A stretch of DNA of 64,000 nt from Aureimonas sp. Leaf324 (GTDB lineage: Bacteria > Pseudomonadota > Alphaproteobacteria > Rhizobiales > Rhizobiaceae), in contig NZ_LMOH01000023.1 of NCBI RefSeq assembly GCF_001423245.1, positions 187,645 through 251,644 of the forward strand, written 5' to 3'. The stretch's first letter is position 1, and the number at the start of each line of letters is the position of its first letter. Position numbers and translations under genes: made by a program. A model generated the notes under the pieces. The model was not told where the DNA came from. It ran no database searches and was given only the letters and a program-made list of their open reading frames with translations. This document shows, one piece after another, positions 1-64,000 of this stretch.

Positions 1-546
1 GCGCAGCGGTCGCGACAGGCCGGCGAGCACCTCGGCCTCGTGGCCCTCGACGTCGATCTTGCAGAAGGCGGGCTCGCCATACTCCTCGATCAGATGGTCG
101 AGCGTCGTCACCTCGACCGAGACGCGGCCATCCCACTCGACATGCCGAAACCCGTCGTCCGTCGCCACGCGGTCGCGCCAGTCGTTGGAGAGCGTCGAAA
201 CCGTCGGGTGATAGGCCGAGACCGCGAGCGTCGCATGGCCCGGCTCGCGGCCGACCGCGCGGCGGTCGAGCCGGATCCGCGCCGGGTCGAGGCGGCGGGC
301 GAGATAGTCGCCGAACAGGGGCTGCGGCTCGAAGGCGACGACCTGCGCCCCGGCGCGCGCCAGCGCGAGGGCGCGGCTGCCGACATGGGCGCCGATGTCG
401 AAGGCGAGGTCGCCCGGACGGATCAGCGCGGACAGGAACCGGTCGATCCCGCGCCGACGCCAGGGCTGGCCGTTGTAGACGACGATCGAGCGCCACAGGC
501 CGAGGGTCGCGGGATCGACGCCCGCCCGCTGGAGAAGCCGCCTCAT
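1..546 (-). CDS. FkbM family methyltransferase (3' end cut by window edge)
   Basis: The frame runs from an ATG at 546 to the left edge with no stop, so at least 182 residues are present and the C-terminus is missing. A SAM-binding motif I (FDIGAHVG) near residue 50 is followed by an acidic strand end (AFEPQP), and near residue 170 comes the FkbM hallmark KIDVEGHEAEVL. FkbM proteins are SAM-dependent O-methyltransferases, often acting on sugars or polyketides. The start codon overlaps the stop of the upstream CDP-alcohol phosphatidyltransferase by four bases (ATGA), so the two are translationally coupled. The context suggests methylation of an envelope-linked or glycosylated product; the substrate cannot be read from the sequence. 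Confidence 0.85.
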   Translation of the reverse strand, partial: MRRLLQRAGVDPATLGLWRSIVVYNGQPWRRRGIDRFLSALIRPGDLAFDIGAHVGSRALALARAGAQVVAFEPQPLFGDYLARRLDPARIRLDRRAVGREPGHATLAVSAYHPTVSTLSNDWRDRVATDDGFRHVEWDGRVSVEVTTLDHLIEEYGEPAFCKIDVEGHEAEVLAGLSRPLR

Positions 547-1328
547 GCCGGGCGGCTCAGGAGCGCGCGGATGTCGATCGCGAACGACCAGGTGAGAAGG
601 CCGAGCGCCAGAACCGCCAATGCGTCCGAAACGGGCGACGACACGGGCGGTAGAAGGGCGACGCAGAGGAGCCCGATCTGGAGAACGCAGACGGTCTTGC
701 GCCGCATCGAAGGAGCCAGCGGCCGGGCGAGCCTCGGGTCGAGAGCCGCCCATCCGAGAAACGCGTACCGCATCAGCCCGATCGCCAGCACGTAAACACC
801 CGCCTTGTCGCAGGCGAGCGCCAGAACGCACAGGATCAGGATCAGAAAGGCGTCGACCTCCATGTCGAACCGTTCGCCGAACGGCGAGGCGAGCCCGGAC
901 CGGCGCGCCAGGAACCCGTCGATGCCGTCGAGCGCCAGCGCGAAGAGCGCCGACCCGACGAGCAGCCACTGCAGGGCGCTGTCGGTCGCGGTCAACCGCC
1001 CGTATTCCCAGGCGCAGGCGCCGATCACGGCCGCCATGCCGCCGCGAGCCGTGGTCACGATGTTGGCGGGACCGAAGCGGGCGTGCCGATGGTCGTCGAG
1101 GCGCCAGACCACGAAACCGGCCGTCGGCAGGAACAGCGCCAGCGACAGCGGCAGCGTCTGCCAGCCGAGCCCCGCATGCGAGACGAGAAGGCTGGCGGCG
1201 ACGGTCAGGAGAAGCGCGGTCGCGGCGAGCGTCGTGCAGGCGCCCGGCAGGCTCGGCACGTCGGCGCGTGTCGCAGCGGGAAAGCGCGCTCCGGCCCGTG
1301 CCGGAAGATGGATCGGGTCGAAGCGCAT
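543..1328 (-). CDS. CDP-alcohol phosphatidyltransferase family membrane protein
   Basis: A 261-residue membrane protein that should join a CDP-linked donor (for example CDP-diacylglycerol) to an alcohol acceptor. The full family motif D-x2-DG-x2-AR-x8-G-x3-D-x3-D is present: D134, D137, G138, A141, R142, G151, D155 and D159. Several hydrophobic segments flank it (about 33-75, 95-135, 160-185, 205-250). The N-terminal 30 residues are basic and cytoplasmic-looking. It lies 5 bp after the ribA-like gene and overlaps the FkbM gene, so the three form one minus-strand operon. It is longer and more divergent than PgsA or PssA, so the acceptor is unknown; a pterin- or glycan-containing lipid is only an inference from the neighbours. 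Confidence 0.85.
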   Translation of the reverse strand: MRFDPIHLPARAGARFPAATRADVPSLPGACTTLAATALLLTVAASLLVSHAGLGWQTLPLSLALFLPTAGFVVWRLDDHRHARFGPANIVTTARGGMAAVIGACAWEYGRLTATDSALQWLLVGSALFALALDGIDGFLARRSGLASPFGERFDMEVDAFLILILCVLALACDKAGVYVLAIGLMRYAFLGWAALDPRLARPLAPSMRRKTVCVLQIGLLCVALLPPVSSPVSDALAVLALGLLTWSFAIDIRALLSRPA

Positions 1329-1333
1329 GCGTT

Positions 1334-2455
1334 TCAGCCGAGCTTGGCCGCGATCGCCGGCCAGTCGAGAAGGTGGCCGGCGCGCCGCGCCTTGGTGACG
1401 AGGTAGCCCTGGTTCTCGGCGGTCACGGTGCCGAGGACGGCCGTGCGGGCCTGAACCTCGATGCCGGCCGACTGGAGAGCGGCGATCTTGGTCGGGTTGT
1501 TGGTCATCAGCTCGACCGAGCCGATGCCGAGCGAGCGAAGCATCGCGACGGCCGCGCCGTAGCGACGCCCGTCCGGCTCGAAGCCGATCTGCGCATCGGC
1601 GTCGATCGTGTCAAAACCCTCGTGCTGCAGGCCGTAGGCGCGCATCTTGGCGGCAAGCCCCGTGCCGCGGCCCTCCTGATCGAGGTAGAGGAGAACGCCG
1701 CCGCCGCGCTGTGCGATCAGCTGCAACCCATTGCGGAGCTGGTCGCCACAGTCGCACTTCAGGGAACCGAAGAGGTCGCCCGTGATGCAGGACGAGTGAA
1801 TGCGTACGGGCACCGGCCGCGACAGGTCCGGCTCGCCCACCATGATGGCGAGCTGGTCGCGCTGCGCGAGGCCGCCGCGAAACACCACGAAGCGGCAGTC
1901 CGAGATGTCGCGCAGCGGAACCGCCGTGCGGACGATCTCCGTGAAGCGGGTTTCCTCGACGAGGGCCGCGCGCACCTCGGCGTCCGCGACCGACAGGCAG
2001 CGCCCACCGATCCGGTCGTCGGCGCGCGCCGGCCGCACCAGGAAGGCCGGAAGCAACAGCGCGAGCCGCGCGAGATCGTTGAGGCAGGCGAGTTCGGACG
2101 CCGGCCGCCAGTCGCCGGGAAAACGGGTCTCCGCCCCGAAGGCGATCCGCGACAGTTCGGAGAGATCGGCGGTGCCGGTCGTCAGGCAGACGGGGCCGAT
2201 CGTGGAAATCCCGAGCGCCCGCGCACGATGCGCGCTGAGGTAGAGGCCGACCTCGTCCGGCGCGTCGCCGAAGAAGCGGTCGACGTCGCCGGTGGCGGCC
2301 GCGTCGATCGACAGCACGGCATGTTCGGCCGCGCCGGAGTGCAAGAGAATCGAGCGCCCGTAGCGAAGCTCTGAAACCGCACGTTCCGTGTTCACCTTGG
2401 CGAACTCCGAGTCGGTTTCATCCCGAAAGAGGATGTCGGAACTGCCCTCGCTCAT
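1334..2455 (-). CDS. ribA: GTP cyclohydrolase II (RibA-like) with degenerate N-terminal domain
   Basis: A 373-residue protein whose C-terminal half (about 190-373) is GTP cyclohydrolase II: zinc cysteines C223, C234 and C236 in the RIHSSCITGD...SLKCDCGDQL block, the EGRGTGL loop at 261-267 and AYGLQ at 273. These enzymes open GTP to a diaminopyrimidine, the first step to riboflavin. The first 170 residues resemble a worn-down RibB domain but lack its acidic DDEDRE-type active site. The gene is first in a minus operon with the phosphatidyltransferase and FkbM genes and is divergent from dehydrogenase and PTPS genes. This context suggests a dedicated pathway rather than housekeeping riboflavin synthesis, but it could simply be a riboflavin paralogue. 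Confidence 0.88.
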   Translation of the reverse strand: MSEGSSDILFRDETDSEFAKVNTERAVSELRYGRSILLHSGAAEHAVLSIDAAATGDVDRFFGDAPDEVGLYLSAHRARALGISTIGPVCLTTGTADLSELSRIAFGAETRFPGDWRPASELACLNDLARLALLLPAFLVRPARADDRIGGRCLSVADAEVRAALVEETRFTEIVRTAVPLRDISDCRFVVFRGGLAQRDQLAIMVGEPDLSRPVPVRIHSSCITGDLFGSLKCDCGDQLRNGLQLIAQRGGGVLLYLDQEGRGTGLAAKMRAYGLQHEGFDTIDADAQIGFEPDGRRYGAAVAMLRSLGIGSVELMTNNPTKIAALQSAGIEVQARTAVLGTVTAENQGYLVTKARRAGHLLDWPAIAAKLG

Positions 2456-2558
2456 CGCCTGCTACTCCTCGAAACCCACGGAAACGGGCGATCGCGCGGC
2501 GTCGTGGTGCCGGGTCGCTCTCGAATGACAGCTAGACGACGCCTGCTTTTTATCCAGA

Positions 2559-3650
2559 TTGGGTCGCGAACAAGCACGTGATGAGAGCCGTTCGAAGGGT
2601 AACCCCACGACTGGCAACGCAAGCGGAGACACGGTCATCGTTGCCCGGCAAACCATTGAGTCGACAAACATTCGAGGCGAAACGGAACGTCGGGCCCTCT
2701 GGATCGAGGCGCCTGGCCAAGCGGTTCTGCGTCGAAGCGTCGCCCCGGCGCCCGGGCCTGGGGAGTGGCGGGTGCGCAGCCGGTTCGGCGCGATCAGCCG
2801 CGGAACCGAGCGGCTGGTCTTCGAAGGCCGAGTGCCGGAGGAGGAATACGAGCGCATGCGCGCGCCGCTCCAGGAAGGCGCGTTTCCGTTTCCGGTGAAA
2901 TACGGCTACAGCGTCGTCGGCATCGTCGAGGATGGAGACGATGCTCCGGTCGACCGCGTGGTGTTCTGCCTTCACCCCCATCAGGAGCGATTAACGGCAC
3001 CCGCCGCGGCCTTCCGGATGGTGCCGCATGGCGTCCCGCCGGAACGGGCGGTGCTCGCGCCGTTCATGGAGACCGCGCTCAACATCGTCTGGGACGCCGC
3101 CGTCGCGCCGGGCGACCGGGTCGCCGTGGTCGGGGCCGGCCTGATCGGGTGCCTCGTCGCCTACCTCTCGGCGCGCATTCCGGGCGTCGAGGTGACGCTG
3201 GCCGATCCGAACGCCGCCCGCCGCCGGGCGCTCGCGGGCTGGGGCTGCGATCTCGTCCCGCCGGGTGAGCTTCCGGGGGACCGGGACGTCGTCGTCCACG
3301 CATCCGGGCGGCCGGAGGGCCTGTCGGCGGCGCTCGAGTGCGCGGGCCTTGAGGCGCGGGTCGTGGAAGCCAGCTGGTTCGGGCGACAAGACGTCGCGGT
3401 CCCGCTCGGCGGTGCGTTCCATTCCCGGCGGCTGCGCCTCGTATCCTCGCAGGTCGGACGCGTTCCGGCGGAGCGCCAGGCCCGCTGGACCACCGGGCGA
3501 CGTCTCGACACGGCGCTACGCCTCCTCGCCGATCCGCTTCTCGATCGCATGTTCTCCGGGGAAAGCGCCTTCGGGCACCTCGACCGCGACTACGCCGCCA
3601 TCCTGTCCGATCCCGATACGCTCTGCCACCGCATCCGCTACGCGCCGTAA
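2559..3650 (+). CDS. MDR-superfamily dehydrogenase (zinc-ADH-like)
   Basis: Medium-chain dehydrogenase/reductase with a nucleotide-binding Rossmann motif (VGAGLIG) in the middle and the usual GroES-like N-terminal half. The segment where zinc alcohol dehydrogenases carry the catalytic Cys (CGTD) reads AISRGTERL, so the catalytic zinc ligand is missing. No ATG or GTG lies in frame before the conserved part; the only conventional start is TTG at 2559, and the first 45 residues do not look like family sequence, so the true start is uncertain. It is head-to-head with the ribA-like gene and 46 bp before the PTPS homologue. It probably oxidises or reduces a pathway intermediate, perhaps a pterin side chain. 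Confidence 0.8.
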   Translation: MGREQARDESRSKGNPTTGNASGDTVIVARQTIESTNIRGETERRALWIEAPGQAVLRRSVAPAPGPGEWRVRSRFGAISRGTERLVFEGRVPEEEYERMRAPLQEGAFPFPVKYGYSVVGIVEDGDDAPVDRVVFCLHPHQERLTAPAAAFRMVPHGVPPERAVLAPFMETALNIVWDAAVAPGDRVAVVGAGLIGCLVAYLSARIPGVEVTLADPNAARRRALAGWGCDLVPPGELPGDRDVVVHASGRPEGLSAALECAGLEARVVEASWFGRQDVAVPLGGAFHSRRLRLVSSQVGRVPAERQARWTTGRRLDTALRLLADPLLDRMFSGESAFGHLDRDYAAILSDPDTLCHRIRYAP

Positions 3651-3696
3651 GGCCGCGCCCGTCCCCTCATCTTCCTCCCCGATCAAAGGCCCGCCG

Positions 3697-4095
3697 ATGT
3701 ACGCCGTCGAAGTCCGTGACCACATCATGATCGCCCACAGCCTGCCGCGCGCCGTTTTCGGCCCGGCGCAGGGCATGCACGGCGCGACCTTCGAGGTGGA
3801 CGCCGCCTTCTTCACGCGCGACGTCGACGCGGACGGCCTCGGCGTCGACATGGGTCTTGCGATCACCGTCCTGAAGGAGGTCCTCGCCCCGCTGAACTAC
3901 CAGAACCTCGACGAACTCGAGGTCTTCCGCGGCCGCGTCACCACCACCGAGGTCCTCGCCCGCCACGTCTTCGACGCGCTCGCCGCGCGCATCCGCGACG
4001 GCGCCTTCGGGCCGGGCAGCGGGCGCATCGAGCGCATCCGCGTGACGCTGCACGAGAGCCACGTGGCGCGCGCCTGGTACGAGGGAGACCTTTGA
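3697..4095 (+). CDS. 6-pyruvoyltetrahydropterin synthase / QueD homologue with altered active site
   Basis: A 132-residue protein of the tunnelling-fold PTPS/QueD family, recognisable by HSL at 14-16, the HG motif at 28-29 followed by a beta strand, and a C-terminal LHESHVARAWYEG block holding the conserved substrate-anchoring Glu. Canonical members bind zinc with three His and use a Cys four residues before the HGH motif. Here the HGH is HGA (A30 instead of the third His) and the Cys position is A24. The fold is therefore kept while catalytic residues are changed. Its stop overlaps the TTG start of the glycosyltransferase (TTGA), so expression is coupled. It may make a different pterin product or act as a pterin-binding protein. 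Confidence 0.85.
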   Translation: MYAVEVRDHIMIAHSLPRAVFGPAQGMHGATFEVDAAFFTRDVDADGLGVDMGLAITVLKEVLAPLNYQNLDELEVFRGRVTTTEVLARHVFDALAARIRDGAFGPGSGRIERIRVTLHESHVARAWYEGDL

Positions 4096-5150
4096 GCGCG
4101 AGCCCGTCGCGCCATCTCGTCTTCGCGATTCCGGGCGACCTCGACGCGCCGAGCGGCGGCTACGGCTACGACCGGCGCATGATCGCGGAGCTGCGGGCGC
4201 TCGGCTGGCAGGTCGACGTCATGCCGCTCCCGGCCTCGTTTCCGATGCCGGGGCACGCGGACATGGCGGCGGCCGCCGCAGCCTTCGCAGCCCTGCCGGA
4301 CGACGCGCTTGTCATGGTCGACGGGCTCGCCTTCGGCGCGCTTCCCGATGTCGCGCGACGCGAGGGACGCCGGCTGCGTCTTGCGGCCCTCGTCCACCAT
4401 CCCCTCGCGCTGGAGGACGTCCTGTCTCCCCCGGTCGCCGAAGCCCTGCGATCGAGCGAACGCGAGGCGCTCGCGCATGCCCGCGCCGTCGTCGCGACCA
4501 GCCGGACCACGGCGCGGCTTCTGTCGATCGGGTTCGGTGTCGGCACCCACGTGGCCGTCGCCCCGCCCGGCACCGAACAGCCGACGTCGCCGCCTTCCCG
4601 CTCGCCGTCGCGCATGCCGACGATCCTGTCGGTGGGCTCGCTGATCCCACGCAAGGACCATGCGCTTCTCGTCGAGGCGCTGGCCGGGCTGACGGAGCTT
4701 CCCTGGCGCTGCCGCATCGTGGGGAGCGAGACCGCCGATCCCGCGACCGCGCGCGCACTGAAGACGCAAATCGCCGACGCCGGACTGGAGCGGCGGATCA
4801 CAGTTGTCGGCCCCGTCCGGGATGTCGGGGCGGAGTATCGCGCCGCCGACATCTTCGCCCTGCCCTCGCGCTTCGAGGGCTACGGCATGGCGTTCGCCGA
4901 AGCGATGGCGCACGGGCTTCCCGTCGTCGGCTGCGATGGCGGCGCGGTGTCGGAGGTGGTTCCGGCCTCGGCGGGCACCATCGTCGAGCCGGGCGACGCG
5001 GCCGGGTTCGCGCGGGCGCTCGGAGCCCTGCTTCGCGATCCCGCCGAACGCCGGCGCATGGCGGAGGGGGCCCGCACAGCCGCCGCCGCGCTGCCGACCT
5101 GGGGCGCATCCGCCCAGATCCTCTCCGACGCTCTGGAGGCCGTACGATGA
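4092..5150 (+). CDS. Glycosyltransferase family 4 protein
   Basis: A 352-residue GT-B glycosyltransferase. The N-terminal acceptor domain contains a Gly-rich loop (SGGYGYDRR at 20-28), and the C-terminal donor domain has VGSLIPRKDH and the E-x7-E signature in SRFEGYGMAFAEAM, typical of retaining GT4 enzymes that use nucleotide sugars. The start is TTG at 4092, overlapping the stop of the PTPS homologue; its own stop overlaps the methyltransferase start at 5147. Three tightly coupled genes (PTPS, GT4, methyltransferase) suggest sequential modification of one small molecule, for example glycosylation of a pterin, but the acceptor is inferred from context only. Confidence 0.88.
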   Translation: MSASPSRHLVFAIPGDLDAPSGGYGYDRRMIAELRALGWQVDVMPLPASFPMPGHADMAAAAAAFAALPDDALVMVDGLAFGALPDVARREGRRLRLAALVHHPLALEDVLSPPVAEALRSSEREALAHARAVVATSRTTARLLSIGFGVGTHVAVAPPGTEQPTSPPSRSPSRMPTILSVGSLIPRKDHALLVEALAGLTELPWRCRIVGSETADPATARALKTQIADAGLERRITVVGPVRDVGAEYRAADIFALPSRFEGYGMAFAEAMAHGLPVVGCDGGAVSEVVPASAGTIVEPGDAAGFARALGALLRDPAERRRMAEGARTAAAALPTWGASAQILSDALEAVR

Positions 5151-5929
5151 GCGGTTTCGATACGACTTGGCTGGACTTCCGCGAGCCCGCCGACCACGCC
5201 GCGCGCGACCCCGCCTTACTCGAGGCGGCACGCCAGTTCCTGCGTGCCGGCGGGCCTTCGCCGCTCGCCGTCGATCTCGGCTCGGGCACCGGCTCGACGC
5301 TGCGCGCCTTCGGGCCGGAGGGTCCGACGCGCTGGCGCCTCGTCGACCACGATCCGCGGCTTCTGGAAGCCGCCGTCTCGCGTCTCGGCGGGTTCGCGCA
5401 TGTCGAGCGGATGGAGGCCGACCTCGGCCATCTCGACCCGGTCGTGGTGGCGGATGCGCGCCTCGTCACGGCCTCGGCACTCTTCGATCTCGCCTCGCAG
5501 GACCTCGTGGAGCGCGTCGCCGATCTCCTGACGGAACGCGGGATCGGCCTCTACGCGGCTTTGAACTACGACGGCGTGAACCGCTGGGAGCCGCCGGTCG
5601 ACGGCGACGACGCGATGCTGGCGGCCTTCAACGCACACCAGACGACCGACAAGGGTCTGGGGCCGGCGCTCGGGCCGCAGGCCGCCGAGGCGCTGCGCGC
5701 CGCCTTCGAGCGACGCGGCTACGAGGTTCGCCTCGCGCCGAGTCCCTGGCGGCTCGATGACGGTCAGCGTGCGCTGGAGGCGGCGCTTCGGGAGGGCTTC
5801 GTGGCGGCCGTCCGGGAGACCGGACGCGTCGAGGCGCGACGGATCGACGCCTGGCAGGCGGCGCGCAGCGCCCATCCCGCCCACTGCCATGTCGGGCACT
5901 CAGACGTCCTTGCCCTGCCGAAGACCTGA
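5147..5929 (+). CDS. Class I SAM-dependent methyltransferase
   Basis: A 260-residue protein with a clear SAM motif I (VDLGSGTGST) near residue 43, an acidic loop (LVDHDPRLLEAA) and a motif II/III region (ADARLVTASALFDL). It should transfer a methyl group from S-adenosylmethionine to a small molecule. The ATG at 5147 overlaps the preceding glycosyltransferase stop (ATGA). The gene ends 12 bp before the convergent flippase-like membrane protein. No motif identifies the substrate; the coupling to GT4 and PTPS genes suggests it finishes the same product. Confidence 0.85.
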   Translation: MSGFDTTWLDFREPADHAARDPALLEAARQFLRAGGPSPLAVDLGSGTGSTLRAFGPEGPTRWRLVDHDPRLLEAAVSRLGGFAHVERMEADLGHLDPVVVADARLVTASALFDLASQDLVERVADLLTERGIGLYAALNYDGVNRWEPPVDGDDAMLAAFNAHQTTDKGLGPALGPQAAEALRAAFERRGYEVRLAPSPWRLDDGQRALEAALREGFVAAVRETGRVEARRIDAWQAARSAHPAHCHVGHSDVLALPKT

Positions 5930-5941
5930 CGGCCGCCTGCG

Positions 5942-6991
5942 TCAGGCGGCGGCGCGCCTGCGCCCGCCGATGGCGTGGCGCGCGAGAAGCAGCAGTCCCG
6001 GCAGCGCCCCCACCAGCGAGGCGATGCCGTAGATCACGCTGGCGGCAAAGGCCCCGCCGGCTGTGATGCCGGCGATCGGCAGGATCGCGGCGGCGGCGGC
6101 CTCGCGCAGTCCCCACCCGCCGACCGAGACGGGCAGGAGCATCGAAAGGAGCACGAGCGGGACGAGGAGCAGCGTGCCGGCGAGCCCGAGCGGCGCACCG
6201 ACGGCGCTTGCGGCGAGCGCGAAGGTCGCGAGATAGGAGAGGACCACGGCCAGCGACAAGGCGCCCTGGATGGCCCAGGCCCTGCGCCGGACGAAGACCT
6301 CGGCGAGCAGCGGCCCGAACGCGCGGCGAAACCGCGCCGCCCGGTCTCCGAGGAGGCGCAGCACCACCCAGCCGACCACGACGAGACCGGCGACGGCCGC
6401 GAGGAGAACCAGAAGTCCCGCGCCCCCCGGCGGGGTGACCCCGAAGACGAAGGGCGCCGCGAGAAGGCCGATGCCGGCGGCGGTGAAGAGCACGAGCTGC
6501 CCCGACAGGCGATCGAGCACCACCGCCTGCCCCGCACGGCCGGTCCAGCGATCGCCCTCGCCCTCGCGCGCCGCGCGCACCACTCGCACCGCGTCCCCGG
6601 CGACGCCGCCGGGCAGGACCTGGTTCAGGAGGCTCGCCAGATAATATTCACCGATCGCCCGGCGCGCCGGAAGCTGCTGGCCGAGGCGTCGGGAAGTGAA
6701 GCGCCAACGCAGCGCCGACAGGACGATCTGCGGCTGGACCGAAAGCACCGCGAGCGCGAAGACGAGGGGATCGGCCTGGCCGAGCCGATCGAGCACCTGC
6801 CCCCGGTCGAGCATCGACACGACCGCGATCAGGATGGCGACGCCCGGCACGAGCGGCAGGATCGTGCGGCACCAGGCGGGCATCGCGGACAGGAGCTGGA
6901 ACTGACGCACGCGCACTCCGGGCAGGCCCATGGCCGGCGGGATCGGAGGCATGGGAGGGATCGGTCGATATGTAGCGGGCATCGCCGGCAA
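5942..6991 (-). CDS. Lysylphosphatidylglycerol synthase TM-domain / flippase-like membrane protein
   Basis: A polytopic membrane protein with about seven to eight hydrophobic segments and the C-terminal SVGGWGLREAAA motif typical of the UPF0104/LPG-synthase transmembrane family. The cytosolic aminoacyl-transferase domain of MprF is absent, so this is the stand-alone membrane half, often proposed to flip or export lipids and found beside glycosyltransferases. The first 20 residues are Met/Pro-rich and not family-like; an ATG at 6931 giving about 329 residues is a likely alternative start. It is convergent with the PTPS-GT4-methyltransferase operon and would be a reasonable transporter for its lipid or glycolipid product (inference). 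Confidence 0.82.
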   Translation of the reverse strand: MPAMPATYRPIPPMPPIPPAMGLPGVRVRQFQLLSAMPAWCRTILPLVPGVAILIAVVSMLDRGQVLDRLGQADPLVFALAVLSVQPQIVLSALRWRFTSRRLGQQLPARRAIGEYYLASLLNQVLPGGVAGDAVRVVRAAREGEGDRWTGRAGQAVVLDRLSGQLVLFTAAGIGLLAAPFVFGVTPPGGAGLLVLLAAVAGLVVVGWVVLRLLGDRAARFRRAFGPLLAEVFVRRRAWAIQGALSLAVVLSYLATFALAASAVGAPLGLAGTLLLVPLVLLSMLLPVSVGGWGLREAAAAAILPIAGITAGGAFAASVIYGIASLVGALPGLLLLARHAIGGRRRAAA

Positions 6992-7303
6992 CGGACAGGG
7001 CCCGGTCGTGCGCGCCCCGTCACTTCAAACCTGCGCGAGCGCCGCGAGGCGTCTGAGGTCGATCGCCGGGCTCTGAAAGTATTGCGGAAGACAATCCCAA
7101 CGATCGGAAGTGGAACGCGCGCGGCCCGCGCAGAACGGACGGTTGTGGCGCCGTCCGCCAAGACGGATCGCCGCGCCGGCCCCGTATATCGTCCCGCTTG
7201 CTTATCGTTCCCGCCCCATGCTTCAACCATGCCTTCCGCTCGACCGGTCGAGTCTGCAGCATTGCGGACTCCCGGCGACCAACAGACATGGAGACGTCAC
7301 CTG
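6992..7303. promoter_or_regulatory. Intergenic control region before the peptide transporter, with 5'-leader hairpin
   Basis: This 312-base gap separates two divergently oriented transcription units (flippase-like gene leftward, peptide ABC operon rightward). A hairpin at 7250-7271 has eight-base arms GAGTCTGC and GCGGACTC (one G-T wobble) with a six-base loop, ending 32 bases before the oppA start, so it would lie in the leader RNA. No convincing -35/-10 pair or known riboswitch was recognised in the rest. Confidence 0.35.
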
Positions 7304-8899
7304 ATGACCCTTCGCCCGATCCACGCGCTCATCGGCGCCGCCCTCTTCACCTCGACCCTTCTGGCAGGTCCGGCACTCGCCCAGACGCTGCACCGGGGCA
7401 ACGCGGGCGAGCCGCAGACGCTGGACCAGGCGCGCACCTCGGTGAACATCGAGGCCTTCGTGCTGAAGGATCTCTACGAGGGCCTGACGATCTACGACCC
7501 GAACGGCAAGATCGTGCCGGGCGCGGCGGAAAGCTGGCAGGTGTCGGACGACGGCACGGTCTACACGTTCAAGATCCGCGACGCCGCGAAGTGGTCGAAC
7601 GGCGATCCGGTGACGGCCGGTGATTTCGTCTTCTCGATGCGCCGCATCCAGGACCCGAAGACCGCCGCGCCCTACGCCAACATCCTCTACCCGATCAAGA
7701 ACGTCGAGAAGGCGAACAAGGGCGAGGTGCCGCTCGACCAGATCGGCGTGCGCGCCGTCGACGACAAGACGCTCGAGATCACGCTGGAGCGGCCGACGCC
7801 GTTCTTCATCGAGCTTCTGGCCCACCAGACCGGCCTGCCCGTCCACCCCGCGACCGTCCAGGCGCAGGGCGACAACTTCGTGCGTCCGGGCGTGATGGTC
7901 TCGAACGGCGCCTTCAAGCTCACCGAGCAGGTCACCAACGACCACATCACCGTCTCCAAGAACCCGGACTACTGGGACGCGGCGAACGTGAAGCTGAACG
8001 AGGTGATCTTCTATCCGATCGACGACGCGGCCGCCGCCCAGCGCCGCTTCCAGGCCGGCGAGATCGACATGACGTTCGACTTCGCCGCCGACCAGCTGGA
8101 GTTCCTGAAGAAGGAATTCGGCGATCAGGTCCGCGTGACGCCCAAGCTCTCGACCGAGTACTACGCCTTCGACACGCGCACCGCGCCGTTCGACGACGTG
8201 AACGTGCGCAACGCCCTGTCGATGGCGATCGACCGCGACTTCCTGTCGAAGGAGATCTTCCAGGGCGCCCGCCTGCCCGCCCTCTCCTTCGTGCCGCCCG
8301 GCATTCCCGGCTACGAGAAGCCGAGCGAGCCGACCTATGCCTCGATGGACCAGCTCGACCGCGAGGACGAGGCGCTGCGCCTCCTGAAGGACGCGGGCTA
8401 CGGCGAGGGCGGCAAGCCGCTCGACATCTCGATCCGCTACAACACCAACACCAACCACGAGCGCGTGGCGACCGCGATCGCCGACATGTGGCGCACCCAG
8501 TTCGGCGCCAACGTCACGCTGCAGAACTCCGACGTTGCCTCGCACTACGCCTACCTGCAGGAGGGCGGCACGTTCAACGTGGCGCGCGCCGGCTGGGTCG
8601 CCGACTATGCCGACGCCGAGAACTTCCTGGCGCTGACGACCACCGGCAACAAGACGTTCAACTATTCGAAGTGGTCGAACCCCGAATACGACCGCCTCGT
8701 GGCCGCCTCCTACGAGGAGAAGGACCCCGCCAAGCGCGCCGAGCTCCTGCATCAGGCCGAGACGCTGATCCTCAAGGAACAGCCGATCGTCCCGCTCCTG
8801 AACTCCGCCTCGCTGTGGCTGGTGTCCGACAAGGTGTCCGGCTGGGGCGACAACGTCGCCGACGAGCACCTGTCGAAGTACCTCTCGGTCAACCGCTAA
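7304..8899 (+). CDS. oppA: Peptide ABC transporter substrate-binding protein
   Basis: A 531-residue periplasmic solute-binding protein of family 5. It starts with a Sec signal peptide (basic MTLRP, hydrophobic core, ALA-Q cleavage near residue 26), followed by the family opening HRGNAGEPQTLDQA and the YTFKIRDAAKWSNGDPVTA block typical of OppA/MppA proteins. The ATG at 7304 is preceded by GGAG. It captures oligopeptides in the periplasm and hands them to the OppBC permease encoded downstream. A hairpin separates it from oppB, a common way to keep the binding protein more abundant than the membrane parts. The exact peptide preference (oligopeptide or murein peptide) cannot be told. Confidence 0.92.
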   Translation: MTLRPIHALIGAALFTSTLLAGPALAQTLHRGNAGEPQTLDQARTSVNIEAFVLKDLYEGLTIYDPNGKIVPGAAESWQVSDDGTVYTFKIRDAAKWSNGDPVTAGDFVFSMRRIQDPKTAAPYANILYPIKNVEKANKGEVPLDQIGVRAVDDKTLEITLERPTPFFIELLAHQTGLPVHPATVQAQGDNFVRPGVMVSNGAFKLTEQVTNDHITVSKNPDYWDAANVKLNEVIFYPIDDAAAAQRRFQAGEIDMTFDFAADQLEFLKKEFGDQVRVTPKLSTEYYAFDTRTAPFDDVNVRNALSMAIDRDFLSKEIFQGARLPALSFVPPGIPGYEKPSEPTYASMDQLDREDEALRLLKDAGYGEGGKPLDISIRYNTNTNHERVATAIADMWRTQFGANVTLQNSDVASHYAYLQEGGTFNVARAGWVADYADAENFLALTTTGNKTFNYSKWSNPEYDRLVAASYEEKDPAKRAELLHQAETLILKEQPIVPLLNSASLWLVSDKVSGWGDNVADEHLSKYLSVNR

Positions 8900-8912
8900 C
8901 CGGCGGTCCGAC

Positions 8913-8934
8913 GGGCGGCGCTCTGGCGCCGTCC
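8913..8934 (+). terminator. Intercistronic hairpin between oppA and oppB
   Basis: Nine-base arms GGGCGGCGC (8913-8921) and GCGCCGTCC (8926-8934), one G-T wobble, four-base loop. There is no T-run, so it more likely stabilises the oppA message or attenuates read-through than terminates fully. Confidence 0.5.
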
Positions 8935-8956
8935 CTCCGTCCCGAGAGCCCTTTCC

Positions 8957-9880
8957 ATGACCCGTTTCGTCTTCGGCCGCCTCCTCAGCGCGGTGCCGAC
9001 GCTGTTCATCGTCGTCACCCTGTCCTTTTTCCTGATGCGCATGGCCCCCGGCGGCCCGTTCAACCTCGAACGCCCGCTGCCGCCCTCGACCATGGCCAAT
9101 CTCATGGCCACCTACCGACTCGACCAGCCGCTGGTGGTCCAGTACTGGACCTACCTCTCCAACGCGGTTCGCGGCGATTTCGGACCGAGCTTCGTCTATC
9201 GCGACTATTCGGTCGCCGAACTGATCCTGCAGGCCCTGCCCTATTCGGTGACGCTCGGCCTCTGGGCGCTCGCCTTCGCCGTGATCGGGGGCACGATCGC
9301 CGGCGTCGTCGCCGCGCTGCGCCAGAACGGCTGGGTCGACTATCTCGTGATGGGCGTCGCCACCGTCGGCATCACGGTGCCGAACTTCGTGATCGGCCCG
9401 GTGCTCACCCTCGTCTTCGCGATCATCCTGTCGCTGATTCCGGCCGGCGGCTGGGGAGACGGCTCGTTCCGCAACCTCGTCCTGCCGGTGATCGCGCTCG
9501 GCCTGCCGCAACTCGCCGTCTTCGCGCGCCTGACGCGCGGCTCGATGATCGAGGCGATGCGCACCGACCACGTGCGCACCGCGAAAGCCTACGGTCTGCC
9601 CTGGCGCTCGGTCGTCGTCACCCATGCGATGCGCGGCGCGATGCTGCCGGCCGTGACCTATCTCGCGCCCTGCTGCGCGGCGCTCCTCACCGGTTCGACC
9701 GTGGTCGAGACGCTGTTCACCATCCCCGGCGTCGGCCGCTACTTCGTGGAAGGGGCGCTGAACCGCGACTACACGCTCGTGATGGGCACGGTGGTGCTGA
9801 TCTCGGTCTTCATCATCGCCTTCAACCTGCTGGTCGACCTTCTCTATGCCTTCCTCGACCCGAGGATCCGCCATGACTGA
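8957..9880 (+). CDS. oppB: Peptide ABC transporter permease OppB
   Basis: A 307-residue inner-membrane permease with six predicted helices. The N-terminal MTRFVFGRLLSAVPTLF and RMAPGGPF block are standard for OppB/DppB, and an EAA loop (EAMRTDHVRTAKAYGLPW) near residues 198-215 is the docking site for the ATPase. It forms the channel with OppC. The end overlaps the oppC start by eight bases, showing coupled translation. Confidence 0.93.
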   Translation: MTRFVFGRLLSAVPTLFIVVTLSFFLMRMAPGGPFNLERPLPPSTMANLMATYRLDQPLVVQYWTYLSNAVRGDFGPSFVYRDYSVAELILQALPYSVTLGLWALAFAVIGGTIAGVVAALRQNGWVDYLVMGVATVGITVPNFVIGPVLTLVFAIILSLIPAGGWGDGSFRNLVLPVIALGLPQLAVFARLTRGSMIEAMRTDHVRTAKAYGLPWRSVVVTHAMRGAMLPAVTYLAPCCAALLTGSTVVETLFTIPGVGRYFVEGALNRDYTLVMGTVVLISVFIIAFNLLVDLLYAFLDPRIRHD

Positions 9881-11039
9881 CCTCGCCTCCACCACGCCCG
9901 ATCCCGGCCCGCTGCCCGGCGACCTGCCCGTGGCGCCGCAGGACGTTCGTGGCCGCTCGCTGTTCCAGCTGGCGCTGCTGCGCCTGCGCCGGAACCGCGC
10001 TGCTATGGCCGGCTTCGTGATCCTGATCCTCGTCGCGCTGTTCTCGTTCCTCGGGCCGCAATTCACCGATCATCGCTACGATCAGGTGTTCCAGTCCTAC
10101 GTCTCGGTGCCGCCCTCGCTCGAGGCGTGGCCGCGGGAGGAAAACCTCCAGAGCGCGGTGGAAAGCGTCGCCGAGCGGGCACGCGTCACGCTCGCCGCCT
10201 TCGACGTCGAGGACGGGCGATACCGTGCGACGATCCGCTCGGACGAGTCGATCGACCCGCGCGTCCTGCGCTACTTCGACCGGTCCGGCCAGCTGGGCAC
10301 CGCGGCGGAAGTGACGGAAACGCGCGACGACGGGCGGGAGCTCGTCGTGTCCGGCACCGTCGGGCAGCAGTATTTTCCGTTCGGCACCGACGGCAACGGG
10401 CGCGATCTCATGGTCCGCACGATGGTGGGCGGGCAGATCTCGCTCGTGATCGGCGTTCTCGCCAGTCTCGTGTCGCTGGTCATCGGCGTCACCTACGGCG
10501 CGGTGTCGGGCTATGTCGGCGGGCGCGTCGACAACCTGATGATGCGTCTCGTCGAGATCCTCTACTCGCTGCCCTTCGTCTTCATGGTGATCATGCTGGT
10601 CGCCTTCTTCGGGCGGTCCTTCGTCCTGATCTTCGTGGCGATCGGCCTCGTGGAGTGGCTGGATATGGCGCGCATCGTGCGGGGCCAGACGCTCACCATC
10701 AAGCGGCGCGAGTTCGTCGCCGCGGCGGAGGCCATGGGCCTCACCGACCGGCAGATCGTGCGGCGCCACATCGTGCCCAACACGATCGGCCCCGTGGTCG
10801 TCTTCGTCACCATCGTGGTGCCGAAGGTGATCCTCTTGGAAAGCTTCCTGTCCTTCCTCGGCCTCGGCGTTCAGGCGCCGCTGACGAGCTGGGGCGCGTT
10901 GATCTCGGACGGGGCGCAGACCATCCAGGCGGCCCCCTGGCTCCTGCTCTTTCCGGCGGTGCTCTTTTGCGTGACGCTCTTCGCGCTCAACTTCATCGGC
11001 GACGGGTTGCGCGACGCCTTCGATCCGAGGGACCGCTGA
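9873..11039 (+). CDS. oppC: Peptide ABC transporter permease OppC with enlarged periplasmic insert
   Basis: A 388-residue permease starting at ATG 9873 inside the end of oppB. The first helix (about 44-65) is followed by roughly 110 mostly polar residues before the helix starting near 190, then the usual TMD with EAA loop (AAAEAMGLTDRQIVRRH) and LESFLSFLGLGVQAP near the end. E. coli OppC is about 300 residues, so this form carries an extra periplasmic domain, a variation seen in other alphaproteobacterial OppC proteins. It pairs with OppB and lies one base before the ATPase gene. Confidence 0.92.
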   Translation: MTDLASTTPDPGPLPGDLPVAPQDVRGRSLFQLALLRLRRNRAAMAGFVILILVALFSFLGPQFTDHRYDQVFQSYVSVPPSLEAWPREENLQSAVESVAERARVTLAAFDVEDGRYRATIRSDESIDPRVLRYFDRSGQLGTAAEVTETRDDGRELVVSGTVGQQYFPFGTDGNGRDLMVRTMVGGQISLVIGVLASLVSLVIGVTYGAVSGYVGGRVDNLMMRLVEILYSLPFVFMVIMLVAFFGRSFVLIFVAIGLVEWLDMARIVRGQTLTIKRREFVAAAEAMGLTDRQIVRRHIVPNTIGPVVVFVTIVVPKVILLESFLSFLGLGVQAPLTSWGALISDGAQTIQAAPWLLLFPAVLFCVTLFALNFIGDGLRDAFDPRDR

Positions 11040-11040
11040 C

Positions 11041-12663
11041 ATGGCCGAGACGGTGCTTTCCATCCGCGACCTTCGCGTCGCCTTCGACACCGAGGACGGC
11101 CAACTCGATGCCGTGAAGGGCGTGTCCTTCGAGGTCGCGCCCGGCGAAACGCTGGCGGTCGTCGGCGAATCGGGGTCCGGCAAGAGCCAGACCATGATGG
11201 CGGTGATGGGGCTTCTGGCCGCCAACGGTCGAGCCTCGGGCTCGGCGCGCTATCGCGGGGAGGAGATCCTCGGGCTCCCTGCCCGCCAGCTCAACCGCTA
11301 TCGCGGCGCCAAGATCTCGATGATCTTCCAGGAGCCGATGACCTCGCTCGACCCGCTCTATCCCGTGGGCAAGCAGATCGGCGAGGTGATCCGCCACCAT
11401 TCGGGCAAGCGCGGCTCGGCCGTGCGGGCGCGGGTGCTCGAACTCCTGCGCCTCGTCGGCATCCCCGAGCCCGAGCGGCGCATCGACAGCTTCCCGCACG
11501 AGCTCTCCGGCGGCCAGCGCCAGCGCGTGATGATCGCCATGGCGCTCGCCAACGATCCCGAGCTGCTGATCGCCGACGAGCCGACGACCGCGCTCGACGT
11601 GACGGTGCAGGCGCAGATCCTGAAGCTTCTCGCCGATCTCCAGAAGCGTCTCGGCATGGCGATCCTCCTCATCACCCACGATCTCGGCGTCGTCCGGCAT
11701 TTCGCCGGCCGGGTCGTCGTCATGCGTCGCGGCGAGGTGGTCGAGGAAGGGCCGACGGAGGCGATCTTCTCCTCGCCCCGGCACGACTACACTAGGATGC
11801 TGCTCGCCGCCGAACCTCAGGGCGGCAAGCCGCCGGTGCCCGAGGGCGCGCCGCTCGTCCTGTCGGCGCAGGACGTCGTCGTCGACTACGACCTGCGGGG
11901 ATCGAAGGGTCTCTTCTCGAAAGGGCCCGACACGTTCCGCGCCGTCGACCACGTCTCGCTGGCCCTGAAGAGCGGCCAGACGATCGGCGTCGTCGGGGAA
12001 TCGGGGTCTGGCAAGTCGACGCTGGGCCGCGCCATCCTGCGCCTCCTGCCGAGCGACGGGCGATACCGCTTCGAGGGCCAGGACATCACCGTCTTCGACC
12101 GGCGGCGCATGCGCCCGCTGCGGCGCGAGCTTCAGCTGATGTTCCAGGACCCGTTCGGCTCGCTCAGCCCGCGCCTCACGGTCGGCGAGATCGTCACCGA
12201 GGGCCTGCTAGTTCACGAGCCGGCACTGTCGGCCACGGATCGCTCGCGCCGTGCGGCCGCCGCGCTCGAGGAGGTCGGCCTGCCACCGGAAGCGCGCAAC
12301 CGCTACCCGCACGAGTTCTCGGGCGGGCAGCGCCAGCGCATCGCGATCGCGCGCGCGATGATCCTGAAGCCGAAGGTCGTGGTGCTGGACGAGCCGACCT
12401 CGGCGCTCGACCGCTCGGTGCAGGTGCAGATCGTCGAGCTTCTGCGCAAGCTCCAGCGAGAGCACGGCCTGTCCTACGTCTTCATCAGCCACGATCTCGC
12501 GGTGATCCGGGCGATCTCGGACCACATCCTTGTCATGAAGGACGGCAAGCTGGTCGAGGAAGGCGCGACGGAGGACATCTTCTCCGCCCCGCGCGAGGAC
12601 TACACCCGCACGCTGATCGCCGCCGCCTTCGACGCCAAGCGGCCTCGCGAACTGGCCGCCTGA
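11041..12663 (+). CDS. oppDF: Peptide ABC transporter ATP-binding protein, OppD-OppF fusion
   Basis: A 540-residue protein with two complete ATPase domains, equivalent to OppD and OppF in one chain. Domain 1 (about 1-255) has Walker A GESGSGKS, signature LSGGQRQR and Walker B LLIADEP. Domain 2 (about 275-535) has [17 protein letters not shown] and VVLDEP. Each ends with the oligopeptide-family C-terminal stretch ([28 protein letters not shown]). It powers the OppBC channel. It starts one base after oppC and is followed directly by a strong terminator. Confidence 0.95.
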
Positions 12664-12667
12664 TAAC

Positions 12668-12696
12668 AAAAGGGGCGCCGGATCGGCGCCCCTTTT
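12668..12696. terminator. Bidirectional rho-independent terminator
   Basis: Perfect 12-base arms AAAAGGGGCGCC (12668-12679) and GGCGCCCCTTTT (12685-12696) around a five-base loop. The A-run/T-run symmetry allows it to end both the opp operon and the convergent tct operon. Confidence 0.9.
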
Positions 12697-12720
12697 CGTT
12701 TGTGCGACGTCTTCGGCCGG

Positions 12721-14223
12721 TCAGGCGGCGTGTGCCGGCCTGATCATCTGGATCGCCTTCGAGACCAGTGGCCAGGCGAGAAGCAGGAGCGCCAGCGCCA
12801 TCAGGGTGCCGACCAGCCCGTTCGACCAGAAGATCGACAGCGATCCGCCGGAATAGAGCATCGACTGGCGGAACGCGTCCTCGGCCTTGTCGCCGAGCAC
12901 CATGGCCAGAACCAGCGGCGCGATCGGGTAGTCCAGCCGCTTGAAGACGTAGCCGACGATGCCGAAGGCCACCGCCATCATCACGTCGAACTCGGCGTTC
13001 GCCACCGTGTAGGCGCCGATCAGGCAGACCACGATGATGATCGGCCCGATGATGCCGAAGGGAATGCGCAGGATCGAGGCGAAGAGCGGCACGGTGGCGA
13101 GCACCAGCACCACGGCGATGATGTTGGACAGGTACATCGAGGCGATGAGGCCCCAGACGAAGTCCGGCTGCTCGACGAAGAGAAGCGGGCCGGGCTGGAG
13201 GCCCCAGATCATCAGGCCGCCCATCATGACGGCCGCCGTCGCCGAGCCAGGCACGCCGAGCGCCAGCATCGGCAGGAGCGCCGAGGTGCCGGCCGAATGG
13301 TCGGCGACTTCCGGCGCGATGACGCCTTCCGGCTCGCCCTTGCCGAAGTTCCGGCCATACTTGCCGAAGCGGCGACCGAGGCCGTAGCTCATGAAGGACG
13401 CGGCCGTTGGTCCGCCGGGCGTGATGCCCATCCACACGCCGACGGCGGCGGAGCGGAGGAAGGTCACCCAGTAGTGCGGCAGACGGGCGAGCGCCCGGAA
13501 GATCTCGCGCACCTCGATCTTGGACGAGACGCCCTTGAACTTCAGCTCTTCCTGCACGGTGAGCAGGAGCTCGCCGATGCCGAAGAGACCGATCACGGCG
13601 ACGAGGAAGGAGATGCCGCGCAGGAGGTCCGGCCAGCCGAAGGTGAGACGAAGCTCGCCCGACACCGTGTCCATGCCGACCGTCGCGAACGCGAGACCTG
13701 CGAGCAGCGACACGGCCGCCTTGATCGGATCGCCGCCGCCGAGCCCGATGAAGGAGCAGAAGGCCAGAAGGTAGATCGCGAAGAACTCGGGGCTCGAGAA
13801 GCGCAGCGCGAACTCGGCGATCCAGCCGGCCAGAAGCGTGATGACGATGACGCCGGTCAGCGCGCCGATGCCGGCCGAGAAGAAGGCGGTCGACAGCGCT
13901 TCGGTCGCCCGGCCCTGCTTCGCCATCGGGTAGCCGTCGAAAGTGGTCGCCACCGACGACGGCTCGCCGGGAATGTTGAAGAGGATCGAGGTCGTCGATC
14001 CGCCGAACAGTGCGCCCCAGTACATCGAGGACAGGAGGATGATCGCCGAGACCGGCTCCATCGTGAAGGTCAGCGGCAGGAGCAGCGTCACGCCATTGGG
14101 CGCGCCGAGGCCCGGCAGCACCCCGACGAGGATGCCGAGCAGCACGCCCATGACGATGAGCGCGACATGGTAGAACGAGAAGGCGACGGAGAAGCCGTGC
14201 AGGAGATTGGCGATGTCAGCCAT
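12721..14223 (-). CDS. tctA: Tripartite tricarboxylate transporter permease TctA
   Basis: A 500-residue permease with about ten to twelve hydrophobic segments. Family landmarks include PGLGAPNGVTLLLPLTF near 35-50, GGSTTSILFNIPGEP near 73-87, and GGPTAASFMSYGLGRRFGK near 270. TctA is the large membrane subunit of TTT systems, which take up carboxylates or related small acids using a proton or sodium gradient and a TctC binding protein. It is the last of three transporter genes on the minus strand, 12 bp after tctB. Confidence 0.94.
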   Translation of the reverse strand: MADIANLLHGFSVAFSFYHVALIVMGVLLGILVGVLPGLGAPNGVTLLLPLTFTMEPVSAIILLSSMYWGALFGGSTTSILFNIPGEPSSVATTFDGYPMAKQGRATEALSTAFFSAGIGALTGVIVITLLAGWIAEFALRFSSPEFFAIYLLAFCSFIGLGGGDPIKAAVSLLAGLAFATVGMDTVSGELRLTFGWPDLLRGISFLVAVIGLFGIGELLLTVQEELKFKGVSSKIEVREIFRALARLPHYWVTFLRSAAVGVWMGITPGGPTAASFMSYGLGRRFGKYGRNFGKGEPEGVIAPEVADHSAGTSALLPMLALGVPGSATAAVMMGGLMIWGLQPGPLLFVEQPDFVWGLIASMYLSNIIAVVLVLATVPLFASILRIPFGIIGPIIIVVCLIGAYTVANAEFDVMMAVAFGIVGYVFKRLDYPIAPLVLAMVLGDKAEDAFRQSMLYSGGSLSIFWSNGLVGTLMALALLLLAWPLVSKAIQMIRPAHAA

Positions 14224-14235
14224 GGATCGATCTCC

Positions 14236-14781
14236 TCAATAGATGCCGAGCAGCGGCATGACGACGCCCTTGGCGAGCGGCACCTGGAACCAGAACTCGA
14301 AGGTGACGAAGAAGACGGCCATCGTCGCGACCGCGATTACCGTCGCCTTCAAGACGCCGACCTTGCCGAGCGTCATCATCGAGAAGACGAGGAACAGCGC
14401 GCCGGACAGATAGACGCCGAGCCACGGAATGAGCGCGGCGGAGATCGCTGTCGGCACAAAGACCGAGGCGATGCGCCCGAGCGCCCCGTCCTTGAGGAAG
14501 CGCTCGTCGAGGCCGGTCGGCTCGTGCAGCGCGACGGCGCCGCCCGCGGCCTGCGCCTCAAGGTTGGCGGGCGCGCGACGACGCCCCGTGAGGCCGTATT
14601 TGACGGCGATCACGAGGCCGAGCACCGTCAGGATGATGCCGATGCGGAACGGGAAATAGCCGGCGGAGGGACCGAAGTCCGTCCAGCCGGTGCCGTTCTC
14701 CAGGCTGCCATAGGCCGTGACGACACCCAGAAGGGTTGCCGAAAGGCCGGTCGCGACTTCGATGTGACGGCGGGTGACCAT
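14236..14781 (-). CDS. tctB: Tripartite tricarboxylate transporter small permease TctB
   Basis: A 181-residue protein with four hydrophobic segments (about 12-32, 42-62, 98-118, 130-172) and the opening RRHIEVATGLSATLLGV, fitting the TctB small subunit. It sits between tctC and tctA in the standard order C-B-A, with a hairpin before it. TctB sequences are poorly conserved, so the call leans on size, topology and position. Confidence 0.88.
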   Translation of the reverse strand: MVTRRHIEVATGLSATLLGVVTAYGSLENGTGWTDFGPSAGYFPFRIGIILTVLGLVIAVKYGLTGRRRAPANLEAQAAGGAVALHEPTGLDERFLKDGALGRIASVFVPTAISAALIPWLGVYLSGALFLVFSMMTLGKVGVLKATVIAVATMAVFFVTFEFWFQVPLAKGVVMPLLGIY

Positions 14782-14807
14782 CGCGCGTCCTCCCCTTTTG
14801 CGAAACG

Positions 14808-14834
14808 GGCCGGCGAACGGGGCGACCGTCGGCC
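14808..14834 (-). terminator. Intercistronic hairpin between tctC and tctB
   Basis: Eight-base arms GGCCGGCG (14808-14815) and CGTCGGCC (14827-14834), one wobble, 11-base loop, no T-run. It is placed like the hairpins after the other two binding-protein genes in this window and may set a higher tctC level. Confidence 0.4.
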
Positions 14835-14860
14835 GGCCGCCCGCAACACCGGCGATCGGC

Positions 14861-15847
14861 TTAGTTGACGAGCCAGCCGTCCGCTTCGAACTGCGTGCGC
14901 GAGCGCTCGACGTCGGCGGCGATGTAGGACTTGAACTCGTCGCCGGTCATGAAGCGGGCCGTCTGCGAGGTGTTCTTCAGGTAGGCCTGGAATTCCGGCG
15001 TCGCGGACACCTTCTTCAGGAGATCGGTGTACCAGGCGACGGCCTCGGCGGGCACGTCGGCCGGAGCGAAGACGGTGCGCGGCATCTGGTAGGCATCGAC
15101 GCCAAGGCCCTGCTCGCGGCAGGTCGGGATGTCGTTCCACGACATGGTCTCGGTGACCTTGGTCGTGTCGGCCATCCGCTCGGCCGCCATCACGCAGAGG
15201 GGTTTCGCCTGCCCTGCGCGCCATTGGCCGACATTCTCGGCCGGGTTGTTGGTGTTGGCGTCGATATGGTTGCCGGCGAGCTGCACGGCGGCCTCGGAGC
15301 CCGACTTGAAGGGGATGTAGAGGAACTTCGCCCCCGTCGCGGCCTCGATGCGGCGGACCAGCGTCTGGTCGACGTCCTTGGACTGCGAACCGCCGAAGCG
15401 GATCTTGCCCGGCGAAGCCTTACCGGCTTCCACGAGGTCGGTAATCGTCTTGTAGGGGCTGTCGGCCTGCACCCAGACCACGAACTCGTCGACGGCAAGC
15501 GTCGCGACCGGCGTCAGGTCCTCGGACTTGTAGCCGAGGCGCGTGACGAGCGGCAGCTGCCACTCGTTGGAGGTGCCGAGGATCAGCTTGTGGTCGTCGC
15601 CCTCCGAGCCCGCGCCGTAGATGAACGCCTCGGCGCCCGAGCCGCCGCCCTTGTTGGAGACGACGACGTTGGTCGGCGACAGGTTCTCCTTGGCGATCGC
15701 CGCCTGGATCTGGCGCGCGAACTGGTCGGTGCCGCCGCCGGCGCCGCCGGCCGCGATGAACTCGACCGGCTTGGTCGGAGCCCACTGCGCCATGGCCGGC
15801 GCGGCGAGAGCAAGCGTGACGAGGGCGGTGGTTGCGAAGAGCTTCAT
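14861..15847 (-). CDS. tctC: Tripartite tricarboxylate transporter substrate-binding protein TctC
   Basis: A 328-residue periplasmic binding protein. The ATG at 15847 begins a clear signal peptide (MKLFATTALVTLALAAPAMA, cleavage near 20). The mature start WAPTKPVEFIAAGGAGGGTD matches the TctC/Bug family ligand loop, and FGGSQSKDVD lies near 170. The gene is 5'-most of tctCBA and 76 bp downstream of the DhaK-like kinase, so the transporter is probably co-transcribed with the catabolic genes and imports their substrate. The ligand is not readable; a small sugar acid or dicarboxylate fits the family and context. Confidence 0.92.
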   Translation of the reverse strand: MKLFATTALVTLALAAPAMAQWAPTKPVEFIAAGGAGGGTDQFARQIQAAIAKENLSPTNVVVSNKGGGSGAEAFIYGAGSEGDDHKLILGTSNEWQLPLVTRLGYKSEDLTPVATLAVDEFVVWVQADSPYKTITDLVEAGKASPGKIRFGGSQSKDVDQTLVRRIEAATGAKFLYIPFKSGSEAAVQLAGNHIDANTNNPAENVGQWRAGQAKPLCVMAAERMADTTKVTETMSWNDIPTCREQGLGVDAYQMPRTVFAPADVPAEAVAWYTDLLKKVSATPEFQAYLKNTSQTARFMTGDEFKSYIAADVERSRTQFEADGWLVN

Positions 15848-15923
15848 TGGATCATGCCTCCCAGACGGATCGTTGAAGAAAAGAGGACCCGGCCGGTCGT
15901 CCGGCCGGGGAATGGAGAGCCGG

Positions 15924-17636
15924 CTAGCCGGCCTTGAGGACCTCGCCGACCGTGCGGGCGCAGAGCGCCAGCGAGACGGCGCCGGCATCGGGATGGCCGA
16001 TGCTCTTGGCGGCGAGCGGGCGCGCGCGGCCGAGCCGGGGCGTTAGTCGGGTTGTCTCGTCGGCGGCGCGCGTCGCAGCCTCGGCGGCCCGGCTCCAGGC
16101 ATCGCGAAGGCGCGCGCCGCCCTTCACCTCGGCGTCGAGCGTCTCGACGAACGGCACCAGCGCATCGACCAGCGTCTTGTCTCCGACCCGGGCGCGTCCG
16201 AGCGTGGTGACGGCGTCCCGGCCGGCCGCGGCGGCGCGGGCCGCAGCGGCCGCGTCCACGGGAGCGTCGTCGCCGAGCGCCGTGCCGAAGCCGCGCAGGA
16301 GAAGTCCCCAGATCGCGCCGGAGGTGCCGCCGGCCGTGTCCGCCCAGCGGTCGCCGGCATGGGCGAGAAGCGAGCCCGCCCCCGCGCCTGCGGCCAGCGC
16401 CTTGCGGGCGCCCTCGGCAGCCGCGGCTGATCCGCGACGCATGCCCTGACCGTGGTCGCCGTCGCCGGCCACCGCGTCGATGCGGCCGAGTTCCTCCTCG
16501 GCGTCCGCCAGCACGGCGGCGAGCCGCTCGACGATGGCGCAAGCCTTGGCCGCGTCCTGCTGCGACGCGTCCGATGCCGCTGCGAAGGACAGCGCTTCCG
16601 CGTTTCCTTCCACGGGCTTCGGTGCGGCTGCGCGCGGCTCCACATTGCCGCGCCGGAAGGCGGCACCGTGGGCGGGCGCCAGCCAAAGCGGCTCCAGTTC
16701 CCGGTCGAGCCAGGTGATCGTGAGCGAGCAGCCGGCCATGTCGAGACTGGTGACGAACTCACCGACCTCGGGCTGGACCAGGGTCAGCCCTGCGTCGCGG
16801 AGGCGGCGGGCGACATGGGTCCAGAGGACGAACAGCTCTTCGTATTTCGTGGCGCCAAGCCCGTTGAGGAGCACGGCGACCCGTCCACTTGCGCCGGCGG
16901 GACGCTCGGCGAGCAGCGGATCGACGAGGAGGTCGGCCAAGGCCTTCGCCGACATCGCCGTCTCGTCGCGGATGCCCGGCTCGCCATGGATGCCGAGGCC
17001 GACCGCGACCGAACCCGTCTCGACCGTGAAGAGCGGTGCGTCGGCGCCCGGCAAGGTGCAGCCGGAAAAGGCGATGCCGAACGACTGGGTGCGCGCGTTG
17101 GCGAGCCTTGCCAGACGCTCGACCTCGTCGAGCGTCATGCCGGCTTCCGCCGCCGCGCCCGCGATCTTGAACACCGGCACGTCGCCGGCGACACCCCGGC
17201 GAAGCTCGGGCGTTTCCCTCGGCGCGCTCGCCACGTCGTCGGTGACGGCGAGAACGCGCACGTCGATCCCCTCCCCGCGCAGCCGCGTCGCCGCCGCGCC
17301 GAAGTTCAGGACGTCGCCGGCATAGTTGCCGAAGCCCAGCACGATGCCGCCGCCGCGATGGGCCTGCCGGCAGATGCGCGCCACCGATTCCGTCGAAGGC
17401 GAGGCGAAGACGTCGCCGGCGACCGTCGCGTCGGCGAGGCCGATTCCGACATAGCCGCCGAAGGCCGGGTAGTGGCCGGAGCCGCCGCCGATCACCAGCG
17501 CGACCTTGCCCTCGGGCGTCTCAGTCGCCCGCACGGCGCCGCCGCGCACGGGGTGCACGAGATGGGCGTTGATGTCGCAGAAGCCTTCGAGGGCGCTTTG
17601 GGCGAAACGCTCGGGCTCGTCGTAAATGAGGGTCAT
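15924..17636 (-). CDS. Dihydroxyacetone kinase family protein (DhaK-DhaL fusion)
   Basis: A 570-residue ATP-dependent ketose kinase. The DhaK part (about 1-330) has GGGSGHYPAF at 50-59 and the His that binds the ketone substrate covalently, H217, in GLGIHGEP. The DhaL part (about 360-570) has the nucleotide/Mg loop AGDGDHGQGM at 390-399 and a GGTSGA motif. Both active sites are intact, so the protein should phosphorylate a small ketose. In this context (TIM-barrel isomerase-like protein, PdxA2, TTT transporter) the substrate may be erythrulose or another four-carbon ketose rather than dihydroxyacetone; members of this family with such activity are known. Its start overlaps the TIM-barrel gene stop by four bases. 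Confidence 0.9.
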   Translation of the reverse strand: MTLIYDEPERFAQSALEGFCDINAHLVHPVRGGAVRATETPEGKVALVIGGGSGHYPAFGGYVGIGLADATVAGDVFASPSTESVARICRQAHRGGGIVLGFGNYAGDVLNFGAAATRLRGEGIDVRVLAVTDDVASAPRETPELRRGVAGDVPVFKIAGAAAEAGMTLDEVERLARLANARTQSFGIAFSGCTLPGADAPLFTVETGSVAVGLGIHGEPGIRDETAMSAKALADLLVDPLLAERPAGASGRVAVLLNGLGATKYEELFVLWTHVARRLRDAGLTLVQPEVGEFVTSLDMAGCSLTITWLDRELEPLWLAPAHGAAFRRGNVEPRAAAPKPVEGNAEALSFAAASDASQQDAAKACAIVERLAAVLADAEEELGRIDAVAGDGDHGQGMRRGSAAAAEGARKALAAGAGAGSLLAHAGDRWADTAGGTSGAIWGLLLRGFGTALGDDAPVDAAAAARAAAAGRDAVTTLGRARVGDKTLVDALVPFVETLDAEVKGGARLRDAWSRAAEAATRAADETTRLTPRLGRARPLAAKSIGHPDAGAVSLALCARTVGEVLKAG

Positions 17637-18586
17637 GCCGTGGTCTCCGGACGCGGAAGGATGCGGCGAAGATAATCGCGATTGGTGGCGCTGACCGACA
17701 GGCCGTCGCCGCCGTAGTGCTCGACGAGGAACGGCGAGCGGAAGCCGTGGGCGAGCGCCATGCGGATGGCGGTGCGGTAGTTGATCGTGCCGAACTCGAG
17801 GGGCGCCGGCGCCGTCATGATCGCCCCGGTCGTCTCGTCCTCAATGCGCGTGTAGTTCTTCACGTGCCAGAAGCCGGCGAAGGGCGCGATCTTCTCCATC
17901 ATCACCTGCCAGTGCTCGACCGGACGATGGAGGCGGATCAGGTTGCCGATGTCGGCATTGATCTTCACGTTGGGGAGATCGACGTCGGTGACGAAGCGCA
18001 CCGCGCCGTCGGCCGTGCCGATCAGCGTGTCCTCGTACATCTCCAACGAGATCTCGAGGCCGAGGTCGGCCGCGTGGCGGCCGAGATCGCGCAGCCGCTC
18101 GACGGCAAGCGACCAGGTGCCGGCATCGGTCGGGCTGCGCTCGCCCTCCACCGTCCAGAACCAGAGTGCTTGTCTCTGCGCGTCGGTGAGCGGGCCGAAG
18201 AAGCCGAAGGACACGGCGCCCGCCCCGATCTTCGCGGCCGTGTCGAGAACGCGGTGGCCGTAGGCCAGATGCGCCTCGCCGAGCGACGGGTCGATGAGGT
18301 TCTTGCGCGCGGTGGAGATCGCCGGGATCGTCAGCCCGTGCGAGGCGACGACGCCCATGAACTCGTCGAGACGCGAGGGCTCGAGGTCGGCGATGCGCAG
18401 CCAGCCGTCGGTCGGGTCGAGCTCGGTGAAACCGGCGTCGGCGACGTCGGCAAGCGTCGCGGACCACTCCTCGGCGGACTGGTCCTGCGTCGTCCGGCCG
18501 TCCGGCAACGTGCCTGGATACTGGATCATCGCGGCCGCGATCGGCCAGTTGGTTCGGTCGAGCTCTCGCCCGGCTCCTTCAGACAC
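17633..18586 (-). CDS. Xylose-isomerase-like TIM barrel (sugar isomerase/epimerase/decarboxylase family)
   Basis: About 317 residues of the AP-endonuclease-2-like TIM-barrel superfamily. Likely metal ligands appear in order: Glu in SLEMYED, Asp in NADIGN, His in FWHVKNY and Glu in FLVEHYG. I chose the GTG at 18586 because a strong ribosome-binding site (GAGGGAGGAG) lies just before it; an ATG at 18607 would put that site inside the gene. Related proteins isomerise or epimerise sugars, and some decarboxylate oxo-sugar acids. It is coupled to the DhaK-like gene by an ATGA overlap, so its product may be the ketose that is then phosphorylated. Confidence 0.83.
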   Translation of the reverse strand: MSEGAGRELDRTNWPIAAAMIQYPGTLPDGRTTQDQSAEEWSATLADVADAGFTELDPTDGWLRIADLEPSRLDEFMGVVASHGLTIPAISTARKNLIDPSLGEAHLAYGHRVLDTAAKIGAGAVSFGFFGPLTDAQRQALWFWTVEGERSPTDAGTWSLAVERLRDLGRHAADLGLEISLEMYEDTLIGTADGAVRFVTDVDLPNVKINADIGNLIRLHRPVEHWQVMMEKIAPFAGFWHVKNYTRIEDETTGAIMTAPAPLEFGTINYRTAIRMALAHGFRSPFLVEHYGGDGLSVSATNRDYLRRILPRPETTA

Positions 18587-18637
18587 GCGCACTCCTCCCT
18601 CACGCATGCGGACGCTTCAAGGCTCGGCCGTCGGCGC

Positions 18638-19675
18638 TCACTCGGCCGCGGCGGCCAGCGCGCGGCGCTGGTTGGCCATGCGCACGGCCAGACGGAAGGC
18701 CTCGCGCGTCGCGCCGAGATCGGCCTTGCCCTGGCCGGCGATGTCGTAGGCCGTGCCGTGGGCGGGCGTGCAGAGCGGGAACGGCAGGCCGCCCATCATG
18801 GTCACGCCCTTGTCGAAGCCGATCAGCTTCATCGCGATCTGGCCCTGGTCGTGGTACATGGTCAGCACCGCGTGCCAGCCGTCCTTGAAGGCACGCAGGA
18901 ACACCGTGTCGGCCGGGAACGGCCCGTCCACCTCGTAGCCCGCCTCCTTGGCGGCCCGCACGGCGGGCTCGATGATCTCGATCTCCTCCATGCCGAAGGC
19001 GCCGCCGTCGCCGGCATGCGGGTTCAGGCCATTGATCGCGATGCGCGGACGCTCGATGCCCGACTGCTTCAGGCAATCGTGGGTGAGCTTCACCTCGGCG
19101 AGGATCGCCTCGACCGACAAGTGGTCCGAGACCTCCTTCAGCGGGATGTGCGAGGTGACGCGCGCGTTCCAGACCTTCTCCAGAACGTTGAACTCGCGCA
19201 CCTTGCCGGCAAAACCGGTGACGTCGACCACGAAGCGGATCTCGTCGTCGTAGCCGGGATAGGCGTGGCGCATCGCCTGCTTGTTGAACGGCGTGAAGAT
19301 CACGGCGTCCGCCTGGCCGGCATGGGCCATCTCGAGAGCGCGGCGGAAATTGGCGGTGGCGAAGGTGCCGCCTTCCAGTGTCGCCTCGCCGCGGCGCACG
19401 TCCTCGACCGCCAGATTCTTGAGATCGATCATCACGGCGCGTGAGCCGTCGCCGATCGCGCCGACGTCGCTGGCTTCACCGAGGTCGAGCGTCACGCCGG
19501 CTTCGGCCGCACCGCGATCGAGGATGCGGCGATCGCCGAACACGACGACGCGGGCGCGCTCGTTTGTCTCGGGATCGGCCAGCAGCATGGCGGCCAGCTC
19601 CGGGCTGATGCCGGCCGGGTCACCCATGGCCAGAGCCACGATCGGACGATCCGCCGCGTTGGTCGCAAAAGCCAT
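18638..19675 (-). CDS. pdxA2: PdxA2-type 4-phosphoerythronate/threonate-like dehydrogenase
   Basis: A 345-residue protein of the PdxA family: MGDPAGISPE near 17-26, the metal site NPHAGDGG and MYHDQGQIAMK, and PAHGTAYDIAGQG near 300. PdxA enzymes oxidise a 3-hydroxy acid phosphate with NAD and decarboxylate it; the PdxA2 branch acts in catabolism of four-carbon sugar acids instead of vitamin B6 synthesis. The ATG at 19675 has GGGAGGA upstream, while an in-frame start at 19705 lacks one. It is the first gene of the minus operon and divergent from the GntR regulator. No DUF1537 sugar-acid kinase is present; the DhaK-like kinase may replace it. The B6 role cannot be fully excluded. Confidence 0.85.
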   Translation of the reverse strand: MAFATNAADRPIVALAMGDPAGISPELAAMLLADPETNERARVVVFGDRRILDRGAAEAGVTLDLGEASDVGAIGDGSRAVMIDLKNLAVEDVRRGEATLEGGTFATANFRRALEMAHAGQADAVIFTPFNKQAMRHAYPGYDDEIRFVVDVTGFAGKVREFNVLEKVWNARVTSHIPLKEVSDHLSVEAILAEVKLTHDCLKQSGIERPRIAINGLNPHAGDGGAFGMEEIEIIEPAVRAAKEAGYEVDGPFPADTVFLRAFKDGWHAVLTMYHDQGQIAMKLIGFDKGVTMMGGLPFPLCTPAHGTAYDIAGQGKADLGATREAFRLAVRMANQRRALAAAAE

Positions 19676-19748
19676 TCCCAGTCCTCCCGAATGAAGCTTG
19701 CCCATAGCGCTACCCTATTCGCATGCACGCATCAAGCCTTTTTCATTT

Positions 19749-19763
19749 TGTATTCTGCATACA
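19749..19763. promoter_or_regulatory. Dyad operator candidate for the GntR regulator
   Basis: Perfect five-base arms TGTAT and ATACA with a five-base spacer, in an AT-rich patch between the divergent pdxA2 operon and the gntR gene. FCD-type GntR regulators usually bind short dyads of this kind. It is 73 bp from the pdxA2 start and 107 bp from gntR. Confidence 0.5.
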
Positions 19764-19870
19764 GCATTCGCGTTTGACGATTTCAGGTGTTTGTGATGTG
19801 TGTGAACGCATTCGCCACGAGCCCGAACAGGCCGTCGGTGGCCCGCATTCTGTCCGGAAGGGAGGGATCG

Positions 19871-20569
19871 ATGAGCGATACGATGTCAGCGTCGCGTTCG
19901 GTCGACGGCGCAGCCGGACCGGACCTCGGGCGCATCTCGCGCACCTCGCTGCACGACACGATCGTCGGGCGGTTGCGCGACATGATCATCGAAGGAGCGT
20001 TGGAGCCCGGTTCGCGCCTGCACGAGGGTCAGCTCGGCGAGCAGCTCGGCGTCTCGCGCACGCCGCTTCGCGAGGCAATCAAGTATCTGGCGAGCGAAGG
20101 CCTCGTGGAACTGGTGCCGAGCCGCGGCGCGGTGGTGCGGCGGTTCGACCGCAAGGATGTCCACGACATGCTCGTCGTCCTGCGCGAGCTGGAGCATCTG
20201 GCGGGCCGGCTCGCTTGCGAGGCCGGAAGCGACGCGGGCATCGCCGCCGTGCGCCGTGCGCACGACGCGATGATCGAGCGCTACCGGGCGGGCGACCGCC
20301 TCGCCTATTACAAGCTCAACCAGGAAATCCACAGCCGCATCGTCGAGCTGACGGGCAATGCGGCGCTGGCGCATGTCCACGCGGGACTTCAGATGCGGCT
20401 GAAGCGCGTTCGCTTTATCGCGCACGAAGGCGCGGACAAGTGGGCGGCGGCGGTCGCCGAGCACGAGGAGATGATCGCCGCGCTCGAACGGCGCGACGGC
20501 CCTGCCCTGTCCGAAATTCTGACCCGCCACCTGTCCCGCGCCTGGGACCGCGTGGCGGACATGATCTGA
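19871..20569 (+). CDS. GntR family regulator, FCD (FadR) subfamily
   Basis: A 232-residue regulator. The winged helix (about 25-95) contains LEPGSRLHEGQLGEQLGVSR and TPLREAIKYLASEGLVEL; the C-terminal helical FCD domain has the metal-site pattern LAYYKLNQEIHSRIVELTGN and a late AEHEEMIAALERRD helix. The ATG at 19871 follows GGGAGGGA; a longer in-frame start at 19787 has no such site. It is transcribed away from the pdxA2-DhaK-tct operon and probably represses it until a sugar-acid-type inducer binds. Spacing to the next convergent gene is only four bases. Confidence 0.9.
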   Translation: MSDTMSASRSVDGAAGPDLGRISRTSLHDTIVGRLRDMIIEGALEPGSRLHEGQLGEQLGVSRTPLREAIKYLASEGLVELVPSRGAVVRRFDRKDVHDMLVVLRELEHLAGRLACEAGSDAGIAAVRRAHDAMIERYRAGDRLAYYKLNQEIHSRIVELTGNAALAHVHAGLQMRLKRVRFIAHEGADKWAAAVAEHEEMIAALERRDGPALSEILTRHLSRAWDRVADMI

Positions 20570-20573
20570 CGGA

Positions 20574-21236
20574 TCAGGTCCCCGCTGCGGCGGGTCCGGC
20601 GAGGCGCTTGTCCCAGTCCAGCATCCGGCCCTTGAGCGCCGAGCGGAAGCGCGCGGCCTTCGGGAAATCCCAGTTCGGATCGCCGCCGAGGAAGAGGTCG
20701 AGGAACGGGATCGCAAGGTCCGGGTCGCTCGCGACGTTCTCCCGGAACGACGCCCAGGACCTGAGCTCCAGCGCCTCGGCCGACAGATGGATCCCCTCGA
20801 GGTCCTGCTCGACGAGAACCTTGTCGAGAACCGTGATGCAGAACTCGAAATAGAACACCCCCTCCGGCCAGAAGGCGACGAGCGCCTCCTCGGGGCGCGC
20901 GAGATCGCCGCCCTTCGGCCGCGCCGCGCCGCCCGTCACCGGGCGGTTGCGGATGAGGCTCGACAGGAGCATGCCGGCCGCGAAATGGCTGAAGTCGCGT
21001 CGGTCGCGGTCGGCCAGCGAGCGCTGCGCATCGAACTGGCGCATCCATTCGAGAAAGGCGCGCGTCAGGCTGCGCTGGGTCAGCGCCATGTCGACGCCGT
21101 AGCGCGCATTGAACTGGGCGAGCGCGAGATCGACCGTGCGCGAAAAGTCCCCGAGCCGGCGGATCGAGCGGCGCAGCGACTGACGGCCGCCGGCATCGGC
21201 GGTCTCGAGACTGAGCGTCAGGACGGGATCGTTCAC
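20574..21236 (-). CDS. Hypothetical protein
   Basis: I do not recognise this 220-residue protein. It starts at a GTG (21236) after a plausible GA-rich site; the frame stays open further upstream but overlaps the next gene. It is soluble-looking, rich in Arg, Leu and Phe, with an aromatic stretch FWPEGVFYFEFCITVLDK around 120-137 and no signal peptide or membrane helix. It lies 28 bp after another unrecognised gene on the same strand, so the two are likely an operon. Convergent with gntR. Function unknown. Confidence 0.6.
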   Translation of the reverse strand: MNDPVLTLSLETADAGGRQSLRRSIRRLGDFSRTVDLALAQFNARYGVDMALTQRSLTRAFLEWMRQFDAQRSLADRDRRDFSHFAAGMLLSSLIRNRPVTGGAARPKGGDLARPEEALVAFWPEGVFYFEFCITVLDKVLVEQDLEGIHLSAEALELRSWASFRENVASDPDLAIPFLDLFLGGDPNWDFPKAARFRSALKGRMLDWDKRLAGPAAAGT

Positions 21237-21264
21237 GGGACGCGGCGCCTCTCTTTCGGGGGGA

Positions 21265-21969
21265 TCAGGGAAGATAGGGGATCGTGGCGCGCCAGGCAGC
21301 GGCAAGCTCGGCGAAGCGCCCGTCGCGCAGGAGCGTGCGCCACTGCGATCCTTCCGCCTCCACTGCGCGCTGGGCGCCCAGAAGCACACGCTCGCCGGAC
21401 ACCCCGCTGTCGCGCCGCACGAGGACGCCGAGCCAGACCGCCAGCGCCATGTGATCATTCACCGCCGCGCTGTCTTCCGGATCGACGGGACCCAGCGCGC
21501 TGGTGAGGCAGGGCCGCGCCGCGCCAACCGCGGCAAGGCGCCCCGCCGCACGGGCCGCCGCCGTCACCGTGTCCTCGTCGCGGACGCGACGGCCGAGATC
21601 CTCGGACGCCATCGCCAGCCGCAACTCCGACACCACCGCGTCGCGCGGGCCGCCGAGCGACAGGACCTCGCGGCACAGCGCATAGAGATCGGCGCTCTCG
21701 ACCGGCGCGCCGGCCCCCATCAGCGAAGTCGCCATGCGGTCGAGCGTGCGCGACACGTCGGCGCCGCCGCGCGGGATGACGCGCTCGGCCACCTTCTCGG
21801 CGCGCGACAGCACCCCGTCCGCCATCCGGGCGAGACGCCGGGCCGGCTCCGGCGTGCCGATCAGCCGGGCCGAGATCGTGCCCGCCGCTGCTTCCTGGCG
21901 AATCGACGTCCGCAGGTCCCGGATGCCTTCCTTGAGCGGCAGCGTCAGATTATGGGGATGGGGCAACAT
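21265..21969 (-). CDS. Hypothetical protein
   Basis: A 234-residue, mostly helical-looking protein with many Ala, Arg and Leu residues and no recognised motif, signal peptide or membrane span. The ATG at 21969 starts MLPHPHNLTLPLKEG. It precedes the other hypothetical gene (20574-21236) and is divergent from the SorC regulator at 22073. Ordinary high-GC codon use argues for a real gene. Function unknown. Confidence 0.6.
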   Translation of the reverse strand: MLPHPHNLTLPLKEGIRDLRTSIRQEAAAGTISARLIGTPEPARRLARMADGVLSRAEKVAERVIPRGGADVSRTLDRMATSLMGAGAPVESADLYALCREVLSLGGPRDAVVSELRLAMASEDLGRRVRDEDTVTAAARAAGRLAAVGAARPCLTSALGPVDPEDSAAVNDHMALAVWLGVLVRRDSGVSGERVLLGAQRAVEAEGSQWRTLLRDGRFAELAAAWRATIPYLP

Positions 21970-22072
21970 GAAGCTCTCCGAACTGGTCCGACGAATACCA
22001 TACGAACGGCGGAAGCATGAGACGTTTTCCTGACAGCGCGCAGACCCGCCCCTCCAACGCGCGACGGCCTGC

Positions 22073-23071
22073 ATGCGATGCTTCGCGCCGGGGGCTTCCG
22101 TGAAGGGCCGCTCGCGCAACGGCGCGGAAGCGCCGGCCACCGACACCCGCGCCGACCGCATGCGCGTGCGCGCGGCGTGGATGTACTACGTCGAGGAGAT
22201 GACGCAGAGCGACATCGCCGCGGCGCTCGACATCGGCCGTGTCAGCGTGGTGCGCCTTCTGGCCGAGGCGCGGGCGCGCGGCGAGGTGCGCATCTCGGTG
22301 TCCGGGGCGCTGGCCGAGCTGACCGAGGCCGAGCGGGCGCTGGAACGCCGCTACGGCCTGCGCAGCGCGGTCGTCGCTCCGGCGCCCGGCAAGGGCGAGG
22401 ACCCGTCCAGCGCCATCAGCGCGGCGATCGGCGGCGTCCTGTCCGGCGCGGTGGCGAGCGGAATGACGGTCGGGCTCGGCTGGGGTCGCACGCTCCTCGA
22501 ATCGCTGCCCTTCATCGAGCCGCACGCGCTGGAGGAAATGCGCGTCGTCTCGCTGCTCGGCGGCATCAACCAGGCGCATCGCTTCAACCCCGCGGAGTTC
22601 GTCTGGCGCTTCGCGCAGATCTTCAACGGCGACGCCTTCCTTCTCAGCGCCCCGGCGATTGTCGACAGCCCGGAGACGAAGACCGCCCTCGTCGAGCGCT
22701 GCGGCCTCGGCTCGACGCTGGAGATGGCGGAAAAGCTCGACCTCGTGGTCCTCAGCGTCGGCGGCATCGAGAAGAACGCGACGACCTACCGCACCGGCTA
22801 TATCGCCGAGGCCGAGCGGCGTTCGCTGGAGAAGGCCGGCGCGGTGGGCGATCTTCTGTTTCATTTTCTGGACCGCGACGGAAACTTGGTGGATCATGCC
22901 ATCAACGAGCGCATCGTCTCCGCCGACATGGCGGCGATTCGCAGGGCGCCCGAGCGGATCCTCGCATCGGGCGGCCCCGAGAAGATCGCGGTCCTAAAGG
23001 CCGCCCTGGCCTTTCTGAAGCCGACGGTGCTGGTCACCGACGAGACCACGGCCCAGCGGCTTCTCGACTGA
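22073..23071 (+). CDS. SorC/DeoR-type sugar-binding transcriptional regulator (PTS cluster)
   Basis: A 332-residue SorC-family regulator. An N-terminal helix-turn-helix (about 35-75) contains MTQSDIAAALDIGRVSVVRL, followed by the sugar-phosphate sensor domain with MTVGLGWGRTLLESLPF, SLLGGINQ and the closing LVTDETTAQRLLD. Such proteins bind a phosphorylated sugar and control an adjacent uptake operon. It is upstream of gutM-srlAEB and the HPr-EI gene, with dyads in the 97-base gap, so it most likely controls this PTS. Start could also be the GTG at 22100, which removes a non-conserved leader. Confidence 0.9.
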   Translation: MRCFAPGASVKGRSRNGAEAPATDTRADRMRVRAAWMYYVEEMTQSDIAAALDIGRVSVVRLLAEARARGEVRISVSGALAELTEAERALERRYGLRSAVVAPAPGKGEDPSSAISAAIGGVLSGAVASGMTVGLGWGRTLLESLPFIEPHALEEMRVVSLLGGINQAHRFNPAEFVWRFAQIFNGDAFLLSAPAIVDSPETKTALVERCGLGSTLEMAEKLDLVVLSVGGIEKNATTYRTGYIAEAERRSLEKAGAVGDLLFHFLDRDGNLVDHAINERIVSADMAAIRRAPERILASGGPEKIAVLKAALAFLKPTVLVTDETTAQRLLD

Positions 23072-23083
23072 CCCGAGCCCTTT

Positions 23084-23124
23084 CAACGAACATGTTGACA
23101 CAACGCAAGTCAAATGTTCACTTG
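23084..23124 (+). promoter_or_regulatory. Operator/promoter region of the glucitol-type PTS operon
   Basis: This short AT-rich patch between sorC and gutM holds overlapping inverted repeats: CAAC-N6-GTTG (23084-23097), GTTG-ACA-CAAC (23094-23104) and CAAGT-N9-ACTTG (23106-23124). A TTGACA hexamer at 23095-23100 is a fair -35 element, though no good -10 follows at 17 bases. Repeats like these are expected for a SorC regulator. Confidence 0.5.
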
Positions 23125-23168
23125 ACCGAAAGAAAGCGGGGACGGACGCTTTCCGGGAGGCGAAGGGC

Positions 23169-23600
23169 ATGACGGGTTGGCAGATCGCGCTGGCGCTCCT
23201 GGCGCTGGCTTGGGCGCTTCAGTGCGTTGGAACCGTGATTCAGGTGCGGCGCTACCGCGACGCGTTCCGCGACCTCAGCGGCTCGTCGGATGACGGGTGG
23301 ATGGGTGTCGGCAAGGGCGGCGGCGCCCTGCGCGGCGCGGCCATCGCCATGATCACCGTCTCGCCGGACGGCCGGGTGCGCCGGGCGACGAGCCTCGAGG
23401 GCCGCACGGTCTTCGCCAAGGCCCGGCGCCTGCCCGACCTGGAAGGCCGGACGATGGCGGATGTGCGGGCCGAGGCCGGGACGCGTCGCCGCGAGCCGCT
23501 CGCCGCCGCGATCCTCAGCGCCTTCGACCAGATCGATCAGGCGCGCTCGCGCCGCAGTCCCGAACCGGACACCGAACACGGCGAGCCGCTGACGGCCTGA
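23169..23600 (+). CDS. gutM: GutM-family glucitol operon activator-like protein
   Basis: A 143-residue protein with an N-terminal hydrophobic helix (about 4-25) followed by YRDAFRDLSGS and the block VGKGGGALRGAAIAMITVSPDG, characteristic of GutM/SrlM. In enterobacteria GutM raises glucitol operon expression, but it has no DNA-binding domain and is membrane-anchored by its helix. It opens the PTS operon here; GGGAGG lies just before the ATG. The tail (about 115-143) is polar and not family-like. Its position directly ahead of srlA supports the call. Confidence 0.82.
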   Translation: MTGWQIALALLALAWALQCVGTVIQVRRYRDAFRDLSGSSDDGWMGVGKGGGALRGAAIAMITVSPDGRVRRATSLEGRTVFAKARRLPDLEGRTMADVRAEAGTRRREPLAAAILSAFDQIDQARSRRSPEPDTEHGEPLTA

Positions 23601-23676
23601 GAGTCGCCGACGACATCAACATTCACGATACCGACGTCGCAACGCCCCGACGAGGGCACGGCTGGGAGGGCCGAAC

Positions 23677-24528
23677 ATGCTGACGATGATGATCCTGGCG
23701 CAGGGGGCAGCGGATCTCGCCGCCCACGGCGCCGTTCACGCTCAAGGCTTGGGCGATCCGGCGTTCGCGGCATCGCTGGCCGACATGGCCGCGCATCACG
23801 GCGCCGGCGCCGCCGACGCCGCGCAGCACGGCGCGACGCTGCTCGCCCAGGCGACCGACCCCGGCGCGGCCGGCACCGCGGCAGCGACCGCTCCGGCCAC
23901 CGGCGGCGGCGCGATCTCGGCGGACGAATACGCCCGGCGCGTGCAGCAGCTCTCGGCCACCGGTAACCAGGAAGAGCAGCTCGGCTGGCTCGCCACGATC
24001 GGCCGCCACTTCATCGGCGTGTTCCAGAAAGGCGGCGAGGTCTTCCTCGGCTTCGTCACCGGCATCATCCCGACGCTGGTCGTGCTGATGACGGCCTTCT
24101 ACGCGCTCACCGGCATGATCGGCGAGGAGCGCGTCCACGGCCTTGCCCAGAAGGCCGGCCGGATCGCGCTGACCCGCTATACCGTGCTGCCGGTCCTTTC
24201 GATGTTCTTCCTCACCAATCCGATGGCCTACACGTTCGGCACCTTCCTGGAGGAGAAGCACAAGCCGGCCTTCTACGATTCGGCCGTCTCGTTCTGTCAC
24301 CCGATCCTCGGGCTCTTCCCCCACGCCAACGCCGGCGAATACTTCGTCTGGGGCGGCGTGCTCGTTGCGCTTCTGGAGCTCGAGAACCGCGGCGTCATCC
24401 CCGCCGGCTACCACATCAACCTCGCGATCTACTACTTCATCGTCGGCGTGGTGGTGATCCTCCTGCGCGGCATCGTCACCGAGCGCGTCACGCGCTTTCT
24501 CGCCGCGCGCGAAGGCGTGACGCTCTAA
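23677..24528 (+). CDS. srlA: PTS glucitol/sorbitol-specific EIIC component SrlA, with Ala/His-rich N-terminal extension
   Basis: A 283-residue membrane component of a glucitol-type PTS. Residues about 108-283 match Srl[20 protein letters not shown], the segment [19 protein letters not shown], and [15 protein letters not shown] with four to five helices. SrlA is usually about 185 residues; here roughly 100 extra residues precede it, Ala/Gly/His-rich ([25 protein letters not shown]). The ATG at 23677 has GGGAGG upstream, so the extension appears to be translated. With SrlE and SrlB it imports and phosphorylates a hexitol or similar polyol. Confidence 0.9.
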
Positions 24529-24550
24529 GGCCCCCGGGAAGGATCGAACC

Positions 24551-25594
24551 ATGACCAAGACCTTCAAGGCCATTCGCGTTTCGCAGGGCAAGGGCGGCTG
24601 GGGCGGCCCGCTGGTGATCCAGCCGACGCCCGAGCGCGACAAGATCGTGGCGGTGACCGGCGGCGGCATTCCGGCCGTCGCCCAGCGCCTCGCCGAGCTG
24701 ACCGGCGCGACCGTGGTGGACGGGTTCCGCAACCCGCCGCTGGAATCGGAGATGGCGGCCGTCGTGATCGATTGCGGCGGCACGGCCCGCTGCGGCGTCT
24801 ACGCCCGCAAGCGCATCCCGACCATCAACATCATGCCGGTCGGACAAAGCGGCCCGCTCGCCCAGTTCATCACCGAGGATATCTACGTCTCGGGCGTGAC
24901 GCCCGCCGACATGGAGCCTGCCGACGGTTCGGCCGCGCCCACCGGACAACAGGCCGCCTCGCCCGCGGCGATGGGGCAGCCGACCGCCGCGCCCCGCTCG
25001 TTCTCCTCGCCCGCCGAGGCGACCGCCGCGCTCGGCGGCGCGATGCCGGCTTCCAACCAGGGCGGGCTCATCGGCGCGATCACCAGCGTCGGCCGCGTCA
25101 TGGGCCGCGCGGTCGGCATCTTCTTCAACGCCGGCCGGCGCACGATCGACATGGTGGTCCGCAACGTGCTGCCGTTCATGGCCTTCGTGACCATGCTGAT
25201 CGGCATCATTCTCTACACCGGCATCGGCGATCTCCTCGCCGCACCGCTCGGACCGCTCGCCAACAACATCCTCGGCCTGATCGTCCTGTCGGCGATCTGC
25301 GCCCTGCCGTTCCTGTCGCCGATCCTCGGCCCCGGCGCGGTCATCGCGCAGGTCATCGGCGTCGCCATCATCGGTCCGCAGATCGCCAACGGCACCATCG
25401 CCCCGGCGATGGCCCTGCCGGCGCTGTTCGCCTACAACGCGCAGGTCGGCTGCGACTTCGTGCCGGTCGGCCTCGCGCTCGGCGAAGCCAAGCCGAAGAC
25501 GATCGAGATCGGCGTGCCGGCGGTGCTCATCAGCCGGCAGATCACCGGCCCGATCGCCGTCCTGATCGCCTGGGGCGCCAGCTTCCTGCTCTGA
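24551..25594 (+). CDS. srlE: PTS glucitol/sorbitol-specific EIIBC component SrlE
   Basis: A 347-residue protein. The N-terminal EIIB part (1-115) opens with [16 protein letters not shown] and carries the phospho-cysteine C75 in [10 protein letters not shown], the position used in E. coli. A 45-residue Ala/Pro/Ser-rich linker (about 118-160) leads to the C-terminal EIIC half (about 170-347) with four to five helices and [18 protein letters not shown]. The linker makes it longer than the 319-residue E. coli protein. It lies 22 bp after srlA with GGAAGGA before the ATG. Confidence 0.93.
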
Positions 25595-25674
25595 CACGAC
25601 AAGGCGGGGCGGATGCATCTCTGCCCGCCCCGCCCTATCCCTGACTGCGGGCCCTGCCCGCCCGAGGAGCCTTC

Positions 25675-26055
25675 ATGACCCAGTTCCTGCGCACCCGCGT
25701 CACCGCCGTCGGTCCGGACGTTCCCGACCTTCTGGAAGGCGGCGTCCTCATCCTCTTCGCCGACGGCGCCCCGCCGGAGCTTGCCGAAGTCTCCGTCCTG
25801 CATTCGGTGGTCGGCGAGCCGACCGTCGACGCGCCGGCCGCCGGCGTCCCGATCCGTGTCGGTGCGGTCGAAGCCCGTCTGACCGGCATCGGCGATCTCG
25901 CCTGGGCCAAGGTGCGCGACATCGGCCACGTCGTCATCAACTTCAACGGCCTCGCCGCGCCCGAGCGCCCGGGCGAGCTGACGGCAAGCGCGGTCGATGG
26001 CGGCAAGCTTGCGGCCGCCCTCCAGCCCGGCGCCGAGATCGTCATCGGCGACTGA
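25675..26055 (+). CDS. srlB: PTS glucitol/sorbitol-specific EIIA component SrlB
   Basis: A 126-residue soluble protein with the EIIA-Gut phosphorylation site H43 in VSVLHSVVGEP, the same residue number as in E. coli, and a HVVINFNG strand near 97. It takes phosphate from HPr and passes it to C75 of SrlE. GAGGAG precedes the ATG. The gene sits between srlE and the HPr-EI gene, so the whole phosphate relay is encoded together. Confidence 0.92.
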   Translation: MTQFLRTRVTAVGPDVPDLLEGGVLILFADGAPPELAEVSVLHSVVGEPTVDAPAAGVPIRVGAVEARLTGIGDLAWAKVRDIGHVVINFNGLAAPERPGELTASAVDGGKLAAALQPGAEIVIGD

Positions 26056-26087
26056 GCCTCCCTGCCCTCACCATCGGATTTCGAGCC

Positions 26088-28034
26088 ATGATCGAGCGCT
26101 CCGTCGTCGTGCGCGTCCACGACGGTCTCCATGCACGCCCGGCCACGCAGTTCGTGAAGCTCGCCAAGAGCTTCGCCTGCGACGTCGAGATCCGCTGCAA
26201 CGGCCGGGGCGCCAGCACCAAGAACGCCGTCAAGCTGATGCTGCTCGGCGTGAAGGAGAACGACGAGGCGACCTTGAGGGCCGAGGGCGAGGACGCGGCC
26301 GACGCCGTCGCCGCGCTCGCGACCTTCCTGCAGACGCCCGACGCCGGCGACATCGATCTGACGGCTGCCGCCAAGCCGGCCGCCGCGTCGGTGCCGGTCT
26401 CGCCCGCTCCGCAGGCCACCTCCGCCGATCGCGGCGTGCCGGCCAGCGAGGGCACCGCGATCGGCCCGGCCTTCGCCTTCTTTCCCGCAGGCCTCGACAT
26501 TCAGCCGCGTCACCTCGGCCCGGAGGAGATCGCGCCCGAACAGGCACGCTACCGCACCGCCCTCGCCGCCACCGTCGCCTCCTTCCGCGAGGCGCGAACG
26601 CGCCCGGGCCTGCGCCGCGACGACGCAGCGATCATCGACGCACTGGTCGAGGTCGCCGAGGACTCCGATTTCATCGCCGCCGTGGACGGCGCGATCGGTG
26701 GGGGACGGGATGCGCCGAGCGCCGTCGAGGAGGCGGGCCGCTCGATCGCAGCGAGCTTCGAGGCGCTGACCGACCCGTACCTTCGCGCCCGCGCCGAGGA
26801 CATCCGCTCGGTGACGCGGGCGATCATCCTCTCCCTTCTCGGCCGCCGCGACATGACGCTGGCGGATCTGCCGAAGGGCGCCGTGATCGTCGCCGACGAG
26901 ATCGCGGCGCTCGACCTCGCGAAGGCGACGCTCGCCGACATCGGCGGCATCGTCTGCCGCAAGGGCGCGGCGACGAGCCATGTCGCCATCATGGCGCGCG
27001 CCCATGGCATCCCGGCCGTCCTCGGCTTCCCCGTGGACGAGGCGCGGCTGAAATCCGCCAGGACGATCGCCCTCGACGGATCGAGCGGCGAGGTCGCGAT
27101 CGACCCCGATGCAGAGACGGCCGCCCGCTTCACCGGCGCCATCGCGCGCGAGGCGCAGGAGCGGTCGGCACTTCAGGCCTATCGCACGGTGGAGCCGCAG
27201 ACGCGCGACGGACGGCGCATCGAGATCGCCGCCAATCTCGGCTCGCTCGCCGAGATCGAGGCGGCGCAGACGGCAGGCGCCATGGGCGTCGGCCTCTTCC
27301 GCACCGAGTTCCTGTTCATGGAGCGGCGCACCTTGCCGGGCGAGGACGAGCAGGCCGACACCTACACGACGCTCGCGAAGGCCTTCGCACCCCATCCGGT
27401 GGTGATCCGCACGCTCGACATCGGCGGCGACAAGCCGGTGGCCGGCATCGATTTCGAGCACGAGGACAATCCGTTCCTCGGCTGGCGCGGCGTGCGCATG
27501 TGCCTGGAACGGCCGGACGTCTTCAAGCCGCAGCTGCGCGCGCTCCTGCGCGCGAGCGTCGTCGGCAACGTCAAGATCCTGCTCCCGATGATCGCCGACG
27601 TCGGCGAGGTGCGTGCCGTGCGCGCCCTCCTCGACGAATGCCGCGCCGAGCTCGATGCGGCCGGCCACGCTCACGGCGCGTTCGAGCTCGGGGTCATGAT
27701 CGAGACGCCGGCCGCCGTCTTCGTCGCCGCCGAGATCGCGGCCGAGGTCGACTTCTTCTCCGTCGGCACCAACGACCTGACGCAATATGTCATGGCGGCC
27801 GATCGGCTGAACCCGCGCGTCGCCAAGCTCAACCGCACGGAGCATCCGGCCGTATTGGCGGCGATCGGCATGGCCGCGAGGGCCGCCCGCGAGGCCGGCA
27901 TCTGGATCGGCGTCTGCGGCGAGGCCGCCGCCCGCCCCGACCTCATCCCCTTCTTCGTCGAGAACGGCGTCACCGAACTTTCGATGAGCGCCGCATCCAT
28001 CCCCCGCGCCAAGAAGTGCGTGACGGAAATCTGA
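26088..28034 (+). CDS. PTS phosphocarrier HPr - enzyme I fusion
   Basis: A 648-residue fusion. HPr (1-85) has the phospho-acceptor H15 in DGLHARPA. After a linker (about 90-115), enzyme I has the phospho-histidine H298 in GAATSHVAIMAR, the PEP-binding blocks LFRTEFLFM and RTLDIGGDKPV, FFSVGTNDLTQY, and the catalytic Cys in GVCGEAA. It moves phosphate from PEP to SrlB. The residue at position 46 of HPr, the regulatory Ser of many HPr proteins, is Asn (STKNAV), so this HPr should not be controlled by HPr kinase. As last gene of the operon it makes this PTS independent of the nitrogen-PTS common in alphaproteobacteria. Confidence 0.94.
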   Translation: MIERSVVVRVHDGLHARPATQFVKLAKSFACDVEIRCNGRGASTKNAVKLMLLGVKENDEATLRAEGEDAADAVAALATFLQTPDAGDIDLTAAAKPAAASVPVSPAPQATSADRGVPASEGTAIGPAFAFFPAGLDIQPRHLGPEEIAPEQARYRTALAATVASFREARTRPGLRRDDAAIIDALVEVAEDSDFIAAVDGAIGGGRDAPSAVEEAGRSIAASFEALTDPYLRARAEDIRSVTRAIILSLLGRRDMTLADLPKGAVIVADEIAALDLAKATLADIGGIVCRKGAATSHVAIMARAHGIPAVLGFPVDEARLKSARTIALDGSSGEVAIDPDAETAARFTGAIAREAQERSALQAYRTVEPQTRDGRRIEIAANLGSLAEIEAAQTAGAMGVGLFRTEFLFMERRTLPGEDEQADTYTTLAKAFAPHPVVIRTLDIGGDKPVAGIDFEHEDNPFLGWRGVRMCLERPDVFKPQLRALLRASVVGNVKILLPMIADVGEVRAVRALLDECRAELDAAGHAHGAFELGVMIETPAAVFVAAEIAAEVDFFSVGTNDLTQYVMAADRLNPRVAKLNRTEHPAVLAAIGMAARAAREAGIWIGVCGEAAARPDLIPFFVENGVTELSMSAASIPRAKKCVTEI

Positions 28035-28106
28035 GGACTAGCCGTCTGGAAGGAGATCGCGGTTCGGGGCGGTTGCAACGCGCCGATCGATCCGTATCGA
28101 CGTGTC

Positions 28107-28526
28107 TTACGCTCCCGCCGCGCCCAGGTGCCTGCCGAAATTGTCCAGAATGGCCTGCCAGCCGCTGCGCTGCTGGTCGAGGGAATGCTCCGTCTCGGGA
28201 TCGAAGGCCACGCGGACATGCGTGCGGTCGCCGTGAGGTGTGAAACGGATGCTCGCCCGACGACCGCCGAACTCGTATTCGATCCGTTCGTGCGGCACGA
28301 GGTTCGTGTAGGTCCCTGCGAAATCGAAGCCCATGCTTCCGTCCTTCGCTTCCATTCGCGAAGAGAAATGGCCTCCTTCGCGCAGATCGACGACGGCCGC
28401 CGGGCAGTGCCAATCGTCCGACGCAAAGTTCCACTGCCGGATGCGTTCGGGATCGGTGTAGGCGTCCCACGCCTCCGCCTGAGTGACCGGCACGTCGGTT
28501 TCCACGACAATCTGCTCGGCAGCCAT
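28107..28526 (-). CDS. SRPBCC (AHSA1-type START-like) domain protein
   Basis: A 139-residue single-domain protein of the SRPBCC fold. Typical landmarks are VPVTQAEAWDAYTDPERIRQWN near 12-33, LREGGHFSSRME near 48, and the long C-terminal helix SGWQAILDNFGRHLG. Members bind hydrophobic ligands or help Hsp90-like chaperones; specificity is unknown. It is at the far 3' side of the minus-strand polyol region, 125 bp after the HAD gene, and convergent with the PTS operon. A functional link to sugar metabolism is not evident. Confidence 0.88.
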   Translation of the reverse strand: MAAEQIVVETDVPVTQAEAWDAYTDPERIRQWNFASDDWHCPAAVVDLREGGHFSSRMEAKDGSMGFDFAGTYTNLVPHERIEYEFGGRRASIRFTPHGDRTHVRVAFDPETEHSLDQQRSGWQAILDNFGRHLGAAGA

Positions 28527-28651
28527 CCCACGTCTCCCCTTTACAAGCGCGACGGCGCTTACGCCAGCTCATGATAGCACGGAGGGCGGGCTTCGAACGA
28601 CCAGCTCGCATCGGAAGAGCAGCGACGCCGCTTGGCCGGGTCAGCAGTCTC

Positions 28652-29311
28652 TCAGCGCGTCATCTCCGTCACGATCTCCTCGTAGGTGCGAGCGACAAAG
28701 TCGGCGCCGGCATCGCGCAGTGCGTCGCCGGTGTTAGCGAGGAGATGGGCGCCGCCGAGGAAGCCGTAGGCGACCATGCCGGCAGCCTTGGCGCCCATGA
28801 CGCCGAAGCGCGAATCCTCGATCACCAGCGAGCGGGCGGGGTCGAAGCCCATGCGGCTTGCCGCGTGAAGCACGAGGTCGGGCTCGGGCTTGCCGCGCTT
28901 CACGTCGTGCGAGGAGAAGATCGCGTCGGGCGAGAAGAAGCGGTCGAGACCGGTCACCGTCAGGCTGTGCCGGATGCGCTCGTGGTCGGAGGAGGACGCC
29001 ACGCAGCGCGGCAGGTCCGAGCGTTCGAGGAACTCGACGATGCCCGGCGTGGGGCGGAGCTCCTGCGTGAACAGCGCCTTGGTCTCCGTCCAGAAGCGCG
29101 GATGGTATTCCTGGTCGAGCGCGCGGCCGGTCTTGATCTCGATGCGCTCGAGAATATCGGCCATCTTCATGCCGACCACGGCATTCACCATGTCGGCCGT
29201 GACCTCGATGCCGGCCTGCCGGTAGACCGACTGCATCGCGCGGCGGGCGAGGACCTCGCTGTCGACCAGCACGCCGTCGCAATCGAAGATGATGCCGTCG
29301 AACTCGGCCAT
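28652..29311 (-). CDS. HAD-IA family sugar-phosphate phosphatase
   Basis: A 219-residue HAD hydrolase with motif I FDCDGVLVDSE (nucleophile D10, acid D12), motif II Ser in CVASSSDH, motif III Lys in KRGKPEPD and motif IV EDSRFG. It resembles beta-phosphoglucomutase-like and sugar-phosphatase proteins. The ATG at 29311 is preceded by GGGGGAG; longer in-frame starts lack a site. The genes around it suggest removal of phosphate from a polyol or ketose phosphate, perhaps to detoxify an overflow intermediate. Confidence 0.88.
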   Translation of the reverse strand: MAEFDGIIFDCDGVLVDSEVLARRAMQSVYRQAGIEVTADMVNAVVGMKMADILERIEIKTGRALDQEYHPRFWTETKALFTQELRPTPGIVEFLERSDLPRCVASSSDHERIRHSLTVTGLDRFFSPDAIFSSHDVKRGKPEPDLVLHAASRMGFDPARSLVIEDSRFGVMGAKAAGMVAYGFLGGAHLLANTGDALRDAGADFVARTYEEIVTEMTR

Positions 29312-29352
29312 GGATGGTCTCCCCCTTGTCGGCGCCCGAACGCGGGATGCGC

Positions 29353-29382
29353 AAAGCCGCCCCGGCGGACCGGAGCGGCCTT
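29353..29382 (-). terminator. Possible terminator hairpin after acoC
   Basis: Arms GCCGC-c-CCGG and CCGG-a-GCGGC with a CGGA loop (core 29356-29379), nine pairs with one mismatch, followed on the minus strand by CTTTG. It lies between the E2 gene stop and the HAD gene start. The T-run is short, so termination would be partial. Confidence 0.4.
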
Positions 29383-29440
29383 GCGGCACCTTCGCATCGT
29401 GTGACCCAGTGCGGCGGATGCGCGCCGACCGGACGACGGA

Positions 29441-30838
29441 CTAGCGTGTCAGCTCGTGGAGCAGGCGGGCGACGTCGCCCTTCTGCTCGATCTGCGGCAT
29501 ATGTCCCGTCCTCGGGAAAACATGCAAGGCGATCCGCCCCGACAGGCCGGTGAAATGGCGCACCGGGATCACACGATCCTCGGCGCCGGCAACCAGCTTC
29601 ACCGGCATCGACAGGTGCGCCAGGAGGTCGCGCACCGAAACGTGTTGCGCGCCATTCGAGAACAGGTGCGTGCCGAGCCGCGACTGCGCGTCCGCCTGTC
29701 GGCCGTCGGCCCGTCCGCGCGCGGTCGCCCGCACGAAGCCGTCGGAGATCGCGCCCGCGTCCGAGACCAGATGGCGGAGCCAGATGCGCACCGGCGCCTC
29801 GGCGGTGGCGCGGGCAAAGCCTTCGGTGAAGCCGGTGTCGATGTCGGGACCGAAGCCGGCCGGCGACAGGAGCATCAGCGAACGCACGTCGGTGGCCGTG
29901 CCGCTGGCGACGGCCATGGCGACCGCGCCGCCGAGCGAATGGCCGACGAGATGGCAGCTCGTGACGCCGAGCGCGATCAGCGTCTCCTCGACGCTCGACA
30001 CCAGCGCGTCGAAGCCGTCCGCCTCCCGATCGAGCGACGCGCCGTGACCGGGCAGGTCAATGCCGAGCACCGGGTTGCCTCCGGTCAACTCGCCGAGCAG
30101 CGGCCGCCAGCTTGCCGTTTCCGATGCGAAGCCGTGGACGAGGACGATCGGAACGCCCTCGCCCTCGCGCAGACGCGTGACGGCGAGCGGTGTCGCCGCA
30201 TCGCCCGCCGATGCCGGGGCCCGTGCGGCAGGAGCCGTCTTCGGGGTGCAGGAGAAGGCCGGCTGCGGCGCCGCGGCGGCAGACTGCAGCGCCTTGACCT
30301 CGGACTTGGCGGCAGCCGCCGTTTCCACGTCGTCGCGCCCGATGCGGCCCAGCGGCCCGCTGCCGGTCACGGTGGCAAGATCGATCCCGTGCTCGCGCGC
30401 GATGCGGCGGGCGAGCGGCGTCGCACGCACCCCGCGGCGCTCGCCTTCGGACCCCTGTTTCGCGTCCTCGGGCCGTGCAAACTCTGCGACCGCCGGGACC
30501 ACCTCGGCCGGTGCGGGCTTGGAGTCTGTCTCGACGTCGGGGTCGGGCTCGACCTTGGTCTCGACCGAGCCACCGGCCGCGGCGGCGTCGTAGGCTTCGC
30601 CCTCGGCATAGATCCAGGCGACGGGCGCGCCGACCGCGATGTCGACGCCCTCCGCGCCGGTCACGTTGCGCAGCGTCCCGCTCGCCGGCGCGTCCACTTC
30701 CATGGCCGCCTTGTCGGTCTCGATCTCGAAGAGCGGCTCGCCCTTCTTGATCGCGTCGCCTTCCTTGTAGAACCAGCGCGAGATCTGGCCGGTCGCCATG
30801 TCCATGTCGACCTTGGGCAGGATCACTTCGGTCGGCAT
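29441..30838 (-). CDS. acoC: Acetoin dehydrogenase-like E2: lipoyl domain fused to alpha/beta hydrolase
   Basis: A 465-residue protein in three parts: a lipoyl domain (1-78, lipoylated K43 in ETDKAAMEV), a peripheral-subunit-binding domain (about 136-171, [14 protein letters not shown]), and an alpha/beta hydrolase fold (about 215-465) with oxyanion HGF at 235, nucleophile S301 in GHSLGG and late His in GHMPQIE. This hydrolase-type acyltransferase is the AcoC arrangement, not the catalytic domain of pyruvate dehydrogenase E2. It should take the two-carbon acyl group made by E1 and transfer it to CoA. It follows E1beta by four bases. No E3 gene is nearby. Confidence 0.9.
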
Positions 30839-30842
30839 GGCC

Positions 30843-31856
30843 TCAACGCTCCCTCTTGTGGAGTGCGCGCACGGCCGAAACGATGTCGGGAACCTGCGGC
30901 ACGACCGCCTTTTCCAGCTCGGGATTGTAGGGGATCGGCGACTCCGCGCCGCCGAGGCGCACGATCGGCGCGTCGAGATAGTCGAAGGCCTCGCTTTCCG
31001 CGATCATCGCCGCGATCTCCGCCCCGACGCCGAGCGTTTTCACGCCCTCGTAGACGCAGACGAGCCGCCCGGTCTTCATGACGCTCGCGATGATGGTCTC
31101 GCGGTCCATCGGGCGCACGGTGCGGAGGTCGACGACCTCGACGTCGATGCCGTCCTTAGCCAGCTCTTCCGCAGCGGCGAGAGCCTTGTGGACCATGATC
31201 GCCGAGGCGACGATCGTCAGGTCGTTGCCCTCGCGCACCACCGCCGCCTTGCCGATCGGCACGGTGTAGCGGCCTTCCGGCACGATGCCTTTCGACTTGT
31301 AGAGGATCTTGTGCTCGAAGATCATCACGGGATCGGGATCGTCGATCGCGGCGAGCAGCATGCCCTTGGCGTCATGCGGGGTCGAGGGCTGGAGAACCTT
31401 CAGCCCCGGCACGTGGCCGAGCCAGGCCTCGAGGCTCTGGGAGTGCTGGGCCGCGGCGCCGGTGCCGGAGCCCGCGGGAAAGCGCATGACCAGCGGCACC
31501 GAGACGTTGCCGCCGAGCATGAAGCGGAGCTTGGCCGCCTGGTTGACGATCTGCTCCATCGCGAGCGTCGCGAAGTCGGAGAACTGGAACTCGTAAATCG
31601 GCTTCATGCCGGTAAGCGCCGCGCCGACCGCGACACCCGCGCCGCCGAGTTCGGCGATCGGCGTGTCGATGACCCGGTCCGCGCCGAAGCGGTGGACGAG
31701 GTCGCCCGTCACCTGAAAGGCGCCGCCGTAGACGCCGATGTCCTCGCCCATGATGAAGACGCGGGGGTCCTCCTCCATGGCGATGGCGATCGCTTCCTGG
31801 ATCGCCTGGGCATAGGAAAGCTCGCGGCCGCCAGCCGCGTTCGCAAGTTCGCTCAT
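30843..31856 (-). CDS. acoB: Thiamine-diphosphate 2-oxoacid/acetoin dehydrogenase E1 beta
   Basis: A 337-residue E1 beta subunit: [18 protein letters not shown] near 14, [14 protein letters not shown] near 37, the [11 protein letters not shown] block, and the C-terminal [14 protein letters not shown]. It pairs with the alpha subunit to bind thiamine diphosphate and cleave an oxo substrate such as acetoin, passing the acyl group to the lipoyl domain. The ATG at 31856 lies 32 bp after the alpha gene. The operon also holds a SAF-domain oxidoreductase, so the true substrate may be a diketone or hydroxyketone from polyol breakdown. Confidence 0.92.
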
Positions 31857-31888
31857 CGGTGAGTTCCTTGGGTCGGCCGACGGGGCCG

Positions 31889-32941
31889 TTAAACCGTGTA
31901 GACGAAACGCGTCGCGTCGGACGGGTCGGGCGACGGCGAGTTCTTGGCGAACTCGATGCCCTCGGCGATCTCGCGCTCGACGCCGGCCCGAATTTCCTCC
32001 ACGTCGCCTTCCGAGACGATGCCGTACTGGATCAGCTCGGCCTCGAAGCGGCCGATCGGGTCCTTGGAGATCCAGTCGTCGATCTCCTCCTTGGTGCGGT
32101 AGCGGTTGCGATCGCTCTTGGAGTGCCCGCGGTGGCGGTAGGTCTTGCACTCGATGAGGGTCGGCCCCTCGCCGCGGCGCGCCCGCTCGATCGCGGTGAC
32201 GGAGGCCTCCGCGACGTCGGACAGCGAGTTGCCGTCCACCGTCACGCCCGGCATCGAGTAGGCGACGGCCCGCTCGGCGATGTTCTTCACCGCCGTCGAG
32301 CGCTCGGTCGAGACCGACATGCCGTACTTGTTGTTCTCGCACACGAACACGACCGGCAGCTTCCAGATCGAGGCCATGTTCAAGGCCTCGTGGAAGGCGC
32401 CCTCGTTGTTGGCGCCGTCGCCGAAGAACGAGACGACGACGTCGTCGCGCTTCTGCATCTTCATCGAGAGCGCGGCGCCGACCGCGATCGGCAGACCGCC
32501 GCCGACGATGCCGTTGGCGCCGAGATTGCCCTTGGTGACATCGGCGATGTGCATCGAGCCGCCGCGACCGCGGCAGTAGCCCGTCTCCTTGCCGAAGAAC
32601 TCGGCGAACATCTTTCCGACCTCGGCACCCTTGGCGATGCAGTGGCCGTGGCCGCGGTGGGTGGAGGTGATCTGGTCGGTGTCGGTCAGCGGTAGGCAGA
32701 TGCCGACCGCCGAGGCTTCCTGGCCGATCGACAGGTGCATCGTCCCGTGAATCAGGCCGCGCGTGTAGCTCTCCTCCGCCCCTTCCTCGAAGCGGCGGAT
32801 GAGATGCATCTGGCGCAGCGCGTCCTTCAGGACCGCCGGTTCGAAGTGGCGGAAGGCGAAGGGGCGGTTATCCCCCTCGCGCGCGCCGGAGGACGAGGGC
32901 GCCGCGTCGGCGACCTCGGAAACCTGGGGCATGACGGACAT
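31889..32941 (-). CDS. acoA: Thiamine-diphosphate 2-oxoacid/acetoin dehydrogenase E1 alpha
   Basis: A 350-residue E1 alpha subunit. The thiamine-diphosphate motif starts with GDG at 174-176 and ends with ENN at 202-204. Other landmarks are [12 protein letters not shown] near 65 and [13 protein letters not shown] near 93. The C-terminal region carries [10 protein letters not shown], typical of E1 alpha. The first 28 residues are polar and poorly conserved. It follows the SAF oxidoreductase by 21 bp and precedes E1beta by 32 bp, so all are in one operon. Confidence 0.93.
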
Positions 32942-32962
32942 GGCCTGTCTCTCCTGATCGGA

Positions 32963-34282
32963 TCACTCGGCCGCGGCGGCGAAACGCCCGTCGGCCTGGT
33001 CGAGACGACGGCGGATCTGGGTGATCACCAGGCTGTCGTCCGGCTCGCAGTTGGCATAGGTCAGCTTCTCGCCGGCCTTGATCGGCTTGATGACGCGGGC
33101 CCGTTCGGCGAGGCCGAGCGGCAAGGCGCCTTCGTTGCGCGCGCCTTCCCAGGTCATGGCGAAGCCGCGGTAGTCGTACTCGCCGATCTTGCCGAGCGTG
33201 TCGCCGGGGTTGAGGTCGCGCTTGGCGAGCGTCACGCACTCGGCGACCGGACGGTCGGCGGGGATCAGATCGGGCGTCTTCTTCACCACCGCGCGCACCG
33301 CCGAAAGCGGCACTTCGAGCGAGGTCAGGTGATAGGGGCGGAAGATCGTGTAGTTCGGGCCGGGGCCCATCTTGAGATCGCTCATGCGCTCCAGCACGCG
33401 GTCGTGGCGGGGCTTCACGATGCAGAAGACACCGGGGGCGACGCCCTTGCCGATCGAGTAGTCGACCTTGCCGGTGCCCGACAGGACGCCGCCGTCCTCC
33501 TTCGTGCAGAGCACGGAGGCCAGCTCGTCGCGCGTGGCGGCGGGGCCGTGCATGCCCGGAACGTCCGGCACGAGGCCGGTCGCATTGGCGACGGCGACCA
33601 TCTCGATCATGGTCTTGGAGCCGTCCACGAACTCGACCAGCATGCGCGCGTTCATGTTGCGCTGGCGGGCCTCCTCCTCGTAGGCGTCCGGCGTCGCGTC
33701 GAACTTCAGGGGGTTGTTCTTGCCCTTGCCGGCGCAGACGATGTCGAAGCCGAGCGACTGGGCGAAGCCAATGATCTCGATCGTGGCGGCCGGCTCGTCG
33801 CCCGCCGCACCCGTGTAGACGACACCGGCCTTGGCGGCCTCCTCGCGCAGGAAACGGCCGATCGTGATGTCGGCCTCGACGTTCAGCATGACGACATGCT
33901 TGCCGTTTCGGAAGGCTTCCAGCGCGATCAGCGTGCCGACGTTCGGGTTGCCCGTGGCGTCGATGATGACGTCGATATGGCCCGACGAGCAGAGCGCCTT
34001 GTAGTCCTCGGTCAGCGCGACCTTGCCGCCCTCGATCGCGCGGTCGATGTCGCTGGTGCCGGCGGCGTGGACGAACTCGGTGCCCGCCATGCGCAGCGCG
34101 GCTTCCGCGCCCGCGACGTTCAGCTCCGACAAGGCACCCAGCCGGACGCCCGGCATCAGGGTCAGTTGCACCACCATGTCGGTGCCCATCTGGCCCGAGC
34201 CGGCGAGGCCGACGGTCACGGGGCCGTTCTTGTCGGCATAGGCCTGGAGCTCGGCCGCGAGGCCAACCTGAAGAATCGTCAT
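32963..34282 (-). CDS. NAD(P)-dependent oxidoreductase with C-terminal SAF domain (homoserine-dehydrogenase-like)
   Basis: A 439-residue protein of the predicted homoserine-dehydrogenase-like group with a C-terminal SAF domain. A Rossmann motif (VGLAGSGQMGTDMV) lies near 24-37; IIDATGNPNVGTLIALEAF near 106 follows the NAD domain; the SAF part (about 350-430) includes LAKRDLNPGDTLGKIGEYDYRG. SAF domains are often linked to carbohydrate binding or antifreeze-like folds. The ATG at 34282 has GGGAGGA in front. It leads the operon with E1alpha, E1beta and acoC, and an upstream perfect dyad suggests SorC control. The substrate is unknown; a branched or four-carbon polyol derivative is a guess from context. 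Confidence 0.82.
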   Translation of the reverse strand: MTILQVGLAAELQAYADKNGPVTVGLAGSGQMGTDMVVQLTLMPGVRLGALSELNVAGAEAALRMAGTEFVHAAGTSDIDRAIEGGKVALTEDYKALCSSGHIDVIIDATGNPNVGTLIALEAFRNGKHVVMLNVEADITIGRFLREEAAKAGVVYTGAAGDEPAATIEIIGFAQSLGFDIVCAGKGKNNPLKFDATPDAYEEEARQRNMNARMLVEFVDGSKTMIEMVAVANATGLVPDVPGMHGPAATRDELASVLCTKEDGGVLSGTGKVDYSIGKGVAPGVFCIVKPRHDRVLERMSDLKMGPGPNYTIFRPYHLTSLEVPLSAVRAVVKKTPDLIPADRPVAECVTLAKRDLNPGDTLGKIGEYDYRGFAMTWEGARNEGALPLGLAERARVIKPIKAGEKLTYANCEPDDSLVITQIRRRLDQADGRFAAAAE

Positions 34283-34314
34283 CGCTGTTCCTCCCTTAGG
34301 AAGCATAAGTACAT

Positions 34315-34334
34315 TTGTCTTCTCATGAAGACAA
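34315..34334. promoter_or_regulatory. Perfect dyad operator upstream of the SAF oxidoreductase operon
   Basis: Eight-base arms TTGTCTTC (34315-34322) and GAAGACAA (34327-34334) around TCAT make a 20-base palindrome, 33 bp before the oxidoreductase start and 30 bp past the sorC stop. A SorC-type regulator encoded just upstream is the obvious candidate to bind it. Confidence 0.6.
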
Positions 34335-34363
34335 GAGTTCATAAACGGCTCGACGCGGATTTT

Positions 34364-35302
34364 TCAGCCGTCGAGCAGCCGCTCGGCCGTCCGCTCGTCG
34401 GTCACGAGGATTTCGGGCGACAGGAGCGTCATCGCCGCGCGGATCGCGGGGAACTTCGACCAGCCGCCGCTGGCGAGCACCGTGCGCCGCGCATCGACGA
34501 GACGGCGCGGATCGACGGCGAGCACCCGGTCGTTGACCGAATGGTCGAGCACCCGCCCCTCGGCGTCGATGAACCGGCACAGGACGTCACCGACGGCCCC
34601 TGCCCGCTCCAGGCTGTCGAGGTCGGCGCGCTCCAGAAGGCCGTAGTGGACGAAGATCGAATCGCGCGTGAAGTCGCCGACCGACAGGATCGCGAGGTCG
34701 AGCCGGTCGGTGCGCCGGAACACCTCGGCGATGCCGCGGTGATTGAGGAGCGCGTCGCGCGTCGCCCCGTCCGGCGCGAAGACCGGGCAGGCCAGCATGT
34801 AGCAGTCGCCGCCGATGCGGTCGGCGAAGCGCCAGGCGAACTCCGACGGGTTGGACAGGCTGACATGGGTCAGCCCGCCGAGCATCGAGATCGTGGTGGA
34901 GCGGGCGTAGACCAGCGGCTCGACGAAGGGCAGCGACGAGGACAGCGTCCGCCCCCAGCCGAGGCCGATCGTCATGCCGTCGGCGAGAAGGTCGGGCAGC
35001 AGCTGGCCGAGCGCCGCGCCGATCATGGAGGGCAGTTGCGCCTCGTCCTGCGGGTCGGGCACGACCACGACGCGCTCCATGTCGAAGCGGGCGCGCACCT
35101 CGCGCTCGAGCCTGGCGCACCGGGCGATCGGCGAGGTCACGCGGATCTGCACCGTGCCGTCCTCGCGCGCGGCGGCCAGCATGCGCAGGACGCGCGTGCG
35201 GGTCAGCCCCAGGATCTTGGCGACCTGATCCTGCGTCAGCCCTTCCATGTAGTAGAGCCAGGCGGCGCGCGCCTTGATGTCGTCGCTGTCGGTGGAGGAC
35301 AC
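34364..35302 (-). CDS. SorC-family sugar-binding regulator (EryD-like)
   Basis: A SorC/DeoR-type regulator, about 312 residues from the GTG at 35302 (GAAAGG upstream); an ATG at 35401 would add 33 non-conserved residues. The HTH (MEGLTQDQVAKILGLTRTRV) is followed by a sensor domain with MTIGLGWGRTLSSSLPFVEP, SMLGGLTH and a closing LVTDERTAERLLD. It is similar in design to the regulator at 22073 and to EryD of erythritol operons. It sits inside the polyol cluster after the PfkB kinase and before the SAF operon, so it likely controls both sides and the divergent ABC transporter. Confidence 0.88.
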   Translation of the reverse strand: MSSTDSDDIKARAAWLYYMEGLTQDQVAKILGLTRTRVLRMLAAAREDGTVQIRVTSPIARCARLEREVRARFDMERVVVVPDPQDEAQLPSMIGAALGQLLPDLLADGMTIGLGWGRTLSSSLPFVEPLVYARSTTISMLGGLTHVSLSNPSEFAWRFADRIGGDCYMLACPVFAPDGATRDALLNHRGIAEVFRRTDRLDLAILSVGDFTRDSIFVHYGLLERADLDSLERAGAVGDVLCRFIDAEGRVLDHSVNDRVLAVDPRRLVDARRTVLASGGWSKFPAIRAAMTLLSPEILVTDERTAERLLDG

Positions 35303-35442
35303 GGCCAGCCTTTCGCCCGAGGAAATCGTCTCCCTCGGGTTTAGCCCTTCGCCGGCGGGTCCGGACAGCCCCGCCGGGCCGACACGTGCGCGCCAGCCCA
35401 TCGTTCAGCCCGCAGCGACGGCGAGGCGGACGGCCGACCGGC

Positions 35443-36423
35443 TCACGCCGCCGTCCGGGCGATGCCGTGCACCTCGATCGTCGGGGTGCGCGTCGCGCGG
35501 CTGGTGAAGGCCAGCGTCTGCTCGAAGGACGTGACGCCCGCCTGGCTGCCGAGGCCGAGCGCGTTCTGCGCCGAGGTCGCCTGCGCGAACCGCACCATGG
35601 ATTCCGGGTCCATGCCCCGAACGAGACCGGTCGCGATGCCGGCATTGAAGGCGTCGCCGCAGCCGCACGAGCAGATCATCTCGATGTCGAAGGCCGGCAT
35701 CAGGAAGCGGTCGCCGTTGGAATGGCGATAGTAGGCGCCGTTCTCGCCGAGCGTCAGGATGCAGCAGGTCACGCCCTTGTCGAGGAAGAAGCGCGAGACG
35801 TCCTCGACGTCCTCCAGCCCCGAGAGGACCCGCGCCTCCTCGATCGAGGGCAGGAAATAGTCGGTGTACGGCAGGAGGCCGACGACATTGTCGAGATCCT
35901 TCTCGGCCGCCGCGAAGACGTCCACCGTGGTGATCGCGCCACGGCGCTTCGCCTCGGCAAAGAGCTCGGCGCTCGGGGCCCCGTCCATGCGGTCCATCAG
36001 CCCGACGCCGCCGAGATGCACGACCGTGGCGTCGAGCACCTGGTCCCACATGTCGGGCGTGATCACGAAGGCGCCGGTGGCGCCCTTCATGTGAAGCGCC
36101 GGGCGCGAGCCGTCGGCGCGGGTCAGGACGATGGAAGTCGAAGTGCCGACGCCCTTCAGGCGCTGCATCGTCGAGGTGTCGACGCCGAAGCTCGCGAGAC
36201 GGTCCATCACCCAACCGGCCATCAGGTCGTCGCCGACCGCGCCGACCGCAAGGCAGTTCAGCCCGTGCTTGGCCGCCGCGATCACCGCCGCGCCCGCCGC
36301 GCCGGAAACGGCCAGATCGATCTCCTCGATGAACTGCGTGCCGCCGCCCGGCGGAATGGCGCCGACGGGGCGGCCGAGGCAGTCGAACGTGTAGAAGCCG
36401 ATCGAAGCGTAGTCGTAGCGCAT
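35443..36423 (-). CDS. PfkB-family carbohydrate kinase
   Basis: A 326-residue kinase of the ribokinase/PfkB family. The Gly-rich substrate part (PPGGGTQF near 25, SGAAGAAVIAAAKHG near 40) and the catalytic region CSCGCGDAFNAG near 249-260 are visible. The classic DTTGAGDAF motif is altered to CSCGCGDAF: the catalytic Asp is kept, but the anion-hole Ala is Cys and the leading Asp is Cys. It should phosphorylate a sugar or polyol from the divergent ABC transporter. It lies 58 bp after the FAD dehydrogenase and before the sorC gene. Confidence 0.88.
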   Translation of the reverse strand: MRYDYASIGFYTFDCLGRPVGAIPPGGGTQFIEEIDLAVSGAAGAAVIAAAKHGLNCLAVGAVGDDLMAGWVMDRLASFGVDTSTMQRLKGVGTSTSIVLTRADGSRPALHMKGATGAFVITPDMWDQVLDATVVHLGGVGLMDRMDGAPSAELFAEAKRRGAITTVDVFAAAEKDLDNVVGLLPYTDYFLPSIEEARVLSGLEDVEDVSRFFLDKGVTCCILTLGENGAYYRHSNGDRFLMPAFDIEMICSCGCGDAFNAGIATGLVRGMDPESMVRFAQATSAQNALGLGSQAGVTSFEQTLAFTSRATRTPTIEVHGIARTAA

Positions 36424-36481
36424 CGCGCGTTCCTCCCAGAAGATGACGGACCCCTTCCCGATCCGGCGGGGTGTGTGAATG

Positions 36482-38074
36482 TCAGGCCGCGGCGAGACGG
36501 ATCGCCTCGACCTCGTCGCTCAGGGCCGGCGTCACCCGGCCCGACAGGGCGAGGTCGGTGCGCCGGCGCAGGATGTCGTCCACGGTGCGGACCTGTTCGT
36601 TCGCCGCGATCCAGGCGATCTCGGCGACGTGGTGGTCGGGCGCGGCCTTGAGCGTGCGCCCGTCCGACGCGCGGATCGCCTCGGCGATCGGGCGGGCGCG
36701 CGTGCCGTAACGGCGAAGGAGACGTTCCCCGACCGCCTCCGGCCCGCCCGCCGTCTCGGCGAGTTCACGCACCAGACGCTGGCGGCCGGCCGCGTCCTTC
36801 GGGAACGCCGCGCCGCCGCCGATCGGAAGCTCCGCCGTCGAAGCGCGGCGTGCTCGCCCGATGCGCGGCAGGATCCGGTCCGTGACCTCCTCGGAAAACC
36901 CGCGATAGGTCGTCCACTTGCCGCCGATCAGGGAGAGGACCGGCACGTCGGTGCCCGGCAGCCGCTCCTCGGCGATCGAATGGTCGCGGCTGATCGCGCC
37001 GGGATCGTCGACATCGGCATTGGGAAGCGGGCGCACACCGCAGAAGGCGTAGACGACGTCGTCGCGCCGGATGACGATCTGGGGGAAGACCTCGGAGACG
37101 ACGCCGATCATGTAGGCGATCTCCGCCTCGCTCACCCGCGCCTCGTCCGGATGGGCGACGGGAATGTCGGTCGAGCCGATCAGGACGCGCCCTTTGAAGG
37201 GATAGAGGAGGTTCACTCGGCCGTCGGCCGAGCCGAAATAGACCATGCGGCCGCCGAGCGCGGCCAGGAGCTCGGGGTGATCCACCACGACGTGGCTGCC
37301 CTTGGTGCCGCCCATGTGGCGCGTGTTGAGGCCGAGCGCGGCGTTGACGCCGTCGATCCAAGCCCCGCCAGCATTCACCACCACGTCGCCGCGCACCCGC
37401 TCGCGCGCGCCGGTCAGGACGTCCTCGATCTCGATCGCGCCGCCGGCCGCCGAGCGCACCTTGGTGTAGCTGCGTGCCTCGCTCCGCGGATTGTCCTTGA
37501 GAGCATCGAGCACGAGTTCGAGGCCGAGCCGCTCGGCGTGGTCGAGCCGGGCCTCGTAGTAGAGGCCGACCGCGGTGATCGCGGGATCGAGGCCCTTCAG
37601 TTCGGCCCGGGCGCGGCGTCCGCCGATGAAGCGGTGCACCGGCATGGTGCGGAAGCGCCGGCCGAACGCGTCGTACATCGTCAGACCGAGCTTGGTGATG
37701 ATCGCGCCGCGGTCGTTGAGCTTGGCCTTGAGGCCGAGGAAGCGCTTGATCGAGGGCACGATGCCGCCGAACCAGGAGCGCACGGGGAGCGCGGTCTCCA
37801 GCGGCGTCACGAAGTGCGGCGCGTTGCGCAAGAGGATGTTGCGCTCCTCCGCCGACTGTCGCACCAGCCGGAACTCGCCCGTCTCCAGATATTTCAGGCC
37901 CCCGTGCATCAGGCGCGAGGACGATTCGCTCGCGCCCGAGCAGAAGTCGCCGCGGTCGATCAGCAGGCAGTCGACGCCCTGCAGGCTGAGGTCGCGGAAC
38001 GTGCCGATGCCGTTGATCCCGGCGCCGATGATGACGACCGGGAAGTGGCGCGCGGGGGAAGAAGCAGTGCTCAT
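36482..38074 (-). CDS. GlpD/EryB-like FAD-dependent polyol-phosphate dehydrogenase
   Basis: A 530-residue flavoprotein of the glycerol-3-phosphate dehydrogenase family. The FAD-binding motif VVIIGAGINGIGTFRDLS is at 13-30, followed by CLLIDRGDFCSGASE and the SSRLMHGGLKYLE substrate loop; later VLIGSTDIPV and GGKWTTYRGFSEE are family landmarks. It likely oxidises a polyol phosphate and passes electrons to quinone at the membrane. Because the neighbours are a SorC regulator and a kinase, an erythritol-4-phosphate-type dehydrogenase (EryB) is a good alternative to GlpD. Two bases separate it from the alcohol dehydrogenase gene. Confidence 0.9.
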   Translation of the reverse strand: MSTASSPARHFPVVIIGAGINGIGTFRDLSLQGVDCLLIDRGDFCSGASESSSRLMHGGLKYLETGEFRLVRQSAEERNILLRNAPHFVTPLETALPVRSWFGGIVPSIKRFLGLKAKLNDRGAIITKLGLTMYDAFGRRFRTMPVHRFIGGRRARAELKGLDPAITAVGLYYEARLDHAERLGLELVLDALKDNPRSEARSYTKVRSAAGGAIEIEDVLTGARERVRGDVVVNAGGAWIDGVNAALGLNTRHMGGTKGSHVVVDHPELLAALGGRMVYFGSADGRVNLLYPFKGRVLIGSTDIPVAHPDEARVSEAEIAYMIGVVSEVFPQIVIRRDDVVYAFCGVRPLPNADVDDPGAISRDHSIAEERLPGTDVPVLSLIGGKWTTYRGFSEEVTDRILPRIGRARRASTAELPIGGGAAFPKDAAGRQRLVRELAETAGGPEAVGERLLRRYGTRARPIAEAIRASDGRTLKAAPDHHVAEIAWIAANEQVRTVDDILRRRTDLALSGRVTPALSDEVEAIRLAAA

Positions 38075-38076
38075 GA

Positions 38077-39111
38077 TCAGGATACGATGGCGACCTTGAT
38101 GGCATCGCCTCGGGCGGCGGTCTCCAGCGCCTCGCCGATCGCCGGTAGGGCGAAACGATGCGTCAGGAACGGCTTGGTATCAAGCTGCCCCGACGCGATG
38201 AGGTTCAGCGACTTCTCGAACTGAAGACGCGTCAGGCCGAAGGAGCCGGTCACGATCAGCTCGTTGTAGTGGATCGCGTTGACGTCGAGCGGCGCCATCT
38301 CGCCCTTGTTGAACCCCGCGAACAGCGAGACGCGGCCCCGCAGCCGGGCGAGGCCGAGGGCGTCGTTGGCGAGCGAGGGCACGCCGATCGCGACGATCAC
38401 GACGTCGGCGCCGATGCCGCCCGATTCGCCCCGCACGATCGCCTTCAGATCCTCGTTGACCGGATCGACCACGACGTCGGCGCCCGCCCGCAGTGCCGCC
38501 TCGCGGCGTGCCGAGTTCGGCTCGGAGACGATGATGCGGCGCGCGCCGGACAGTCGCGCGACCTTGACGTGCAGGAGGCCGATAGGGCCGGAGCCGAGAA
38601 TGGCCACCACGTCTCCGCGCTCGACGCCGACCTTCTCCTGGCCGTTGATGACGCAGGCGAGCGGCTCGGCGAGCGCCGCCTCCTCGAACGAGACGCCGTC
38701 GGGCATCGCGAAGACGTTGCCCGTCTCCAGCGCCCGGCCGGGAATGCGGATGTATTCGGCGAAGGCGCCGTCGACCTCATAGCCGATCGCGGTGAGGTTC
38801 TCGCAGACGTTTTCCAGCCCGCGCTTGCAGTAGGCGCAGTGGCCGCAGGCGATCGCCGGATCGACGCACACGGCGTCACCCACCTTGAACCGCGCCGAGC
38901 CGCCGGCATCCACCACCTCTCCGGAGAACTCGTGGCCGAGCACCGACGGGTAGCGCACGCCCATCGTCTTGCGGCCCGAGACGATGCGGATGTCGGTGCC
39001 GCAAATCGTGGCGGCGCGAACCTTCAGAACCAGGTCGCCGCGTTCGGGCGTCGGATCGGCGACGTCGCCGAAGAGGACGTCGTTGGGAGCGCGCAAGAGG
39101 GCAGCTTTCAT
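38077..39111 (-). CDS. Zinc-dependent polyol/alcohol dehydrogenase
   Basis: A 344-residue MDR dehydrogenase. Catalytic zinc ligands C37, H60 and E61 are present, as are the structural-zinc cysteines C89, C92, C95 and C103. The NAD motif ILGSGPIGLLH lies near 170. It belongs with sorbitol, threonine and galactitol-1-phosphate dehydrogenases. As first gene of the minus operon, divergent from a sugar ABC transporter, it probably oxidises the imported polyol or its phosphate. A promoter-like pair precedes it (39162-39191). Confidence 0.92.
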   Translation of the reverse strand: MKAALLRAPNDVLFGDVADPTPERGDLVLKVRAATICGTDIRIVSGRKTMGVRYPSVLGHEFSGEVVDAGGSARFKVGDAVCVDPAIACGHCAYCKRGLENVCENLTAIGYEVDGAFAEYIRIPGRALETGNVFAMPDGVSFEEAALAEPLACVINGQEKVGVERGDVVAILGSGPIGLLHVKVARLSGARRIIVSEPNSARREAALRAGADVVVDPVNEDLKAIVRGESGGIGADVVIVAIGVPSLANDALGLARLRGRVSLFAGFNKGEMAPLDVNAIHYNELIVTGSFGLTRLQFEKSLNLIASGQLDTKPFLTHRFALPAIGEALETAARGDAIKVAIVS

Positions 39112-39464
39112 GACGGTCCATCCGAGCTGGGGAGCGGCGCATCGGCAGCGCCTTGCGTCGAGATGTATCGCGCAACTTTGTTTTTTGTAAAGCGCAAAAG
39201 TTTCGAGAGTGTTCGTTCCGATGTGCCAAAGTACCTGTCTATCCCTCGGAATGTCCTGTCACACTGGCAAGGCAGCCGGGCTCAGATGACATGAACCCGC
39301 TATTGCAATGCACAAACTGCATTCCTTCCGATCAAATGTATTGACGGTGCCGGGAAAGTGCGCGAGACGAAACGAACAGGCGTGCCGGGGAAGACGGCGC
39401 GCCCGGCGGCTCTCAGCCGCCAAGGGTCCGGGGCGGGAGGCGCCCCTTTCGGGAGGAAGACGAC
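39112..39464. promoter_or_regulatory. Divergent control region between the polyol operon and the sugar ABC transporter
   Basis: This AT-rich 353-base gap serves both operons. For the minus operon, TTTACA (39186-39191) and TACATC (39162-39167), 18 bases apart, make a plausible promoter about 50 bases before the ADH start. An inverted repeat AACTTT-N17-AAAGTT (39174-39202) overlaps its -35 element. On the transporter side, AATGCA-CAAAC-TGCATT (39307-39323) is a perfect dyad 142 bp before the binding-protein start. I saw no gene. Confidence 0.5.
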
Positions 39465-40412
39465 ATGCGCAAGGGATTCTGGTCCGCCCTCGTTCTCGGC
39501 TCCGCGCTGATGGGCGCGGTCCTGCCGGCCTCGGCCGAGGGGCAGGAAGACCTCATCAAGCCGATCGACAAGGAACTGACCTTCGTCTTCATCCCGAAGG
39601 TGATCCACCCGTGGTACGACGTGGTGCGCCAGGGTGGCCAGTACGCGGTGGACGAGTTCGCCAAGCAGGGCATCAAGATCAACATGATCTGGGACCAGCC
39701 CCCGCAGGCCGACGTCGCCGACCAGAACCAGCGCATCGAGGCCAATATCGGCCGCGCGCCCGACGGTCTCGCCGTCGCCTGCCTCGATCAGGCCACCAAC
39801 GTCCAGCTCCTGAACGAAGCCAAGGAAGCCGGCGTCAACACGATCACCTTCAACTCGTTCTGCTCGCCCGACTTCGCCTTCGTCGGCCAGAAGGACAGCT
39901 ACGGCGACGGCTTCGACCTCGGCAAGTATCTCGCCGACCACATCGGCGGCGAGGGCGAGGTCGGCATCCTGTCGGGTTCGCTCACCGCGACCGACCACGT
40001 CGAGCGCATCAAGGGCTTCAAGAAGGCGCTGGAAGCCTATCCGAACGTCAAGATCGTGTTCGAGCAGCCCGACAACGACGTGCTGGAGGAAGCCGTCTCG
40101 CTCACCGAGAACGCGCTCCAGGCCCATCCCAACATCAAGGGTTTCTTCGGCTGCAACGCCTCGAACCCGATCGGCATCGCCCGCGCCGTCCAGAACGCCG
40201 GCAAGGCGGGCACGGTCGCGGTGGTCGGCATGGACGACCTGCCGGAGGCCGTCGACTTCGTGAAGGAGGGCGTCATCACGGCGCTGAAGGCGCAGCGTCA
40301 GTGGGACATCGGCTACTGGGCCGTGAAGTACATGGTCGCGATGAACCAGAACCACACGATCCCGATGGACCACAACACGGGCTCGCGCTTCATCACCAAG
40401 GACCAGCTTTAA
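39465..40412 (+). CDS. Sugar ABC transporter substrate-binding protein (ribose/RbsB type)
   Basis: A 315-residue periplasmic binding protein of the RbsB-like group. The signal peptide (MRKGFWSALVLGSALMGAVL, cleavage near 24) leads to TFVFIPKVIHPWYDVVRQGG, the usual first strand and helix; GFFGCNASNPIGIARAVQ and VAVVGMDDLPEAVDFVKEG mark the second lobe. GGGAGGA precedes the ATG at 39465. It should bind a sugar or polyol and deliver it to the permease downstream. Strong hairpin after the stop. Confidence 0.93.
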   Translation: MRKGFWSALVLGSALMGAVLPASAEGQEDLIKPIDKELTFVFIPKVIHPWYDVVRQGGQYAVDEFAKQGIKINMIWDQPPQADVADQNQRIEANIGRAPDGLAVACLDQATNVQLLNEAKEAGVNTITFNSFCSPDFAFVGQKDSYGDGFDLGKYLADHIGGEGEVGILSGSLTATDHVERIKGFKKALEAYPNVKIVFEQPDNDVLEEAVSLTENALQAHPNIKGFFGCNASNPIGIARAVQNAGKAGTVAVVGMDDLPEAVDFVKEGVITALKAQRQWDIGYWAVKYMVAMNQNHTIPMDHNTGSRFITKDQL

Positions 40413-40422
40413 AGACGAGGTC

Positions 40423-40446
40423 GGGGAGCCGGTCCGCCGGCTCCCC
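40423..40446 (+). terminator. Intercistronic hairpin after the sugar-binding protein gene
   Basis: Perfect ten-base arms GGGGAGCCGG (40423-40432) and CCGGCTCCCC (40437-40446) with a TCCG loop and only TTCGG after. It likely protects or attenuates the transcript so the binding protein exceeds the ATPase and permease. Confidence 0.7.
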
Positions 40447-40474
40447 TTCGGTTCCGGTCGAGGGAGAGGCTGAC

Positions 40475-41965
40475 ATGGACGCGACGGCCACCGCCTTCGA
40501 GGCGAGAGACGTGTCGAAGAGCTTCGGCGTCGTGCATGCCCTGAAGGGCGTGTCCGTCTCCATCCGCCCCGGCGAGGTGCACGCGATCATCGGCGAGAAC
40601 GGCGCCGGCAAGTCGACGCTCATGAACATCATTTGCGGCCGGCTCCGCCCGACCGCCGGCCAGCTTCTCGTCGGCGGCGCCGCCGTGCAGTTCCATTCGC
40701 CCGGCGAGGCGCAGGGCGCAGGCATCGCCATCGCGCCGCAGGAGATCAATCTCGTCCCGGCTCTCACCGTCACCGAGAACATCATGCTCGGCGCCGAGAT
40801 CACGCGCGGGCCGGCGATCGACTGGCGGGCGACGCGCGAGGAAGCCCTCACCCACCTCCATGCCGTGGACGACACGATCGCAGGCGACGCCCGCGCGGGC
40901 GAGTTGTCCAAGGCGCAGCAGCAGCTGGTGCAGATCGCCCGCGCCGTCGCCACCAAGGCGCGCATCCTGATCTTCGACGAGCCGACCGCCGCGCTGACGA
41001 CGCGCGAGACCGAAAAGCTCTACGCCTTCATCCGGCGCTTCCGCGAGAGCGGTGGCTCGGCCTTCTACATCTCGCACCGCCTCGACGAGATCCTCGACCT
41101 GTCCGATCGGATCTCGGTCCTGCGCGACGGAGCCTATGTCGGCGAGCTCGACCCGAAGCGCACGTCCAAGCACGAGATGGTCGCGCTGATGGCCGGCCGC
41201 GAGGTCGCGCTGTCCACGCACGCGCCGCGGCGCCTCGAGGACCGCCCGGTGGTCCTGAAAGTGTCCAGCCTGTCCCGGCCGGGCGAGTTCGAGGACGTGT
41301 CGTTCGAGCTTCACGAAGGCGAGGTTCTGGGCGTCTCCGGCCTCGTCGGCGCCGGGCGCACCGAGGTCGCCAAGTGCATCTTCGGACTGACGCGGCAGAA
41401 GGCGGGTACGGTCGAGATCTTCGGCGACGCGCGGCCGGTGACGGACCCCGCCGACGCCATCCAGCGCGGCCTCGTCTATCTGCCGGAGGAGCGCAAGCAG
41501 GAGGGCATCTTCCCGCTTCTCTCGATCGCCGAGAACCTGACCATCGCGACGCTCGACCGCTTCCGGGGTCCGGCCTGGATGGATTTCCGCGGCATGGCGG
41601 CGACGGTCGACGACTATGTCGATCGCCTGCGCATCAAGATCGGATCGGCGTCGGACCCGATCACCTCCTTGTCGGGTGGCAACCAGCAGAAGGTCATCCT
41701 CGGCCGCTGGCTCGCCAAGAACGCCAAGATCCTGATCCTCGACGAGCCGACGCGCGGCATCGACGTCGCGGCAAAATCCGAGATCCAGAGCGTCCTCGAC
41801 AGCCTGACCGCCGGGGGCCTCTCGATCGTCTACATCTCGTCCGAGCTCGAGGAGGTGCTGAACGTCTCCGACCGCATCCTCGTCATGCACGAGGGCCGCG
41901 TGAAGGGCACCCCGCGCACCGAGGACATGACGCAGGAATCGCTCCTGCGTCTCGCCATGAGCTGA
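40475..41965 (+). CDS. Sugar ABC transporter ATP-binding protein (RbsA type)
   Basis: A 496-residue double ATPase. The first domain has Walker A GENGAGKST near 38-46, signature LSKAQQQLVQIARA and Walker B LIFDEPTAAL. The second has a degenerate Walker A (GLVGAGRTE), signature LSGGNQQKVILGRWL and LILDEPTRGID, the normal asymmetry of the RbsA/XylG family. I chose the ATG at 40475 just after an AGGGAGAGG site. It energises uptake with the permease 60 bp downstream. Confidence 0.94.
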   Translation: MDATATAFEARDVSKSFGVVHALKGVSVSIRPGEVHAIIGENGAGKSTLMNIICGRLRPTAGQLLVGGAAVQFHSPGEAQGAGIAIAPQEINLVPALTVTENIMLGAEITRGPAIDWRATREEALTHLHAVDDTIAGDARAGELSKAQQQLVQIARAVATKARILIFDEPTAALTTRETEKLYAFIRRFRESGGSAFYISHRLDEILDLSDRISVLRDGAYVGELDPKRTSKHEMVALMAGREVALSTHAPRRLEDRPVVLKVSSLSRPGEFEDVSFELHEGEVLGVSGLVGAGRTEVAKCIFGLTRQKAGTVEIFGDARPVTDPADAIQRGLVYLPEERKQEGIFPLLSIAENLTIATLDRFRGPAWMDFRGMAATVDDYVDRLRIKIGSASDPITSLSGGNQQKVILGRWLAKNAKILILDEPTRGIDVAAKSEIQSVLDSLTAGGLSIVYISSELEEVLNVSDRILVMHEGRVKGTPRTEDMTQESLLRLAMS

Positions 41966-42025
41966 CGCGCGCCACGCGCGCGATTTCCTGACCGCCCGCC
42001 TCCCGATCGAAAGGCAACCCGAGCC

Positions 42026-43018
42026 ATGACCAACACCGCTCTTGGGTCTCCCGCGCGGGCCCGCTCCGCCGCCCCCTCCCTCTGGTCCCGCTTCAAGGGC
42101 TGGGAGGCGAGCGGCATCCTGATCGCGCTGGGGCTCTTCGCCATCATCCTGTCGATCGCCGCGCCGAACTTCCTGTCGGCCTACAACCTGACCGTCGTGG
42201 CGCGCGCCGCCGCGTTCGTCGGCCTCGTGGCGCTCGGCCAGACGCTGGTGCTGCTGCTGGGCGGCATCGACCTGTCGGTGGGCGCGGCGGCCGGTCTCTC
42301 GGCGATCGTCGGCTCGCTTCTGCTCACCTCGGCGGGGGTACATCCTTGGCTGGTCATCCCGCTCGCCTGCCTGTTCGGGCTTTGCCTCGGCCTCGTGAAC
42401 GGCTTCTTCATCGCCTACCTCAAGCTCAACCCGTTCATCGTGACGCTGGCGTCGGGCGAGATCTTCGCGGGCATGACGCTCGTCATCACCGAGGGCTACC
42501 CGATCCGCCCCCTCGGAGCCGGCTTCCGCGTCTTCGGTCAGGGCGAGATCCTCGGTTTACCGGTGCCGGTCTGGTTCTTCCTCGTGTCGGCGGCGATCCT
42601 GATCTGGGTGCTGCGCAACACCAAGTTCGGCCGCAACATCTTCGCGATCGGCGGCAACCGCGACGCCGCCGTCTTGGTCGGCATCCGCATCCGCCGCGTC
42701 GAGCTTCTGGTCTACGGCCTCGCCGGCATGTTCGCCGCCATGGCCGGCATGCTCTACGCGAGCCGCATGGACGCCGGCCAGCCGTCCGTCGGCGAAGGCT
42801 GGATGCTGCAGGCGATCACCGCCGCGATCATCGGCGGCACGTCGCTTCGCGGGGGCCAGGGCACGATCGTCGGCACCGCGCTCGGCGCCCTTCTTCTGGC
42901 CATGCTCGCCAACGGCACCGTGCTTCTCAACGTGTCCGGCTTCTGGCAGCGCGTCATCGTCGGTCTCGTCGTCCTCATCGCGATCCTCGTGGACCTCGCC
43001 CGCCGCCACCGCCGCTGA
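42026..43018 (+). CDS. Sugar ABC transporter permease (RbsC type)
   Basis: A 330-residue permease with eight to ten hydrophobic segments. Landmarks are LLGGIDLSVGAAAGLSAIVG near 87-106, LKLNPFIVTLASG near 132, and GNRDAAVLVGIRIRRVELL with GGTSLRGGQGTIVGTALGA near the end. It closes the three-gene sugar transporter and is followed by a strong terminator. Confidence 0.94.
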   Translation: MTNTALGSPARARSAAPSLWSRFKGWEASGILIALGLFAIILSIAAPNFLSAYNLTVVARAAAFVGLVALGQTLVLLLGGIDLSVGAAAGLSAIVGSLLLTSAGVHPWLVIPLACLFGLCLGLVNGFFIAYLKLNPFIVTLASGEIFAGMTLVITEGYPIRPLGAGFRVFGQGEILGLPVPVWFFLVSAAILIWVLRNTKFGRNIFAIGGNRDAAVLVGIRIRRVELLVYGLAGMFAAMAGMLYASRMDAGQPSVGEGWMLQAITAAIIGGTSLRGGQGTIVGTALGALLLAMLANGTVLLNVSGFWQRVIVGLVVLIAILVDLARRHRR

Positions 43019-43042
43019 TTCATATCCGAGGGCCGTCCCGAT

Positions 43043-43076
43043 CCCCGTCCGGGCCGCAGCCCGGGCGGGGTTTTTT
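43043..43076 (+). terminator. Rho-independent terminator of the sugar ABC operon
   Basis: Twelve-base arms CCCCGTCCGGGC (43043-43054) and GCCCGGGCGGGG (43059-43070), one wobble, CGCA loop, then six T (43071-43076). Confidence 0.92.
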
Positions 43077-43157
43077 ACGTCCCGCCCTCCTGCCGGCTGG
43101 ACCGTGAAGCGCGCGGGGTTCTACACCTTTACCGACGCGCGTTCGGGAGGGACCGAC

Positions 43158-44585
43158 ATGAACCACGCCCTGCAGTTCTACATCGACGGCGCCTGGGTCG
43201 CGCCCGCGACCGACGCCCGCCTCCCGGTGATCGATCCCTCGACCGAGGAAGCCTTCGCCGAGATCGCGCTGGGCGGCGCGGCCGACGTCGACCGTGCGGT
43301 GGCGGCCGCCCGCCGCGCGTTCCGGTCCTATTCGCAGACCACCCGCGAGGAACGCCTCGCCCTGATGCGCCGCCTTCACGTGGTCTACAAGGCGCGCCTG
43401 CCGGAGATGGCCGAGGCGATCAGCCGCGAGATGGGCGCGCCCCTCCCCTTCGCGCTCGGCAGTCAGGCCGGGATCGGCACGGCGCATCTCGCCAAGATGA
43501 TCGAGACGCTGGAGACCTACGTCTTCGAGGAGATGCGCGGCACGACGCTGATCGCGCGCGAGCCGATCGGCGTCGTCGGCATGATCACGCCGTGGAACTG
43601 GCCGATGAACCAGATCATGTGCAAGGTTGCGCCCGCGCTCGCCGCCGGCTGCACCATGGTGCTGAAGCCCTCCGAGATCGCGCCGATGAGCGGTCTCCTC
43701 TTTGCCGAAATCTGCGACGAGGCGGGCCTACCGAAGGGTGTCTTCAACCTCGTCAACGGCGATGGGCCGGGGGTCGGAGAAGCCATGTCGCGCCATCCCG
43801 GCATCGACATGATGTCCTTCACCGGCTCGACGCGGGCCGGCATTCTCGTGGCAAAGGGCGCCGCCGACACGATCAAGCGCGTCCATCAGGAGCTCGGCGG
43901 CAAGTCGGCCAACATCCTCCTGCCCGACGTCGATCTGGAGACCGCCGTCACGAAGGGCGTGCAGGGCTGCTTCGGCAATTCGGGTCAGAGCTGCAACGCG
44001 CCGACGCGCATGTTCGTGCCGGCCGACCGTCACGACGAGGCGGCGGCCATCGCCGCGCGCGCGGCCGATGGCTTCAAGGTCGGCCCGGCCGATGCCACCT
44101 CGACCCAGCTCGGCCCGGTCGTCAGCCAGGTCCAGTACGACAAGATCCAAGGGCTGATAGAGACCGGCATCCGCGAGGGTGCGCGGCTCGTCGCCGGCGG
44201 CCCCGGCCGGCCCGACGGCCTGAACCGCGGCTATTTCGTGCGCCCGACCGTCTTTGCGGGCGTCACGCCCGACATGACCATCGCTCGCGAGGAAATCTTC
44301 GGCCCGGTGCTGTCGATCCTCTCCTACGAGACCGAGGACGAGGCGGCCGAGCTCGCCAACGACACGGTCTACGGGCTCGCGTCCTACGTCCAGTCGGCCG
44401 ACCCGGAGCGGGCGCGCGCCTTCGCGCGGCGCATGCGCACCGGCAACGTCTACATCAACTATCCCGCCTGGGACGCGGGCGCGCCGTTCGGCGGATACAA
44501 GCAGTCGGGGAACGGGCGCGAATATGCTGAGTTCGGGCTGGACGAGTTCCTGGAGATCAAGGGGGTCGTCGGCTGGGGCGCGTGA
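43158..44585 (+). CDS. Aldehyde dehydrogenase family protein
   Basis: A 475-residue NAD(P)-dependent aldehyde dehydrogenase. The oxyanion Asn region TPWNWPMNQ near 142, the general-base Glu in HQELGGKSAN near 246 and the catalytic Cys in GNSGQSCNAPTRM near 280 are all present, and EEIFGPVLSI is near 378. The ATG at 43158 follows GGGAGGG; a frame start at 43104 lacks a site. A terminator separates it from the ABC operon, so it probably has its own promoter, but it may oxidise aldehydes formed by the polyol pathway. Confidence 0.93.
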   Translation: MNHALQFYIDGAWVAPATDARLPVIDPSTEEAFAEIALGGAADVDRAVAAARRAFRSYSQTTREERLALMRRLHVVYKARLPEMAEAISREMGAPLPFALGSQAGIGTAHLAKMIETLETYVFEEMRGTTLIAREPIGVVGMITPWNWPMNQIMCKVAPALAAGCTMVLKPSEIAPMSGLLFAEICDEAGLPKGVFNLVNGDGPGVGEAMSRHPGIDMMSFTGSTRAGILVAKGAADTIKRVHQELGGKSANILLPDVDLETAVTKGVQGCFGNSGQSCNAPTRMFVPADRHDEAAAIAARAADGFKVGPADATSTQLGPVVSQVQYDKIQGLIETGIREGARLVAGGPGRPDGLNRGYFVRPTVFAGVTPDMTIAREEIFGPVLSILSYETEDEAAELANDTVYGLASYVQSADPERARAFARRMRTGNVYINYPAWDAGAPFGGYKQSGNGREYAEFGLDEFLEIKGVVGWGA

Positions 44586-44712
44586 ACCTTCGGGTGAGCG
44601 GTCGTGGTCGATAACGCGGACAATTGCTTTCCGCCCCGTTTGGTGACAAGGGAGCCGCCGGTCGGAATCTGCGGGTCGCCGAGGGGCGTCCCGCGTCGGG
44701 TGAAGAGGCTTC

Positions 44713-45216
44713 ATGGCCGTCGAAATCGAGCGCAAGTTTCTTGTGATCGGCAATGCCTGGCGCGAGCGCGCGGTGCGCGTCAGGACCCTTCGGGACGGAC
44801 TGGTCAGCCAGGGCTCCAACGGCAAGGTCCGCGTGCGCCGCGACGGCGAGACGGCATGGCTGACGGTGAAGGGAGCGCGCTCGGGCATCTGCCGCAGCGA
44901 GTTCGAGTACGAGATCCCGGTCGCGGACGCGGAAGACATGCTCGGTGGGGTCTGCACCGGCCAGATCATCGAGAAGGACCGGTTCGAGGTTCCGCACGAA
45001 GGGCACCTCTGGGAGGTCGACGTCTTCCGCGGGGCCCTGGCCGGCCTCGTCTGGGCCGAGGTCGAGCTCCATCACCCCGACGAGGTCTTCGCGGTGCCCG
45101 ACTGGGTGGGGCGCGAGGTGACCGGCAATCCCCTCTATCGCCATACCGCGCTCCTCAACGCCTTCGCGGCCAACGACGGGCGGACCGAACTGCGGGAATG
45201 GCTGGCCGAAGCCTGA
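44713..45216 (+). CDS. CYTH-domain protein (triphosphate tunnel metalloenzyme fold)
   Basis: A 167-residue CYTH protein. The defining ExExK signature is in VEIERKFLV (residues 3-11), followed by pairs of basic and acidic strand residues such as VRVRRDG, TVKGARSG, EFEYEIPV, EKDRFEV and WAEVELHH that line the tunnel. These enzymes hydrolyse inorganic or thiamine triphosphate or, more rarely, make cAMP; catalytic residues look intact but the substrate is not readable. It stands alone, 127 bp after the aldehyde dehydrogenase. Confidence 0.9.
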   Translation: MAVEIERKFLVIGNAWRERAVRVRTLRDGLVSQGSNGKVRVRRDGETAWLTVKGARSGICRSEFEYEIPVADAEDMLGGVCTGQIIEKDRFEVPHEGHLWEVDVFRGALAGLVWAEVELHHPDEVFAVPDWVGREVTGNPLYRHTALLNAFAANDGRTELREWLAEA

Positions 45217-45296
45217 GTGGCAGGACGGCACGGCTGACCTTTCGCCGCATTCGTCACCCACAAGACGAGCGTCGGAAACCCATCGGAGAATCGGCC

Positions 45297-46049
45297 TTGT
45301 CCGCAGTCCGCCTGTTCGCCCCTCTCGCTCTCGGCACCGCCCTCGCCTTCGCCTCGCCCGTCCTGGCGCAGGATGCGCCGCCACCCCCGGCCCCGCCGCC
45401 CGCGCGCGTCAGCGTTTCCGGCGAGGGGCTGGCCCGGGGCGCGCCGGACCTTGCCGTCACGCAGCTGACCGTCATGCGCTCGGCCGCAACCGCCGCGGAC
45501 GCGCTGGGGCAGGTCAACACCGCGATGGACGCCGTGCGCGGCGCGATGCCCTCGTTCGGCGTCGAGGCCCGCGACCTGCAGACCTCGGGCTTCCAGATCT
45601 CGCCGCAGTATCGCTACGACAACCGATCCGACGGCACGCAGGCGCCCCCGGTCCTGACCGGCTACGAGGTCCGCAACACCCTGTCGGTCAAGGTCCGCGA
45701 CCTCGCCAAGCTCGGCGAACTCCTCGATCGCGCGGTGCAGCTCGGCGTCAACGAGGGCGGATCGATCTCCTTCCAGATCGAGGACGATGCGGCTCTGCGC
45801 GATGCCGCGCGACGCGACGCCGTCGCCCGCGCGCGCTCCAGCGCCACGGTGCTCGCCGAAGCGGCGGGCCTGAAGCTCGGCCGCGTCGTCACGATCGAGG
45901 ACACGGCCAGCGGCTTCGTTCCCCTTCCCCCGCCGATGCCGATGGGCGAGATGCGGATGATGGCGAACAGCTCCGCCAAGGTTCCGGTCGAGGCCGGCGA
46001 GAACACGATCTCGGCGCAGGTGCGGATCGTCTACGAACTCCAGCCCTGA
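45297..46049 (+). CDS. SIMPL-domain (DUF541) periplasmic protein
   Basis: A 250-residue exported protein. The likely start is TTG at 45297 with GGAGA seven bases upstream. A signal peptide (about 1-25, ending VLAQ) precedes a Pro-rich stretch and the SIMPL domain: RVSVSGEGLARGAPDLA, SGFQISPQYRYD, TGYEVRNTLSVKVRDL and AGLKLGRVVTIED. SIMPL proteins are periplasmic or outer-membrane-linked with poorly known roles, some linked to oxidative stress. A hairpin follows the stop. Confidence 0.88.
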   Translation: MSAVRLFAPLALGTALAFASPVLAQDAPPPPAPPPARVSVSGEGLARGAPDLAVTQLTVMRSAATAADALGQVNTAMDAVRGAMPSFGVEARDLQTSGFQISPQYRYDNRSDGTQAPPVLTGYEVRNTLSVKVRDLAKLGELLDRAVQLGVNEGGSISFQIEDDAALRDAARRDAVARARSSATVLAEAAGLKLGRVVTIEDTASGFVPLPPPMPMGEMRMMANSSAKVPVEAGENTISAQVRIVYELQP

Positions 46050-46059
46050 CACACACGAA

Positions 46060-46087
46060 AAGGGGCGGCCCGCAAGAACTGCCCCTT
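46060..46087. terminator. Hairpin terminator between convergent genes
   Basis: Arms AAGGGGCGG (46060-46068) and CTGCCCCTT (46079-46087), one wobble, ten-base loop. Flanking A and T residues let it act in both directions, for the SIMPL gene and the Arg/Gly-rich gene. Confidence 0.6.
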
Positions 46088-46110
46088 CATCATTTCGACG
46101 CCTCGAAGGT

Positions 46111-46515
46111 TCAGCGGTAGCCGATCACCGGGCAGCCGCGATCCTGCGCGAAGCGCAGCGAGGTCGGGTAGCCGCGCTTGTAGCCGGCCACGACGACCGC
46201 GCGGTTGTTCACCCGCACCACGTCGGCGCCGCGCACGCCCATGTCGCGGGCCTTTCGCAGGGCGAGGCGCGGCGAGCATTCGCCACGGCGCGGGCCGCGG
46301 TCACCCCAGCGCTCTGCGCGGTGCGGACCCCGGTCGCCCCAGCGCTCGCCATGGCGCGGGCCGCGATGCTCCCACCGGTCGTGGCGCTCGCCCCGAGAGT
46401 CGACAAGCATGATACCGGCGGCATCGCGCGGCGCAGCGCTCGCGACACTGGCCGCCCCGAACGAGCCGAGAAGCGTCGCCGCGACGAGGGTGGAACGGAT
46501 CAGGCTGGACAGCAT
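46111..46515 (-). CDS. Exported Arg/Gly-rich repeat protein (hypothetical)
   Basis: A 134-residue protein. The ATG at 46515 has AGGAG eight bases upstream; a TTG at 46521 is too close to it. A signal peptide (1-28, ending ASAAP) is followed by an 11-residue repeat: HRGPRHGERWG (50-60), DRGPHRAERWG (61-71) and DRGPRRGE (72-79). The conserved-looking C-terminal part (80-134) reads LRKARDMGVRGADVVRVNN and ends GCPVIGYR, with two cysteines (C80, C128). Similar small periplasmic proteins occur in Rhizobiales, but the function is unknown. The strong positive charge suggests binding to a polyanion or the envelope. Confidence 0.72.
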   Translation of the reverse strand: MLSSLIRSTLVAATLLGSFGAASVASAAPRDAAGIMLVDSRGERHDRWEHRGPRHGERWGDRGPHRAERWGDRGPRRGECSPRLALRKARDMGVRGADVVRVNNRAVVVAGYKRGYPTSLRFAQDRGCPVIGYR

Positions 46516-46724
46516 GGACAAATCTCCTGTCGAACAAGGCGCGCCGAACGCGCGTCGTGACGCATGAGATAAGCCAGCCTTCCTGAATTGCCGCCGTCCG
46601 CCCCGTTCATCCCTCGTTCAGCATGGGGAGAAAACCGCGGGTTCTTGCCGCGCCGCACCATTGCCCGACGCAAAGCGTTCACGGACACACCGTAGCGTGT
46701 GCCAGGGTTACAGGTGCGGACGAT

Positions 46725-48248
46725 ATGCAGAAAATCACGTCGTTCTGGAACGAGCAGGCCAACGTCATGCGGGATCTCGGCGCGCGTCATGCCGCCTTCG
46801 CCGCTGCATGGCTCTTCGTCACGGCGATTCTGGCGTTCACCGCGCCCTGGATCGCGCCGCTGTCCCTCGCCGGCTGCGTCGCGACCGTCCTCGTCCTCGC
46901 GCACCTGCGTCGCGATCTTCATCGCACCCACCAGGAACTCGCCCGCGTGCGCGACGAGCAGGAGGCGCTGGTCGAGCGCCACGTCATCGACGAGATCACC
47001 GGACTTCTGACCCGGCGCGCCTTTCTCGAGGCGGCGAGCGCGGGCATGAAGAACCGCGACGGCGGCACCTCGCTCGCCTTCTTCGCGCTCGACATGGACA
47101 ACCTCAAGGTCCTGAACGACAGCTTCGGCCACCGCGCGGGCGATTTCGCGCTGTCTCATATCGCAACGACGCTGAAGCGCCTCGTGCCGCGCGTGACCGC
47201 CGGGCGTCTCGGCGGCGATGAGTTCGCCTTCGTCCTGCCCTGCGCCGACGAGGCGGAGGCGCTGGCCTTCGGCGCACGGTTCGGCCAGGCGCTCAACACG
47301 CCGGTCATGGCGGGCGGACGGCGCCTGTCGCTCTCGGCGAGCCTCGGCGTCGTGATGGTGCCCGAGCGCACGGTCTACCTGTCGGAAGCCATGCAGTTCG
47401 CCGACGTCGCGCTCTACGCGGCCAAGAGCGCCGGGCGCAACAAGACCGCCGTCTTCGACGCCGACATGCTGGCCGAGCTCAAGCACCGCCGCCTGATCGA
47501 GCGCGAACTGCGGGCGGCGATCCTCCTCAACGAACTCGACGTCCACTACCAGCCGATCAGCGGCCTCGACGGGAAGCTCGTCGCGGTCGAGGCTCTGCTG
47601 CGCTGGCAGAGCCCGTCGCGGGGCAACATCTCACCGGCCCGCTTCATCCCGATCGCGGAAAGCACGGCGCTGATCGACCAGCTCGGCGAGTGGGTCCTGC
47701 GCCGGGCCCTGTCGGACGCCCGTGCATTTTCCGACCTCCGGATCTCCGTCAACGTCTCGGCCAACCAGCTGAAGCGCGACGACGTCGTCGACATGGTGGC
47801 GCGGGTTCTCGCCGAGACCGGCCATGCGCCGAGCCGCCTGACCCTCGAACTCACCGAGTCGGCGGCGATCCAGACGACGCCGGACATCTGCCGCCGCCTG
47901 CAGGCGCTGCGCGACATGGGCATCCGCATCGCGCTCGACGACTTCGGCACAGGCTTCAGCGGCTTCGACTACCTGCGCCACCTGCCGGTCGACTGCATCA
48001 AGATCGACCGCAGCTACATCGCGCGCCTGGGCGACAGTGAGACCGACAACGTCCTGGTCTCGGCCCTTTCGAGCCTTGCCAATGCCATGCGCCTTTCGGT
48101 GGTGGCCGAAGGCATCGAGACCGAGCGGCAGATGTTGCTGGCTCGGGCCGCAGGCTGCACCCTGTTCCAGGGCTATCACCTCGCGCGGCCGATGCCGAAG
48201 GCGGATCTCCTGCGCTTCCTCGACCGCGATCTCAGGCAGTGCGCTTGA
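46725..48248 (+). CDS. Membrane GGDEF-EAL protein (diguanylate cyclase / phosphodiesterase)
   Basis: A 507-residue c-di-GMP enzyme. Two N-terminal hydrophobic helices (about 22-62) are followed by a GGDEF domain with intact GGDEF at 163-167 and an EAL domain starting near 260. The EAL residues needed for phosphodiesterase action are present: E289 in VEALLRW, NVSANQL, ELTES, LDDFGTG, IKIDRSYI, AEGIE and FQGYH. No RxxD inhibitory site precedes the GGDEF loop. Either activity, or switching between them, is possible. The ATG at 46725 was chosen because upstream residues are not family-like. It is monocistronic or leads the DoxX gene 67 bp away. Confidence 0.92.
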   Translation: MQKITSFWNEQANVMRDLGARHAAFAAAWLFVTAILAFTAPWIAPLSLAGCVATVLVLAHLRRDLHRTHQELARVRDEQEALVERHVIDEITGLLTRRAFLEAASAGMKNRDGGTSLAFFALDMDNLKVLNDSFGHRAGDFALSHIATTLKRLVPRVTAGRLGGDEFAFVLPCADEAEALAFGARFGQALNTPVMAGGRRLSLSASLGVVMVPERTVYLSEAMQFADVALYAAKSAGRNKTAVFDADMLAELKHRRLIERELRAAILLNELDVHYQPISGLDGKLVAVEALLRWQSPSRGNISPARFIPIAESTALIDQLGEWVLRRALSDARAFSDLRISVNVSANQLKRDDVVDMVARVLAETGHAPSRLTLELTESAAIQTTPDICRRLQALRDMGIRIALDDFGTGFSGFDYLRHLPVDCIKIDRSYIARLGDSETDNVLVSALSSLANAMRLSVVAEGIETERQMLLARAAGCTLFQGYHLARPMPKADLLRFLDRDLRQCA

Positions 48249-48315
48249 AACCTGGAGTTGTTATGATCCCGTTCGATCCGGCCCCGTTGCGCCGGCCCGA
48301 CCGGGACACGACCCC

Positions 48316-48756
48316 ATGCCGACCGTCATCGCGAAGCTCCTCGACACGCGCTGGTTTCCGCCGCTCGCCCGGCTGATCCTCACCTTCTGCTTCTGGGGCA
48401 GCGGCCTTGCGAAGCTCGCCGACTTCGACGCGGCAACCGCCGAGATGGCCTATTTCGGCTTCTCGCCGCCCGCGCTGATTGCCGTTCTCGTCATCGTCGT
48501 GCAGCTCGTCGGCTCCGCCCTGATCGTGGTCGACCGCGCAGCCTGGCTCGGAGCCGGCATGCTCGCGACCTTCACCGGCCTGACGATCCTCCTCGTCCAC
48601 GACTTCTGGACCATGACCGGACCGGAGGCGATCGGCCATTTCCACACCGCGACCGAGCATGTCACGGTGATCGGCGCGATGATGGTGGCAGCGCTCCTGT
48701 CGCGCCGCACCCGCACCGCCCCCGCGACCGATCGCATCCGCAACGCGACCGCCTGA
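48316..48756 (+). CDS. DoxX family membrane protein
   Basis: A 146-residue protein with four hydrophobic segments (about 14-32, 48-70, 76-95, 112-127). The opening ARLILTFCFWGSGLAKLADF is typical of DoxX/YphA proteins, whose biochemical role is poorly defined and may concern redox or respiratory balance. It starts at ATG 48316 and ends just before a bidirectional terminator. Confidence 0.82.
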   Translation: MPTVIAKLLDTRWFPPLARLILTFCFWGSGLAKLADFDAATAEMAYFGFSPPALIAVLVIVVQLVGSALIVVDRAAWLGAGMLATFTGLTILLVHDFWTMTGPEAIGHFHTATEHVTVIGAMMVAALLSRRTRTAPATDRIRNATA

Positions 48757-48768
48757 TGGAGATACGAA

Positions 48769-48798
48769 AAAGGGCGCCCCCCCGAGGGAGCGCCCTTT
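48769..48798. terminator. Bidirectional terminator between doxX and rpoD
   Basis: Arms AAAGGGCGC (48769-48777) and GCGCCCTTT (48790-48798) flank an inner CCC/GGG pairing. It sits 25 bases after rpoD stops on the other strand and 13 bases after doxX stops. Confidence 0.85.
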
Positions 48799-48822
48799 GA
48801 TCCGTCGTCCGTCCGCCTGGCC

Positions 48823-50805
<1,983 letters not shown>

Positions 50806-51101
50806 TCGTCTCCATCTGGCGCGGTGCGGCTTGCGGAAAGCGACGCCTCCCGCGCCTATTCCCGCCAGCCATAACCGCCGGCCGTGAATGATCGATTAAC
50901 CATGACCCTCGGCGGGTCGCGGTCGATCGGTCGGTTCAAACCATTTCCAACCGGCGGAAGAGCCGGGCCCGCATCGAGCGGGCGCCGGCATCCGGCCGAT
51001 GCGTGTTTCGTCTTTCCTGCCGCGAAGTCAAGGGTTTGAAGCATCGCGAATGAATTCGTGGAGCCGACGCCCCATCCTCGCGGGGGGTCGCCGACGGGAT
51101 T
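50806..51101. promoter_or_regulatory. Intergenic region between dnaG and rpoD
   Basis: A 296-base gap that should contain the rpoD promoter or leader. I found no confident promoter hexamers, terminator or RNA gene in it. Confidence 0.3.
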
Positions 51102-53078
51102 TCAGATACCCTTGGCCGGCCGGCCAGACAGCAGTCCAAACCCGTCAATCAGCGCCTCGGTTCCCGCCAAATTGTTGATTTCCCGATGGATCTCGACCAA
51201 CTGCGCATGAGCGAGCTCGTCTCCGTCGGTCGCCAGCGCGGCCTCGGCCGCCCGGAGCTCCCTATGTAGTGACAGGTATCGGTGCTGCAAGTGCAGCGCC
51301 TGGCGCACCGCCTCGCGCGCGTCTTCCAGCGCCGCGTGCGGCAGGAAGCTCCAGAGACGCACCGCCTGCAGCTTGGCTTCGCAGGCCTGGAAGGGCACCA
51401 GCAGCATGCGCCGGTCGAGTTCGGCGAGGATTTCGTCGCGCGAATGCGGCTGACCGTCGGCATAGACGTCGATCACCGCCGAGCGAAGGCGTTCGAGTTC
51501 GGGGCTCGTGAGTTCGAGATCGGCGAAATAGTCGAAGGCCTCGCGCAGGAGCAGCGGGTGGTTCACGAAACCGACGAGGATCGACATCTCGCGCATTGGC
51601 GCCGCGCTCGCCCGAGCGCCGCCGCCGAGCAGCGCACTGCGGGCCAGACGGTCGGACACCGGCGACCGGCGACCGGCCCCCGGCGCCGCGCTTCGGCGGG
51701 CACCGCCGCCCCCACCTCCACCGCGGCCGTCCTCGCGCCGCCGGTTGTTCCAGTCCCCGCGCCCGCCCCCGCCGCGCGAAGGCGCGGGGCCGAAGAAACC
51801 CGCCAGCCGCTCCTCGACGTCCTGGAGGTAGTGGCGGCGCACGCTTTCGTCGCCGATCTGGCGCATCATGCCCTTCAGGCGCCCCTCCAGCTCGGCGCGG
51901 CGCTCGGGCGTGTCGAAGCTGCCGCCGCCGGTCTCGCGCATCCAGATGAGGTCGGCGAGCGGGCGGGCGCGGTCGAGCACCTCGCGCATCGCTTCCGAAC
52001 CCGATGCGCGCAGGAGATCGTCGGGGTCCTTGCCGTCGGGCAGGAGGGCAAAGCGCAGCGAGCGGCCGGGGCGAAGGAGAGGCAGCGCCAGCTCCGCCGC
52101 CCGGTTGGCCGCCTTCAGGCCCGCCGCGTCGCCGTCGAAGCAGAGGATCGGCTCGGGCACGGTGCGCCAGAGAAGGTCGAGCTGGCGCTCGGTCAGGGCC
52201 GTGCCGAGCGGGGCGACCGCATTCTCGAAGCCGCCCTGGTGCAGCGCGATCACGTCCATGTAGCCTTCGGCCACGATCAGCGTGTTCGAACCCTTGGACG
52301 CCCGCCGGGCGGAAGCGAGGTTGTAGAGCACCTGCCCCTTGTGGAAGACGTCGGTCTCGGGGGAATTGAGGTACTTGGCGGGAACGCCCGCCGCCAGCGC
52401 TCGGCCGCCGAAGGCGATGGGCCGTTCGCGGACGTCGAGGATCGGAAACATCACGCGGTCGCGGAACCGGTCGTAGGACACCGCGATCCCCTCGCCGTGC
52501 ACCACCATGCCGGCGCCCTCGATCTCGGCCTTGCCGACGCCGCGGCCAGCGAGGAACTCCTTCAGCCGGTTGCGGCTGTCGGGCGCATAGCCGATGCCGA
52601 ACGCCTTCTGGACGACGGGGTTGAGGCCGCGGTCGCGCAGGTAAGCGCGAGCCTTCGCACCGTCCGCCTCCTGCAGCGTCTGGCGAAAGAACTCGGCCGA
52701 CAGGCGCAGCGCGTCGAGGAGCGTCGCCTGGGCGTCCTGACGCTTCTCCTCCTCGCGGTCGCGCGCGGGCATCGGCAGGCCCGCTTCGCCGGCCAGCCGC
52801 TCGACGGCCTCGGGAAAGCTCATGCCCTCGAGTTCGGTGAGAAAGCGGAAATGATCGCCCGACACGCCGCATCCGAAGCAGTGGTAACGGCCCTTGGCGT
52901 CCTCGCAGTGGAACGAGGGCGATTTCTCGCCGTGAAAGGGGCAGCACGCCCACCAGTCGCCCTTCGACGACTGCGTCTTGCGGCGATCCCAAACGACGCG
53001 CCGTCCGATCACGTCCGAGATCGGAATGCGGGCACGGATCTCGTCGAGGAACTGGGGCGGAAAGCGCATGGAGTTCAT
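51102..53078 (-). CDS. dnaG: DNA primase DnaG
   Basis: A 658-residue primase that makes RNA primers at the replication fork. The N-terminal CHC2 zinc finger is visible (CPFHGEKSPSF, then YHCFGCG, about residues 46-72). The TOPRIM core has VAEGYMDVIAL near 270 and the acidic CFDGDAAGL near 314. A Gly/Arg-rich linker (about 430-470) joins the C-terminal helicase-binding domain, which ends with a helical segment including EIHREINNLAG. It is divergent from the chorismate mutase gene and upstream of rpoD, an old conserved arrangement. Confidence 0.97.
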   Translation of the reverse strand: MNSMRFPPQFLDEIRARIPISDVIGRRVVWDRRKTQSSKGDWWACCPFHGEKSPSFHCEDAKGRYHCFGCGVSGDHFRFLTELEGMSFPEAVERLAGEAGLPMPARDREEEKRQDAQATLLDALRLSAEFFRQTLQEADGAKARAYLRDRGLNPVVQKAFGIGYAPDSRNRLKEFLAGRGVGKAEIEGAGMVVHGEGIAVSYDRFRDRVMFPILDVRERPIAFGGRALAAGVPAKYLNSPETDVFHKGQVLYNLASARRASKGSNTLIVAEGYMDVIALHQGGFENAVAPLGTALTERQLDLLWRTVPEPILCFDGDAAGLKAANRAAELALPLLRPGRSLRFALLPDGKDPDDLLRASGSEAMREVLDRARPLADLIWMRETGGGSFDTPERRAELEGRLKGMMRQIGDESVRRHYLQDVEERLAGFFGPAPSRGGGGRGDWNNRRREDGRGGGGGGGARRSAAPGAGRRSPVSDRLARSALLGGGARASAAPMREMSILVGFVNHPLLLREAFDYFADLELTSPELERLRSAVIDVYADGQPHSRDEILAELDRRMLLVPFQACEAKLQAVRLWSFLPHAALEDAREAVRQALHLQHRYLSLHRELRAAEAALATDGDELAHAQLVEIHREINNLAGTEALIDGFGLLSGRPAKGI

Positions 53079-53222
53079 ATCGGCTCACGCGGCGCCGAAT
53101 GCCATAGGTTTCGCTGGGTTCGCCGCTTGTCCACCTCGATCCACAGGCGCGGTCCGGCTTTGACGGATCGTGGCCGGGCGCTTAATCCAGAGGCCGGAGA
53201 GAAACGCCGGACACCAGAGCCC

Positions 53223-53540
53223 ATGGACCAGACCCCCGCCATCCTGCCCGAGTTGCAGTCGCTGCGGAACTCGATCGACAACATCGACGCGGCGATCGTC
53301 CATATGCTGGCCGAGCGCTTCCGATGCACCCAGCGCGTCGGCGTCCTGAAGGCGGAAAACGACCTGCCGCCGGCCGACCCGGCGCGCGAGAAGCGACAGG
53401 TGGCGCGGCTGCGAGACCTTGCGGCTTCCGCCCAGCTCGACCCGGATTTCGCCGAGAAGTACCTCGCCTTCGTGGTGCGCGAGGTGATCCGCTACCACGA
53501 GGCGGCGGCGCGAGAACTCGCCGAGAAGTCGGCAGGATGA
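53223..53540 (+). CDS. Chorismate mutase (AroQ class)
   Basis: A 105-residue all-helical chorismate mutase, converting chorismate to prephenate in phenylalanine and tyrosine synthesis. Active-site residues fall in LRNSIDNIDAAIV (helix 1), LAERFRCTQRVGVLKAEN and REKRQVARL, with a late acidic helix. The ATG at 53223 starts MDQTPAILP. It is stand-alone, not fused to a dehydratase. Its stop overlaps the acetyltransferase start by four bases. Confidence 0.92.
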   Translation: MDQTPAILPELQSLRNSIDNIDAAIVHMLAERFRCTQRVGVLKAENDLPPADPAREKRQVARLRDLAASAQLDPDFAEKYLAFVVREVIRYHEAAARELAEKSAG

Positions 53541-54091
53541 GCGCCGCGGCCTTCGATCCCGGCGCGACGCTCAAAGGGACGCGCCTGACGGTGCGAAAGC
53601 TCGCGCCCGGCGATCTCGACGGGCTTCACGCTGCGGCGTCCGATCCCGGAATCTGGGCCGGCCATCCCGCAAAGGACCGCTGGAAGCGCGAGGTGTTCGA
53701 GCCGTTCTTCACGACGCTCATCGCGCTCGGCGGCGCGGTCGCGGTGGAGGACCGCGAGGCGGGCCGGATCGTCGGGGGATCGCGGTTCTACGTGCCGCCC
53801 GATCAACCGGGCTCGATCGCGATCGGCTTCACCTTCCTCGACCGCAGCCACTGGGGCGGCCCCGCGAACTTCGAACTGAAGACGCTGATGCTGACCCATG
53901 CCTTCCGGCATTTCGACGAGGTCTGGTTTCACATCGCGCCGAGCAACATCCGCTCGCAGAAGGCGACCGCCAAGCTTGGAGCGGTCCACGCCTACGACGC
54001 GCGGCTCGACCTGTCGGGCCAGCCGACGGACTGGCAATGCCATCGGCTCGCGAAGGCGGACTGGGAAAAGGTTCTGGCGGCGCGCGGCTAG
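53537..54091 (+). CDS. GNAT family N-acetyltransferase
   Basis: A 184-residue acetyltransferase of the RimJ/RimL-like group. It starts GTRLTVRKLAPGDLDGLHAA and later has VGGSRFYVPPDQPGSIAIGFTF, HWGGPANFELKTLMLTHAF and the conserved Asn region APSNIRSQKATAKLGA, where acetyl-CoA binds. The acceptor is unknown. It is coupled to the chorismate mutase gene (ATGA) and ends four bases into the convergent yqeY-type gene. Confidence 0.88.
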   Translation: MSAAAFDPGATLKGTRLTVRKLAPGDLDGLHAAASDPGIWAGHPAKDRWKREVFEPFFTTLIALGGAVAVEDREAGRIVGGSRFYVPPDQPGSIAIGFTFLDRSHWGGPANFELKTLMLTHAFRHFDEVWFHIAPSNIRSQKATAKLGAVHAYDARLDLSGQPTDWQCHRLAKADWEKVLAARG

Positions 54092-54537
54092 CTGAGGAGG
54101 CCGCGCATCACGCTGCCGGCCTCGATGAGGTTCAGCTTGTCCTGATAGCGCTCCTTCAGCGCGTTCATGCAGCGGCCGACATCGCGCAGCCCCTTGGAGC
54201 CGGTGTCGGACACGATCTGCCGGCAGGCCGCCTCGATCTCGCCGCTCGGCACGGGTGCCGGGAGCAGGCTGCGGATCATCTCGGCAGTGGCGTGCTCGGC
54301 GGCGGCCTCCTCGACCCGGCCGGCCTCGCGAAGCGTCGTCTCGGCGCTCTCGCGGTGGCGGATCATGCAGTGGAGGAAGCCCACGATGTCGGCGTCCTCG
54401 GGGCGGCCCTTGCCGGCCTCGCGGAACGCCGCCTCCTTGTCCTTGAGACCGGCCGCGACCAGCCGAAGCGTCGCGATGCGGCGCTTGTCGCCGCTGGCCA
54501 TGGCCGCCTGCAATGCGTCTGCGATCTGATCGCGCAT
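54088..54537 (-). CDS. GatB/YqeY domain-containing protein
   Basis: A 149-residue protein of the YqeY family, the tRNA-binding tail domain of GatB as a stand-alone protein. It opens MRDQIADALQAAMASGDKRRIATLRLV and ends in a helical tail with GRCMNALKERYQDKLN. Genes of this family often lie near dnaG-rpoD, as here; the role is not settled, perhaps tRNA or amidotransferase related. Divergent from carA. Confidence 0.92.
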   Translation of the reverse strand: MRDQIADALQAAMASGDKRRIATLRLVAAGLKDKEAAFREAGKGRPEDADIVGFLHCMIRHRESAETTLREAGRVEEAAAEHATAEMIRSLLPAPVPSGEIEAACRQIVSDTGSKGLRDVGRCMNALKERYQDKLNLIEAGSVMRGLLS

Positions 54538-54961
54538 TCCAACTCGTCCTGTTCGTCGGCGCGGGCGCCTTTGCGGCGCTCTCTTGCGCAGGTCGATCCC
54601 CTCCCGTCCGAGACGGACGAGAATGATCGTGTCAGCTTGTGGGAAAATGGTGTGGTTTCGGATGACCGGAAGCGGTCCGCAGCCCTGGCGCTTGTCGAAT
54701 CCCGTGGATAACTCAAGGCGTTCACCGATCGCCGCATGGCTCTGCCGGCCGCCGCCGCGATCAAGGTTGATGAAGGATTAATGACGCCTGCGGGCTTTGG
54801 CAAGCGTACGCCTGCCATGCTCCACAGTCATGCATGATCCGGGCTCTCGGCCACGCGAAGGGTTGCGCCGAAGGGCCGATGGCGCGATATGGACGCTCCG
54901 GAAGGGTGCGCCCGCGCTCCACGCGCCGATGGCCCCCGAAGGATCTCAAGGAGTAGAGACG
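54538..54961. promoter_or_regulatory. Divergent control region between yqeY and carA
   Basis: This 424-base gap should hold the promoters of the yqeY-type gene and carA. A ten-base palindrome TCATGCATGA lies near 54828-54837. I found no convincing pyrimidine- or arginine-type attenuator and no gene. Confidence 0.3.
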
Positions 54962-56146
54962 ATGAGCGACGCCTGGACGCAGAGGAAGCCCACGGCCCTG
55001 CTCGTGCTGGCCGACGGCACGGTGGTCGAGGGCGACGGCATCGGCGCGGTGGGCGAGGCGCTCGGCGAGGTCTGCTTCAATACGTCCCTCACCGGCTACC
55101 AGGAGATCCTCACCGACCCCTCCTACGCCAAGCAGATCGTCACCTTCACCTTTCCGCACATCGGCAATGTCGGCGCCAACGACGAGGACATCGAGGATCT
55201 CGTGCCCGACAACACGATCGGCGCGGTCGGCGCGATCTTCCGCGCCGAGGTGTCGGCGCCGTCGAACTACCGCTCGGCCGGCGGTCTCGATGCCTGGCTG
55301 AAGAAGCGCGGCGTCGTGGCGCTGTCCGGCGTCGACACGCGCGCGCTCACCGCTCTCATCCGCGACAAGGGCATGCCCAACGCCGTGATCGCGCACAACC
55401 CGGACGGCGTCTTCGACATCGAGGCGCTGCGCGCCAAGGCCGCCGCCTGGAGCGGGCTCGTCGGCCTCGACCTCGCGCAGGACGCCGGGTCGAAGCAGGA
55501 GGACGCCTGGGTCGAGGGTCCCTGGTCGTGGAACCGCGGCTACGACGCGGGCCGCGAGCCGGCCTACACGATCGTCGCGATCGACTACGGCGCCAAGCGC
55601 AACATCCTGCGCCTGATGTCGGGCCACGGCGCGCGCGTCGTGATCGTGCCGCCGACGGCCTCGGCCGCCGACGTCCTGAAGCACGAGCCGGACGGCATCT
55701 TCCTGTCGAACGGCCCGGGCGACCCGGCGGCGACCGGCGAATATGCCGTGCCGGTGATCCAGGAACTTGCCAAGTCCGGCATTCCGATGTTCGGCATCTG
55801 CCTCGGCCACCAGCTTCTCGCGCTGGCGCTCGGCGGGCGCACCGAGAAGATGCACCAGGGCCATCACGGCGCGAACCATCCGGTGAAGGACTTCACGACC
55901 GGCAAGGTCGAGATCGTGTCGATGAACCACGGCTTCGCGGTCGCGGCGGACACGCTGCCCGAGAGCGTCGAGGAAACGCACGTTTCGCTCTTCGACGGCA
56001 CCAATTGCGGCCTGCGCATGAAGGACGCCCCGGTGTTCTCGGTGCAGCACCACCCGGAAGCCTCGCCGGGACCGCAGGACTCGCACTACCTCTTCGCCCG
56101 TTTCTTCGAGATGATCGACGGGCATCGGAGGAAGACCGCGGCCTGA
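54962..56146 (+). CDS. carA: Carbamoyl-phosphate synthase small subunit CarA
   Basis: A 394-residue glutaminase subunit. The amidotransferase half has the catalytic Cys in MFGICLGHQLLALALGG near 275-291 and the His-Glu pair in QHHPEASPGP near 365. It releases ammonia from glutamine and passes it to CarB to make carbamoyl phosphate for pyrimidine and arginine synthesis. The ATG at 54962 follows AAGGAG. A 23-base-pair terminator comes immediately after, so carA is not co-transcribed with carB, which lies 877 bp away. Confidence 0.97.
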   Translation: MSDAWTQRKPTALLVLADGTVVEGDGIGAVGEALGEVCFNTSLTGYQEILTDPSYAKQIVTFTFPHIGNVGANDEDIEDLVPDNTIGAVGAIFRAEVSAPSNYRSAGGLDAWLKKRGVVALSGVDTRALTALIRDKGMPNAVIAHNPDGVFDIEALRAKAAAWSGLVGLDLAQDAGSKQEDAWVEGPWSWNRGYDAGREPAYTIVAIDYGAKRNILRLMSGHGARVVIVPPTASAADVLKHEPDGIFLSNGPGDPAATGEYAVPVIQELAKSGIPMFGICLGHQLLALALGGRTEKMHQGHHGANHPVKDFTTGKVEIVSMNHGFAVAADTLPESVEETHVSLFDGTNCGLRMKDAPVFSVQHHPEASPGPQDSHYLFARFFEMIDGHRRKTAA

Positions 56147-56161
56147 CCGCAGACAAAGAGC

Positions 56162-56212
56162 CGAAAACGAATAAGGGCGCCGGAGTGGATCCGGCGCCCT
56201 TATTCGTTTTCG
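56162..56212. terminator. Very long perfect bidirectional terminator after carA
   Basis: Arms at 56162-56184 and 56190-56212 are perfectly complementary over 23 bases with a five-base loop. The centre is GGGCGCCGGA/TCCGGCGCCC and the outer part is A/T-rich, so it works on both strands, for carA and for the small convergent ORF. Confidence 0.93.
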
Positions 56213-56243
56213 CACACGTGGGACGACCGTCTCGTGCTGGAGG

Positions 56244-56381
56244 TCATGCAGCCTTGAACAAGTGAAGAACGCGGCGGACCATCGCATGGATGCCGCAGCT
56301 GAACGTGGCGTGGCGGTGGAGATCGTCGCGGCCGCGGTCGGCGCCGAGGGCGGAGCGGCTGACGATGAGGTCGGCAAGCAT
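56244..56381 (-). CDS. Small hypothetical protein (45 codons)
   Basis: A 45-residue ORF starting at ATG 56381 with AAGGAA about nine bases before it. The sequence begins MLADLIVSRSALGADRGRDD and has a His/Cys-containing middle (LHRHATFSCGIH) and a hydrophobic basic tail ending LFKAA. It is divergent from the HTH gene with the double dyad between them and stops 32 bases before the carA terminator. Its identity is unknown; the placement suggests control by the HTH protein. Coding potential at this length is uncertain. Confidence 0.45.
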   Translation of the reverse strand: MLADLIVSRSALGADRGRDDLHRHATFSCGIHAMVRRVLHLFKAA

Positions 56382-56451
56382 CGGGTCTATTCCTTTCGGG
56401 TTGTCAGTCCTCGCTGATCGAAGGTCGAACGGGCCTTCACGATGATAAGAT

Positions 56452-56499
56452 ATGCACTCTGTGCGCTTTTGGAATACGAAAGAAGCGCACAGCGTGCAT
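56452..56499. promoter_or_regulatory. Double dyad operator between the small ORF and HTH gene
   Basis: Two GCAC-N3-GTGC dyads, centred at 56459 and 56492, are 33 bases apart (about three helical turns). They are parts of a larger inverted repeat: 56452-56470 and 56481-56499 match as reverse complements at 17 of 19 bases. The region is AT-rich and lies upstream of both divergent genes, so it should bind the HTH protein, probably as two dimers. Confidence 0.65.
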
Positions 56500-56597
56500 T
56501 TTTCTTGTGCCGACTGACCGTTCTGATTACGGGGTCGGACCGGGCATGACGAATCATGCGCCTCGAAGTTTAAGCCGGGCTGAACGGCCGAGATCGA

Positions 56598-56891
56598 ATG
56601 GATTCGATGATGGATTCGGAAAGCTTCCGCGACTGGCGCCGCTCCATGGGCTGGAAGCAGAAGGACGCTGCGGACCGTCTCGGCCTGAAGAAGCGGGTCA
56701 TCCAGTACTACGAGAAGGGCGACCGCGACGGAAAGCGCGTCGAGATCCCGCTGACCGTCGAACTCGCGTGCCTCGCGCTGTCGATCGGCGCGCGCCACTA
56801 CGACGGCCGTCCCCTGCCCCAAAGCGCCGCCGATCTCGCGGGCCGCGCGCGTTCCGTGCCCGATCCATCCACAATCGCGTCGATCGACTGA
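56598..56891 (+). CDS. Small helix-turn-helix (XRE-like) transcriptional regulator
   Basis: A 97-residue protein whose N-terminal half is a Cro/C1-type HTH: FRDWRRSMGWKQKDAADRLG, KKRVIQYYEKGD and TVELACLALSIG. The tail is polar with no other domain. Starts at 56598 or a nearby Met (56607, 56610). It stands inside the carA-carB gap and is divergent from a 45-codon ORF; the double dyad upstream is likely its operator, giving autoregulation. A toxin-antitoxin role was considered, but no toxin partner is evident. Confidence 0.8.
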   Translation: MDSMMDSESFRDWRRSMGWKQKDAADRLGLKKRVIQYYEKGDRDGKRVEIPLTVELACLALSIGARHYDGRPLPQSAADLAGRARSVPDPSTIASID

Positions 56892-57022
56892 CGGTTCACT
56901 CTTTCGCAGCGCGGCGGGTTTGCCTATAAGCCGGCCTTAGCCTGAAGAATGCCTCGCCCCAGACCCTCGTCCGCTCCCCGCGGCCGGGGCCATCCGCGCG
57001 CACGAAACAAAGACGGACCGCC

Positions 57023-60454
<3,432 letters not shown>

Positions 60455-60460
60455 TCGTCA

Positions 60461-60529
60461 GGAAGGCCCGTGGTCTTCCGGCCCGGGCCTCATGCAGAGT
60501 GTGCCGGCTGGTCCCCGCTGGGGTCCGGC
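60461..60529 (+). promoter_or_regulatory. Two GC-rich hairpins between carB and greA
   Basis: The first has arms GGAAGGCC (60461-60468) and GGTCTTCC (60472-60479), one wobble. The second (60503-60529) pairs GCCGG with CCGGC around CCCC-GCT-GGGG. Neither has a T-run, so they may be a weak carB terminator or a structured greA leader. Confidence 0.4.
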
Positions 60530-60629
60530 CGTTCTTATGTCCTGCCCGGCACCTGTGCGGCCGGGTCGGGCTCCACGAGAGAGCGTCCGACTGCCGAGCC
60601 GGATGCCGCGACAGGTAAGGGTTGAGGGC

Positions 60630-61103
60630 ATGGAAAAGGTCCCGATGACGAGTGCCGGCTTCGAGTCCCTGAAGGAGGAACTCCGCCGCCGTCAGCAGGA
60701 AGAGCGTCCGCGCATCGTCGAGGCCATCTCGGAAGCGCGCGCCCACGGCGACCTGTCGGAGAACGCCGAGTATCACTCCGCCAAGGAGGCGCAAAGCCTC
60801 AACGAGGGCCGCATCGCCGAACTCGAGGATTACACGGCGCGAGCTGAGGTGATCGACGTCTCGAAGCTGTCGGGCGATAAGGTCAAGTTCGGTGCCACGG
60901 TCAAGCTGATGGACGAGGACACCGAGGAGGAGAAGGTCTACCAGATCGTCGGCGACCAGGAAGCCGACGTGAAGCAGGGCCGCATCTCGATCTCCTCCCC
61001 CATCGCCCGCGCCCTGATCGGCAAGGGCGAAGGCGACACGGTGGAAGTCGCCGCCCCCGGCGGCGCGCGCTCCTACGAGATCCTGGAGCTGCGCTGGGTT
61101 TGA
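60630..61103 (+). CDS. greA: Transcription elongation factor GreA
   Basis: A 157-residue factor that rescues backtracked RNA polymerase by stimulating transcript cleavage. The N-terminal coiled coil (about 10-75) contains [20 protein letters not shown] and [16 protein letters not shown] with the acidic tip residues, and the C-terminal FKBP-like domain has [10 protein letters not shown] and ends [10 protein letters not shown]. Normal length. It starts at ATG 60630 and is 13 bp before the Uma2 gene. Confidence 0.96.
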
Positions 61104-61116
61104 TCGGCGAGAGGCT

Positions 61117-61701
61117 ATGAGCGAGGCGAAGGCCAGGATCTGGAAGCTTTCCGAGTTCCTCCTCTGGGAAGAGGGACAGGAGCGGCGCTTTGAGCTGGTC
61201 GAGGGCCAGGCGGTTCTCGTGGCGGGGGGCACCCAGGCCCACGCGCTCATCGCAGCCAACATCGTCTCGAGCCTCCGCCCGCTCCTGCGCGGCTCGCCGT
61301 GCCGCCCCGGCGGCTCGGATCTGCGCATCCCCATCGTCGAGACCGGCAACGTCCGCTATCCCGACGTCACGGTCGACTGCGGTCCCTTCCGGCCCGAGGC
61401 GCACGACGCCTCGGAGCCGCGCGTCGTCTTCGAAGTTCTGTCTCAGTCGACGGGGTGGTACGACCAGACGCGCAAGCTTCGCGATTACGAGCGCGTGCCC
61501 TTCATCCGTCAGTACATCTGCGTTTCCCAGTCGGAACTCCGGGTGAGCCTCTGGCTCCGCGACGAAGGCAACAGACTGGTGCCTCAGGACGACGTGCTTG
61601 CCGGCAGCGTCGCGATCGATCTCGACGGGTATTCGCTCGATTTGCCGCTGGCCGATATCTATGACGGGACGGGCCTTTTGCCGGCACAGCGGCTGGCCTG
61701 A
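61117..61701 (+). CDS. Uma2 family restriction endonuclease-like protein
   Basis: A 194-residue protein of the Uma2/DUF820 family with a PD-(D/E)xK-type core. Visible landmarks are RRFELVEGQAVLVAGG near 23, the candidate catalytic Asp in RYPDVTVDCG near 87, Glu in VVFEVLSQST near 105 and the following DQTRKLRDYERVP. These proteins are common in cyanobacteria and scattered elsewhere; physiological targets are mostly unknown. It starts 13 bp after greA with GAGAGG ahead and is nine bases before lpcC, so it sits inside a housekeeping operon. Confidence 0.85.
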   Translation: MSEAKARIWKLSEFLLWEEGQERRFELVEGQAVLVAGGTQAHALIAANIVSSLRPLLRGSPCRPGGSDLRIPIVETGNVRYPDVTVDCGPFRPEAHDASEPRVVFEVLSQSTGWYDQTRKLRDYERVPFIRQYICVSQSELRVSLWLRDEGNRLVPQDDVLAGSVAIDLDGYSLDLPLADIYDGTGLLPAQRLA

Positions 61702-61709
61702 ATCGACGC

Positions 61710-62774
61710 GTGGCTCCTCCCGAAGTATCCCCGTCCGACATCCTCGTCGTCGCCCCCAATTTCAAGCGCCGCCTGTCGGGCGTCACCTCGACCATCATCC
61801 AGCTCGTGCCGGAACAGGCCAAGCGACTGCCGATCGCCGCCCTCGGTCCGGGCCTCCCCGAACACCTGCCGAAACTGCGCTGGCGCGATCTCCTCCGGTT
61901 CCGGCACCGGCCGAACGGCCGGCCGTTCCGTATCTGGCATGCCCGCCGCAACGTCGAGATGCTGCCCGGCATCGTTCTGCGCGACGTCCTGCGCATGCCG
62001 CTGCGCCTCGTCTTTACCTCCGCCTCGCAGCGCCGCCACACCGGCTACACGCGCTGGCTGATCGACCGGATGGACGCGGTGATCGCGACCTCGGCGCGCT
62101 CGGGCGCCTATCTCACCGTGCCCCACACGGTGATCCACCACGGCATCGACCTCGCCCGCTTCCGCCCCCATCCCGAAGGCGCGGCGGCCGCGCGCGGCGA
62201 GATTGGCCTCGACCCGGCCCGACGCACCGTCGGCTGCTTCGGCCGCGTGCGGCACCAGAAGGGCACCGATCTCTTCGTCGACGCGATGATCGCGCTCCTC
62301 CCTCGCCGCCCCGGCTGGCAGGCCGCTGTCGCCGGCCGCGCGACCGCCGAGCACATCGCCTTCGAGGCCGAACTGAAGCGCAAGGTCGCGGCCGCCGGTC
62401 TCTCGGACCGCATCCTCTTCGTCGGCGAGCATCGCGACATCGAGCGCTGGTACGAGGCGCTCGACCTCTTCGTCGCGCCCCAGCGCTGGGAGGGTTTCGG
62501 CCTGACGCCGATGGAGGCCATGTCCTGCGGCGTGCCCGTGGTGGCCGCCGATGTCGGCGTCTTCTCCGACGTCGTGACGGACGGATGCGGCACGATCGTC
62601 CCGTCGAACGACCTGCCGGCGCTGACGGCCGCCATCGAACCCTTCCTCGACGACGAGCCACGCCGCACAACGGCGGCCGACGCCGCCCTCGCCAAGGCCC
62701 GCACCGAGTTCGCTCTCGCCCGCGAAGCCGACGAGATCATCGCCGTCTACGAAGGCTTGTGGGCATCCAGTTGA
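61710..62774 (+). CDS. lpcC: LPS core mannosyltransferase LpcC-like (GT4)
   Basis: A 354-residue GT4 glycosyltransferase starting at GTG 61710. The opening LVVAPNFKRRLSGVTSTIIQ, the block RIWHARRNVEMLPGIVLRD and FTSASQRRHTGYTRWLIDRM match rhizobial LpcC, which adds mannose to the inner LPS core. The donor-site E-x7-E signature is in QRWEGFGLTPMEAM. The last 28 bases overlap the end of a convergent lower-GC gene. Confidence 0.9.
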   Translation: MAPPEVSPSDILVVAPNFKRRLSGVTSTIIQLVPEQAKRLPIAALGPGLPEHLPKLRWRDLLRFRHRPNGRPFRIWHARRNVEMLPGIVLRDVLRMPLRLVFTSASQRRHTGYTRWLIDRMDAVIATSARSGAYLTVPHTVIHHGIDLARFRPHPEGAAAARGEIGLDPARRTVGCFGRVRHQKGTDLFVDAMIALLPRRPGWQAAVAGRATAEHIAFEAELKRKVAAAGLSDRILFVGEHRDIERWYEALDLFVAPQRWEGFGLTPMEAMSCGVPVVAADVGVFSDVVTDGCGTIVPSNDLPALTAAIEPFLDDEPRRTTAADAALAKARTEFALAREADEIIAVYEGLWASS

Positions 62775-63124
62775 TTTCGAACGTGCTGGTTTCGTTCCTG
62801 GATCTCGCCCTCCGAGAGAACCGTGCCGAATGCGTTCACTTTGATTCTGGCTGCCAACATCTGCTCCGCGCCGAGATCGACCTCCAACAGCAAAATCAGA
62901 TACTTCTCGTTCCGAACTCCCACGACATTACGTCTGTTCTTTGGCCTGTAGATCGTCCCCAGTAAGCAGTGAGAAACTCCATTTCCGGTCTCGATCTGGC
63001 ATTCCACATGACGATACTGGTCGAATTCGACATGATCCGGGATGCCTTCGAAACGGAAGAACTGGATCATGTATGTGTTCCCTCCAATAGGGAAGAAATC
63101 GATGTCCCGCGACCTCAGATCCAT
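62747..63124 (-). CDS. Hypothetical protein in lower-GC DNA
   Basis: A 125-residue protein I cannot assign. It begins MDLRSRDIDFFPIGGNTYMI and is rich in Asn, Tyr and Val, unlike its neighbours. The GC content is visibly lower and codon use includes AT-ending codons, suggesting later acquisition or relaxed selection. A 14-base palindrome (63117-63130) spans the start codon. The ORF runs into the end of lpcC on the other strand. No signal peptide or membrane span. Confidence 0.6.
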   Translation of the reverse strand: MDLRSRDIDFFPIGGNTYMIQFFRFEGIPDHVEFDQYRHVECQIETGNGVSHCLLGTIYRPKNRRNVVGVRNEKYLILLLEVDLGAEQMLAARIKVNAFGTVLSEGEIQERNQHVRNQLDAHKPS

Positions 63125-63139
63125 GGATCTAACACGCCC

Positions 63140-63928
63140 CTAAACAAAGTCGTTCCAGTCTAACGTCGTCCGCTCGTATCGCGCCATGCCCAGCCGCATC
63201 AGGTGATAGCGCGTGAGCCCGACCTGTGTGCCGATCCTGCGGAGGAGAAACGGCCAGTTCTCGCGGCGGAGGCTGGAGCGCTTGCGGACGGCCTGGATGG
63301 ACGTCGCCGGATCGACGCCGGCCTTCAGCCCCCGCGCCTCCAGGATATGCGCCTGCACCACAAGCGCCGGCTCCGCCTGCCAGGAGACGAGCCCGGCGAA
63401 TCCATGCAGGAAGGCGTCGACCGGTGCCGCCCCACGCCGCTCGGTGCGTTCGAGCAGCTTGACCGCCCCCGACGGCCAGAGGAGGTAGCCGGCCGAGCCC
63501 GACTTGTCGCGATACATGCGTCGCACAGCAAAGCCGCCGCCGCCGAGCACCGTCGCCCGCCGCGCCGCGAAGCGCTTGCGGTCGAAGCTCTCGAGGTTGA
63601 GGAAGTCCGCGCCCTTGAAGGTCGTCAGCGCCGGCAATGCGGCCCCGATCCGCCGCGAGAGGACCGCGTCGTCCTCCAGAACCAGCACCGGCCCGCTCGC
63701 CCGCGCAACCTCTTGCCAGATCGCGTGATGCGACAGGAAGCAGCCGAGCTCCGGCCCGCTCAGGGGCCGCTCCCAGCGCCCGTTCAGCCGCGCGTCCACG
63801 TCGGCGGAGATGTCGCCCGTCTCCACCGCCCGCACGCGCTGGAGCACCAGGCCGAGCCGCACCCCTTGCGCCTCCATGAAGGCGCGGCGCTCCACCGCCC
63901 GGTCGAGATTGATGAACACCACCCGCAT
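63140..63928 (-). CDS. Glycosyltransferase family 25 (LPS biosynthesis)
   Basis: A 262-residue GT25 enzyme. It opens MRVVFINLDRAVERRAFMEA, has the family block LSGPELGCFLSHHAIWQEV near 56-74 and the acidic metal motif LVLEDDAVLS near 83-92, with a C-terminal basic helix. GT25 proteins add galactose or glucose to LPS or proteins. Its start overlaps the TrkH stop (TGATG), so it is translated after trkH. With lpcC it suggests an LPS-core region. Confidence 0.88.
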   Translation of the reverse strand: MRVVFINLDRAVERRAFMEAQGVRLGLVLQRVRAVETGDISADVDARLNGRWERPLSGPELGCFLSHHAIWQEVARASGPVLVLEDDAVLSRRIGAALPALTTFKGADFLNLESFDRKRFAARRATVLGGGGFAVRRMYRDKSGSAGYLLWPSGAVKLLERTERRGAAPVDAFLHGFAGLVSWQAEPALVVQAHILEARGLKAGVDPATSIQAVRKRSSLRRENWPFLLRRIGTQVGLTRYHLMRLGMARYERTTLDWNDFV

Positions 63929-64000
63929 CAGTCCCTCCAGAAACCCGGCGACAGGATCACGAGCACGGTGACGATCTCGAGCCGCCCGATCAGCATCAGG
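63928..64000 (-). CDS. trkH: TrkH potassium transporter, C-terminal end only
   Basis: Only the last 23 codons and the stop lie in the window. They read LIGRLEIVTVLVILSPGFWRD, matching the conserved C-terminus of the TrkH/TrkG potassium-uptake channel subunit. The stop overlaps the GT25 start by one base (TGATG). Confidence 0.75.
   Translation of the reverse strand, partial: LMLIGRLEIVTVLVILSPGFWRD

Follow-up and report, generated by a model that had tools for sequence, protein, structure and literature searches.

The window analysed here, a stretch of 64,000 nucleotides from Aureimonas sp. Leaf324, begins within a conserved set of ten genes (about window -2631 to 6991), and judging from the gene families there is about an even chance that this conserved unit makes a pterin-type compound which undergoes glycosylation, methylation, and transfer to the envelope. 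If the proposal is true, many bacteria would carry an undescribed pterin-type compound in their envelope, nature would have a second way of making pterins, and PTPS-IV, which the one statement found so far (PMC5041015) assigns to F420, would gain a function. PTPS-IV is carried by 89 of the 297 sampled genomes of the order (three in ten), the set occurs on plasmids in two phyla, and current annotation gives its members queuosine, riboflavin, or 'zinc-binding alcohol dehydrogenase' functions.

The RibA gene (1334..2455, minus strand) encodes an N-terminal RibB-like fold and a C-terminal GTP cyclohydrolase II domain. Two further genes of this strand encode a CDP-alcohol phosphatidyltransferase (CDP-PT, PF01066; 543..1328), in which the family motif D-x2-DG-x2-AR-x8-G-x3-D-x3-D is readable, and an FkbM-family methyltransferase (PF05050; 258 aa), which occupies 1..546 and runs past the window edge to about -230. 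Beyond the FkbM gene, also on the minus strand, are a PF00884 membrane protein (SULF; longest frame at window -1873..-128) and, at about window -2631..-1870, a stand-alone RibD_C reductase; the ATG of the reductase does not clear the PF00884 stop but overlaps it. Being located a little past the window edge, both escaped the earlier sequence-only reading. A short intergenic stretch separates RibA from the divergently oriented gene of an MDR-superfamily dehydrogenase (about 2559..3650, plus strand), whose start codon is uncertain, with homology from about 2645-2695. The plus strand continues with the PTPS-IV (FGPAQ) homologue (3697..4095), a GT4 glycosyltransferase (4092..5150) with a start that overlaps the PTPS stop, and a class I SAM-dependent methyltransferase (MT; 5147..5929) with a start that overlaps the GT4 stop. 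A flippase-like membrane protein (PF03706, LPG_synthase_TM; LPGTM), also of uncertain start codon, occupies 5942..6991 on the minus strand. Re-reading of the frames and family matches confirmed the families and coordinates of the sequence-only reading, as well as its overlapping starts, which are 4-base overlaps at PTPS/GT4, GT4/MT, and CDP-PT/FkbM. All eight families of the cluster that it described are present; however, the set is larger, at ten genes with PF00884 and RibD_C. The substrate-binding protein of the peptide ABC transporter that follows the cluster had one weak match (26% identity) in a search of 20 loci, and so it is not part of the set.

Conservation was examined in 81 loci picked by PTPS alone, namely the best 80 of 582 found and the window's own. 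Another genome of the genus (L064) keeps the eight genes of the sequence-only reading in the same order and orientation with 58-84% protein identity; therefore, the cluster is not a product of chance. Within 8 kb of PTPS, the MDR gene is found in 77 of the 81 loci, MT in 75, and GT4 in 70, counts obtained with profiles built from these same loci and with one family per frame, so that fused genes are undercounted (this was mended for the phylum and plasmid loci). Distance matrices of five core families correlate with r of 0.65-0.85 over 26 loci. Beyond Alphaproteobacteria, the core is also seen in other Pseudomonadota and in Actinomycetota, plasmids included; MDR, PTPS, GT4, MT, CDP-PT, and LPGTM are present in all eight non-alphaproteobacterial loci fetched, and the same six also occur on two Streptomyces plasmids and on a 59-kb mobilizable Microbacterium plasmid. 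The latter carries seven of the cluster genes, and RibA was not among the genes of the 24 kb that were read. On two other Streptomyces plasmids that were fetched, PTPS is present and the rest of the set is absent. Co-occurrence in relatives had been suggested as a check on the cluster, and the families are indeed kept together in the order, in the phylum, and in another phylum.

The PTPS protein of the window retains His14, His28, and Glu120 (own numbering), and in comparison with E. coli QueD it lacks the Cys, the third zinc His, and the Asp-His pair. Its nearest solved structure is SCO6650 from Streptomyces coelicolor (PDB code: 3D7J; 192.6 bits and E 2.4e-56 with the PTPS profile), which reportedly lacks zinc, the catalytic triad, and PTPS activity, and keeps the pterin-binding residues. 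The home locus of SCO6650 is represented in the comparison by two Streptomyces plasmids. The FGPAQ signature, given for PTPS-IV in PMC5445326, is carried by the window protein and likewise by 111 of 112 PTPS frames of the mapped loci, and HGH occurs in none of the 112, HGA standing in its place. Neither the CxxxHGH motif of QueD and PTPS-I (PMC5041015) nor the CxxxxxHGH motif of PTPS-II (biopterin) is found, so that neither label fits. Therefore, the description of the protein as an altered PTPS/QueD homologue was apt, since the usual catalytic residues are missing. A pattern scan of viral contigs gave no relative of the window PTPS.

In the 297 genomes of the order, the special RibD_C reductase is found in 68, and in 67 of these PTPS-IV is present as well; the sole exception is a 56%-complete genome. 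The pair lies within 10 kb in 44 of the 67, farther apart on one contig in 9, and on different contigs in 14, some of which may be assembly breaks. Since many pairs lie apart, linkage alone is insufficient to account for the pairing. At the threshold used, RibD_C is lacking in 22 of the 89 PTPS-bearing genomes, and in the seven loci of this kind that were read there is none in 20 kb; as each genome was scored on at most eight first-look candidates, some RibA and RibD_C proteins may be missed. The copy in the window genome matches the RibD_C profile and reads as RibD_C with a short N-terminal part. In the protein of locus L152, PF01872 alone was found, with no deaminase domain, and TIGR00227 gave 113 bits against a cut-off of 150; the label of canonical RibD, a deaminase fused to a reductase, does not fit. 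Because no deaminase accompanies the RibD_C protein, loss of the 2-amino group is not expected, and the product should be of pterin type. An invariant Gln stands where canonical RibD has a lysine, and so the substrate of this family may not be DARPP.

The window RibA has the three zinc cysteines, QEGR, Tyr105, and Arg128 (E. coli numbering) of a GTP cyclohydrolase II, and its model superposes on 2bz0 with Z 23.6 and an rmsd of 1.6 over 173 residues; the GTP cyclohydrolase II equivalog NF006456 gives 444.9 bits, a near miss of the curated cut-off of 464. Of the RibA-type sequences aligned, 62 in number, all keep the zinc cysteines and 58 keep Tyr105, a count made after the RibBX rows without zinc cysteines (L211-L220), two proteins of the other GTP cyclohydrolase type (L230, L231), and a partial sequence (L232) were set aside, with L002 and L221-L229 not passing the E-value requirement. 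It is possible in principle that this RibA is the housekeeping GTP cyclohydrolase II of riboflavin synthesis and its neighbours are unrelated, as the only other PF00925 protein of the window genome has lost the zinc cysteines and RibA occurs without PTPS in some genomes (4 of 16 in the genus, and 8 of the 54 RibA-bearing genomes of the order). However, RibA is present in all 12 PTPS-bearing genomes of Aureimonas, five congeners with neither gene have a weak PF00925 match only and are nevertheless 99% complete, and RibA proteins of other types lie in the cluster or beside RibD_C in further lineages (L200, L201, L203, L233, L265), which makes a housekeeping role unlikely. Across the order, RibA by NF006456 is found in 46 of 89 genomes with PTPS versus 8 of 208 without. 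A recognisable RibA is not constant, as no PF00925 match at E <= 1e-35 is seen in 34 of the 89 PTPS-bearing genomes.

A RibA in which Tyr105 is replaced by Met is reported to form FAPy. Both Streptomyces cluster RibAs carry Met at this position and have a creatininase-family neighbour, and Met was seen separately in L265. A creatininase-family protein, BrbF, is a proven formamidase for the RibA intermediate (PMC9478397), and the pairing is as expected if a formamidase completes the RibA reaction. Sequence places the S. fungicidicus protein in the creatininase family, with 138.7 bits for the MftE model and 35.8 bits for the ArfB model, both below cut-off. Other loci fit this idea less well: three alphaproteobacterial cluster RibAs have Leu at Tyr105 with no creatininase-family gene in view (L178, L201, L203), and at four loci a RibA that keeps Tyr adjoins such a gene (L076, L258, L260, L262). 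Two loci in which RibA was not seen, L151 and L254, contain creatininase-family genes as well.

The set resembles the start of the riboflavin pathway (RibA, RibD) together with BrbF, since RibA and a RibD_C reductase are shared and a creatininase-family protein adjoins RibA in some lineages; it differs in a RibD_C without deaminase domain and in its other partners. Neighbour clusters that occur in at least 14 of the 81 loci include neither RibE nor RibH nor the deaminase (smaller clusters were judged by eye), and a riboflavin operon was rejected. QueE- and QueC-like proteins are likewise missing from them, again with clusters of fewer than 14 loci judged by eye. The PTPS motifs and the frequent neighbours uphold the claim that this is not a riboflavin, queuosine, or biopterin operon. 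Deazapurine synthesis, too, draws on PTPS-family proteins and GTP cyclohydrolases, which would allow for a natural product of the deazapurine or modified-nucleoside kind instead of a pterin; nevertheless, with no QueE- or QueC-like protein among those neighbours and with a PTPS that lacks the QueD motif, such a product seems quite unlikely. The assignment of PTPS-IV to F420 in PMC5041015 (Zallot et al. 2016) rests on unpublished work. CofH and CofD, for which three archaeal controls scored above cut-off, are both absent in 72 of the 79 PTPS genomes tested, the window genome included, and both present in seven, so that F420 biosynthesis was rejected for these 72 hosts and is very improbable as the role of the cluster. 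This test covered 79 of the 89 PTPS genomes; the ten omitted (G059, G074, G088, G119, G125, G268, G282, G298, G315, G332) include six that are less than 90% complete.

The NCBIfam model nearest to the MDR protein is BchC, with 42 bits, far below the cut-off of 291. GT4 and MT form one frame in six loci, five of them outside Alphaproteobacteria. In the fold comparison, the best match of MT has Z 20.0 and an rmsd of 3.4 over 234 residues, with many rows within a few Z; since these are general small-molecule methyltransferases only, no substrate is assignable. In cyanobacteria and Chlorobium, a glycosyltransferase acts on a pterin that GTP cyclohydrolase I and an active PTPS have made. A particular kinship of GT4 with the solved UDP-glucose:tetrahydrobiopterin glucosyltransferase (5ZER) was not seen; the latter scored E 4e-5 among 36 chains, many of them better, and was not among the 60 matches listed of 95 with the profile.

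Two envelope modules are distributed among the loci: the CDP-PT/PF00884/PF03706 flippase-like module of the window and an MdoH-type glucosyltransferase. In the 81 loci, CDP-PT is found in 31, SULF in 27, LPGTM in 25, and MdoH in 30, and the majority of loci are without one or the other module. Neither SULF nor LPGTM is ever seen without CDP-PT, and CDP-PT occurs with MdoH once in 57 full-flank loci, against about 9.6 expected from the marginals, a statistic that, like the Fisher tests, treats related genomes as independent. The two modules nearly exclude each other. The linkage of lipid/glycan genes to the pterin genes is conserved, but as one of two alternative modules and not as obligatory partners. 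A core of MDR, PTPS, GT4, MT, and RibD_C (with or without RibA) that is far more constant than either module could also mean that a soluble pterin or pyrimidine glycoside is made, acting as pigment, light screen, or signal, with the envelope genes serving their own lipid or glucan role; pterin glycosides are known in cyanobacteria (PMC13259868) and Chlorobium (PMC5683033). This is a possible but less favoured reading, as CDP-PT and LPGTM accompany the core on three Actinomycetota plasmids and in all eight non-alphaproteobacterial loci fetched, and as two modules that replace each other look like linked function.

For a pterin-type compound delivered to the envelope, we infer a set of reactions, in an order that would end with the product in the envelope, as follows. 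RibA would open GTP to DARPP (2,5-diamino-6-ribosylamino-pyrimidinone phosphate); in Streptomyces, the Tyr-to-Met RibA probably halts at the formyl compound, and the creatininase-family formamidase would complete the step. As no deaminase is predicted to act, the 2-amino-4-oxo ring would stay as it is in pterins. The RibD_C protein may reduce the ribosyl chain or a dihydropterin, the MDR dehydrogenase may convert an alcohol of the side chain into a ketone by oxidation, and PTPS-IV may bind the ring and help it to close, giving a (di- or tetra)hydropterin, thereby bypassing GTP cyclohydrolase I. GT4 would then glycosylate and MT methylate the compound, and delivery to the envelope would be by CDP-PT with the PF00884 phosphotransferase-like and PF03706 flippase-like proteins, or by the MdoH-type glucosyltransferase. 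The sequence-only reading had proposed a glycosylated, methylated pterin or pyrimidine, which might be lipid-anchored and exported; RibD_C and the RibA/creatininase pairs argue for the GTP cyclohydrolase II-derived origin, while its decorations, anchoring, and export are suggested by gene families.

The neighbourhood of PTPS-IV, RibA, and RibD_C is already in print, as cluster-node 62 of AGeNNT 2017, a node of 561 sequences with the same FGPAQ signature and with PF00925 and PF01872 neighbours (PMC5445326). The available text of that report calls PF00925 'FolE2', does not name the MDR, GT4, MT, or envelope modules, and infers no pathway. In the open-licence PMC literature, no publication was found that treats the complete set or the compound it makes. 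A bolder and rather speculative extension is that an envelope-anchored pterin glycoconjugate exists in at least two phyla, with a route from GTP cyclohydrolase II rather than I and two interchangeable anchoring modules, and that a cytochrome b561, where present, exchanges electrons with the pterin across the membrane, as an ascorbate-like redox couple of the envelope. The cytochrome b561 gene belongs to the locus in 34 of the 81 loci.

The gene cluster of Aureimonas sp. Leaf324 is cut by the window, whose start falls inside it (contig C23, window 187645-251644). Five minus-strand genes encode, in order of transcription, RibA, a CDP-alcohol phosphatidyltransferase (CDP-PT), an FkbM methyltransferase, a membrane protein of family PF00884, and a RibD_C protein that stands alone; the PF00884 and RibD_C genes and the end of the FkbM gene lie outside the window. 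The plus-strand genes encode an MDR dehydrogenase, the FGPAQ-type PTPS homologue, a GT4 protein, and a methyltransferase, with 4-base overlaps at the last two joints (PTPS/GT4 and GT4/methyltransferase), and a PF03706 flippase-like gene faces them. A peptide ABC transporter comes after the cluster; its binding protein was not conserved alongside the gene set in the 20 loci where it was sought. Upstream, at 204-3933 of locus L003 (window -9441 to -5712), a C5-cytosine-methylase-like frame and an integrase-like frame were recognised by eye and may mark the border of a mobile element.

Among 81 loci (the best 80 of 582 found by PTPS alone, plus the window's own), the core within 8 kb of PTPS consists of MDR (77), methyltransferase (75), GT4 (70), and RibD_C (54), followed by cytochrome b561 (34), RibA (33), FkbM (32), CDP-PT (31), MdoH (30), PF00884 (27), PF03706 (25), and IMP phosphatase (15). 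In the 57 loci having at least 7 kb on each side, PF00884 (22) and PF03706 (19) always occur with CDP-PT (26), which coincides with MdoH (21) once; the two modules can be read as alternative ways for one envelope step, with counts that treat related loci as independent. The cytochrome b561 gene (in L168, L161, L172, and L237, for example) is often beside RibD_C; none was seen in the locus of the window. Beside MdoH, eight of the 81 loci carry a 440-codon frame (L161 6025-7344 and relatives) that, judged by eye, seems to encode a signal peptide and that matches no Pfam or NCBIfam model.

Around NF006456-type RibA genes, MDR, PTPS, GT4, and methyltransferase are nearby in 11 of 20 loci, and a further locus (L080) has all but the methyltransferase; eight have no MDR or PTPS near RibA, two of which (L069 and L074) have RibD_C. 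In 297 genomes of the order, this RibA was found in 54 (E <= 1e-60), PTPS in 89 (E <= 1e-25), and the special RibD_C in 68 (E <= 1e-45). PTPS accompanies RibD_C in 67 of these 68 genomes, the sole exception being 56% complete. The two genes are within 10 kb in 44 of the 67, farther apart on one contig in nine, and on separate contigs in 14, some of these separations being perhaps assembly breaks. NF006456 RibA is present in 46 of the 89 PTPS genomes versus 8 of the 208 others; within the genus, it occurs in 12/12 PTPS genomes, while four genomes have RibA only and five have neither.

The best named match of the window's PTPS is from Aureimonas jatrophae (85%). Thirteen aligned sequences form a tight subfamily with 32 invariant columns, including FGPAQ, H14, H28-G-A, and E120. 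Compared with E. coli QueD, the window's PTPS lacks the Cys, the third Zn His, and the Asp-His pair but retains the ring-anchoring Glu. In a profile search of the PDB, the top structural relative is SCO6650 of Streptomyces coelicolor (PDB code: 3D7J, E 2.4e-56), a structure reportedly described earlier, with other PTPS and QueD chains far behind (1e-6 to 2e-4). Zallot et al. 2016 (PMC5041015) mention, as unpublished work, that PTPS-IV takes part in the synthesis of F420. CofH and CofD are both missing in 72 of 79 PTPS-IV genomes tested, which excludes an F420 function for most hosts tested; both were found in the remaining seven.

The window's RibA retains all Zn cysteines, QEGR, Tyr105, and Arg128. 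Its AlphaFold2 model (mean pLDDT 89) matches E. coli GTP cyclohydrolase II (Z 23.6, rmsd 1.6, 173 residues), and the N-terminal part matches RibB (Z 13.7, rmsd 3.4, 149 residues, 15% identity); these model matches suggest a RibBA in which the RibB half has diverged strongly. The other PF00925 protein of the genome (L002, C27:210168-210602) is the reverse, with a readable RibB half and a RibA half without Zn cysteines. In five congeners (G010, G012, G016, G018, and G019), the sole PF00925 match is similarly weak, so a riboflavin GTP cyclohydrolase is not evident there. In both Streptomyces sets with RibA, a creatininase-family gene adjoins it and Met stands at the Tyr105 position, a change that presumably leaves the formyl intermediate; Streptomyces RibA variants are said to have been described earlier. 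A gene of the creatininase family also adjoins RibA in L076, L258, L260, and L262, which retain Tyr. RibAs with Leu at this position (L201 5813-6616, L203 9926-10768, and L178 13571-14536) are beside or near RibD_C, with no creatininase-family gene seen in view. BrbF, a creatininase-family protein of Sinorhizobium meliloti, has been proven to act as a formamidase on precisely this formyl intermediate (PMC9478397). According to the same paper, the GTP-opening enzyme of that organism is still unidentified; such an enzyme may account for the 34 of 89 PTPS genomes of the order in which PF00925 has no match at E <= 1e-35. Zn cysteines are absent from all ten alignable RibBX-type proteins, of which nine come from PTPS genomes lacking that match and the tenth from a genome that has no PTPS.

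The product and enzyme activities proposed for the gene set are predictions from its gene families, and we infer the order of the pathway steps. No deaminase domain accompanies RibD_C, and neither RibE nor RibH is among the frequent neighbours; together with the PTPS fold and its kept Glu, this points to a pterin-type, 2-amino-4-oxo ring. The substrate of RibD_C may be the ribosyl chain or, given a fold that the protein shares with dihydrofolate reductase, a dihydropterin. An invariant Gln where canonical RibD has a lysine favours a changed substrate.

In the phylum, PTPS was found in 22 of 349 genomes, eight of them outside the class. The eleven loci retrieved from beyond the order all have MDR, PTPS, and methyltransferase, while ten have GT4, nine RibD_C, and eight each CDP-PT and PF03706; all eight outside-class loci have MDR, PTPS, GT4, methyltransferase, CDP-PT, and PF03706. 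GT4 and methyltransferase form one continuous frame in five outside-class loci and in L209 of the order, a direct sign that the two would act together. The set is also on plasmids of Agrobacterium tumefaciens (pAt), Methylosinus trichosporium OB3b, Thiodictyon, Streptomyces fungicidicus, and S. globisporus, and on a 59-kb mobilizable Microbacterium plasmid, where CDP-PT, MDR, PTPS, GT4, methyltransferase, PF03706, and RibD_C are consecutive. An Arthrobacter plasmid has MDR, PTPS, and GT4 only. The FGPAQ signature of PTPS-IV and the neighbours PF00925 and PF01872 are already published, as a passage of PMC5445326 indicates. As far as searches of open-licence PMC literature show, the full set with MDR, GT4, methyltransferase, and two near-exclusive envelope modules is new, as are the GT4-methyltransferase fusions, the finding of the set in two phyla and on plasmids, the 67/68 co-occurrence, and the rejection of an F420 role for most of the tested hosts. 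Two other Streptomyces plasmids have PTPS and lack the gene set; their PTPS-IV-like genes, at L234 12001-12426 and L235 12001-12399, lie outside the cluster, and both loci also contain cupin genes together with one gene for a MEKHLA-domain protein and one for an MBL-fold protein.
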